A stretch of DNA of 39,710 nt from an uncultured Caryophanales bacterium (GTDB taxonomy: Bacteria; Bacillota_I; Bacilli_A; RF39; UBA660), in contig CAMKAT010000010.1 in NCBI GenBank assembly GCA_946410555.1, positions 1 through 39,710 of the forward strand. The letters run 5' to 3'. Under the pieces are notes generated by a model. That model saw only the letters and a list, made by a program, of their open reading frames with translations. It was not told the origin of the DNA and ran no database searches. Shown here one piece after another: positions 1-39,710 of this stretch; within the stretch, counting starts at the first letter, position 1; each line of letters starts with the position of its first letter. A program made the translations under genes and the position numbers.

Positions 1-21
1 TATACCCTTATAGGGTTTCTT

Positions 22-51
22 AAAAACCACTAGTTTTACTAGTGGATTTTT
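22..51 (+). terminator. Intrinsic terminator of a gene upstream of the window
   Basis: An 8-bp perfect stem (27-34 with 38-45, loop TTT) is preceded by an A-run and followed by a T-run, the usual form of a Rho-independent terminator. A weaker 5-bp hairpin (4-8 with 12-16) lies just before it. The gene it serves is outside the window. Confidence 0.8.
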
Positions 52-76
52 ATTGTATAATTTAAATGGTGATAAT

Positions 77-415
77 ATGAGTAAGAAGATGTATTTTATA
101 TGGGGACTATTTATTGTTGTATTAGTAGCTTGTTTTTTATTTATGGGTTTTAAAACAGCTAAAACATATAAAGGCTATTATTCGTTAGAAAGTAATTTAG
201 ATGAAGCTGCATCTATGTACTTTACTCAAAATCCTTTTAGTTTAGAAGAAGGTGAGTCTATGAAGGTAGATATTAATGATTTATCTGATTATGTAGATTC
301 AGTTGATGTAAAAGGTGATAAATGTAGTGGATATGTTTTAATTACTAAAAAAGATGGTAAAAATACATATAAAACTTATTTAACTTGTGAAAATTATAAA
401 ACTTTAAAAGAATAG
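77..415 (+). CDS. Small membrane-anchored protein of unknown function
   Basis: I do not recognise a named family. The product is 112 aa: a short basic start, one hydrophobic segment at about residues 4-24, then a soluble domain of about 85 residues that should face outside. The soluble part has two cysteines, in CSGYV and LTC, flanking a short beta-like stretch, so a disulfide is possible. A single N-terminal helix followed by a small domain recalls pseudopilin-like proteins, but no prepilin cleavage motif is visible. The ATG at 77 is preferred over an upstream in-frame start at 53 because GGTGAT precedes it at normal spacing. A TATAAT box at 56-61 ends only 15 nt before the ATG. Stop is TAG. 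Confidence 0.75.
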   Translation: MSKKMYFIWGLFIVVLVACFLFMGFKTAKTYKGYYSLESNLDEAASMYFTQNPFSLEEGESMKVDINDLSDYVDSVDVKGDKCSGYVLITKKDGKNTYKTYLTCENYKTLKE

Positions 416-426
416 CTGTAAAAGTA

Positions 427-466
427 CGATTTCACGTTAAAAAAATGTTGAAATCGCTATTTTTTT
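427..466 (+). terminator. Terminator that also carries the rpsL promoter
   Basis: CGATTTCA (427-434) pairs with TGAAATCG (449-456) and is followed by a T-run at 460-466. The loop holds an A-tract, and the 3' arm contains the -35 hexamer of the next operon, so the terminator and promoter are the same DNA. Confidence 0.75.
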
Positions 467-476
467 ATGTTATATT
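448..476 (+). promoter_or_regulatory. Promoter of the rpsL-rpsG-fusA(-tuf) operon
   Basis: TTGAAA (448-453), 17-bp spacer, TATATT (471-476), with a TGT extended -10 at 468-470. The A-rich 15-mer 436-450 just upstream is repeated exactly at 8066-8080, ahead of the tRNA cluster, and may act as an UP element. Confidence 0.8.
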
Positions 477-483
477 AAGCATG

Positions 484-571
484 CATTTGGAATTAGTCTG
501 AATTTTTTCAGATTTAATTTTATAAATGAATTGACACACCAGGGTGTGTGCTCATAGAAAGGATATATTTT
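484..571 (+). promoter_or_regulatory. rpsL leader with two hairpins
   Basis: Transcription should start near 483, giving an approximately 88-nt leader, far longer than the usual leaders in this window. It holds hairpin 497-502/507-512 followed by a T-rich tract, and a stem 534-539/544-549 ending 7 nt before the Shine-Dalgarno GAAAGGA (557-563). These could serve attenuation or ribosomal-protein feedback. This is inference from structure and position only. Confidence 0.45.
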
Positions 572-988
572 ATGACTACAGTTAATCAATTAGTTAAAAA
601 AGGTAGAGGAAAGAAAACAAGAAAAAGTAAATCTCCAGTGTTAACATTTGGTTTTAACTCTATGGAAAAGAAAACAACTAATACTAACCATCCACAAATG
701 CGTGGTGTTTGTACTAAAGTTGGTACTAAAACTCCAAAGAAACCAAACTCAGCATTAAGAAAATTTGCTCGTGTTAAACTTTCAAACGGAAGAGAAGTAG
801 ATACTTATATTCCAGGTGAAGGACATAATCTACAAGAACATAGCGTTGTATTAATTAGAGGTGGACGTGTTAAAGACTTAATCGGTGTACGTTATCATGT
901 AATTAGAGGTGCATTAGATACTCAAGGTGTTAACGATCGTAAACAAGCTAGATCTAAATACGGTGCTAAAAGACCAAAATCTAAATAA
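572..988 (+). CDS. rpsL: 30S ribosomal protein S12
   Basis: S12 of the decoding centre, 138 aa, the length normal for low-GC Firmicutes. The hallmark [11 protein letters not shown] block and [10 protein letters not shown] are present, and the Asp that is beta-methylthiolated in some bacteria is kept in VKDL. The residue after it is Ile104 (ATC at 881-883), where S12 normally has an invariant Pro (KDLPGVRYH). In E. coli that Pro (P90/P91 depending on numbering) is a site of streptomycin-resistance and dependence mutations. Start ATG 572 has GAAAGGA eight nt upstream; an in-frame GTG at 548 has none. It is the first gene of the translation operon. Confidence 0.98.
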
Positions 989-1010
989 AAAATATTAAGG
1001 AGGAAACAAG

Positions 1011-1478
1011 ATGCGTAAAAATCGTGCTGTAAAGCGTGACGTATTACCAGATCCTATATACAAATCAAAAGTTGTTACTAGACTTATCAACGGTTTAATG
1101 ATCGGTGGTAAAAAAGGTACTGCTGAAAAGATTTTATATGGTGCATTTGATATTATTAAAGAAAAAACTGGTCAAGAACCAATCGAAGTTTATGAAAAAG
1201 CATTAGAAAATATAAGACCAGTTCTTGAACTTAAATCTAGACGTGTTGGTGGAGCTAACCTTTCAGTTCCAGTTGAAGTTAATGACGATAGAGCTCAAAC
1301 TTTAGCATTAAGATGGTTAGTTAACTATTCTAGATTAAGAAGCGGTAAGACTATGGCTGAAAAATTAGCTTATGAAATTATCGATGCTTCAAATGGTGTT
1401 GGTGGAGCAGTTAAAAAACGTGAAGACACTCATAAAATGGCAGAAGCTAATAAAGCTTTCGCACATTATAGATGGTAG
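1011..1478 (+). CDS. rpsG: 30S ribosomal protein S7
   Basis: S7 binds the 3' major domain of 16S rRNA and nucleates assembly of the small-subunit head. The 155-aa product has the usual length and conserved blocks: the basic N-terminus, [22 protein letters not shown] and the C-terminal AHYRW. A perfect AAGGAGG (997-1003) lies 7 nt before the ATG. It is 22 nt after rpsL and 9 nt before fusA, and its TAG stop overlaps the fusA Shine-Dalgarno, so translation of the two is probably coupled. Confidence 0.98.
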
Positions 1479-1487
1479 GAGAATAAT

Positions 1488-3560
1488 ATGGCAAGAGATA
1501 TTCCAATTGATCATTTAAGAAACTTCGGTATCATGGCTCACATCGATGCTGGAAAAACTACTACTACTGAAAGAATTTTATTCTTAACAGGTAGAACACA
1601 CAAAATTGGTGAAACACATGATGGTGAATCACAAATGGACTGGATGGAACAAGAAAAAGAAAGAGGTATTACTATTACTTCAGCAGCTACTACTTGCTAC
1701 TGGAATGGTTATAGATTTAATATCATCGATACTCCAGGACACGTAGACTTCACAATTGAAGTACAAAGATCTTTAAGAGTTTTAGACGGAGCAATTCTTT
1801 TACTAGATGCTAACGCTGGTGTTGAACCTCAATCTGAAACTGTTTGGAGACAAGCAAATGAATTCGACGTTCCAAGAATTATTTGTGCTAATAAGATGGG
1901 TAAAATTGGTGCTGACTTCTATATGTCTGTTCAATCAGTTAAAGATAGATTAGGTGCTAATGTTGCTCCTATTGAAATTCCTATTGGAGCTGAAGCTGAC
2001 TTTAAGGGTGTAATTAACCTATTAAATATGAAAGCTTACATGTTCAATATGGATGAACAAGAAACATTAACAGAAGCTGAAATTCCAGCTGATATGAAAG
2101 ATAAAGCAGAAGAATGGAGAATGAACTTAATTGATGCAGTTTCTACATTTGATGATGAATTAATGATGGACTTCCTTGATGGAAAAGAAATCGCTGAAGA
2201 TCAATTAAAAGCTGCTATCAGAAAAGCTACATTATCTGCTAAATTCTTCCCAATGTTATGTTCTGATGCATTAGCTAATAAAGGTATTAGACTTGTATTA
2301 GACGCAGTTGTTGATTATTTACCAGCACCTACTGACGTAGCTGCTATTGAATGTACTGATAAAGATGGTAATACAGTTGAAAGACATCCAAGTGATTCTG
2401 AACCATTTACTGCTTTAGCATTCAAAATCATGACTGACCCATTCGTTGGTAGACTTTCATTCTTCAGAGTTTACTCTGGTGTATTAAACAGTGGTTCTTA
2501 TGTTTTAAACTCAACTAAGGGTGAAAAAGAAAGAATCGGACGTATTCTACAAATGCATGCTAACACTAGAACTGAAATAACAGAAGTTCATGCTGGTGAA
2601 ATTGCAGCAGCAGTTGGATTAAAGAATACTACTACTGCTGATACATTATGTGATGAAAAGAAACCATGTATCATGAAGGGAATGGAATTCCCAGAACCTG
2701 TTATTGATATCGCTATTGAACCTAAATCAAAAGGTGATCAAGACAAGATGGCAATTGCTATCCAAAAATTAGTTGAAGAAGACCCAACTTTAAGAGTTAA
2801 GACTGATACTGAAACTGGTCAAACAATTCTTTCTGGTATGGGAGAACTTCACTTAGATGTAATCATTGACAGAATGAGAAGAGAATTCAACGTTGAAGTT
2901 AACCAAGGAAGACCTCAAGTTGCTTACAGAGAAACTATTACTGTTGCAGCAGATTGTGATGCAAAATATGTTAAACAATCAGGTGGACGTGGACAATACG
3001 GACATGTTGTTATCAAATTTGAACCAAATCCTGGTAAAGGATATGAATTCGTTGATGAAGTTGTTGGTGGTGTAGTTCCTAGAGAATATATCCCAGTAAC
3101 TGATAAAGGATTACAAGAAGCTATGGCTGGTGGTATCTTAGCTGGATATCCAGTTGTAGATATTAAAGCTACATTACATGATGGTTCTTACCATGAAGTA
3201 GACTCATCAGAAATGGCATTCAAAGTTGCTGCTTCTATGGCTCTTAAGATGGCTAAGGATAAATGTAAAGCTGTATTACTTGAACCAATAATGAAAGTTG
3301 TAGTTGACGTACCAGATGAATACGTTGGTAACGTTATGGGAGACTTAACTTCAAGAAGAGGAAGACCAATGGGTCAAGAATCTTTAGGAACTGCAACTAG
3401 AATTACTGCAATGGTTCCACTTTCAGAAATGTTCGGATACATGACTGACTTACGTAGTAATACACAAGGTAGAGGAGCTTACCAAATGTTCAAAGATCAT
3501 TATGAAGAAGTTCCTAAATCAATCGCTGAAGAAATCATTAAGAAAAACAGCGCTAACTAA
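1488..3560 (+). CDS. fusA: Elongation factor G with an altered guanine-binding pocket
   Basis: EF-G is the GTPase that drives ribosomal translocation. The 690-aa product is full length with all domains. The P-loop [13 protein letters not shown], switch I RGITI, and DTPGHVDF with the catalytic His are intact, as are the domain III-V blocks ([28 protein letters not shown]). Two guanine-recognition motifs are abnormal. G4, normally NKMD, reads NKMG (N135-G138; GGT at 1899-1901). G5, normally CGSA, reads CSDA (S259-D260-A261, 2262-2270). No frameshift is seen and it is the only fusA in the window, in the standard str operon place, so it should be the working EF-G. AGGAG overlaps the rpsG stop. 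Confidence 0.97.
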
Positions 3561-3569
3561 GAATAATGC

Positions 3570-3598
3570 TTGATTTTAAATTAAGTATTAGATAAAAT
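3570..3598 (+). promoter_or_regulatory. Possible separate promoter for tuf
   Basis: TTGATT (3570-3575), 17-bp spacer, TAAAAT (3593-3598) in the 88-nt fusA-tuf gap. The gap also holds a GU-containing 10-bp stem around 3564-3590 but no terminator T-run, so tuf may be read both from rpsL and from here. Confidence 0.5.
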
Positions 3599-3648
3599 AT
3601 ATTTGTTAATTTAATAACAAAAGAAATTAAAGGAAAGAGGAAATTTTT

Positions 3649-4824
3649 ATGGCAAGAGAAAAATTTGACCGTAGTAAACCACACGTTAATATTGGTACTA
3701 TTGGACACGTTGACCATGGTAAAACTACTTTAACTGCTGCTATTTCTAAGTTATTCTCACATGGAACAGAAGTTAAAGATTACTCACAAATCGATAGTGC
3801 TCCAGAAGAACAAGCACGTGGTATTACAATTAACACTGCTCATATCGAGTATGAAACAGACAAGAGACATTATGCTCACGTAGACTGCCCAGGACATGCT
3901 GACTATGTTAAAAACATGATTACTGGTGCTGCTCAAATGGATGGAGCTATCCTAGTTGTATCTGCAGCTGATGGATGCATGCCTCAAACTAGAGAACATA
4001 TCTTACTTGCTAGACAAGTTGGTGTTCCAAAAATCGTAGTTTTCATGAACAAAACTGACCAAGTTGATGATCCAGAAATCTTAGACTTAGTTGAAATGGA
4101 AATCAGAGAATTATTAGGAGAATATGGATTCGATGAAAATTGTCCAATTATCAAAGGTTCTGCATTAAAAGCTATCGAAGGAGATGCTGCTAATGAACAA
4201 GCTGTTAGAGATTTAATGGCTGCAGTTGATGATTATATCGATACTCCTGCAAGAGATACTGATAAACCATTCTTAATGTCAATTGAAGACGTATTCACTA
4301 TTTCAGGACGTGGAACAGTTGTTACTGGACGTGTTGAACGTGGTGTATTAAATTTAAATGATGAAGTTGAAATCGTTGGTATTAGAGACACTCAAAAATC
4401 AGTAGTTACTGGTATTGAAATGTTCAGAAAATCATTAGATTTCGCTCAAGCTGGAGATAACGCTGGTGTTCTTTTAAGAGGAATCTCAAGAGATGACGTT
4501 GAAAGAGGACAAGTATTAGCTAAACCAGGTTCAGTTACTCCTCATAAGAAATTCAAATGTTCTGTATACGTATTAAACAAAGAAGAAGGTGGAAGACATA
4601 CTCCATTCTTCACAAACTACAGACCACAATTCTATTTCAGAACTACAGATGTTACTGGTGTAATCGAATTACCAGCTGGTGTTGAAATGGTTATGCCTGG
4701 TGATAACGTTGAATTCGACGTTGAATTAATCACTTCTGTAGCACTTGAAAAAGGAACTAGATTCGCTATCCGTGAAGGTGGTAGAACAGTTGGTTCTGGT
4801 GTTGTATCAGAAATTACAGACTAA
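3649..4824 (+). CDS. tuf: Elongation factor Tu
   Basis: EF-Tu delivers aminoacyl-tRNA to the ribosome as a GTP complex. The 391-aa product has intact G motifs: [28 protein letters not shown] and GSALKA. Domains 2 and 3 end in the usual [11 protein letters not shown]. In contrast to EF-G next door, the NKxD aspartate is kept, so the change in EF-G is not shared by both factors. The Shine-Dalgarno GGAAAGAGG precedes the ATG. Codon use is enriched in C-ending codons, as in the other highly expressed genes here. Confidence 0.98.
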
Positions 4825-4840
4825 TTATTGAATCAATAAT

Positions 4841-4869
4841 AAAAAACTCAACTCTGTTGAGTTTTTTTT
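4841..4869 (+). terminator. Terminator of the rpsL-tuf operon
   Basis: CTCAAC (4847-4852) and GTTGAG (4856-4861) around a TCT loop, with an A-run before and eight T after. Confidence 0.9.
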
Positions 4870-4907
4870 ATGTTTTATAAATAGTATAATAATAATAGGT
4901 GAAAGTA

Positions 4908-5789
4908 ATGTTTAACAAGACTAAAGTATATTTAAAAAGAAAAAGTGTTTTTCCGAGATTACTTGTTTTGACTATATTCTGTCTTATTGCATCTTTAGTA
5001 TACAATTCTTATATTGTGCCTAATAATGTAGTATTCGGAGGTATGTCTGGTCTTGCTATTGTTATTAATAGATTATTTCCTATTTCACCAGTATTCTATT
5101 TAAATATATTGTCAATAATAACTCTTTTACTCGGGTTTATGTTCCTAGGATTTAAGGAAACAGGATATGGTATTATTGGATATTTGATCTATACTTTATG
5201 TATTAATATTACTTCTCCATTTGCAAAATATGTAGTTTTAGATTTTGATAGTACATTTTTAAATATTATTATATTTGCAATTGTTCATGGTACAGCTTTT
5301 GGTTTTATTTATAGAACTGGTTTTAATACCGCAGGTGCTGATACCTTGGTTGAAATACTTAAGAAGTATCGTAAGAAAACTATTGGTTATTTAAGTAATA
5401 TTATTAATGGAATTATTATTCTTTGTGGATTATTTGTATTTGGTTTTATTAATACAGTGTATGCTATTACTTTTTTAATTATTTATAATACAATTTGTGA
5501 TTATGTATTGATGGGATCATCAATATATAAGATTTGTTTTATTAAATCTAAAGAGTTTGATAAAGTGGTTGATTATTTATCAGATGAGTTAGGACTTGGA
5601 TATACAGTTTTAGATTCTACGAATGGGGTAGGATTCTTAAATAGAAAAGTGATATTCTGTGTAGTTCCGAGCCTTCAATTTATAGATATAAAGAAAAAAC
5701 TCTTGCATATTGATAAACATATAGATATTACTACGAATGACTGTTATTCACTTGATGGTGGTACAGTTGATAGCTTATTATTGGTATAA
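4908..5789 (+). CDS. YitT family membrane protein (DUF161 plus DUF2179)
   Basis: A polytopic membrane protein of the YitT family, function unknown. The 293-aa product has about five to six hydrophobic segments in the first 200 residues, the family signature VPNNVVFGGMSGLA near residue 40 and TGFNTAGADTL near residue 145. A soluble C-terminal domain of about 85 residues (DUF2179-like, ending SLDGGTVDSLLLV) follows. I start it at ATG 4908, six nt after AGGTG, rather than at the GTG inside that Shine-Dalgarno. TATAAT at 4885-4890 ends 17 nt before the ATG. It is a single gene between the tuf terminator and its own promoter. Confidence 0.88.
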   Translation: MFNKTKVYLKRKSVFPRLLVLTIFCLIASLVYNSYIVPNNVVFGGMSGLAIVINRLFPISPVFYLNILSIITLLLGFMFLGFKETGYGIIGYLIYTLCINITSPFAKYVVLDFDSTFLNIIIFAIVHGTAFGFIYRTGFNTAGADTLVEILKKYRKKTIGYLSNIINGIIILCGLFVFGFINTVYAITFLIIYNTICDYVLMGSSIYKICFIKSKEFDKVVDYLSDELGLGYTVLDSTNGVGFLNRKVIFCVVPSLQFIDIKKKLLHIDKHIDITTNDCYSLDGGTVDSLLLV

Positions 5790-5829
5790 TAGATTATAGA
5801 GATATGGTATAATTAACGAGGTGAAAATT

Positions 5830-7062
5830 ATGAATGAAGAAAATAAAACTAATGAATATTCATTCTTAGATCATTGGAAAAAACTAGAAGATTCTAAAGA
5901 AAATGAAGATCTAGATTTCCTTGAGTTAGATGAAGAAGATGAAATTGTTGATACTTTAGAAGATATCAACAAAGAAGATAAAAAAGAAGAAGTTTTAGAA
6001 GAGATTGAAGAACTTCCTAAGATGAAAGAAGCAGTTAACGAAGTTATCCCTGTTGAAGATGATTCTGTTGCTGCAACTATTATTCAAGATATACCTGCGG
6101 TTAATATACCTGTTGAGGATAATACTTCTAAAGAGGAAGAATCAGATATGCCAAGCATGATTAAGATGTATGGTGAAGTATTAACTGATAAAGAGTATGT
6201 AACTAATCCTGCGATTGCTAGAGATGAAGAAATAAATAAAATGATTCTTGCATTAATTACACCTGATAAGAGTGCTTTATTAGTTGGTAAACCTGGTATT
6301 GGTAAAACTGCTTTAGTAGAAGGTTTAGCTTATAGAATCCATAATAATTCTGTTCCTGCAGCTATCTCAGGATGGAGAATTATTAAAATTAATATTCCAG
6401 CACTATTAGGTAAGATAAATGTTAATGGTACTGAAGTATCTAAATTACAATTATTGATTAATGAAATTGATAAAGTTGAAAAAACAATTTTATTTATAGA
6501 TGAAGTTCATTTACTTGTATCTAAGAATGGTACAGCTTTAGATTTAGACTTTGCTAATATGTTAAAGCCTTACTTAGATAGAGGTAGAATTTTAATGATT
6601 GGTGCTACTACTTCTGAAGAATATGAATCATATATCTTAAGAGATAGAGCATTTGTAAGACGTTTTATTAAGATTGATATTGCTGAACTAACTGGTGATA
6701 ATGTTGTTAAAGTATTACTTGGTACAATTCCTAAGTTTGAAAAGAAAATGGGAGTTAAAATGGGTTATACTGAATTCCAACAAGAAAAGCTTTATGAGTG
6801 GGTTGTTAGAAATACAGTGGAAGAAAATCGTATATATGAAGTTCAAAATAGATATCCAGATATATGTTTAACTATTATTTCTAGTGCATTTTCTTATGCT
6901 TTATTTGAAAATGAAGGAGAAGTTAAGATAAAACACTTCTATTTAGCTATGAAGAATACTAATACTATTTATCCAGATAGAATTAAAAAGGCATTAGATG
7001 ACTTTAAATCATCTTTTGGTACTTGGTTATTAAATGAAGGTATAGATCCAAACTTAATTTAA
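5830..7062 (+). CDS. Single-ring AAA+ ATPase related to the first domain of ClpA/ClpC
   Basis: A 410-aa protein with a very acidic, probably disordered N-terminal 130 residues and then one AAA+ module like Clp D1. Walker A GKPGIGKTAL lies near residue 153, Walker B LFIDEVH near 220, sensor-1 GATT near 258 and the arginine-finger region RDRAFVRRF near 275. The Clp N-domain, the coiled-coil M domain, the whole D2 ring and any ClpP-binding loop are absent. It could be a solo unfoldase, a remodeller of a specific partner, or half of a split machine with the ClpX-like protein at 26.7 kb. GAGGTGA sits five nt before ATG 5830. The extended -10 TGGTATAAT (5805-5813) ends 16 nt before it. Confidence 0.8.
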   Translation: MNEENKTNEYSFLDHWKKLEDSKENEDLDFLELDEEDEIVDTLEDINKEDKKEEVLEEIEELPKMKEAVNEVIPVEDDSVAATIIQDIPAVNIPVEDNTSKEEESDMPSMIKMYGEVLTDKEYVTNPAIARDEEINKMILALITPDKSALLVGKPGIGKTALVEGLAYRIHNNSVPAAISGWRIIKINIPALLGKINVNGTEVSKLQLLINEIDKVEKTILFIDEVHLLVSKNGTALDLDFANMLKPYLDRGRILMIGATTSEEYESYILRDRAFVRRFIKIDIAELTGDNVVKVLLGTIPKFEKKMGVKMGYTEFQQEKLYEWVVRNTVEENRIYEVQNRYPDICLTIISSAFSYALFENEGEVKIKHFYLAMKNTNTIYPDRIKKALDDFKSSFGTWLLNEGIDPNLI

Positions 7063-7063
7063 T

Positions 7064-7092
7064 ATAAAAACACTAACTTATGTTAGTGTTTT
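7064..7092. terminator. Bidirectional terminator between convergent genes
   Basis: CACTAAC (7071-7077) pairs with GTTAGTG (7082-7088) around TTAT, with A-run and T-run on the two sides so it works on both strands. The stop codon of the minus-strand gene (7083-7085) lies inside the stem. Confidence 0.85.
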
Positions 7093-8015
7093 AATTTTGC
7101 TCCTTGATAAGTGTCTCTTTTAACCATTTCTTTATCAATATCATTTAATACACAGAATTTCTTTAGTAACCATTTTGGTTCTATTAAGTCTTCTTTAACT
7201 GGGTCTCCAGTGATACGAGCTATAACTATATCTTCATCTAGATATTCTAGTTGAGATATTACTATATCTATATATTCTTCTTCAGATAATATATGAAATT
7301 TTTCTTTTTCATACATTTCTGCAAGTTTAGTATTCTTAGTTACATGTAACATATGAATTTTAATTCCATCAATTTTTAAATTGTTTAAATATTTAACTGT
7401 TTCAATCATATCTTCTTTAGTTTCACCTGGAAGACCATTAATTATATGAACTATTACATTAATACTTCTTTTCTTTAATTCTTTATAACAATTCTCAAAT
7501 TCTTGAGTAGTATGATTTCTATTGATAAACGATAATGTTTTATCGTGTATCGTTTGTAAACCTAATTCTACAGTTAAATATGTTCTTTTTGATAGTTCTT
7601 CTAAATAATCATATATTTCTTCTGTGAAACAATCTGGACGGGTTGCAATTGATAAACCAATTACTCCTGGAAGATCAATTACTGATTCATATTTTTCTTT
7701 TAAATCTTCAAGTGGAGCATATGTATTAGAGTTAGCTTGGAAGTATGCAATATATTTTGCTTCAGGCCATTTCTTTAACATTATGTCTCTGACTTCATAG
7801 AATTGTTTAACTAAGTTATCTTTAATATTACCTGCGAAATCGCCAGAACCACTTGGTGAACAATATATGCATCCACCAGTTCCTTTAGATCCATCTTTGT
7901 TTGGACAAGTAAATCCTCCGTTTAGAGATACTTTAAAGACTTTTGAATTAAACTTTTTTTTATAAAAATAATTTAAAGTATAGTATCTTTTATTATCTAA
8001 TGTGTTTTTAAACAT
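7083..8015 (-). CDS. Radical SAM protein, TIGR01212 (YhcC/YtqA) family
   Basis: A 310-aa radical SAM enzyme. The cluster-binding cysteines are C37, C49 and C52, with the long first gap (CPN...GGCIYC) typical of the YhcC/YtqA group rather than CX3CX2C. YFQANSNTY, SIATRPDCF and VELGLQT are recognisable family blocks. From memory, the Bacillus member YtqA has been tied to tRNA wobble-uridine modification (the mnm5 pathway); I regard that as the best functional guess, not as shown here. The Shine-Dalgarno TAGGTGA precedes the ATG. It is transcribed divergently from the tRNA cluster, with TTAACA (8065-8070) and TATAAT (8043-8048), spacer 16, on the minus strand. Confidence 0.88.
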   Translation of the reverse strand: MFKNTLDNKRYYTLNYFYKKKFNSKVFKVSLNGGFTCPNKDGSKGTGGCIYCSPSGSGDFAGNIKDNLVKQFYEVRDIMLKKWPEAKYIAYFQANSNTYAPLEDLKEKYESVIDLPGVIGLSIATRPDCFTEEIYDYLEELSKRTYLTVELGLQTIHDKTLSFINRNHTTQEFENCYKELKKRSINVIVHIINGLPGETKEDMIETVKYLNNLKIDGIKIHMLHVTKNTKLAEMYEKEKFHILSEEEYIDIVISQLEYLDEDIVIARITGDPVKEDLIEPKWLLKKFCVLNDIDKEMVKRDTYQGAKLKH

Positions 8016-8042
8016 AAAATCACCTAGGTGTATTTTATCATA

Positions 8043-8105
8043 ATTATAAAAAAATTGCTTTTAATGTTAAAAAAATGTTGCAAATGAAGAATCTTATGTT
8101 ATAAT
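8043..8105. promoter_or_regulatory. Back-to-back divergent promoters: radical SAM gene and tRNA cluster
   Basis: Minus strand: TTAACA (8065-8070), 16 bp, TATAAT (8043-8048). Plus strand: TTGCAA (8078-8083), 16 bp, TATAAT (8100-8105) with TGT extended -10. The A-tract 8066-8080 of the plus promoter covers the minus -35, so RNA polymerase binding on the two sides may interfere. Confidence 0.7.
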
Positions 8106-8125
8106 TAATTATGTCGAACGGAGAT

Positions 8126-8199
8126 GCAGGTATCGTTCAGTGGTAGGACTTCTGCCTTCCAAGCAGATAACGCCGGTTCGAATCCGACTACCTGCTCCA
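8126..8199 (+). tRNA. tRNA-Gly (TCC), CCA encoded
   Basis: The 7-bp acceptor GCAGGTA (8126-8132) pairs with TACCTGC (8189-8195). The anticodon loop CTTCCAA gives anticodon TCC, GGTTCGAATCC forms the T arm, and the discriminator T is followed by encoded CCA (8197-8199). It is 74 nt long. Confidence 0.97.
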
Positions 8200-8205
8200 T
8201 TGTTT

Positions 8206-8281
8206 GCCCGATTAGCTCAGTTGGTAGAGCGCGCGGCTGTTAACCGCTAGGTCGTAGGTTCGAGTCCTACATCGGGCGCCA
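8206..8281 (+). tRNA. tRNA-Asn (GTT), CCA encoded
   Basis: Acceptor GCCCGAT (8206-8212) pairs with ATCGGGC (8271-8277). The anticodon loop CTGTTAA reads GTT. The T arm is AGGTTCGAGTCCT and CCA is encoded. It lies six nt after tRNA-Gly and is clearly cotranscribed with it. Confidence 0.97.
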
Positions 8282-8291
8282 GTTTGATAAT

Positions 8292-8319
8292 AAAAGGTTT
8301 CAATTTGAAACCTTTTTTT
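8292..8319 (+). terminator. Terminator of the tRNA-Gly/tRNA-Asn cluster
   Basis: AAGGTTTCA (8294-8302) pairs with TGAAACCTT (8306-8314), followed by seven T. Confidence 0.9.
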
Positions 8320-8325
8320 CATTTG

Positions 8326-8354
8326 TTGTTATATCTTCCATTTTTTGTTATACT
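8326..8354 (+). promoter_or_regulatory. Promoter of the gene at 8379
   Basis: TTGTTA (8326-8331), 17 bp, TATACT (8349-8354) with TGT extended -10. Confidence 0.7.
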
Positions 8355-8378
8355 ATATTAAGAATAGGAGAATAGATT

Positions 8379-9269
8379 ATGGAGAATTTTGCAAAACCTA
8401 GTGTACTTAAAAATCATAAGAATTCTTTCTTTAGTAGTGTTAATGCTATCAGGGAATTAATTGATGATCTTTCCAATAATTATTCTACTGTTTCAGATAG
8501 ACTTAGTAAGTATTCTTCGAAACAAAAAGAATTAGTAACATCATTGGAAAAAAAGTTTAAAACTTATAATCTTAATTATAAAGAACCACTAATTTCTAAC
8601 GACTATGATCAAATAGTTAAATATGCTGAAGAATTACAAAGTGAACTTGCTATTTCTGTTCCTTCATTAAGTGAAGATAAAAAAGATAAAGTATTAGATG
8701 ATTCACTTCAAGTGTCATCAGAACTAACTCAACTTAAGTTACTTTATTCTTACATAGAAAAAGAAACTAATAATTTACTTTCTTATGAAGATGAACTTTC
8801 TAAGATAAGAATTCCTGAGAAAGATTCTAAAGAAGAAACTATTATAAGTTTTAAAGATATAAATAAGAAAAAAGAAGAAGATAAGTTAGATACTGTACTT
8901 GATAATATAGATACATCAATTGATTCTTCTATATTTAATGAAGAAGATGAAAAAGAATCTGAAGAACTTGCTTCTTACATAGATAACTTATTAACTGAAG
9001 AAGATAATAATTCAGTTGAAATAAGAATGAATCCAGGAGTTAGCTTCATGGATAGAGTAGAAGTTGTTTATGGAGACTCAAGTCTTTGGAAAGATGTATA
9101 TAATTACAATGCTTCTAATAAAGCTAAGATTGATGAAAAAGCTGAATTCTTAGGTAAATCAGTTAAAGAGGTTTGTAAGAGTGATAATGATTTAAATGGA
9201 ATTATTATTGATTTTCCTACTGAATTATCAGTTGAAAATAAATATGAAGAAACTAAAAGATTAGGATAA
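8379..9269 (+). CDS. Cytosolic coiled-coil protein with a LysM-like C-terminal segment
   Basis: Not a family I can name. The 296-aa protein has no signal peptide or membrane segment. Residues 1-150 are charged and helical with heptad-like spacing. Residues about 150-215 are acidic and low-complexity. The last 80 residues read like a degenerate LysM: VVYGDSSLWKDVYNYN, then NKAKID, then a final hydrophobic IIIDFPTEL, matching the GDSLW...NKxxI...L..P order of LysM. A LysM in a protein without export signal is odd (spore-coat and phage-tail proteins are known cases), so the domain call is tentative. Shine-Dalgarno TAGGAG; stop TAA lies in the loop of its terminator. Confidence 0.7.
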   Translation: MENFAKPSVLKNHKNSFFSSVNAIRELIDDLSNNYSTVSDRLSKYSSKQKELVTSLEKKFKTYNLNYKEPLISNDYDQIVKYAEELQSELAISVPSLSEDKKDKVLDDSLQVSSELTQLKLLYSYIEKETNNLLSYEDELSKIRIPEKDSKEETIISFKDINKKKEEDKLDTVLDNIDTSIDSSIFNEEDEKESEELASYIDNLLTEEDNNSVEIRMNPGVSFMDRVEVVYGDSSLWKDVYNYNASNKAKIDEKAEFLGKSVKEVCKSDNDLNGIIIDFPTELSVENKYEETKRLG

Positions 9270-9286
9270 ATTCCTAATCTTTTTTG
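9255..9286 (+). terminator. Terminator overlapping the end of the preceding gene
   Basis: The 12-bp stem 9255-9266 / 9272-9283 has the TAA stop (9267-9269) in its five-base loop; T-run 9280-9285. The 5' arm encodes the last four residues of the protein. Confidence 0.9.
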
Positions 9287-9413
9287 TTTTTATAAAATAT
9301 TAGGTATAAAAAAATATAGAAATAGTTTATAAAAAATGTTAATATTTATTTAAATAGAGAATAGGGTAATCATCGTGAGTCATTCAACTCTTCTATTTAC
9401 ATGGGAGGGTAAA

Positions 9414-11540
9414 ATGGAAGAGAAAAAGAAAAAGAATAATAATCTTGAAGAAGAAATTTCAAATGAAAAGAAAGTATTATCTGAAGAAGAAAAAATCAAT
9501 TTATTTATTCAGATGACTAATAGTAAAGTTTCGTTAACTAAAATATGTGAAACTTTAAATATAAAAGAATATGAAGCTTTAGGGTTAAAGAAAATTGCTA
9601 AAGATAAAGGTTATAATATTGTAACTAATCAAACAGATAAAGATATTATTTTCTATAATCAAGGTGAAATAAAAGATGTAGAAGATAAAATGATTGTCTT
9701 TAATACTGATGAGAATAATAACTTTAAGTTTATTGCTATATCTAATCCCTTGTTAGGAAATAAAGCTCAACAATTATCTATTATTAAAGATGTTTATAAA
9801 CAAGCAAAATTAATGGGTATTAGTACTATATTTTTATGTGGTAATCTTACAGCTGGAACTTATAAAATGAATGATGAAAATTATGATTCATTATTTATAT
9901 CAGATCAAGAAGGACAAGTAGATTATTTTATTGAAAATTATCCTCGTGAAGAAGGTATTACTACATATTTCATTACAGGTCCTAAAGATAATAAAGGAAA
10001 GATAAGCGTAGGTACTAGAATTGAAGAAGCTAGACCTGATATGGTTTATTTAGGGGCAGGAAACGCTGAAGTAAAAATTGATGATGCTGTAATGAAAATT
10101 ATGTCTTCAAAACAAAAAAAGACATATACTACATCTTATAGATCTGAAAAGAAAGTTAAATCTTTAAGATCTGAAGATAAACCTGATATATTACTTTATG
10201 GTTGTTTAAATCAAGCTGATCATGTTTATTTGAGAGAAAGTGATACTTATACAATCCCAAGTTTATGCGCTACAACTAAAGAAATGGAAAGCCAAGACGG
10301 CGCTAATACTGTTGGTGCATTAATCTTTGATGTAAATATTAAAAAGCCTGAATTAGAAAAGAAAAAGAAATCTCGTAAATATAGAGATAATAAGAAAACG
10401 AAAAGAACTGAATCAATTAAATTAACTACAATTCCATATTACAAAACTGATAAGAATGACTATAAAAATGTAAATATAATTGATAAGACTAAAAAGATTA
10501 TTTTACCTAATGAGGTTAATGATGAATTAGGTAAAGAAAGAGCTAAAAAATATTTTAATTATATTAAAAATGGAAAATCTATTGATGAGTTTAAAAATAA
10601 ATTTCATATGAATGATTCTGAACTATTTGGTATTGTTGAATTATGTAATATGTATGGTTTATATGTTTCTGTTATTAGAAATGATAAAAATGAAATGGTT
10701 TTTGAAAAAGGTTTACCTAAGAATTTAAAATTTGAAAAACCATATTTAAATTCTAATGATATAGTAGTAAGAGAGTTTTTAGTAGTAGCGGATAACCATT
10801 TATGTAATATTCATCAACAATTAGGAATATGTTATGAATTATATGAAGAAGCTAATAAGAGAGGAATTGAAATTGCCCTTAATGGTGGAGATGTTGTTGA
10901 TGGTAATTATAAAAATAGACCTAGTTATCCTAAACAAACTTTTTATGAAGGTTTTGATGATCAAACTGAATATGTAATAAGAAATTATCCTTATTTTCCT
11001 GGCATTATTACTAAAGTAATTTCAGGTAACCATGATAAGACACATGATTTTAATGATGGCGCTACAGTTTTAAAATGGGTTGCTAAAGAAAGAAAAGATA
11101 TTGAATATGTTGGTATTGATAGAGCGGACTTAGATATTGATGGTATTAGAATTAGACTGGATCATCCCGGCGATGGATCTGCTGATGCTCTTTCATATGC
11201 ATCACAAAAGTCTTTAGAGAGAATTAATGCAGGATCTAAACCTAATATTTATATTACTGCTCATTATCATAAGTGGTATGAAATGCTTTATAATAATGTA
11301 TTTGCATATTCTGCTCCTTGTTTATGTGGTCAAACTAATTTTGAGATGACTCATAAATTAAGAACTATGGTTGGTGGATTCTTCTTAAAGGTTTATATAA
11401 ATAAGAAAACTGGTGCAATTGAATATATTGAATCTGATCCTAGAATTTATGAAGAAAATGAATGGATTGATGAAGCTGGATTAGAACTAGATGAAATTAT
11501 CCAAAAAAGAAAGAAATTAATAAAAAATAAAGCTGCTTAA
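9414..11540 (+). CDS. Tandem metallophosphoesterase; first half inactive, second half active
   Basis: A 708-aa cytosolic protein built from two copies of a unit: a small HTH-like helical segment, then a calcineurin-like phosphoesterase. In the second copy the metal ligands are present: D460-N-H462, GGD (D493), GNHD (N539-H540-D541) and H617-Y-H619. The first copy aligns well (QQLSIIKDVYKQA against QQLGICYELYEEA; IPSLCATT against APCLCGQT). Its ligand positions read N111, L113, N in CGN, P-K in GPKD, and C/N in place of HxH, so it cannot bind the di-metal centre in the usual way. Substrate unknown; nucleic acid is a guess from the basic linker (residues about 305-335). ATG 9414 follows GGGAGGG; an upstream in-frame GTG (9375) lacks one. 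Confidence 0.85.
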   Translation: MEEKKKKNNNLEEEISNEKKVLSEEEKINLFIQMTNSKVSLTKICETLNIKEYEALGLKKIAKDKGYNIVTNQTDKDIIFYNQGEIKDVEDKMIVFNTDENNNFKFIAISNPLLGNKAQQLSIIKDVYKQAKLMGISTIFLCGNLTAGTYKMNDENYDSLFISDQEGQVDYFIENYPREEGITTYFITGPKDNKGKISVGTRIEEARPDMVYLGAGNAEVKIDDAVMKIMSSKQKKTYTTSYRSEKKVKSLRSEDKPDILLYGCLNQADHVYLRESDTYTIPSLCATTKEMESQDGANTVGALIFDVNIKKPELEKKKKSRKYRDNKKTKRTESIKLTTIPYYKTDKNDYKNVNIIDKTKKIILPNEVNDELGKERAKKYFNYIKNGKSIDEFKNKFHMNDSELFGIVELCNMYGLYVSVIRNDKNEMVFEKGLPKNLKFEKPYLNSNDIVVREFLVVADNHLCNIHQQLGICYELYEEANKRGIEIALNGGDVVDGNYKNRPSYPKQTFYEGFDDQTEYVIRNYPYFPGIITKVISGNHDKTHDFNDGATVLKWVAKERKDIEYVGIDRADLDIDGIRIRLDHPGDGSADALSYASQKSLERINAGSKPNIYITAHYHKWYEMLYNNVFAYSAPCLCGQTNFEMTHKLRTMVGGFFLKVYINKKTGAIEYIESDPRIYEENEWIDEAGLELDEIIQKRKKLIKNKAA

Positions 11541-11544
11541 AAAA

Positions 11545-11573
11545 TTAACAACATTTTATTTTTATGTTATAAT
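11545..11573 (+). promoter_or_regulatory. Promoter of the gene at 11603
   Basis: TTAACA (11545-11550), 17 bp, TATAAT (11568-11573), TGT extended -10. Confidence 0.75.
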
Positions 11574-11602
11574 AAGCATCACTTGAAAGGAATATGGTGT
11601 TT

Positions 11603-12379
11603 ATGAACGATAGAAAATTTTACTATTTAAGTGAAATTATTATTGGTTTAAGAGATGAATACAATAATTTAAAAAATGAATTAGATGAATTAAAGAAGAC
11701 TATGGTACTTCTTGACAATTATGATGCTACTTTTGGATTTGAACTTAGTAATCCGGAACTTAGAGTTTTAATTGTTAAATTAGAAAAGAAAGTTAAAGGA
11801 TTAGAAAATTTAATTAATATCATCAAAGTTTCTAAATCATTTGATACTGAAATTAGTTGTGATGCTATTTATAATAATCCAGAATTACAACATGCAAGTA
11901 ATTTTGTTAGAGAAACTAATTGGTTTAATTATAATGATAAATATAAAACTAGAATTTATAAAGAATGCGATAAGATTCTTCATGAAGATATCGTTTTAGG
12001 TGGTTCTTCTACTCCTATTAAAGTTGAAGATTCTAATATAGAAATAAAAATTGCTCCTAATTGTATTGATTTATATGCTAATAAGTTTAATAAGTTAGCT
12101 CCTTGTACTGGAATTGCTTATCGTGCATATGAAGATGAATTAGTAATTAATAATTATTCTAATAATCCTTCATTTGCTGCTGGTATAACTGAAATTATGC
12201 ATACTCCAATACCAAAATCTATTATTAACTCTAGAGTTACAAATATTATTGATAATAATCCTAAATCTCTTTTACCATTAAAAATCAAAGGTTTAACTAA
12301 TACTAAGGCAACTCAATATTTTAGTTTAGAAGAAAAAGAAGATAGTGTAGTTGCTACTTTAACTAGAACAAAAATGTAG
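11603..12379 (+). CDS. Uncharacterised cytosolic protein with N-terminal coiled coil
   Basis: I do not recognise it. The 258-aa product begins with a coiled coil (residues about 10-80, many Leu/Glu/Lys heptads), followed by a mixed alpha/beta region with no catalytic motif I can identify and no membrane segment. ATG 11603 is chosen because GAAAGGA (11585-11591) would be only two nt from the alternative ATG at 11594. It has its own promoter and a terminator whose stem includes the TAG stop. It lies between the tandem phosphoesterase and the tRNA-Pro/Arg genes, which says little about its role. Confidence 0.7.
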   Translation: MNDRKFYYLSEIIIGLRDEYNNLKNELDELKKTMVLLDNYDATFGFELSNPELRVLIVKLEKKVKGLENLINIIKVSKSFDTEISCDAIYNNPELQHASNFVRETNWFNYNDKYKTRIYKECDKILHEDIVLGGSSTPIKVEDSNIEIKIAPNCIDLYANKFNKLAPCTGIAYRAYEDELVINNYSNNPSFAAGITEIMHTPIPKSIINSRVTNIIDNNPKSLLPLKIKGLTNTKATQYFSLEEKEDSVVATLTRTKM

Positions 12380-12400
12380 ATAAATTTCTACATTTTTTTA
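12370..12400 (+). terminator. Terminator containing the stop codon of the preceding gene
   Basis: AAAAATGTAGA (12370-12380) pairs with TCTACATTTTT (12387-12397), T-run to 12399. The TAG stop (12377-12379) is within the stem. Confidence 0.85.
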
Positions 12401-12418
12401 TTTAATATATTTTATAAA

Positions 12419-12446
12419 TAAAAAAACGATATCATTTGATATCGTT
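12419..12446 (-). terminator. Terminator of the minus-strand tRNA-Arg/tRNA-Pro unit
   Basis: AACGATATCA (12425-12434) and TGATATCGTT (12437-12446) form a hairpin followed, on the minus strand, by a T-run (plus-strand A-run 12421-12426). The two-base apex must open to a slightly larger loop. Confidence 0.75.
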
Positions 12447-12457
12447 AATTTCTTAAA

Positions 12458-12534
12458 TGGTCGAGAAGACAGGATTCGAACCTGCGACCCCCTGGTCCCA
12501 AACCAGGTGCACTACCAAGCTGTGCTACTTCTCG
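12458..12534 (-). tRNA. tRNA-Pro (TGG), CCA encoded
   Basis: On the minus strand acceptor CGAGAAG pairs with CTTCTCG, the discriminator is A and CCA is encoded. The anticodon arm CCTGG-TTTGGGA-CCAGG gives TGG. Its 3' ACCA is complementary to the UGGU of the proS T-box at 19709-19712. Confidence 0.96.
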
Positions 12535-12540
12535 ATTAAA

Positions 12541-12617
12541 TGGTGCGCCCAAAGGGAGTCGAACCCCTAACCTTTAGATCCGTAGTCTAACGCTCTATCC
12601 AATTGCGCTATGAGCGC
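12541..12617 (-). tRNA. tRNA-Arg (ACG), CCA encoded
   Basis: On the minus strand acceptor GCGCTCA pairs with TGGGCGC (one T-G pair), discriminator A, CCA encoded. The anticodon arm TTAGA-CTACGGA-TCTAA gives ACG, expected to be read as inosine after TadA. It is cotranscribed with tRNA-Pro, six nt apart. Confidence 0.96.
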
Positions 12618-12637
12618 GCTTTTGAATTACATGATTA

Positions 12638-12665
12638 ATTATAACATAATTTATTAATAAATCAA
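12638..12665 (-). promoter_or_regulatory. Promoter of the tRNA-Arg/tRNA-Pro unit
   Basis: On the minus strand TTGATT (12660-12665), 16 bp, TATAAT (12638-12643) with TGT extended -10. It lies back to back with the trmB promoter (TGATATAAT, 12684-12692). Confidence 0.75.
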
Positions 12666-12711
12666 GTAAAAATTTAATATCTATGATATAATACGTTCGA
12701 GGAGTGAAATT

Positions 12712-13350
12712 ATGAAATACGTAGCTGTTAAAGGTGCAGATAAAATACTTTCTAAAAGCACATATATTGTACAAAGACCTGAGAACTTAAAGAATAACTG
12801 GAAAGAAGAATTTGGTAATAATAATCCTATCATGGTTGAACTTGGAATGGGAAGAGGAGACATGATTATTAAGATGGCTCAACAAAACCCTAAAGTTAAC
12901 TATATTGGATTAGAATTAGATGATAATCAAATAGCTACTGCTGCTAAAAGATTAATAGGAAAGAGTTTACCAAATTTAAGACTTATTCATGGAAATGCTC
13001 AAGATTTAGATAAAATGTTTGGAAGAGAAATTGATACTATTTATTTAACTTTCTCTGAACCTTGGCCAAAAAAACATGATGAACAAAAAAGATTTACTCA
13101 TTATGGTTACTTAAAACTTTATGATAAAGTTTTTAGAAAGAAAAAACATATTATATTAAAGACTGATAATAAAGGTTTATTTGCTTATTCTTTAGAAACT
13201 TTAAGTCAATATTGGTATACTTTTAAGAAAGTTTCTTTAGACTTACATCATGATGAAAGACATATACCTAATATTATGACTGACTTTGAAAAGAACTATT
13301 TTGATATTGGTAGACCTATTTATTATGTAGATGCAGAATTTGAAGGATAA
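12712..13350 (+). CDS. trmB: tRNA (guanine-N7-)-methyltransferase
   Basis: TrmB makes m7G46 in tRNA variable loops using SAM. The 212-aa product has the SAM-binding VELGMGRGD (residues about 43-51), YIGLELDDNQ for the second strand and the family signature, here SEPWPKKHDEQKRFT (usually DPWPK). The C-terminal TDFEKNYFDIGRPIYY corresponds to the TxYE.KF..G.PI.. tail. GAGGAG (12699-12704) precedes the ATG. The extended -10 ends only 19 nt before the ATG, so the leader would be about a dozen nt. It is next to tRNA genes, with a divergent promoter. Confidence 0.95.
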   Translation: MKYVAVKGADKILSKSTYIVQRPENLKNNWKEEFGNNNPIMVELGMGRGDMIIKMAQQNPKVNYIGLELDDNQIATAAKRLIGKSLPNLRLIHGNAQDLDKMFGREIDTIYLTFSEPWPKKHDEQKRFTHYGYLKLYDKVFRKKKHIILKTDNKGLFAYSLETLSQYWYTFKKVSLDLHHDERHIPNIMTDFEKNYFDIGRPIYYVDAEFEG

Positions 13351-13366
13351 TAATCCTTCTTTTTTT
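13342..13366 (+). terminator. trmB terminator with the stop codon in its loop
   Basis: GAAGGA (13342-13347) pairs with TCCTTC (13354-13359) around TAATAA, which contains the TAA stop (13348-13350); T-run follows. Confidence 0.85.
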
Positions 13367-13450
13367 GTTTATAAATATAGTAAAAAAATTATTTTCTTTT
13401 TATATATTATATGTAATAATTATGTTAAGAAAAATAGGAGAGGAGTTTAT

Positions 13451-14203
13451 ATGAAAAGAGAGAGTTTTCAAGGGATATTATTGGGAATAGTAATCATGTG
13501 TGCAGTTTTTGCATTTATTACAATTGCATGGGCTGCTTTTAGTACGAATTTAACTATTAGTGGTTCTGCAACTATTAAAGAACAAAGCTGGAAAATCGAC
13601 TTTACTAATGATATTACTAAAGATTTCGCTACAGCTGGTGGTGGATCTTCTATTCCTTTAACAGGAGTTGCAGCTGAAAATGCAGATACTACTAATGCTA
13701 CATTTGCCATTACAGATGCTCATACTGTCGGAGGTATATTAGGCGAGTTAAATTCTGGTGGCGATAAGATTACTTATACATGGTATGTTAGAAATTTTGG
13801 TACTTTTGATGCTGATATAACTGTTAAATCTACTAGTAAAGGTGGTTTACAATCTACTGATTTAACAACTGGTGGTGCTAATATTGCAGTTACTTGTACT
13901 TCTAATAGTGGAGCTACAAATGAAGATGATTGGTGTAATGGTACTACTTCGCCTGCTGCTTCTGCACATGTTAAAGCTACATTAACTGTTGATAGTTATC
14001 AAAATGCTAGTCCTGCTAAATTCTATGATGGTACTACTAAAAACATTATAGCTGATGACGGAAATACTTCTGATGCTGATATTTTAGAGTTCAAATTAAC
14101 TGTTGAATTTATAAATGTTGGTGCTGGTTCAAATCCTGATGTTGTAAATAGAGATATAGCTGTTTCTATACCATCTATGATTTTAGTTGCAGATCAAGCT
14201 TAG
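13451..14203 (+). CDS. Secreted or surface protein with a TasA/camelysin-like N-terminus
   Basis: A 250-aa exported protein. Residues 1-30 form a signal peptide ending in IAWAAFS, followed by TNLTISGSATI. This resembles the start of proteins processed by SipW-type signal peptidases, though no SipW is in this window. The mature part is rich in Gly, Ala, Ser and Thr and predicted beta, with two cysteines (VTCTS and DDWCNG) about 18 residues apart that could form a disulfide. It could be a fibre or adhesin subunit (inference). ATG 13451 has AGGAGAGGAG upstream; in-frame ATGs from 13331 overlap trmB and have no signal. A clean terminator follows. Confidence 0.75.
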   Translation: MKRESFQGILLGIVIMCAVFAFITIAWAAFSTNLTISGSATIKEQSWKIDFTNDITKDFATAGGGSSIPLTGVAAENADTTNATFAITDAHTVGGILGELNSGGDKITYTWYVRNFGTFDADITVKSTSKGGLQSTDLTTGGANIAVTCTSNSGATNEDDWCNGTTSPAASAHVKATLTVDSYQNASPAKFYDGTTKNIIADDGNTSDADILEFKLTVEFINVGAGSNPDVVNRDIAVSIPSMILVADQA

Positions 14204-14213
14204 AATATAAATT

Positions 14214-14238
14214 AACTACACATATGTGTAGTTTTTTT
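14214..14238 (+). terminator. Terminator of the secreted-protein gene
   Basis: ACTACAC (14215-14221) and GTGTAGT (14226-14232) around ATAT, then seven T. Confidence 0.88.
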
Positions 14239-14280
14239 ATTGTTTAAATTGTATAATTGATTAAGATAGGGATGGTTATT

Positions 14281-15876
14281 ATGAAGTATAAAAATGGTAT
14301 TACTTTGAATGAACTTATTGATCAAATTACTTCTTCTGTTGAACCATCCTGGGATACTTTAAAGAAGATAAGATATGTATATATTGAATTAGGTAAGTAT
14401 TTAGAAAAGAATACTGATTTCTTTATGACTGTTATGCATAATGTTAAGAAAGAACATGAATTATCGCCTGAACAAATTGAAAATATTTATAATGATGATT
14501 TAGATGATGGTAGTAGAAGAGATTGGAATAGAGTTATTGGTAGAAGTGCTGCGATACTTTTGAGTAAATGTTTAAATAAGTTAAATATTTATAATAAGAT
14601 TATATATACTACTAGTTTTGATAAGTTTGAAACTAGTGATGATGAGACATTTGAAATAAGACATGTATTTGTTAATGCAAAACTAGATGAAGAAAGATCT
14701 ATCTTTTTAACTCTTGCAGCTGATCTTCCTTATATTCAAAATAATTTAGAAACTCAAATGTTTGGTAATTTAATTAGATATAAGAAGATTGATGAAAATG
14801 GAAATATGAATCAACTTTATGAAGGACCTGAAGTTACTGATTTGGTTGAGGTATCTAAAGATGAGTTATTTAGAATAGATAAAGAATTAGGTTATACATA
14901 TATTGTGGAAGATAATGATGAACCTAAATATGTGTATGGTAATTATTTCTTTGATTCTATTAAACAAAAACTTAGTGGTAATAAATTGTATCTAGATTTA
15001 CTAGCTCAAGATACAGATTTTTATCAAAATGTCTTAGGTAGTCATGCTTTTAAAGCTAACATCAAGAATGTAATTAAATTAAAAAATATCACAAAGAGAT
15101 CTTGTGAATATATTAGTAGATTTTTTGATTTTGATTTTAAGCCTTATGATATTGAAAGATTTGATTATAAAAAATGGCATAATGATATTACTGAGTTTGC
15201 TAAGAATAGAGAATTTGATGTAGTTGGAAATGATTACGGAGATAGAACATTTGAAAATATCTTAAGAGTAAATGATTCTTTTGTTAATATTGTTGCTGAT
15301 TTAGCTACTTCAATTTTGGATAATACTATTACTGAAGAAAGTCTTATGCAATATAGAAATAAGTTTAATAAAAAGTTATTATTTTTAAGTAGATTCTTTG
15401 TAGATAACGAATATTTACCTCATTATGATGAAAATGGTGTAGTTAATCAAAACTATATTTCTAAAAAATTACATACTATATTTAAATATGCATTTAGTTG
15501 TAATGATGAAGTAACTGACTTTAACAGATTAAGTTATAATGAACAAATTGCTATTATAAGATTATTTATTCCTATTATATTTGGAGATATAAGTGAGAAG
15601 AACACTTATGAAAAAGGAAGCAATCCTCCGATATATAATGTTATAAGAACTTATACTTATAGAATGAAGAGTGACGGTTCTTATGAATTAGTTTTTGAAA
15701 TAGATAATCATGATGTTAAGGATTATTATACTTATAACTTAAGTAGTAATAAGTTTAAGAGAATTACTCAAACTAAATTTTGGTTTACTGCTGTTAATAA
15801 TATTATTTGTAGTAAAGATTTAAAAGATAAATTAAATATAGAAAAAGATGTTGAAAATAAAAGACGTTTAAATTAA
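14281..15876 (+). CDS. Large cytosolic protein with a degenerate transglutaminase-like N-terminal region
   Basis: A 531-aa protein with no signal or membrane segment; no named family recognised. Residues 20-170 follow the order of a papain/transglutaminase-like domain: KIRYVYIELGK; then RSAAILLSKCLNKLNI where the catalytic Cys normally precedes RS but Gly stands instead; then RHVFVNAKLDE with the His (H128) kept; then FLTLAADLPYIQ where the usual catalytic Asp is replaced by Thr. So it looks like an inactive relative, at moderate confidence. The remaining 360 residues are alpha-rich and unassigned. ATG 14281 follows AGGGA; TATAAT (14252-14257) is 23 nt upstream. Its stop overlaps that of the convergent gene. 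Confidence 0.7.
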   Translation: MKYKNGITLNELIDQITSSVEPSWDTLKKIRYVYIELGKYLEKNTDFFMTVMHNVKKEHELSPEQIENIYNDDLDDGSRRDWNRVIGRSAAILLSKCLNKLNIYNKIIYTTSFDKFETSDDETFEIRHVFVNAKLDEERSIFLTLAADLPYIQNNLETQMFGNLIRYKKIDENGNMNQLYEGPEVTDLVEVSKDELFRIDKELGYTYIVEDNDEPKYVYGNYFFDSIKQKLSGNKLYLDLLAQDTDFYQNVLGSHAFKANIKNVIKLKNITKRSCEYISRFFDFDFKPYDIERFDYKKWHNDITEFAKNREFDVVGNDYGDRTFENILRVNDSFVNIVADLATSILDNTITEESLMQYRNKFNKKLLFLSRFFVDNEYLPHYDENGVVNQNYISKKLHTIFKYAFSCNDEVTDFNRLSYNEQIAIIRLFIPIIFGDISEKNTYEKGSNPPIYNVIRTYTYRMKSDGSYELVFEIDNHDVKDYYTYNLSSNKFKRITQTKFWFTAVNNIICSKDLKDKLNIEKDVENKRRLN

Positions 15877-15884
15877 CGTCTTTT
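15859..15884. terminator. Palindromic bidirectional terminator made of two coding ends
   Basis: AAAAGACGTT (15859-15868) pairs with AACGTCTTTT (15875-15884). The plus gene stops at 15874-15876 and the minus gene at 15873-15875, and both proteins read Lys-Arg-Arg from the palindrome. Confidence 0.85.
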
Positions 15885-16259
15885 ATGTTGTCCTGTTGCT
15901 ATAGCATTAACTATCATATCTTCAATATATGAGTTATTGTTTATCTCAGGAATATCTAATTGATTTTGTTCTATGTAATCCATTAATAATGGTACATATT
16001 CATTTTGAATTTCTTCTTCAGTTGGATCATCGATGTATTCAATAGTTTTTTGAATTTCTTCTAGATTATTTGAACCAGTTAATATATGTATAGAGTTATC
16101 ATCATCTCTATATATTATATATGCACTTAATGGTTTAGTTGGTAATAATCTTGCATCAAAGAAAAATGCTTTTTTAGTTTCTTCTTCGTTTAATCTAAAT
16201 AATCCTTTATAGGGATGAGCATTAATATTATATGTTTTATTATTATATGTAGTTTCCAT
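15873..16259 (-). CDS. Small acidic protein of unknown function
   Basis: A 128-aa cytosolic protein, not recognised. It has a beta-rich first half (KGLFRLNEEETKKAFFFDA, YIIYRDDDNSIHILTG) and a helical, acidic second half ending in KRR. ATG at 16259 has GAAGGTG seven nt upstream; the GTG three codons before lies within that Shine-Dalgarno. A minus-strand TATAAT (16274-16279) ends just 14 nt before the ATG; two more TATAAT-like repeats lie upstream, so the true -10 is uncertain. Confidence 0.65.
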   Translation of the reverse strand: METTYNNKTYNINAHPYKGLFRLNEEETKKAFFFDARLLPTKPLSAYIIYRDDDNSIHILTGSNNLEEIQKTIEYIDDPTEEEIQNEYVPLLMDYIEQNQLDIPEINNNSYIEDMIVNAIATGQHKRR

Positions 16260-16405
16260 TTTATACACCTTCTATTATATAAATTATATATTATAAATTA
16301 AAAAAATTAAAGAAATTTAAATGTAAACCACAAGTTGAGCCCTTCAACTTAAGTTTTATAACAAAAACATAAGATTTTATTTTATAATACTCTTGGGTGA
16401 TAAAA

Positions 16406-16681
16406 ATGAAATTTGTTAAGATTACTGCTTCTTGGTGTTTATCTTGTATATTAATGAAATCTAAGATTGAATCATTTGAATCTAGATTTGTTAATGGTGT
16501 AGAGATAGTTAATTTAGATGCAGATAATGATAAAGAAGAAATAGGTAAATATAATATTGGAGAAAAACTTCCTATTTATATTATCTTTAATGGAGATAAA
16601 GAAGTATCTAGACTTATTGGCGAAAAAGGAAATAAGGATTTAGAAAAGTTCTTTATTGAAGGAGGTTTAATCAATGAGTAA
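16406..16681 (+). CDS. Small cytosolic thioredoxin-like protein
   Basis: A 91-aa thioredoxin-fold protein without a signal. It has the active site W10-C11-L-S-C14, the cis-proline P56 in KLPIYIIF and the final helix. It probably passes electrons to the membrane protein encoded next, as thioredoxin does to CcdA/DsbD. Its stop overlaps the next start by eight nt and GGAGG inside its 3' end is the next gene's Shine-Dalgarno, so the two are translationally coupled. ATG 16406 follows GGGTGA; the GTG at 16397 is part of that site. TATAAT (16383-16388) ends 17 nt before the ATG. Confidence 0.85.
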   Translation: MKFVKITASWCLSCILMKSKIESFESRFVNGVEIVNLDADNDKEEIGKYNIGEKLPIYIIFNGDKEVSRLIGEKGNKDLEKFFIEGGLINE

Positions 16682-18107
16682 AACTTCAAAGAAAGAAACT
16701 AAACATGCTATTGATTCAATTTATTCAATTGAAGAAAAGAAAAGTAATAAAGGATTAATCATTGGTATTACTTTAACAGTAATCGGTGTAATTGCATTAA
16801 TAATACTTGCTGCCCTTTCTATGAAAGGTGGGGCTGTTGATGCTGCTAAAAATGCATCTGATAATTATAATGTATCTATCTTAGGTAATTTTAATGCTAA
16901 GACTGTTAGTTTGCCAATTCTTTCAATTGTACTTGGTCTAGTAGATGGATTTAATCCATGTGCTATGTGGATATTAGTATTCTTAATACTAATGTTAATT
17001 GAAATGAAAGATAGAAAGAAGATGTGGATATTAGGATCTGCTTTCTTATTAACAAGTGCACTTATTTATTTAATATTTATGGTATCTTGGCTAAATGTTG
17101 CTATGGTACTTGCTGGTATTAAAATAGTTAGAATGGCAATTGGTATATTTGCATTAGTATTTGGTATTGTTAATATTTATAGATTCTTTAAATTATTACA
17201 TGATGATGTTGGTTGTGATGTAACTGATGCTAAAAAACGTAATAAAATTATGGAATCTATTAAAAAGATTGTTAGTGAAAAATCATTTGGTTTAGCACTA
17301 ATTGGTATTATTGTTTTAGCTGCAGGTGTTAATTTACTTGAACTTTTATGTTCTTTAGGTATACCTGTAGTATTTACTCAAGTATTAGCTCTTAATAACT
17401 TAAATGTAGTTCAATATATGATTTATATTATACTTTATTTAATATTCTTTATGATTGATGATTTTATTGTATTTATTATTGCTATGACTACTTTAAAAGT
17501 AACTGGTATTTCTAATAAGTATACCAAGTACAGTCATTTAATTGGTGGAATATTTATGGCATTACTAGGAGTATTAATGTTATTTAAACCAGCATGGATT
17601 ATGTTTAACTTTAATAATAGTAGTGATGTTATTCATAGTGTTACTGAAAGTGTTTATACTTTAAATGCCGAAGTAGATAAAATTGAATTTAGTGATGACA
17701 AAGTTAATGTTTATGTTTTCTGGGGTAATGGTTGTCCTCATTGTGCTGATTTAAAAGAATTATTAAAGACTTACTATAGTGGAACTTTAAAAGGTAAATT
17801 TAATGTTTATGGATTTGAAGTTTGGTATAACAAAGAAAATTCAAATTTAATGTTTAGTATTGCTGATTTAGTTGGTAATAGAAAAGATGTTACTGGTGTT
17901 CCTTATTTAGTAATTGGTAAATCTACTATGATAGGATATGCTGATTATAATGCTTCTAAAGTAAAAGAAATGTTAGAAGCAGAAATTAATAAGAAACCTA
18001 GCGAAAGAACTGACTATATGAAACAATATAAAGAAGGTTTAGAAAAAGGTGAAATAACTACTACTCCAGTAGTTACTACAACAACTACAACTAAAAAGAA
18101 AAAATAG
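16674..18107 (+). CDS. CcdA/DsbD-type thiol transporter fused to an extracytoplasmic thioredoxin domain
   Basis: A 477-aa protein: cytosolic tail, a first membrane helix at about 27-48, then a CcdA-like bundle of six helices carrying DGFNPC (C96) and LLELLCSLGIP (C226), the two redox cysteines of CcdA. After the last helix comes a thioredoxin domain with WGNGCPHC (C354, C357) and cis-Pro in TGVPYLVIG. The C-terminus is a Thr-rich stretch and a Lys cluster. The order predicts electron flow from the cytosolic thioredoxin through the membrane to the outer domain, to reduce exported thiol proteins. The two CXXC ends and the transporter lie in one coupled operon. Confidence 0.88.
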   Translation: MSKTSKKETKHAIDSIYSIEEKKSNKGLIIGITLTVIGVIALIILAALSMKGGAVDAAKNASDNYNVSILGNFNAKTVSLPILSIVLGLVDGFNPCAMWILVFLILMLIEMKDRKKMWILGSAFLLTSALIYLIFMVSWLNVAMVLAGIKIVRMAIGIFALVFGIVNIYRFFKLLHDDVGCDVTDAKKRNKIMESIKKIVSEKSFGLALIGIIVLAAGVNLLELLCSLGIPVVFTQVLALNNLNVVQYMIYIILYLIFFMIDDFIVFIIAMTTLKVTGISNKYTKYSHLIGGIFMALLGVLMLFKPAWIMFNFNNSSDVIHSVTESVYTLNAEVDKIEFSDDKVNVYVFWGNGCPHCADLKELLKTYYSGTLKGKFNVYGFEVWYNKENSNLMFSIADLVGNRKDVTGVPYLVIGKSTMIGYADYNASKVKEMLEAEINKKPSERTDYMKQYKEGLEKGEITTTPVVTTTTTTKKKK

Positions 18108-18120
18108 AAAGGTGTAATTT

Positions 18121-18717
18121 ATGAGCGATAGAAGAATTGAAGAAAGATTTAGTGATTGTTTATCTATAATTAGTGAAGAAGATTTAAGAGAAAGTTTAAA
18201 ACTAATATTAGATGAATATCTTCCTAATTATTGGTTTGAAGAAGGAGCCAGTTCTACTGGTAAATATCATCCAAACTATGCTAGTGGTAAAGGCGGTTTA
18301 ATGAGACACTCTAAGGCTGCTATGTTTATTGGCTATGATATATTACAAAATCCTTTGTTTGGGGATAATTTCTCTACTCATCAAAAGAATTTATTGTTAA
18401 TGAGTTTATTAATTCATGATGGATTAAAATATAATTTTGAAAAAGAAGATCATACAAATTTTGCTCATCCAATTTTAATGGCTAAATTTATTTTAGATAA
18501 TCATGAAAATTGGGATATTAGTTTTGAGGATGCAGAATATATGGCTAAAGCTATCGCTTCGCATATGGGGCCATGGAATACAAATAAGTATGATAAAACA
18601 GTATTACCTATTCCAGAAACTAAAGAAGAAATATTTGTACATTTATGCGATTATTTAGCTTCTAGAAAATCAATCGAAATTAAATTTGATGATAATAGTA
18701 TGATTATAAGAGGGTAA
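18121..18717 (+). CDS. HD-superfamily metal-dependent phosphohydrolase
   Basis: A 198-aa single-domain HD protein. The likely metal ligands are H63 (RHS), H99-D100 (LIHDGLK), H116 (AHP), H148 (SHMGPW) and D177 (LCDYL), the full H..HD..H..H..D pattern. Substrate cannot be told from sequence; nucleotides or a cyclic dinucleotide are possible. It starts 13 nt after the CcdA fusion with AAAGGTG upstream, so it is the third gene of that operon. Its TAA stop lies in the stem of the operon terminator. Confidence 0.85.
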   Translation: MSDRRIEERFSDCLSIISEEDLRESLKLILDEYLPNYWFEEGASSTGKYHPNYASGKGGLMRHSKAAMFIGYDILQNPLFGDNFSTHQKNLLLMSLLIHDGLKYNFEKEDHTNFAHPILMAKFILDNHENWDISFEDAEYMAKAIASHMGPWNTNKYDKTVLPIPETKEEIFVHLCDYLASRKSIEIKFDDNSMIIRG

Positions 18718-18745
18718 TATTTAACCATTTGAATATTACTTTTTC
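18714..18745 (+). terminator. Terminator of the redox/HD operon
   Basis: GTAATATT (18714-18721) pairs with AATATTAC (18732-18739), followed by T-rich DNA. The stop TAA (18715-18717) is in the 5' arm. Confidence 0.75.
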
Positions 18746-18777
18746 TTTTTGTATAATTAAAGTGAGGAAGATGACAA

Positions 18778-19512
18778 ATGGAATTGGTAATTAAATATAT
18801 ATTATTATTCTTTATTTATGCTTTTGTTGGTTGGTGTATAGAAGTAGTTGCCAAGATAATAGATGATAGAAAGTTTGTTAATAGAGGTTTTTTAATTGGA
18901 CCTATACTTCCTATCTATGGAGTTGGTGTTTTACTTATTCTATTAGTTACTAAACAAACAGATAATTTTATTATAGTATTCTTAAAAGCTATTGCAGTTT
19001 GTTCAGTTTTAGAGTATTTCACTTCATGGATAATGGAAGTGTTCTTTAAAACAAGATGGTGGGATTATTCTCAAAGAAGATTTAATTTAAATGGAAGAAT
19101 ATGTGTTAATACTATGATTCCTTTTGGTATCTTAGGTTTATTTGTAGTTTATTTATTAAATCCATTTTTAAATTTTGTAATTGATCATAGTCCTTATGTA
19201 TTAAATGTTATTTTTACAGGTATATTTGTATTCTTTATTCTTTTAGATTTTATTATTACTCTAAAAGTTTTATTTAAGATTAAAAAGAAGATAAGAACGT
19301 CTGCGAAAGATAATACTGATAAGATTAGAACTAGAATATCTAAATGGCTTGAAGGTAACTCTTATGTTTATCGAAGACTTAAAAAGAGTTTCCCTGATTT
19401 AGATATCAGAGGTAAAATTGATTATATGGAAAATGGTATAACTAAGACAGTATTAATTATTAATGATTCTGTTGTTGATTTAACTGAGAAACTAAGAGGT
19501 AAAAAGAGATAG
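18778..19512 (+). CDS. CmpB-type (putative ABC transporter type IV, PF06541) membrane protein
   Basis: A 244-aa polytopic membrane protein. The family blocks are clear: FVGWCIEVV at residue 15, FVNRGFLIGPILPIYGVG near 38, the EYFTSWIMEVFFKTRWWDYS block near 80 and FNLNGRICVN after it, with four to five membrane helices. The last 80 residues are a basic cytosolic tail. The family name suggests transport, but its function is not established. GTGAGGA precedes the ATG, and TATAAT (18752-18757) ends 20 nt upstream. No partner ABC ATPase is adjacent. Confidence 0.85.
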   Translation: MELVIKYILLFFIYAFVGWCIEVVAKIIDDRKFVNRGFLIGPILPIYGVGVLLILLVTKQTDNFIIVFLKAIAVCSVLEYFTSWIMEVFFKTRWWDYSQRRFNLNGRICVNTMIPFGILGLFVVYLLNPFLNFVIDHSPYVLNVIFTGIFVFFILLDFIITLKVLFKIKKKIRTSAKDNTDKIRTRISKWLEGNSYVYRRLKKSFPDLDIRGKIDYMENGITKTVLIINDSVVDLTEKLRGKKR

Positions 19513-19517
19513 TTTTA

Positions 19518-19545
19518 TTGACAAATGATAAAAATATGTTATATT
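19518..19545 (+). promoter_or_regulatory. Promoter of the proS T-box transcript
   Basis: TTGACA (19518-19523), 16 bp, TATATT (19540-19545), TGT extended -10. Confidence 0.8.
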
Positions 19546-19551
19546 ACTTAT

Positions 19552-19755
19552 GTAAATCAATGAAGAGGACATAATATTTATATTCCCTATACAAAGTGAG
19601 TCTAGGATAGTGTGAACTAGATTATATAATATATTTATTCCTACCTCGGAGTAGAATGAAAACATTCTCGGGTAATTCCGTTAAAAATAATTAAGTTAAT
19701 TAAAGGGATGGTACCGTGCTTTAAGCACTCCTTGTGTACTATTCCTTTTTATTTT
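19552..19755 (+). promoter_or_regulatory. T-box leader, proline-specific
   Basis: A tRNA-sensing leader. Stem I starts at GAAGAGGAC, with GAGTC and GTGTGAA standing for the usual apical motifs. The specifier on the 3' side is CCT (19640-19642) before ACCTC, a Pro codon. The T-box core GATGGTACCG (19707-19716) is present. The terminator pairs 19702-19714 with 19736-19748 over 13 bp with GU pairs, enclosing hairpin 19716-19720/19724-19728, then a T-run. The antiterminator UGGU (19709-19712) would pair with ACCA of uncharged tRNA-Pro, whose gene at 12458-12534 has discriminator A. Confidence 0.93.
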
Positions 19756-19775
19756 TAAAGAAAGAAGGTATATGT

Positions 19776-21203
19776 ATGGCTAATAATGCTATTACTGAAA
19801 GAGATAAGGATTTCGCTAAATGGTATACAGATGTAGTTAGAGCTGCAAAGTTATGTGATTATTCATCTGTTAAAGGATGTATGGTTATTGAACCTAATGG
19901 TTATGCTATTTGGGAAAATATGCAAAGAATACTTGATAAGAAGTTTAAAGAATTAGGACATGTTAATGTTGCAATGCCAGTATTAATTCCTGAAAATCTT
20001 TTAAAGAAAGAAGGAGAATTAGTTGAAGGTTTTGCACCTGAAGTTGCATGGGTTACTCAAGGTGGTTCTAAAGAACTTGAAGAAAGATTAGCTTTTAGAC
20101 CAACTTCTGAAACTTTATTCTGTGATTATTATAAAGATCATATTGCTTCTTATAGAGATTTACCTAAATTATATAATCAATGGTGTAATGTAATTAGATG
20201 GGAAAAAGAAACTAGACCATTCTTAAGATCTAGAGAATTCTGGTGGCAAGAGGGACATACTATTCATGCTACTGAAGAAGAAGCTAAAAAAGAAACAGAT
20301 CAAATGATGGAAGTTTATAGATGGTTCCATCATGAAATACTTGCTATTCCATCAGTTACTGGAGTTAAGACTGAAAAAGAAAAATTCGCAGGTGCTGAAT
20401 ATACATTAACTAATGAAGCACTTATGTATAATGGTGTAGCATTACAAGCAGGTACTTCTCATTATTTTGGTCAAAAGTTTGCTAAAGCTTATGATGTTAA
20501 ATTTTTAAATAAAGAAAATAAACAAGAATATGTATATCAAACTTCTTGGGGAACTACTACTAGAATGATTGGTGGACTTATTATGGTTCATAGTGATGAT
20601 AGAGGATTAGTATTACCTCCTAGAATTGCTCCAAGACAAGTTGCTATTATTCCTATTGGTAAAGATGATAAAGTATTTGATTTAGCTAATGATATTAAAG
20701 GTGCTTTAGCTAATAATGATATTACTTGTTATATTGATGATAGTGAAAAGTCTCCTGGATTTAAATTTGCAGAAGCTGAAGTAAATGGAATTCCAGTTAG
20801 AATTGAAGTTGGTGCAAGAGACCTTGCTGAAAATAAAATCACTTTTGCTAGAAGAGATACTGGTGAAAAGATTCAAGTATCTTTAGATGGTTTAGACGTT
20901 GTTACTTACACTAAGGATTTACTTGAAACTATTCAACATGATATGTATGAAAGAGCTAAAGAAAGAAGAGATAAACTTACTTTCGAAGCTCATAATATGG
21001 AAGATATGGAAAAAATCTTAAATTCTCAACCTGGATTTATTCATGCTATGTGGTGTGGAAATCCTGAATGCGAAGCTAAGATTAAAGAAATCAAAGGATG
21101 TAAATCTAGATGTATCGTTCCTGATGGTGAACATATAGATGATAAATGTGTATGTTGTGGTAAGGAAGCTAAACATCATGTTATTTGGGGAATACAATAT
21201 TAA
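19776..21203 (+). CDS. proS: Prolyl-tRNA synthetase, archaeal/eukaryotic type
   Basis: ProRS charges tRNA-Pro. The 475-aa product is the short archaeal/eukaryotic-like form without the bacterial editing insertion. Class II motif 2 region (FRPTSETLFCDYY ... LRSREFWWQEGH) and motif 3 (SDDRGLVLPPRIAP) are present. A C-terminal domain has four cysteine pairs' worth of ligands (CGNPEC, CKSRC, CVCCG) for zinc and ends in the usual aromatic Tyr. ATG 19776 follows GAAGG. The upstream in-frame GTG at 19734 lies in the T-box terminator and is rejected. Expression should depend on uncharged tRNA-Pro through the T-box. Confidence 0.97.
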   Translation: MANNAITERDKDFAKWYTDVVRAAKLCDYSSVKGCMVIEPNGYAIWENMQRILDKKFKELGHVNVAMPVLIPENLLKKEGELVEGFAPEVAWVTQGGSKELEERLAFRPTSETLFCDYYKDHIASYRDLPKLYNQWCNVIRWEKETRPFLRSREFWWQEGHTIHATEEEAKKETDQMMEVYRWFHHEILAIPSVTGVKTEKEKFAGAEYTLTNEALMYNGVALQAGTSHYFGQKFAKAYDVKFLNKENKQEYVYQTSWGTTTRMIGGLIMVHSDDRGLVLPPRIAPRQVAIIPIGKDDKVFDLANDIKGALANNDITCYIDDSEKSPGFKFAEAEVNGIPVRIEVGARDLAENKITFARRDTGEKIQVSLDGLDVVTYTKDLLETIQHDMYERAKERRDKLTFEAHNMEDMEKILNSQPGFIHAMWCGNPECEAKIKEIKGCKSRCIVPDGEHIDDKCVCCGKEAKHHVIWGIQY

Positions 21204-21220
21204 TTGTATTCTCTTTTTTA
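21188..21220 (+). terminator. proS terminator overlapping the stop codon
   Basis: GAATACAAT (21190-21198) pairs with ATTGTATTC (21203-21211); TAA (21201-21203) lies at the loop edge; T-run follows. Confidence 0.85.
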
Positions 21221-21257
21221 TTTGTGTTATTATACTTAAAGCAAGGAGAGTAATATT

Positions 21258-22877
21258 ATGAATGTTAAGAATTTAACATTGAATTTTGGTATGCAACAAA
21301 TATTTGAAGATGTTACTCTTCAAATTAAAGATAATGAACATGTTGGTATTATTGGAGTTAATGGTGCAGGTAAATCTACTTTTTTTAAACTTATTATGGG
21401 TAAAGTTGAACCAGATTCTGGAAAAATAATAATGAAACCTGGTACAAGAATAGGTTTTCTTCCACAAGTTATAAGCGATGAAATACCATCCATTGAAATT
21501 AGCGTATTTGATTATTTATTAGATGGAAGACCAATAAAAAAATTAGAAAAAGATTTAGAAAATGCATATTTAGAAGCTTCTTATGAAAAAGATGAAAAGA
21601 AACTAAATGTTATTCTTAATAAGATTAGTAAGATTCAATTGAAACTTGATTATTATGATCAATATGGTGCTGAAAGTTCATTATTAAAAATAATTGATGG
21701 TATGAATATTGATAGTAATCTTTTAGATATGAATTTAAATCAATTGAGTGGTGGACAAAAAAGTAAGATAGCATTCGCTAGACTTTTATATTCGAATCCA
21801 GAAGTTTTACTTTTAGATGAACCTACTAATCATTTAGATGTTGATACTAAAGATTATATAATAAATTATTTAAAGAATTATAAAGGTACAGTATTAGTAA
21901 TTTCTCATGATGTTGATTTTCTAAATGAAGTTGTTTCTAGTATTCTTTATGTTGATAAGACTACTCATAAGATGGAACTTTATCCAGGTAATTATGAGAA
22001 ATATATGAAGATAAGAAATGAAAGGTTAAAAACTCAAGAGAGAATATTAGAAAAACAATTAGTTGAAGAGGAAAAGTTAAAAAAGATAATTGCTAAATAT
22101 TTGCACGGTAATGAAAAGAAAGCTAATATTGCAAAAGATAGAATAAAGAAGTTAGAAAAGTTAGAAAAAGAAAAAGTTGTTTTAGAAAAGAAAAAGAAAT
22201 TTACTAATTTTAAAATTAGTATGAATTATTCGAGTGGAATTATTCCAGTAAAAGTTGAAAATTTAACTTTTGGATACAATAAAGATAATATTTTATTTAA
22301 CAATTTAACTTTTGATTTAAGTAGGGGAGAAAAGTTTTTAATTGTTGGAGAAAATGGTATTGGTAAATCTACATTATTAAAATTGATTATGGGTTATTTA
22401 AATCCGTTATCAGGTAATATTAGCATTGGAGATAAAACTGAGATTGGTTATTATGCTCAAGAACATGAATTATTAGATAATGAAAAAAATATTATTGATA
22501 ATTTTAAAAATACAGGTTTAGGTTTAAGAGATTTAAGAAGTTTTTTAGGTAATTTCTTATTTAGTGGTGATGATGTTTTTAAAAGTGTTAGTGTTTTATC
22601 ACCAGGTGAAAGAAGTAGGGTTGCCTTGGCCAAACTTGCTTTAACTGGAGCTAATCTTTTAATATTAGATGAACCAACAAATCATTTAGATCCTGAAACT
22701 CAAAAGATTATTGCTGATACATTTAAGAATTATGAAGGTACTATGTTAGTTGTATCTCATAATTTAGATTTTGTTGATAATTTAGGCGTTGAAAGAATGT
22801 TAATGCTTCCTAGTGGTCAAATTAGATATTATGATCCGGAGATTGTAATGTATTATCAAGAATTAAATAATAAATAA
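21258..22877 (+). CDS. ABC-F family ATPase (ribosome-associated)
   Basis: A 539-aa protein with two ABC domains and no membrane part, as in ABC-F translation factors that bind the ribosomal E site. Domain 1: Walker A GVNGAGKST, signature LSGGQKS, Walker B LLLDEPTNHLD. The linker is a charged coiled coil at about 245-315. Domain 2: GENGIGKST, LSPGERS, LILDEPTNHLD. A sub-family (Uup, EttA or antibiotic-resistance type) cannot be assigned securely; the modest linker suggests a housekeeping member. AAGGAGA precedes the ATG; TATACT (21231-21236) ends 21 nt upstream. Confidence 0.9.
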   Translation: MNVKNLTLNFGMQQIFEDVTLQIKDNEHVGIIGVNGAGKSTFFKLIMGKVEPDSGKIIMKPGTRIGFLPQVISDEIPSIEISVFDYLLDGRPIKKLEKDLENAYLEASYEKDEKKLNVILNKISKIQLKLDYYDQYGAESSLLKIIDGMNIDSNLLDMNLNQLSGGQKSKIAFARLLYSNPEVLLLDEPTNHLDVDTKDYIINYLKNYKGTVLVISHDVDFLNEVVSSILYVDKTTHKMELYPGNYEKYMKIRNERLKTQERILEKQLVEEEKLKKIIAKYLHGNEKKANIAKDRIKKLEKLEKEKVVLEKKKKFTNFKISMNYSSGIIPVKVENLTFGYNKDNILFNNLTFDLSRGEKFLIVGENGIGKSTLLKLIMGYLNPLSGNISIGDKTEIGYYAQEHELLDNEKNIIDNFKNTGLGLRDLRSFLGNFLFSGDDVFKSVSVLSPGERSRVALAKLALTGANLLILDEPTNHLDPETQKIIADTFKNYEGTMLVVSHNLDFVDNLGVERMLMLPSGQIRYYDPEIVMYYQELNNK

Positions 22878-22926
22878 GATTCTTTATGTTATAATAAATA
22901 TGCTTTGTTAGAAAGGATGTGAATAA

Positions 22927-25026
22927 ATGAAAGTAATTATAGCGGAAAAACCAAGCTTAGGACGTAATATAGTTTCTGCTATCAAAGATATGAAACGTGA
23001 AGACGGTTTTTATATTGGTAAAGAATATATAGTTACTTGGGCATTTGGTCATTTATTCACGCTTGCTGATATCGAAGATTATCCAGGACATGAAAATAAC
23101 TTAGGTAGATGGACTATGGATAATTTACCTTGTTTTCCAAATGAATTTAAATTTGGTTTAAAAAAGGATAGTAATAAACAAATTGATAAAGGTATCGATA
23201 AACAATTTAATATAATTAAAACTTTATGTAAACGTGCAGATGTAGATGAAATAATAAATGCTGGAGATGCTGATCGTGAAGGTGAAGTTATTGTTAGACT
23301 TATTACTAATAATATTAAAACTGAAGGTAAGAAATTAACTAGACTATGGTTACCAGATCAAACTGAAGAAACTATTAATGCTGCACTTAAAGATTTAAAA
23401 GAAGAAACTGAATATAACAATCTTGCTAATGAAGGATTAGCAAGGACCTATATAGATTGGTTATATGGAGTTAATTTAACTAGATATGCAACTTTAAAGA
23501 CAGGTACTCTTTTAAGGGTAGGTAGAGTTATTATTCCTATTGTAAAAGCTATTTATGATAGAGATATGTCTATAAGAAATTTTGTTCCTGAGATGTATTA
23601 TGGAATGCAGTCTCAAGAAAAAACTAATGGTGAAGAAATCACTTTAGATTCAAAAGAAAAGTTTGATAAAAATCAAAATGCAAAAGTTTTAGATATGTGT
23701 AAAAAATATAATGATGCTAAAGCTTTTGTTGTGGATAAAAAAGTTAAGAAAGATAAACTTAATCCATCTAAATTATATTCATTATCTAAGTTACAAAATG
23801 TCTTAGGTAAAAAATATAAAATGAATATGGAAAAGTCTTTATCTTTAGTTCAAGGATTATATGAAAAGGGATACTTAACATATCCAAGAACTAATAGTGA
23901 ATATTTAGCTACTGCTGAAAAAGATAAGATGAAGACTATTATTAATAATATTAGTAAACTTGGATATCCAGTTGAGTTTAAAGATAAGAAAACAATCTTT
24001 GACGATTCTAAGATTGAATCTCACTCAGCTTTAACTCCAACATTTAAAATTCCTAAGAAGGAACAATTAACTCCAGATGAGTTTACTGTTTATCAAACTG
24101 TATTTAAAAGATTTGTAGCTGTATTCTGTTCAATCGATTGTGAAATTGAGAAGACTGAAATAAAAATTAAAGTTGGAGATTATGAAGAATTTAATCTTAA
24201 AGGTACAATTATTGTTGTTCCTGGTTGGACTAAATATGATGATACTAATACTAAAGATAAAATACTTCCTAATTTAAATGTTGGTGATGAAGTAGTTATT
24301 AACTTTAAACCTAAAGAAAAAGAAACTACACCACCTAAACATTATACAATTGAAACTTTAAATAATTATCTTAAGAATCCTTTTAAAGAAGATAAGAAAC
24401 GTTTAGAGGAAGAAGAAGTAGATGAATCATCGATTGATGATACTGAAGATTATAAAGCTATATTCGAAGGATTAGAGTTAGGTACTGAAGCTACTCGTAC
24501 TGGTATTATTGATAATGCAATTAAATCTAAATATATAGAACTTAAAAAAGATGTTTATTATATACTTCCTGATGGTGAATATTTAATTAATTCACTTATT
24601 CAAATGGAAATAAGTATGGATAAATATAAGACAAGTGAAATGGGTAAAGCTTTAAAGAAAGTTTATCATGATGAAATTGGTATAAATGATGCTGTTGGTA
24701 TAGCTCAAAATGAAATTTCTGAAATATTTAATATGAAAGATGATCAAAAAACTACTGGTTTCTATGGAGATAAGGTTGGCGTTTGTCCTAAATGTGGTAA
24801 TGATATTATTAAAGGTAAATACTACTATGGTTGTAAAGATTATAAAAACTGTGACTTTAGAATACCTATCACATTATGTGGAAGAGTAATAACACTTTCT
24901 GAAGCTAAAGAAATCTTAGAAAATAAAACATCTAAAGAATTAGAGGGATTTATATCTAAAAAAGGAACTAATTTTAAGGCTAAACTTAAACTTGATGAAA
25001 AGGGTGTTTCTTTTGATTTTAATTAA
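22927..25026 (+). CDS. topB: DNA topoisomerase III (type IA)
   Basis: A 699-aa type IA topoisomerase, decatenating type. The N-terminal TOPRIM has IIAEKPS and the metal-binding D114-A-D-R-E-G-E120. The nucleophile is Y319 in YLTYPRTNSEYL. The C-terminal region has EATRTGIID and one four-cysteine zinc module (CPKCG ... GCKDYKNCDF). Length and order fit TopB; a TopA would normally carry more zinc modules. The extended -10 TGTTATAAT (22887-22895) and GAAAGGATG lie upstream. No conjugation or integrase genes flank it, so nothing shows it came with a mobile element. No clear terminator follows. Confidence 0.93.
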   Translation: MKVIIAEKPSLGRNIVSAIKDMKREDGFYIGKEYIVTWAFGHLFTLADIEDYPGHENNLGRWTMDNLPCFPNEFKFGLKKDSNKQIDKGIDKQFNIIKTLCKRADVDEIINAGDADREGEVIVRLITNNIKTEGKKLTRLWLPDQTEETINAALKDLKEETEYNNLANEGLARTYIDWLYGVNLTRYATLKTGTLLRVGRVIIPIVKAIYDRDMSIRNFVPEMYYGMQSQEKTNGEEITLDSKEKFDKNQNAKVLDMCKKYNDAKAFVVDKKVKKDKLNPSKLYSLSKLQNVLGKKYKMNMEKSLSLVQGLYEKGYLTYPRTNSEYLATAEKDKMKTIINNISKLGYPVEFKDKKTIFDDSKIESHSALTPTFKIPKKEQLTPDEFTVYQTVFKRFVAVFCSIDCEIEKTEIKIKVGDYEEFNLKGTIIVVPGWTKYDDTNTKDKILPNLNVGDEVVINFKPKEKETTPPKHYTIETLNNYLKNPFKEDKKRLEEEEVDESSIDDTEDYKAIFEGLELGTEATRTGIIDNAIKSKYIELKKDVYYILPDGEYLINSLIQMEISMDKYKTSEMGKALKKVYHDEIGINDAVGIAQNEISEIFNMKDDQKTTGFYGDKVGVCPKCGNDIIKGKYYYGCKDYKNCDFRIPITLCGRVITLSEAKEILENKTSKELEGFISKKGTNFKAKLKLDEKGVSFDFN

Positions 25027-25050
25027 TTAAAAAAACTTTTTCAAAATGTA

Positions 25051-25079
25051 TTGACAAGATAAATAATCACCCATATACT
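25051..25079 (+). promoter_or_regulatory. Strong promoter of the structured RNA
   Basis: TTGACA (25051-25056), 17 bp, TATACT (25074-25079): a consensus -35, optimal spacing and a near-consensus -10. Start expected near 25086, with no coding sequence after it for 400 nt. Confidence 0.85.
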
Positions 25080-25082
25080 TAA

Positions 25083-25442
25083 GGTAACTTAGTAAGATAG
25101 GGTTGATACAATTATAAGTACATTACGATGGATTGTACTGTACTTGATAGCTGTGGGCTATCATAAGGTTGAGACTATAAGTTTCCCGCGATTCGTGAAG
25201 ATCGTTTTGGTATTGACCCAACAATTTAATTGATGGTGCATGCTTATATGGACGGTGTCTGTATGAGATGTGCTGATTGGTTAGTTGTGAGTAAAGGTGA
25301 ATCGGAGAATAACACCTGCTAAGTATATGCGCGTATGGTTGAGTATACCTAAGTTATTGATTTTCTAAAAGCCTGATCAGCTATGAAAATTATTCGTTTA
25401 ATACTCCTTAAAACTTTGGGGCGTGTGTGTCCAAAGTTTTTT
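25083..25442 (+). ncRNA. Large structured non-coding RNA, family not recognised
   Basis: This gene-free stretch has its own promoter and terminator and many nested helices. Closing helix 25083-25092/25349-25358 (10 bp, two GU). Inside it: 25100-25109/25210-25219 (10 bp, two wobble pairs), which encloses hairpins 25118-25123/25134-25139, 25146-25151/25157-25162, 25171-25175/25181-25185 and 25188-25192/25201-25205. Then a long hairpin: 25221-25234 with 25276-25288, continuing 25238-25253 with 25257-25273. Then 25295-25299/25313-25317 and 25323-25327/25344-25348, the last abutting the closing helix. A further hairpin (25360-25365/25385-25390) and the terminator follow. I see no RNase P core, tmRNA ends, SRP loop or known riboswitch core. 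RNA 5' end near 25086 if the promoter is right. Confidence 0.8.
25410..25442 (+). terminator. Terminator of the structured RNA
   Basis: AAAACTTTGG (25410-25419) pairs with CCAAAGTTTT (25431-25440) around an 11-nt G/T-rich loop, then T. Confidence 0.9.
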
Positions 25443-25452
25443 GTTGGCCTTA

Positions 25453-25481
25453 TTTACAAAATATACTTAGTTATTTATAAT
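25453..25481 (+). promoter_or_regulatory. Promoter of the gene at 25499
   Basis: TTTACA (25453-25458), 17 bp, TATAAT (25476-25481); it ends 17 nt before the ATG. Confidence 0.75.
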
Positions 25482-25498
25482 TTATTATAGGTGATACT

Positions 25499-26620
25499 AT
25501 GAAGAAAAAAGGGTTGAAAAATAAAAATATTAGTATATCCACTTTATTAACTATATACATATTATTTGGAATTATTTTTATTCTTATTGTAATAGGTACG
25601 GATGTTTCAAAGTATAGAGTTGATGATTTATTTGATATAAATGCCGCTAAAGTAGATAATGAATTAAATGATTTAATTGCTACTCAAGATGCAACTATTA
25701 AAAAACTAAAAGAAGTAAGTAAAAATTCTAATTATAATTTTAATGAACCTTATGTTTTAGTTAATCCTTTTAATTTTAATCCTTGTTCTGCTATCATGGT
25801 ATTTTCTACTTCTGAAGTAACTAAAGTTACTTTAGAAATTAATGATAGAGTCGTAGGTACTTCTGAAGCAACTTCTCTTCATTTTATTCCTATTTATGGT
25901 TTAGATGAAAATAGTTACAATAGAATAGTTCTAACTCTTGAAGATGGTACTATGCATGAAGAATTTATAAAAACTGATGGAGTTTATTCTAATGTTAAAA
26001 TAGAAAAAACTAATAGAGATGCTGATTCTTTATTACTATCTTATTTTGATACAGGAACTATGACTGCTATTTACGGATATAATAATTACAATACTATTAA
26101 TTTTATGATTACTGGTTTAAATTATATTTCTACATTTAATTTAAATAATGGTTATTTAACTCTAGAATATAATAGTAAAAGAGATATAAATAAAATTCTT
26201 ATTGATGTAGATTACTTTGGTAGAATATTAAAAGTTTATAAAAAAGATAAAGATTATTCTTCTGATAATGGAGTTTTATTAAATATGTATCTTGATGGAG
26301 TTAAAGAATATGATTTTAGTTTTACTAAGAATGATGAATCATATACTGAATATACTACATTAGATTTAGATGTTGTTTTAGATAAATTAAGTAAGGCTCC
26401 TTTATACTTTAAAGATTTCTCGATTTCTTATAATGGTCCTTATGTTACATATAATATTCAAGAATCAGGATATCTAATTTTAGTAAGGAATGATGGTATG
26501 ATTCTTTCATATTATATTGATGATGCTAAAGTATTAAAGGTTAGTCCTGAATATAATTATTCTTTATATCTTTTAGTAGATAATACCTACTATAATTTAT
26601 ATACAACTTTAAACAAATAA
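25499..26620 (+). CDS. Membrane-anchored protein with an arylsulfotransferase-N-like domain but no catalytic propeller
   Basis: A 373-aa protein with one membrane helix at about residues 15-36 and the rest outside. Residues about 85-165 resemble the Ig-like N-terminal domain of AssT-type aryl-sulfate sulfotransferases: YVLVNPFNFNPCSAIMVF, TKVTLEINDRVVG and HFIPIYGLDENSYNRIVL. Full AssT proteins carry a beta-propeller with a catalytic His after this; here only about 200 residues of beta-rich sequence follow and I see no such site. It may be a binding protein derived from the family. TAGGTGAT precedes the ATG. It is a single-gene unit. Confidence 0.72.
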   Translation: MKKKGLKNKNISISTLLTIYILFGIIFILIVIGTDVSKYRVDDLFDINAAKVDNELNDLIATQDATIKKLKEVSKNSNYNFNEPYVLVNPFNFNPCSAIMVFSTSEVTKVTLEINDRVVGTSEATSLHFIPIYGLDENSYNRIVLTLEDGTMHEEFIKTDGVYSNVKIEKTNRDADSLLLSYFDTGTMTAIYGYNNYNTINFMITGLNYISTFNLNNGYLTLEYNSKRDINKILIDVDYFGRILKVYKKDKDYSSDNGVLLNMYLDGVKEYDFSFTKNDESYTEYTTLDLDVVLDKLSKAPLYFKDFSISYNGPYVTYNIQESGYLILVRNDGMILSYYIDDAKVLKVSPEYNYSLYLLVDNTYYNLYTTLNK

Positions 26621-26621
26621 A

Positions 26622-26649
26622 AAGAAAGTGTTGCGCTTCCTTTTTTTTT
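26622..26649 (+). terminator. Terminator of the gene at 25499
   Basis: A nine-position stem (26622-26630 / 26634-26642, one A-C mismatch, one GU) with loop TTG and nine T. Confidence 0.8.
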
Positions 26650-26695
26650 GTAATATTATAAATACAATTTATTTATATTACGGGTGGTGTATGTT

Positions 26696-28408
26696 ATGAA
26701 AGATAATAATATTAGTAGTGCTCCTAATGATACAGTTGCAATCATCTGCAGTGTTATTAAAGGCGTAGACGATTCTTACTCAATTGACACATTAGAAGTT
26801 GCTTATGGAAAAATTGATGAAAAAGGTACAGATTTTATTTGTATAGATAATAAACAATCTTATGAATGTTTATCTGATAATTTATATAATCTAGAAGAAG
26901 ATAAACAATATTATTGTTTTGATAAAACTGTTGAAGAGTTAAGAAATATTTATGGTGAAGAACATAATATTAATAAACTTATGATTTCTTATTTAAGAAG
27001 TATATTTGAAACATATAACTTTATTAATAAAGATGAAGATAATAAATATAATATTCACTCGGTACCAAAAATTATAATTGATAAAAAGAGTGATGACCCA
27101 ATTAAAGAAATAGAAAATTCAACTCAGTTAAAAGTTTCAGATTATAATACTAAGAAAAATGGAGATAGTAAATTAATTGAAGTTCCAAAACCAAATATTA
27201 TTTTACCTGATTCTAATAGTATTCTTAATAGAGTTAATCTATTAGATTTTGAAAAGTATTTAAAAGAAAGAGTTATCGGAAATGATAAAGTTCTTGAAAA
27301 CATTGCTTCTACAATGTTATTAAACTTATCTTCTCCAAATCCTAAACTTGTTGATAATATTTTAAATATTGGACCTACAGGAACAGGTAAAACTTATACA
27401 TTTGAACTTATTTCTGATTATTTAGGTGTTCCTCTAGTTATATTTAATACTTCAAGTTTAAGTACTGCTGGATATCAAGGTCCTGATACAAACGATTTAT
27501 TAAAACAAGTTTATTTAAAAGCTGATGGTGATGTTGAAAAAGCTAATAAAGCTATCGTAATTTTAGATGAAATTGATAAATTAAAAAGTTCAAAACTTGT
27601 AATTAAAGAACAAGCTCAAAATGATTTACTTGCTTTATTAGGTGGTTCAATAGTAGAAGTTGAATTAGATCCACAAAGAGGTACTACTGTTACATTAAAT
27701 ACTAAAGGTATGACATTTGTTGGATGTGGTGCATTTACAGAATTATTTAATCCCGGTGCAGCTAAAGATAAAGAAGAAGAACATCTTGATCCATATTCTA
27801 AGTTACTTTACAAAAAAGCTAAAGAAGAAGCTGAAAAAGAAACTAAGAGAAAATTAGAAATAAAAGAAATGGAAATTAAACGTATTCCAGCTGGTTTCCA
27901 TACTTCTGAAGAACAAGTTAAAATTGAAGAAGAACATGCTAAGAAATTAAAAGAATATGAAGAAGAAAAACAAAAGAAACAATCTGAACATGTAAATGCT
28001 AGAACAAGAACTGAAGTTACCGATGAAGAATTAATTAAATATGGTTTAAAAAGAGAATTAATTGGAAGACTTCCTAAGAGAAATGTATTTGCTAATTTAG
28101 ATGTTCAAGGTCTTACTAGAGTTTTAACAGAAGCTAAAGAGAGTGTATTAAATCTTAAGAAAGAAAGATATTTACAACAATTTAATACTGAACTTGAATG
28201 TGATGAATCATTTATTGAAGGTGTTGTTGATTTAGCTATAAAAGAAAATCTTGGTGGAAGAAGTTTAAATAAAGTATGTTCACAAATATTTGAAAGAGTT
28301 GATAGACAAATGTTAATTGAAGAACATACTGAACATAAAGTTCTAAAATTAACTAAAAAGAATATCGAAGATAAAGATAATTTTGAATTTACAGTAAAGA
28401 AAATGTAA
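26696..28408 (+). CDS. ClpX-like AAA+ ATPase with a long charged insertion and no zinc domain
   Basis: A 570-aa protein. Residues 1-170 are unassigned and lack the ClpX four-cysteine zinc domain. The AAA+ core is ClpX-like: RVIGNDKVLENIA; Walker A GPTGTGKT near 226; pore loop GYQG (ClpX GYVG) near 258; Walker B ILDEIDKL near 290; sensor-1 VGCGAF; arginine finger ELIGRLP near 452; sensor-2 GGRSLNKV. Between sensor-1 and the arginine finger, where ClpX has its ClpP-binding IGF loop, there are about 115 residues, roughly twice normal, mostly charged helix, with PAGFH in the middle. It may unfold proteins alone or pair with another partner. GGGTGGTG precedes ATG 26696. Confidence 0.85.
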   Translation: MKDNNISSAPNDTVAIICSVIKGVDDSYSIDTLEVAYGKIDEKGTDFICIDNKQSYECLSDNLYNLEEDKQYYCFDKTVEELRNIYGEEHNINKLMISYLRSIFETYNFINKDEDNKYNIHSVPKIIIDKKSDDPIKEIENSTQLKVSDYNTKKNGDSKLIEVPKPNIILPDSNSILNRVNLLDFEKYLKERVIGNDKVLENIASTMLLNLSSPNPKLVDNILNIGPTGTGKTYTFELISDYLGVPLVIFNTSSLSTAGYQGPDTNDLLKQVYLKADGDVEKANKAIVILDEIDKLKSSKLVIKEQAQNDLLALLGGSIVEVELDPQRGTTVTLNTKGMTFVGCGAFTELFNPGAAKDKEEEHLDPYSKLLYKKAKEEAEKETKRKLEIKEMEIKRIPAGFHTSEEQVKIEEEHAKKLKEYEEEKQKKQSEHVNARTRTEVTDEELIKYGLKRELIGRLPKRNVFANLDVQGLTRVLTEAKESVLNLKKERYLQQFNTELECDESFIEGVVDLAIKENLGGRSLNKVCSQIFERVDRQMLIEEHTEHKVLKLTKKNIEDKDNFEFTVKKM

Positions 28409-28428
28409 TGCATTTTCTTTATTTTTTT
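28396..28428 (+). terminator. Terminator with the stop codon in its loop
   Basis: AAAGAAAATG (28396-28405) pairs with CATTTTCTTT (28411-28420); loop TAATG contains the TAA stop; T-run 28422-28428. Confidence 0.88.
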
Positions 28429-28474
28429 GGTAAAATATTTTTGTTGAAACCCGAATATAGAAAGAGTGATTTAA

Positions 28475-29194
28475 ATGGGTAGAGCATACGAAGTAAGAAA
28501 AGCTAGTATTCAAAAAAATGGTGCTATAAAAGCTAAGTTATATAGTACTGCTGCAAAAGAAGTATTTTTAGCTGCTAAAGGAAATCCTGAGCTTGAAACT
28601 AATGTTGTTTTAAGAAGAGTAGTAGATAAATATAAACATCAAGCAGTTCCTATGGATATTATTAATAGAGCTATTGATAAAGCTAAAGGTAATGATGGTA
28701 CTGATTATATGGAAATGACTTATGAAGGATTTGGTCCTGGTCAATCTACATTTATCATTACTACATTAACTGATAATGTTAACAGAACTGTTGCATATGT
28801 TAGAGAAGTATTTAATAAAATACATAAGAGTTTAGGTGTAACTAATTCAGTATCTTATAATTATAATTATGAATCATTAATTGGATATGAAGGAGAAGAT
28901 GGAGATGAAGTTATGCTTGCTCTATTAGATGAAGGTATTGAAATTATTGATTTAGAAAATGAAGATGGTGAAGTTTTAATAACAGCTAAACCTAGTGATG
29001 TAAGTGCAATTAAAGATTGTTTAGAAAAACTTAAACCCGGCATTCAATATACTGTTGATGAAACTGGTTGGTATCCTAAAGAAAAAGTTACACTTGAAGG
29101 TGAAGATTTAGAAAAATTTAAAATGGCACTTGATAAGTTTGAAAACATCGATGATGTAACTAATGTATATCATAATGTAGATTTAGGAGAGTAA
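28475..29194 (+). CDS. YebC/TACO1-family protein
   Basis: A 239-aa member of the YebC family, once annotated as transcriptional regulators and more recently tied to relief of ribosome stalling at proline-rich sequences. MGRAYEVRKASIQKN at the start, the middle block RAIDKAKG, YEGFGPGQS and TDNVNRTVA are typical; the start resembles YeeN-type members rather than the MAGHSKW form. The acidic C-terminus ends NVYHNVDLGE. With proS, the ABC-F protein and EF-G in the window, a role in translation is consistent. AAAGAGTG lies before the ATG. The stop codon is in the terminator loop. Confidence 0.9.
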   Translation: MGRAYEVRKASIQKNGAIKAKLYSTAAKEVFLAAKGNPELETNVVLRRVVDKYKHQAVPMDIINRAIDKAKGNDGTDYMEMTYEGFGPGQSTFIITTLTDNVNRTVAYVREVFNKIHKSLGVTNSVSYNYNYESLIGYEGEDGDEVMLALLDEGIEIIDLENEDGEVLITAKPSDVSAIKDCLEKLKPGIQYTVDETGWYPKEKVTLEGEDLEKFKMALDKFENIDDVTNVYHNVDLGE

Positions 29195-29206
29195 TATCTC
29201 CTTTTT
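29185..29206 (+). terminator. Short terminator with the stop codon in its loop
   Basis: AGGAGA (29185-29190) pairs with TCTCCT (29197-29202) around GTAATA (stop 29192-29194), then five T. It may be only partial, letting some transcription into the response-regulator gene. Confidence 0.7.
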
Positions 29207-29226
29207 GTTTAAAGTGAGGTGTTTAT

Positions 29227-29889
29227 ATGCGCATACTTGTATGTGATGATGAGTTATTAATTAGAGAATTAATTAGAGATTATTGTATTAACGAAGGATA
29301 TGATTGTGATTTAGCGGAAGATGGTAGTGTTGCTATAGATCTATGTGAAAGAAATGATTATGATCTTATTATTATGGATATAATGATGCCTAATGTAGAT
29401 GGATTAACTGCAATTAAAGAAATTAAAGAAATAAAAGATATTCCTACGATTATGTTATCTGCTAGAAAAGAAGAAGAGGATAAATTACTTGGTTTTGATT
29501 TAGGAATCGAAGACTATGTAACTAAACCTTTTAGTCCTAAAGAATTAATGGCAAGAATAAAAGTAATAATGAAAAGATATAATAAACTTGATTCTATTAG
29601 TGTAGGTAATATTACTATTAATAATAGTACTCATGAAGTATTTATTGATAATGAAATAGTTGATGTTACTTCTACACAATTTGAATTATTAAAGTTATTT
29701 ATAGAGAATCAAGGTTTGGCTTTATCGAGAGATAAAATAATTGAATGCATTTGGGGTTATGATTATGATGCAGATGATAGAACTATAGATGCTCATATTA
29801 AATTATTAAGAAGTAAGTTGGGTAAATATAGGGATTCTATTAAAACTATTAGAAAAGTAGGTTATAAATTTGTTTATGAAGAAAAATAG
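29227..29889 (+). CDS. OmpR/PhoB-family response regulator
   Basis: A 220-aa regulator. Receiver: acidic D7-D8, phospho-acceptor D51 in MDIMMP, S78 and K100 in TKPF. Then an OmpR-type winged helix (TSTQFELLKLF ... DRTIDAHIKLLRSKLG, RKVGYKF) that binds DNA. Its partner is the histidine kinase encoded next, overlapping by 14 nt. GTGAGGTG precedes the ATG. The signal and targets are unknown. Confidence 0.95.
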   Translation: MRILVCDDELLIRELIRDYCINEGYDCDLAEDGSVAIDLCERNDYDLIIMDIMMPNVDGLTAIKEIKEIKDIPTIMLSARKEEEDKLLGFDLGIEDYVTKPFSPKELMARIKVIMKRYNKLDSISVGNITINNSTHEVFIDNEIVDVTSTQFELLKLFIENQGLALSRDKIIECIWGYDYDADDRTIDAHIKLLRSKLGKYRDSIKTIRKVGYKFVYEEK

Positions 29890-31252
29890 TTTATTCTTTA
29901 GAACTTTGCTTGCTATTTCAATATTTATTGTATTTGCATTATTATTTCTTTATTTCTTTCAAATTCAATTCCTTGATTATTACTATGAAAAACATCAAAT
30001 AGACACTATTACTAAGATTGGTAGAAATGTTAAAAATAAAGACATCGATGATGTAGATAGATACTTGGAAGAGAGCTCATATTCTAATAATATTTGTATT
30101 AAATATTTTAAAGATGGAAATGAATTTAGTTATAACACTAAAAAATTTGGTTGTGTTTTAGATTTTGATGATAGTTTTATAAATGGTTATATAAAAGATA
30201 TTAAAGATAATGATTTGGATTATATTAAATTGCTTGGAAAAGATGATATTAAATCTATTCTTTATTTAGTTGAATTAAATGATAATGATTATGTTTTATT
30301 GAATTCTAATTTAGAAAGTTTAAATGTAGCTACTAGCTTATTAAAAGATCAAATTATGTACATAGTTTTATTATTCTGTAGTATTGGTATAGTATTTAGT
30401 GTTTTATTATCTAAGACTATTACAAATCCAATATTAAAGATTATTAATTCTGCTAAAGAATTAGAAAAAGGAAACTTTGATGTTAAGTTTGATGGTGGTA
30501 ATGTAGCAGAGCTTTGTGAACTTGCTGATATCTTAACTGTATCTGCAGTAGAAATGAAAAACATTGATGAATTAAGAAAAGATTTGATAGCAAATGTTTC
30601 TCATGATCTTAAAACACCATTAACTATGATTAAAGCTTATGCTGAAAAAGTAAGAGATTTATCTTATAAAGATAAAGAAAAAAGAGAAAAAGATTTAAAT
30701 GTTATTATTGAAGAATCTGAAAGATTAAATGGATTAGTTAATGATTTATTAGATTTATCTAAATTAGAATCAGGTTTTTCAAAAATTCAATTAGAGGAAT
30801 ATAATTTATTAGATCAAATTAATGATGTATTAAAAAGATATGAAATTCTTGAAGAAGAAAAGAAATATCACATTGATCTTAATTTACCAGAAGAACCTGT
30901 TATTATTAAAGCTGATAGAAATAGAATGGATCAAGTATTCTATAATTTAATTAATAATGCTATTGAACATGTTGGTAAAGATAATACGGTTTATATAAGT
31001 GTTAGAACAAGACCACATCATTATACAATTTCTATTAAGAATACTGGTAATGGTATCAGTAAAGAAGAAATACCTTTAGTATGGAATAGATATTATACTA
31101 AAAAGAAAAATCATAAAAGAAATATAGTTGGTACTGGTTTAGGTTTATCTATTGTTAAAACTATTTTGGAATGTCATAACTTTGATTATGGAATTGAATC
31201 TAAATTAAATGAATATACTAGATTCTATTTTAGAATCAAAAAAATAAAATAA
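29876..31252 (+). CDS. Membrane sensor histidine kinase
   Basis: A 458-aa HAMP-type kinase. Helix 1 is at about 8-28, an extracytoplasmic sensor of about 125 residues has two cysteines (NNICIK and FGCVLD), and helix 2 is at about 157-178. HAMP (TNPILKIINSAKELEKG) follows, then HisKA with H243 in NVSHDLKTPL, the N box NLINNAIEH, G1 NTGNGIS and G2 GTGLGLS. The ATG at 29876 lies inside the regulator gene, with no strong Shine-Dalgarno, so translation depends on coupling. All catalytic boxes are intact. Confidence 0.95.
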   Translation: MKKNSLFFRTLLAISIFIVFALLFLYFFQIQFLDYYYEKHQIDTITKIGRNVKNKDIDDVDRYLEESSYSNNICIKYFKDGNEFSYNTKKFGCVLDFDDSFINGYIKDIKDNDLDYIKLLGKDDIKSILYLVELNDNDYVLLNSNLESLNVATSLLKDQIMYIVLLFCSIGIVFSVLLSKTITNPILKIINSAKELEKGNFDVKFDGGNVAELCELADILTVSAVEMKNIDELRKDLIANVSHDLKTPLTMIKAYAEKVRDLSYKDKEKREKDLNVIIEESERLNGLVNDLLDLSKLESGFSKIQLEEYNLLDQINDVLKRYEILEEEKKYHIDLNLPEEPVIIKADRNRMDQVFYNLINNAIEHVGKDNTVYISVRTRPHHYTISIKNTGNGISKEEIPLVWNRYYTKKKNHKRNIVGTGLGLSIVKTILECHNFDYGIESKLNEYTRFYFRIKKIK

Positions 31253-31282
31253 AATGTTGTAAATTATAAAAATTAAGGATTT

Positions 31283-31311
31283 TTTCACATTAATTTCATA
31301 TTTGTGTAGTA
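31283..31311 (+). promoter_or_regulatory. Candidate promoter of the small RNA
   Basis: TTCACA (31283-31288), 17 bp, TAGTAT (31306-31311). The start would be near 31318. A moderate match. Confidence 0.5.
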
Positions 31312-31317
31312 TATTCT

Positions 31318-31436
31318 TTCTTGTGAGAAGGAATAAGAATATACAAAACGATCCTATACAACTATAAACATATAAACTTAAACTCACGCTAAAAGTTATT
31401 CCTTTTCATAAGATGTATTATTACATCTTTTTTTTA
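31318..31436 (+). ncRNA. Candidate small RNA with a 16-bp stem and a 59-nt A/C-rich loop
   Basis: Between the kinase gene and the next CDS, 31321-31336 pairs continuously with 31396-31411 (16 bp, two GU). The loop, 31337-31395, is nearly devoid of G and looks unstructured. A separate terminator, AGATGTA (31411-31417) with TACATCT (31422-31428) and a long T-run, follows. An AGGA Shine-Dalgarno-like sequence is buried in the stem. A short GTG frame runs through it but has no ribosome-binding site. It could instead be the 3' end of the kinase mRNA. Confidence 0.5.
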
Positions 31437-31460
31437 TTTTCTAAAATACATAAAATGTCT

Positions 31461-31489
31461 TTGATTGTTTTTATTAATTGTGTTACTAT
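31461..31489 (+). promoter_or_regulatory. Promoter of the secreted-protein gene at 31528
   Basis: TTGATT (31461-31466), 17 bp, TACTAT (31484-31489), TGT extended -10. Confidence 0.7.
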
Positions 31490-31527
31490 ATTAAGTATAC
31501 ATAGAATATTATTCGTCGGAGGCTATT

Positions 31528-32076
31528 ATGGAACGTAAAGGAAATTATATATTTTTAACTGGATTGTTAGTAATTACACTTTTAATAAGTGTTGTGGGTA
31601 CTACTTTCTCTTACTTTGGAGCAACTAGTAGAAATGTTAAGGGAGAAACTACTGTTCAATTTTCTAAAGGTGTAGTTGGATACAATGAAGAAGAAGTACA
31701 AGCTGGAACTGTTAATCCTGGAGAAGTCATTGCTACTAAAACTATTACAGTTAAAGGTACAACTTCAAATGCCGATAATTTAATTTATAAATTTAATTTT
31801 AACGTTAATAATAATAGTTATCCTGATGGAGCACTTTTATATACGGTTAGTTCTGCTAATACTTCATCAAATGGTACTACTATTCAAACAAGTACTGTTC
31901 CAGTTTCAATTCCAACTGGTGCGAATATAATTGAAGTTGGTTCTGGTAGTTTCTCTGGTCCAATTACTAAAGGGAAACATACTTATACAATTACTATTTA
32001 TAGAAGTGATAGTGTATCAACAGAGAGTGGAGATTTCTCTATAAACGGAAATTTTGAAATAGCTACAGAATCTTAA
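31528..32076 (+). CDS. Small secreted protein with a TasA/camelysin-like N-terminus
   Basis: A 182-aa exported protein. A hydrophobic signal at residues about 8-27 ends in VVGTTFSYFGATS, similar to the junction of SipW-processed substrates (TxAYF-like). The mature part is Thr/Ser/Asn/Val-rich and beta, without cysteine. It is of the same general type as the protein at 13451 but shows no clear alignment beyond the N-terminus. CGGAGG precedes the ATG. The TAA stop is at the loop of its terminator. It could be a fibre or matrix component (inference). Confidence 0.72.
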   Translation: MERKGNYIFLTGLLVITLLISVVGTTFSYFGATSRNVKGETTVQFSKGVVGYNEEEVQAGTVNPGEVIATKTITVKGTTSNADNLIYKFNFNVNNNSYPDGALLYTVSSANTSSNGTTIQTSTVPVSIPTGANIIEVGSGSFSGPITKGKHTYTITIYRSDSVSTESGDFSINGNFEIATES

Positions 32077-32094
32077 AAAGATTCTGTTTTTTTT
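32065..32094 (+). terminator. Terminator with the stop codon at its loop
   Basis: ACAGAATCTT (32065-32074) pairs with AAGATTCTGT (32078-32087), loop AAA (32075-32077, so the stop TAA 32074-32076 spans stem and loop), T-run to 32094. Confidence 0.9.
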
Positions 32095-32151
32095 AATATA
32101 TTTTTAATAATTTGTGTTATACTAATAAATAAAAGAAAGTGAAGGATGTAC

Positions 32152-34314
32152 ATGAAATTTCTTGTTAATATAAAAGATTTTTTCAAAAATAATTTATACA
32201 ATAATACTTATGTATTTAATTTTCTTTTATTCTTTATGAGTTTATTCTCTATAGAGATGATTGTTAGAATGATTAATGGTTATGACTTAACAAGTTATGC
32301 TGTTGTTAGAATAATAGTTTTACTTATTATTGTATGCTATGTAACTTGTTATGTATTAAATTACTTTAAAAGTGCTACTAGAAAAATAATAACTGCGATA
32401 CTTGTATTTATTGGTTCTACTTATGCCTGCTTACAATTAGGATTCTTAAAATTCCTAGGAGTATATGCATCACTTCAAAGTGCTAGTCAAGCAGAAGCAG
32501 TTACAGATTATATTAAAGACTTTTTAAAAAGTTTTAGACCTGTTTTCTTAGCTACATATATTCCATTTATAGTATTAATTGCTATTTATGTAATTACTAA
32601 GAAAAGATTCTATAGAAATAATAAAACTAGAATGCTTTTCTCTACATTAGTAATGGTTGCTTTATTTGGATGTGTATATTATGAATTATTAAGTGATAAA
32701 TCATTCCAAAATCCTATTCAAAGTATAGATAATGAAGAATTGTTCTTAACTGCATCTAATCCAAGTTTAACAGTTTCGGAATTCGGTATGTTCGGATTTG
32801 GAATGTCCGATTTAAGAAATAAGTTATTCCCAGCTGAAGTAAAAACTTCTCTACAAATTAGTAATACTCATACTTATGCTAATGGTGAAAAATTAATTAG
32901 TGGTATTGATGACAATATGTGGGAATATTTAATTAATACTGAAGAAGATGAAAATTATTCTTTCTTAAATAATTATTACTATACAAGAAAGAAAGCATCA
33001 GTTAATGATCACACTGGTTTATTTAAAGATAAAAACTTAATTGTAATTATGATGGAATCAGCAAATGATATATTTACTGAATATCCTGAGTATTTCCCTA
33101 ACATTGCTAAACTTGTAAATGGTGGATGGAGTTGGGAAAACTATTATTCACCAAGAAACTCATGTGCTACATTAAATAATGAATTTAGTGGTATGACTTC
33201 ACTATATTCTATTAGTAATACATGTACTGCTAAAACATATATTGATAATACATATTTTGAATCTATATTTAATATATTTAATGATTCTAATTATTATTCA
33301 TTTAGTGCTCATAATTATACAGAACATTATTATCCAAGAAATCAAATCCATACTAACATGGGAAGTAATAAATATTATGGAGTAGAAGAGTTAGGTATTG
33401 ATTATGATGATGTTAATTATCAAAACTGGTCTGATGATGATGACTTTTTGGCATCTGTTCTAAATATTCTTGAAGGTGTTGATTACACTAATGGAAACTT
33501 TATGACTTGGTTAACAACAGTTTCTGGACATCAACCATATTTTGTAGATTCAAATCAAGGTAATGAATACTTCTCAATGACTGAAGGAACTCCTTATGAT
33601 TTCCAAATTAGAAGATACATGTCTAAATTAAAGGTTCTTGATGAAGGTATTGGTTTATTACTTCAAGGATTAGAAGAAAAAGGTATCTTAGATGATACAG
33701 TAATAGTTTTATATGGTGATCATTATCCTTATGGGATTGATACTAAGTTATTAAATACTGCTTTATCATATGATACTGAAGTAGATATGAATGCTGAACA
33801 AGTTCCATTTATTATCTATAATAGTGAAGTAACTGAAAAGGATCCTCATATTTATACTGATTACACAACTTATGTTAATATTTTACCTACAGTTGCAAAT
33901 CTATTTAATTTAAAATATGAATCTAGATTATATATGGGTGAAGATTTATTCAGTCCTAAGTATAATTCTATTGCAGTATTCTCTGATGGTTCATGGAAGA
34001 CTGAAAAAGGATTCTATAATGCTGCAACTGGTGTAATTAATTACTATACCGATGAAGAATATACTTTTGAAGAATTAAAGAGTATTAATGATGAAGTTAA
34101 CTTAAAATTAAAAGCTTCTACAATATCTGTTACAACTAATTACTTTGCACATATTAAAGAAAAAATTGATAATAGATTATTAGAACTAGAATCTTTAAAG
34201 AATGAAGCTTGTTTACTAACTGATAATACATTATATGTAGAATCTGTTGATTGCTCTTCTGAAAATAAGGAAGAAAGTGAAGTTGTTGAAGAAAATGAAA
34301 ATGCAGTTGATTAA
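32152..34314 (+). CDS. LtaS-like phosphoglycerol transferase / sulfatase-fold membrane enzyme
   Basis: A 720-aa alkaline-phosphatase-superfamily enzyme. Five membrane helices span residues about 20-190, then an extracellular sulfatase domain. The Glu of IVIMMESAND is the first metal ligand, the nucleophile Thr is probably the one in NSCATLNNEF, the His of TVSGHQPY binds substrate, and YGDHYPYG holds the D-H metal pair. LTA synthases polymerise glycerolphosphate from phosphatidylglycerol, so a teichoic-acid-like polymer is expected. The last 60 residues add a helical, acidic tail. ATG 32152 follows GAAGGA at good spacing; the alternative ATG 32146 is too close. Extended -10 TGTTATACT at 32115-32123. 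Confidence 0.88.
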   Translation: MKFLVNIKDFFKNNLYNNTYVFNFLLFFMSLFSIEMIVRMINGYDLTSYAVVRIIVLLIIVCYVTCYVLNYFKSATRKIITAILVFIGSTYACLQLGFLKFLGVYASLQSASQAEAVTDYIKDFLKSFRPVFLATYIPFIVLIAIYVITKKRFYRNNKTRMLFSTLVMVALFGCVYYELLSDKSFQNPIQSIDNEELFLTASNPSLTVSEFGMFGFGMSDLRNKLFPAEVKTSLQISNTHTYANGEKLISGIDDNMWEYLINTEEDENYSFLNNYYYTRKKASVNDHTGLFKDKNLIVIMMESANDIFTEYPEYFPNIAKLVNGGWSWENYYSPRNSCATLNNEFSGMTSLYSISNTCTAKTYIDNTYFESIFNIFNDSNYYSFSAHNYTEHYYPRNQIHTNMGSNKYYGVEELGIDYDDVNYQNWSDDDDFLASVLNILEGVDYTNGNFMTWLTTVSGHQPYFVDSNQGNEYFSMTEGTPYDFQIRRYMSKLKVLDEGIGLLLQGLEEKGILDDTVIVLYGDHYPYGIDTKLLNTALSYDTEVDMNAEQVPFIIYNSEVTEKDPHIYTDYTTYVNILPTVANLFNLKYESRLYMGEDLFSPKYNSIAVFSDGSWKTEKGFYNAATGVINYYTDEEYTFEELKSINDEVNLKLKASTISVTTNYFAHIKEKIDNRLLELESLKNEACLLTDNTLYVESVDCSSENKEESEVVEENENAVD

Positions 34315-34327
34315 CTGCATTTTTTCT
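34299..34327. terminator. Bidirectional terminator built from two coding ends
   Basis: AAATGCAGTT (34299-34308) pairs with AACTGCATTT (34313-34322). The plus stop 34312-34314 and minus stop 34311-34313 overlap by two nt inside it. Confidence 0.85.
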
Positions 34328-34976
34328 TGAATAATTTTTTTGGTTGTTTTGTATCTTCAATTTGTATTACTTTTGAATGATCAAATGGTTCTAGATTTCT
34401 TACTGTTTTTTCTAAATAATCATTTTCCTCTTCTTTGTTTATTTTAAGTTCTTTAAAATTGATTGGTTTTCCGATAACTATTTCCAATTTTGTGAATGGT
34501 ATATATGTACCTTTTATTCCAAATGGTACTATTACTGTATTTGATAGTTTTGAAATTGCGGTAGCACCTTCTTTAAATTTATAATTAACTTTCATACTGT
34601 GAGTTCTTGCTTCAGGAAATATAACCATTTTTTCTCCGTCTTTTAATAGTTTAACTGCAGTACGGATTGAATTATAGTTTTTTGCAGAATCAGTTGTATT
34701 TGTATCTACTGCAACAGTTCCAAGTTTTTTGAAGAACCATTCTCCAAGTTTGAAGTTATATAATTTTTTATCAACCATGAATCTTAATGTTTCATCTGTA
34801 ATTGTAATTAGTAACCATGAGTCTAATATATTAAGATGATTACCAGCTAAAATATAATTAGAATCTTCTGGAATATTTTCTAATCCTTTTACATCGATTT
34901 TATAAATAGTATTCATGAAGTTTTTAAAATGTACCTTTAAATTTTTATAGAATCTTTCACTATATTTTACTTCCAT
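34311..34976 (-). CDS. PlsC-like 1-acylglycerol-3-phosphate acyltransferase
   Basis: A 221-aa acyltransferase. The catalytic HX4D motif is NHLNILD (residues about 46-52), and the second motif FPEARTHS stands for FPEGTRS. VPFGIKGTY matches the VPV.I.G block. It should acylate the sn-2 position in phosphatidic-acid synthesis at the membrane surface. The C-terminus is basic (KKLFKKKCS). CAGGGGT precedes the ATG on the minus strand. The promoter is TTGTCA (35026-35031), 17 bp, TATAAT (35003-35008), sharing its -35 with the divergent gene. Confidence 0.9.
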   Translation of the reverse strand: MEVKYSERFYKNLKVHFKNFMNTIYKIDVKGLENIPEDSNYILAGNHLNILDSWLLITITDETLRFMVDKKLYNFKLGEWFFKKLGTVAVDTNTTDSAKNYNSIRTAVKLLKDGEKMVIFPEARTHSMKVNYKFKEGATAISKLSNTVIVPFGIKGTYIPFTKLEIVIGKPINFKELKINKEEENDYLEKTVRNLEPFDHSKVIQIEDTKQPKKLFKKKCS

Positions 34977-35002
34977 AATACCCCTGACTTTCTTAAAAAC
35001 GT

Positions 35003-35054
35003 ATTATAGCAAAGTAATTTAAAATTGACAAATAAATTGTAAATACCCTATAAT
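35003..35054. promoter_or_regulatory. Divergent promoters sharing one -35 heptamer
   Basis: TTGACAA at 35025-35031 serves as the plus -35 (TTGACA, 18 bp to TATAAT 35049-35054). Read on the minus strand it is the other -35 (TTGTCA, 17 bp to TATAAT 35003-35008). Confidence 0.75.
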
Positions 35055-35072
35055 TTATATAGGGAGGGTATT

Positions 35073-36179
35073 ATGGAAAAGAAAGATAAAAAGACTAAGA
35101 AAACTAGTAATGTTAAAGCATCTAAGAAACAAGTAAAAAATATAAAAGTTAAAGATGAAATTAAAGTTCCTGAGGAAGAAATTATTATCAAAAAAATAAC
35201 TGAAAAGAAAGAAAAGAAAATTAAAGTTAATAGAAAAGATATTGTTATTGCTGTAGTATTCTTAATTTTTGGTATGATTATTTCTCTTTTAATCTTTAAA
35301 AGAGCACCAAGACTTAAAGATGGTAACCAAATAGCTATTTCTATTGATAAATATTCTATTTCTGAACAAGCTATTTATAATGATATTAGAACTGCTAATG
35401 GATTAAATTCTGCTTTAAGAAAAATTGATTTAAATATTGCTAAAACTTATTTCAATAATTCTTTAGATGAAGAAGCTAAAAATAATGCTCAAGAACAAGC
35501 TGAAACTTATATTAAACAATATGTTAATTATGGATATGATGAAGCTTCATTCTTAGCTTATTATGGTTTCGATACTAAAGATGCATTTATTAATTATTTA
35601 ACTGAAGATTATATCTTAAATAAATTCTTTGAAGAAAAAGTTAAATCTTCAATAACTGAAGATGATGTAAATTCTTATTATGAAAAATATGGTACTGGTA
35701 AAAAGACTGTTTATATTTTCTCTGAAAAAGATTCTACTGATAATTTAACTAAGATTAGAAATTCTTTAAAGAAAGGTACTGCAGTTGATAAAGTAGCTTC
35801 TAAATATGAAAAGAATACAGCTGTAACTATTAATTCTAAAGTAGAAGTAGATTATTCTTCTATTTCTAGTTATAGTGATTCAGTTGCTGAATATATTAAG
35901 AAAACTAATGCTAGTTCATATTCTAAGATATTCACTGATGATACTTTAGGAAATGTATTTGTTTATGTTGTTTCAAGTGAAGATGCTCCAGCTTTAGATA
36001 CTATTAAAGAAAATGTTATTTCTGTTTTAGTAGATAAAAAGAAAACTGAAGATTCTGAACTTTACTATAAAGTTTTCATCGATGCTAGAAATGATAAACA
36101 TATCAAATTCTATGATGATGCTTATAAAAAACAATATGATGAATATCTAAAGAGTCATTCCGAAAAAAAATCTAAATAA
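35073..36179 (+). CDS. PrsA/SurA-like membrane-anchored foldase, parvulin part degenerate
   Basis: A 368-aa protein: a Lys-rich cytosolic head of about 55 residues, one membrane helix at about 57-77, then an outside helical domain. SISEQAIYNDIRTANG, ILNKFFEEKVKSSITEDDVNSYYEKY and the closing DAYKKQYDEY fit the chaperone helices of PrsA/SurA. The middle part where PrsA has its PpiC parvulin (HIL start) reads KTVYIFSEKD and lacks the active-site residues. It is anchored by a helix rather than a lipobox Cys. It probably helps folding of exported proteins. GGGAGGG precedes the ATG; the -10 ends 18 nt before it. Confidence 0.75.
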   Translation: MEKKDKKTKKTSNVKASKKQVKNIKVKDEIKVPEEEIIIKKITEKKEKKIKVNRKDIVIAVVFLIFGMIISLLIFKRAPRLKDGNQIAISIDKYSISEQAIYNDIRTANGLNSALRKIDLNIAKTYFNNSLDEEAKNNAQEQAETYIKQYVNYGYDEASFLAYYGFDTKDAFINYLTEDYILNKFFEEKVKSSITEDDVNSYYEKYGTGKKTVYIFSEKDSTDNLTKIRNSLKKGTAVDKVASKYEKNTAVTINSKVEVDYSSISSYSDSVAEYIKKTNASSYSKIFTDDTLGNVFVYVVSSEDAPALDTIKENVISVLVDKKKTEDSELYYKVFIDARNDKHIKFYDDAYKKQYDEYLKSHSEKKSK

Positions 36180-36192
36180 TTTAAGTAAAAGG

Positions 36193-36217
36193 ATACCATT
36201 TTATATGGTATTTTTTT
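36193..36217 (+). terminator. Terminator of the PrsA-like gene
   Basis: ATACCAT (36193-36199) pairs with ATGGTAT (36205-36211), then seven T. Confidence 0.85.
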
Positions 36218-36266
36218 ATTTTGATTATTTATATATGTTATAATTATTAGGTAAGGTAGTGATAAA

Positions 36267-37565
36267 ATGACAAAGATTAAAAATGTATTTGCTAGAGAAA
36301 TTATAGACTCTAGAGGTAACCCTACAGTAGAAGTAGATGTTACACTTGAAAATGGTATTAAAGGAAGAGCAGCTGTTCCTAGTGGTGCTTCAACTGGAGA
36401 AAGAGAAGCTTTAGAATTAAGAGATGGTGATTCATCTAGATTCATGGGTAAAGGTGTTTTAAAAGCTGTTAATAATGTTAATAATGAATTAAGCAAGATT
36501 GTTATTGGAATGGATTCAGAAGATCAAAGAGGTATTGATAATGCCATGATTGAAGCAGATGGTACTAAAGATAAATCTAAATATGGTGCTAATGCTATCT
36601 TAGGTGTTTCATTAGCTGTTGCTCATGCTGAAGCTAATAATAGAGGTATTCCTTTATATAAATATTTAAATAGTGAAGGTAATACTTTACCAGTTCCTAT
36701 GATGAATGTTTTAAATGGTGGTGCTCATGCTGATTCATCAGTTGATTTCCAAGAATATATGATTATGCCTGCAGGTGCTAAAAATATTCATGATGCTATT
36801 CGTATAGGTAGTGAAATATTCCATAATTTAAAAAGTTTACTTAAAAAAGATGGACATGTTACTTCGGTTGGTGATGAAGGTGGATTTGCTCCTAATTTAA
36901 GCAATAATGAAGAACCACTTAAGTATATTGTTGCTGCGATTGAAAAAGCTGGTTATGTACCAGGCAAAGATGTTTATATAGCAATGGATGTTGCTGCTTC
37001 AGAATTCTATAATCCTGAAACTAAGATGTATGATTTAGTTAAATCAGGTGAAGGTTCTAAAACTACAGACGAAATGATTGATTGGTTAGAAAGTTTAGTT
37101 AATAAATATCCAATTATTTCTATCGAAGATGGTTTAGGTGAAAGAGATTGGGATGGTTGGAAAAAACTAACCGATAGACTTTCTTCTAAAATTCAAATTG
37201 TTGGAGATGATTTATTCGTTACTAATCCATCAATCTTTAAAGAAGGAATTGAAAAAGGAATTGCTAATTCAATTTTAATTAAATTAAATCAAATTGGTAC
37301 ATTAAGTGAAACTATTGATGCTATTAATATGGCAAGTAGTAATGGATATACTGCAGTTGTTTCTCATAGATCAGGTGAAACTGAAGATACTACAATTGCA
37401 CATGTAGCGGTAGCTTTTAATAATGGACAAATTAAAACTGGCTCAATGAGTAGAACCGATAGAATTTGTAAGTATAATGAGCTTATGAGAATTGAAGAAG
37501 AATTAGGAGATAATGCTAAATACTTAGGTATTAATGCATTTACAAGTATAAAGCATGAAAACTAA
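36267..37565 (+). CDS. eno: Enolase
   Basis: Enolase converts 2-phosphoglycerate to phosphoenolpyruvate in glycolysis. The 432-aa product has full length. [17 protein letters not shown] at the N-terminus, [10 protein letters not shown], the catalytic Glu in GDEGGFAPN, metal ligands in [14 protein letters not shown] and GDDLF, the catalytic Lys in LIKLNQIGT, and the signature SHRSGETED are all intact. It has its own extended -10 promoter TGTTATAAT (36236-36244), 22 nt before the ATG. Its last 11 nt overlap the start of the GtrA-family gene. Confidence 0.98.
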
Positions 37566-38061
37566 GAAGTTTAAACCTGAAACAGGTAAATTAATTATTA
37601 AAGGTCATGATAAAAATCCACTAGTTAAGTTTTGGAATTGGGGTTGGGGTATTTATTACTCTAATACTGAATTATGGAACTATGTTATCGTAGGTGCTTT
37701 AACTACAGTAGTAGCCTTAGGAACTAAATTTGGATTATTATTCACTTGTTTAGATGCAAAGAATGGATTACAACTTCAAATTGCTGAAATCATTTCATGG
37801 TTTGCTGCTTTAGTATTTGCTTATGTTTGTAATAAGTTATTTGTATTTAAAGTTAAGGGTAGTAATATAATTAAAGAATTCTTATCCTTTACTAGTGGTA
37901 GAGTATTTACTCAAATCCTACAAATGTTAATTATGTGGGGATTTGTTACTAGATTAAAACTTGATAGTAATGCTTGGGTAGTATTCTGGTCATTAGTATG
38001 CCAAGTAATGCAAATAGTATTTAATTATGTAATTTCAAAATTATTTGTATTTAAGAAATAA
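37555..38061 (+). CDS. GtrA-family membrane protein
   Basis: A 168-aa protein with four membrane helices of the GtrA/DPMS family, which moves polyprenyl-phosphate-linked sugars across the membrane or assists glycosylation of cell-wall polymers. [13 protein letters not shown] starts helix 1; [22 protein letters not shown] is split across helices 2-3 in the usual way; the end is [13 protein letters not shown]. The ATG lies inside eno (11-nt overlap), with no clear Shine-Dalgarno, so translation is coupled to enolase. No glycosyltransferase is adjacent. Confidence 0.88.
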
Positions 38062-38085
38062 AAAAACACTCAATTGAGTGTTTTT
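38062..38085. terminator. Bidirectional terminator after eno-gtrA
   Basis: AAAAACACTC (38062-38071) pairs with GAGTGTTTTT (38076-38085) around AATT; it serves both converging genes. Confidence 0.88.
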
Positions 38086-38458
38086 AATTTGCTAGGAATT
38101 CTTCAACTGAAGGGAAACTATCAGTTGTATTATTTACTTCTTGAGCAATTGTATCAAAATTAATTGAATTGAAATCATTTACTGAATTATATGTGTTAGT
38201 ATCTTCGCTTGTTTTTGCTGAATCTTTAGCAATGATTTCATTCATTTCATTTAAGTTTTGAGTAATAGCTTCGATTTCTTCAGCATTTAAACTATAATCT
38301 AATAATTTTTCAATAAATTTAAGATTATCTAAATAGATTGAAGTTTCTGCTCTATAAATAGCATAATCATTTTTATTTTCATTGAATATTTTAGTTTCAA
38401 ATTCTTTTAAATTATTTCTTGTTTTTTCAATTAATTGAACTAATGATTCTTTATCCAT
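38084..38458 (-). CDS. Small acidic helical protein of unknown function
   Basis: A 124-aa protein, not recognised. Residues 1-75 are helical with heptad-like spacing (LVQLIEKTRNNLKEFETKI, YLDNLKFIEKLLDYSL), followed by an Asn/Asp/Thr-rich tail with short hydrophobic motifs (INFDTIAQEV, FPSVEEFL). Such a layout suits an adaptor or scaffold, which is only inference. ATG at 38458 follows GAGGTGA. Minus-strand promoter TTTACT (38507-38512), 17 bp, TATACT (38484-38489). Confidence 0.65.
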   Translation of the reverse strand: MDKESLVQLIEKTRNNLKEFETKIFNENKNDYAIYRAETSIYLDNLKFIEKLLDYSLNAEEIEAITQNLNEMNEIIAKDSAKTSEDTNTYNSVNDFNSINFDTIAQEVNNTTDSFPSVEEFLAN

Positions 38459-38536
38459 TATATTCACCTCTATCATTAAATAAAGTATAGCAAAATTTAA
38501 AGTTCAAGTAAATAAATATAGTTTATTCATATTATT

Positions 38537-38565
38537 TTGACATTATTTAAAGTTGATTATAGTAC
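38537..38565 (+). promoter_or_regulatory. Promoter of the flippase gene
   Basis: TTGACA (38537-38542), 17 bp, TAGTAC (38560-38565); leader of roughly 40 nt. Confidence 0.5.
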
Positions 38566-38614
38566 TTATTTATATTATATTAATTTTGGTGTCTAATTCT
38601 TGGAGGTGATTACT

Positions 38615-39637
38615 ATTAAAAGTTTTAAGAAAACAGTTTGTATGTTATTAGTTTTATTTCTTATTATTTATTTAACTTTAAATAGTATATATGATAAGGA
38701 TACTTTTAATACTATGATTCATGGATTTAAAGATCTTAATGTATATTATATAGGTATAGCTACTTTATTAATGGTTATATACTTTATTTTATATGGCTAT
38801 TATTATACATATACTTTTAAGATATTTAATGTAGATGTTAAATTACCTAAAGGTATCTTTTATGCAATGGTTGAGTTTTACTTCAGTGGTATTACACCAT
38901 CTGCGACTGGTGGACAACCTGTTCAAATGTATTATATGACTAAAGATAAAATTCCTATTAAGAATAGTTATATTGCTTTGATTGTTAATACCTTATATTT
39001 TAAGATAGCTATTATTATTTTAGGAATATTAGTTCTTATATTTAAAAATAATATTATTACTAGTTTTAAACCTGTACATATTGGTTTCTTATATTTTGGA
39101 CTTATTTGTGACTTTTTATTCTCTATATTACTTTTATTATTCTTATTTAATAGAAAACTTATTAAGAAGTGTCTTGAATGGATATTTAAGTTCTTTAGAA
39201 AATTAAATGTATTTAAAAAGTATACAGAAAAAAATATTGATGATATCCTAGGCGATTATCAAGAAGATATTAATAAACTTGTTGATAACAAATGGAAAAT
39301 GAACAATTCTTTAATACTAGTATTTATTTTAAGAGTTATTAATTTCTCAATAGCATATGTAGTATATAAAGGTTTAGGATTAAGTGGATATAGTTATTTT
39401 GATCTACTTGCTATTCAAATAAGTGTTCAACTTGCAATTGAAATGGTACCAATTCCTGGGGGATCTTATGTATCTGAGAAAATGTTCTTCTACATATTCT
39501 CAATTGTATTCTCAACTGCTTTTGCAAGTCTTGGAATGTTATTAACAAGAGCATTTATCTTCTATATACCTATCATTGTGTTAGGAATAATTATATTTAT
39601 ATATAATATTGTTAATAAAGTAAAAGATTTCTTTTAA
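38615..39637 (+). CDS. UPF0104 / MprF-flippase-like membrane protein with a probable ATT start
   Basis: A 341-aa polytopic protein of the lysylphosphatidylglycerol-synthase transmembrane family (PF03706). The hallmark FSGITPSATGGQPVQ follows the third helix and PIPGG lies near the C-terminal helices; about eight membrane segments. The MprF-type synthase domain is absent, so it is a stand-alone lipid flippase-like protein. Start: GGAGGTGA (38602-38609) is followed by five nt and then ATT (38615), the spacing used by ATG starts elsewhere here. Other in-frame choices are TTG 38600 and GTG 38606, both overlapping the Shine-Dalgarno itself, and ATG 38642, which lacks one. Confidence 0.85.
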   Translation: MKSFKKTVCMLLVLFLIIYLTLNSIYDKDTFNTMIHGFKDLNVYYIGIATLLMVIYFILYGYYYTYTFKIFNVDVKLPKGIFYAMVEFYFSGITPSATGGQPVQMYYMTKDKIPIKNSYIALIVNTLYFKIAIIILGILVLIFKNNIITSFKPVHIGFLYFGLICDFLFSILLLLFLFNRKLIKKCLEWIFKFFRKLNVFKKYTEKNIDDILGDYQEDINKLVDNKWKMNNSLILVFILRVINFSIAYVVYKGLGLSGYSYFDLLAIQISVQLAIEMVPIPGGSYVSEKMFFYIFSIVFSTAFASLGMLLTRAFIFYIPIIVLGIIIFIYNIVNKVKDFF

Positions 39638-39663
39638 ACATTGGATTTTCCAATGTTTTTTTA
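39637..39663 (+). terminator. Terminator of the flippase gene
   Basis: AACATTGGA (39637-39645) pairs with TCCAATGTT (39649-39657), T-run after. It begins on the last base of the TAA stop. Confidence 0.88.
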
Positions 39664-39667
39664 TTAT

Positions 39668-39687
39668 GTTTGACCAGAAGGTCAAAC
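39668..39687. other. Isolated perfect hairpin of unknown role
   Basis: GTTTGACC (39668-39675) and GGTCAAAC (39680-39687) around AGAA. No T-run follows on either strand, so it is not itself a normal terminator. Confidence 0.5.
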
Positions 39688-39710
39688 AAAAAACTACCGG
39701 CTATGCCGGT
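39688..39710 (-). terminator. Terminator of a minus-strand gene beyond the window
   Basis: Read on the minus strand: ACCGGC, loop ATA, GCCGGT, then AG and six T. Its GC-only core is stronger than other terminators here. Confidence 0.75.

Follow-up and report, generated by a model that had tools for sequence, protein, structure and literature searches.

A divergent full-length member of the PGK RNA family in uncultured gut Bacilli: a candidate free-standing, self-dimerising RNA gene

Downstream of topB in DNA of an uncultured Caryophanales bacterium (39,710 nt were analysed, hereafter the window) lies a stretch of about 355 nt that raises the question of whether it is a gene in its own right and, if so, of what kind. 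The initial annotation had described a consensus promoter and a terminator bracketing the stretch, and both signals were confirmed in the window sequence. The promoter TTGACA-17-TATACT (25051–25079; this and all other features of the locus are on the + strand) carries 11 of 12 consensus bases, while the intrinsic terminator AAAACUUUGG...CCAAAGUUUUUU spans about 25410–25440 and has a related sequence in relatives linked to topB. The lack of an open reading frame also held, the longest one touching the stretch being 35 aa, as did the raised GC content (37.1% versus 27.3% for the window, with just 2.3% of 356-nt windows equally GC-rich). The minimum free energy (MFE) of the stretch is −100.7 kcal/mol (z = −3.35), and none of the shuffled sequences folds as well. 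Conservation and covariation in relatives, described below, further support the annotated structured and independently transcribed RNA, and on these comparative grounds the stretch encodes a real RNA of about 350 nt. The protein specified by the gene that comes after it (25499–26620) combines an N-terminal hydrophobic stretch with an Arylsulfotran_N (Ig-like) domain, and similar proteins come after the RNA in several genomes of the same genus. Further candidate copies in the window, at 13158 (nhmmer E 0.32, within a coding frame) and at 12122, 34119 and 35732 (covariance model R1, see below, E 1–4) were taken as chance.

The RNA had been left unassigned, and by score this remains true of the copy itself. 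All 4227 Rfam models were run against it without a meaningful match, and neither scanning the window at the gathering threshold nor scanning the region with E allowed up to 10 gave a useful match; PGK RNA (RF03040, gathering cut-off 50.8 bits) likewise gave no match to the window copy. Nor does the stretch supply a tmRNA, RNase P RNA or 6S RNA that the genome would otherwise lack, as these are present elsewhere (G000 carries tmRNA on C7 and RNase P RNA on C2, with a 6S match of 37 bits, below gathering, on C39). Where the assignment changes is in the relatives, since divergent copies at the same locus place the window RNA in the RF03040 family. A DNA search recovered copies 80% identical to the window RNA, directly after topB, in two genomes of the same genus, and a search with the topB product led to further, more distant genomes. 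In seven genomes (L007, L009, L011–L015) a promoter follows topB, next comes ACUUAGUA itself or a closely related sequence, and a terminator ends the stretch; six of these seven stretches give a sub-threshold match of 32–42 bits to RF03040. The terminators of the topB-linked relatives carry the loop UUUAUCAG, which pairs with H3, the second core hairpin. A search of the bacterial family with RF03040 itself returned 21 loci at up to 96 bits, 15 of them above the gathering cut-off.

Profile and architecture point the same way. With an nhmmer profile built without window-type sequences (the window copy and its two same-genus sisters), the window was found at E 3.4e-4 and the sisters at 9e-8 and 9.5e-7. 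The core layout of RF03040, a helix P1 enclosing CUAAG and a hairpin and then a hairpin with a CUGAU loop, is present in the window copy and kept in the sisters, with an inner hairpin that differs in sequence. Because covariance models score the window copy at just 15–20 bits, not significant alone, its membership rests on locus, profile and architecture; judged by these, the window RNA is a divergent full-length member of the family catalogued as PGK RNA. The weak covariance scores, together with the replacement of the conserved GAGAAAG hairpin, would also fit an unrelated RNA that simply shares the position after topB, but we consider this most improbable given that the copy has in common with the family not only its position but the start ACUUAGUA, the pairing PK1 (see below), a palindromic GCGC, the CUGAU loop and a related terminator, and given the profile E-values.

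To describe the family at large, two covariance models were used, R1 built without any window sequence and R2 built from 96 matches. R1 found the RNA in 74 of 386 genomes and 32 of 150 genera of the bacterial family, and R2 in 100 of 386 genomes and 41 of 150 genera, figures that are lower limits because both models miss the window's own copy. In searches at the level of the class (395 genomes) and order (385 genomes), all matches listed fell within the same bacterial family, and the named records are, with few exceptions, assemblies from gut metagenomes that bear the labels uncultured Bacilli, Erysipelotrichaceae, Bacillales or Tenericutes. Our best reading is an RNA restricted to a single family of uncultured gut Bacilli. 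A phage origin was considered on a single IMG/VR pattern match (L229) and rejected, as R1 did not support it; a match in a lake MAG (L140) was likewise unsupported by R1.

Comparison of about 100 copies indicates that the 92-nt RF03040 entry, classed as 'cis-reg', is just the core of a free-standing RNA gene. In the core helices 92.3% of cells are paired and 21 of 22 pairs have changed on both sides, with a covariation score of 0.626 that drops to 0.195 in shuffled and to no more than 0.097 in slid controls, and a second set, which overlaps the first, gives the same picture. Fitting the core alignment to the model favours the structure, a bias from which the slid controls and the pairs lying outside the model are free, and as alignment evidence we regard the core covariation as decisive. 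The helix equivalent to P1 shows covariation at all six pairs in A5.

Several elements lie outside this core. A promoter scoring at least 9/12 precedes 91 of 94 family members. When that promoter was picked by its own score alone, 83 of 91 copies could form a helix of 6 bp or more (PK1) between the 18 nt after the −10 box and the segment that P1 encloses. Permuted partners gave 41 and shuffled partners 20, and the compensatory forms of PK1 are many (e.g. AUCUCGGU × GCCGAGAU and GUAUUUUGA × UCAAAAUAC). The domain between PK1 and P1 measures about 60–330 nt, varies between genera and folds more stably than shuffled sequence, at a mean z of −3.2 (30 copies). A helix P2 of at least 6 bp encloses H3 in 54 of 89 copies (26 when permuted), and a conserved AAACUCGG-like motif stands after P2 and before the terminator in 89 of 94 members. 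The terminator loop, finally, can pair with the loop of H3 in a kissing contact, as CUGAUAA × UUAUCAG in 54 copies and in a compensated CUGACA(A) form in four. At least six Watson–Crick pairs form in 58 of 94 members and in all 11 of a second type of copy discussed below, again with compensated forms (UUAUCAG × CUGAUAA or UUGUCAG × CUGACAA); some family members are without this contact.

The window copy can be read part by part against this plan, with pair cells counted across the three window-type sequences. The 5′ strand of PK1, ACUUAGUA, stands at the transcript start (25087–25094) and pairs with the 3′ strand UGCUAAGU (25317–25324) through seven Watson–Crick pairs and one G-U, an 8-bp helix retained in all three sequences. 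Next come two lineage-variable parts. The left domain (25100–25219) consists of a 10-bp closing helix (20/20 cells paired, 2 two-sided changes) and four hairpins, of which b and d have 26/26 cells paired, a 19/22 and c just 8/16; the second part is a long hairpin of 31 pairs (25221–25288; 59/61 cells paired, with 11 changes on one side and 3 on both). Taken as one set, the long hairpin, the closing helix of the left domain and its hairpins b and d retain 105 of 107 pair cells and show 6 two-sided changes, and these parts of the fold first proposed for the locus stand; hairpin c, with half its cells unpaired, lacks this support.

P1 (AAUAAC 25308–25313 × GUUAUU 25353–25358; 12/12 cells paired in the sisters) spans 25308–25358 and encloses the PK1 3′ strand, the palindromic element AUAU-GCGC-GUAU (25325–25336), a predicted symmetric contact of two RNA copies, and the inner hairpin GGUUGAGUAUACC (25337–25349, placed by alignment). 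The latter replaces the conserved GAGAAAGAAAACUC hairpin, whose sequence is gone in the window group, and has 5/6 cells paired in the sisters. P2 (UGAUUUUC × GAAAAUUA, 25358–25392) encloses H3, AGC-CUGAUCA-GCU (25370–25382), with 22/22 cells paired and 6 two-sided changes in the sisters, and is followed by AAUACUCC (25400–25407, placed by profile alignment), the counterpart of the AAACUCGG-like motif preceding the terminator. The terminator loop of the window copy is altered, with UUAUCAG lost; by eye, the two sisters retain a 6-bp contact GUCUGA × UCAGAC. The overall closing helix of the initial annotation, UAACUUAG × CUAAGUUA (25085–25092 × 25349–25356), is indeed the MFE choice, but comparison across the family prefers PK1. 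The 5′ strand fits both CUAAGUUA and the other CUAAGU (25317–25324), with 16/16 cells kept for each in the three window-type sequences, and predicted energy does not separate the MFE closure from P1 plus PK1; as the functional closure, the MFE helix was replaced by PK1 on the family evidence.

PGK RNA was reportedly described upstream of pgk, and its Rfam label would make the RNA a cis-regulatory leader or attenuator that controls the downstream gene through its terminator. In keeping with that label, pgk follows the RNA in genus g93, the terminator at the RNA's end takes part in the fold, and the next gene is co-directional in 73 of 90 cases. Among the loci read, however, pgk follows in g93 only, the downstream genes vary by genus, and the next gene is on the other strand in 17 of 90. 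No constant partner gene emerged: topB and pgk are among the neighbours in different genera, as are, by eye from the sequence, hup, a SpoIVA-like gene, EF-P, rplL and ffh. In the window, moreover, the next gene (start 25499) has a separate promoter of its own, TTTACA-17-TATAAT (25453–25481, 11 of 12 consensus bases), and throughout the family terminator formation belongs to the conserved fold, with no conserved anti-terminator pairing seen. Given the varied neighbours, the single genus with pgk, the opposite-strand cases and the separate promoter here, a cis-regulatory role is unlikely for most members, and as an account of the RNA we hold it to be improbable. Seven copies (L027, L030, L050, L052, L073, L035 and L125) stand, by eye, beside sporulation-like genes (SpoIVA-like, CotD-like coat protein).

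The feature that stands out most is the palindrome. In 70 of 94 copies the hairpin flanked by PK1 and the GAGAAAG hairpin has a self-complementary capping tetranucleotide, and two-sided exchanges occur at both positions; a palindrome of at least 4 bp per half is present in 62 of 94 members, versus a mean of 9 and a maximum of 18 in shuffles. AAUU is the commonest type, GAUC, ACGU, GUAC, GCGC, UAUA, AUAU and GGCC also occur, and across the family 12 of the 16 possible tetranucleotide palindromes are seen. For seven sampled palindromes the predicted self-duplex lies between −6.4 and −14.7 kcal/mol, with the isolated hairpin at 0, and for the window element the values are −14.5 and 0.0 kcal/mol. 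Neighbouring bases of a loop are unable to pair with each other inside a single chain, and a capping palindrome points to pairing between chains. In OLE RNA the same kind of switch, loop L9.3 changing from GGCC to GAUC or AGCU, has served as evidence for the homodimer (PMC12286853). We conclude from these patterns that in most copies the short self-complementary segment probably pairs two RNA copies.

The same element could instead be merely a hairpin of a monomeric RNP RNA, its loop bound by protein and its self-complementarity incidental. The palindrome is absent in some groups (members of about nine genera are without it), and conserved unpaired motifs such as the AAAGAAAA loop and AAACUCGG resemble protein sites. 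A protein site, however, would be expected to hold its sequence, whereas here self-complementarity is constant across 12 different palindromes, in loop bases unable, as was argued for OLE, to pair within one chain. We therefore see the monomeric RNP as unlikely, if clearly less so than cis-regulation, and retain pairing between copies; restriction-site palindromes at the DNA level are also judged an unlikely explanation. Because some members lack them, neither the palindrome nor the kissing contact is essential family-wide. In six copies of genera g173, g114 and g169 (L097, L100, L104, L040, L106 and L043) UGUAAC replaces the palindrome and no kissing terminator lies within reach, while PK1 and the core are kept.

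Sensitive search combined with sequence reading found a second, type-2 copy in 10 of 11 genomes of the window's genus, including the window genome. All 11 type-2 copies use CUGACA(A) × (U)UGUCAG, and their palindromes (AGCU, CUAG, UCGA and UGCA) occur in none of the type-1 copies of the genus (GAUC, GCGC, ACGU and GUAC). The type-2 copies also carry a conserved AUCCAAACA plus UACAUGA in the variable domain. The one in the window genome (L238; G000:C12:30844–30940, minus strand) scores a weak 34 bits and has a clear architecture, with the palindrome UGCA and the kissing code CUGACA × UGUCAG. In a genome-by-genome table assembled by hand, the palindromes are all different in 15 of the 21 genomes with at least two palindromic copies, although the genomes are related and independent events are thus fewer than these counts. 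The six exceptions come from two genera, g35 and g124, in which both copies are AAUU, so insulation between paralogues is not strict. Tandem copies separated by a few hundred bases, all with a promoter and terminator of their own, were seen at L082, L096 and L032 (g124) and at L243/L248 (G008:C75). We tentatively suggest, at somewhat less than even odds, that these are orthogonal self-recognising RNAs, with one to three paralogues per genome whose own palindromic and terminator-kissing codes would keep homodimers or larger assemblies unmixed.

Taken together, the comparisons favour, with a probability of roughly 0.6, a free-standing, trans-acting and self-dimerising non-coding RNA gene, the window copy being a divergent PGK RNA family member. 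What the comparisons show is a promoter and a terminator belonging to the RNA, a 5′ end paired into the core through PK1, a structured domain of variable size and, in most members, the kissing contact of the terminator loop with the core hairpin. This contact would lock the 3′ end, so that the final fold may be reached by complete transcripts only. Two copies of the same RNA would then pair through the palindromic element into a homodimer, while differences in palindrome and kissing code would usually keep the paralogues of one genome separate, both steps being suggested by covariation. The dimer might serve as a scaffold for a protein or RNP, following an OLE-like logic, though this is a guess. 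On this reading a 92-nt 'cis-regulatory' Rfam entry becomes an RNA gene standing on its own, with two long-range contacts and a strong prediction of a dimer that can be tested. Homo-oligomers are rare among natural RNAs, and OLE, ROOL and GOLLD have been solved just recently. Since the pairing code spans 12 palindromes and paralogues mostly differ, the specificity of RNA self-assembly becomes testable here by simple exchange mutants.

The closest known system is PGK RNA itself: its 92-nt RF03040 model describes the core found here (P1 plus the GAGAAAG and CUGAUAA hairpins), and other family members match that model at up to 96 bits, but the model is without the 5′ strand, PK1, the palindrome, P2, the large variable domain, the terminator and the kissing contact. 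The initial annotation had been reminded of ornate bacterial RNAs, and by Rfam the RNA is not OLE, ROOL or raiA, while an OLE-like palindromic self-pairing element upholds part of that resemblance. ROOL and GOLLD, which form kissing loops between copies, and raiA, which is monomeric, are likewise ornate non-coding RNAs, with no Rfam match to the present RNA and a different size and layout. OLE is a free-standing structured RNA of Bacillota. The family described here differs from it in having no sequence or Rfam match and no constant partner gene, in its smaller size and in its single candidate contact, which is predicted from sequence. At the OLE homodimer contact a palindromic tetranucleotide switches between palindromes (PMC12286853), and in the present family, too, the tetranucleotide switches while staying palindromic.
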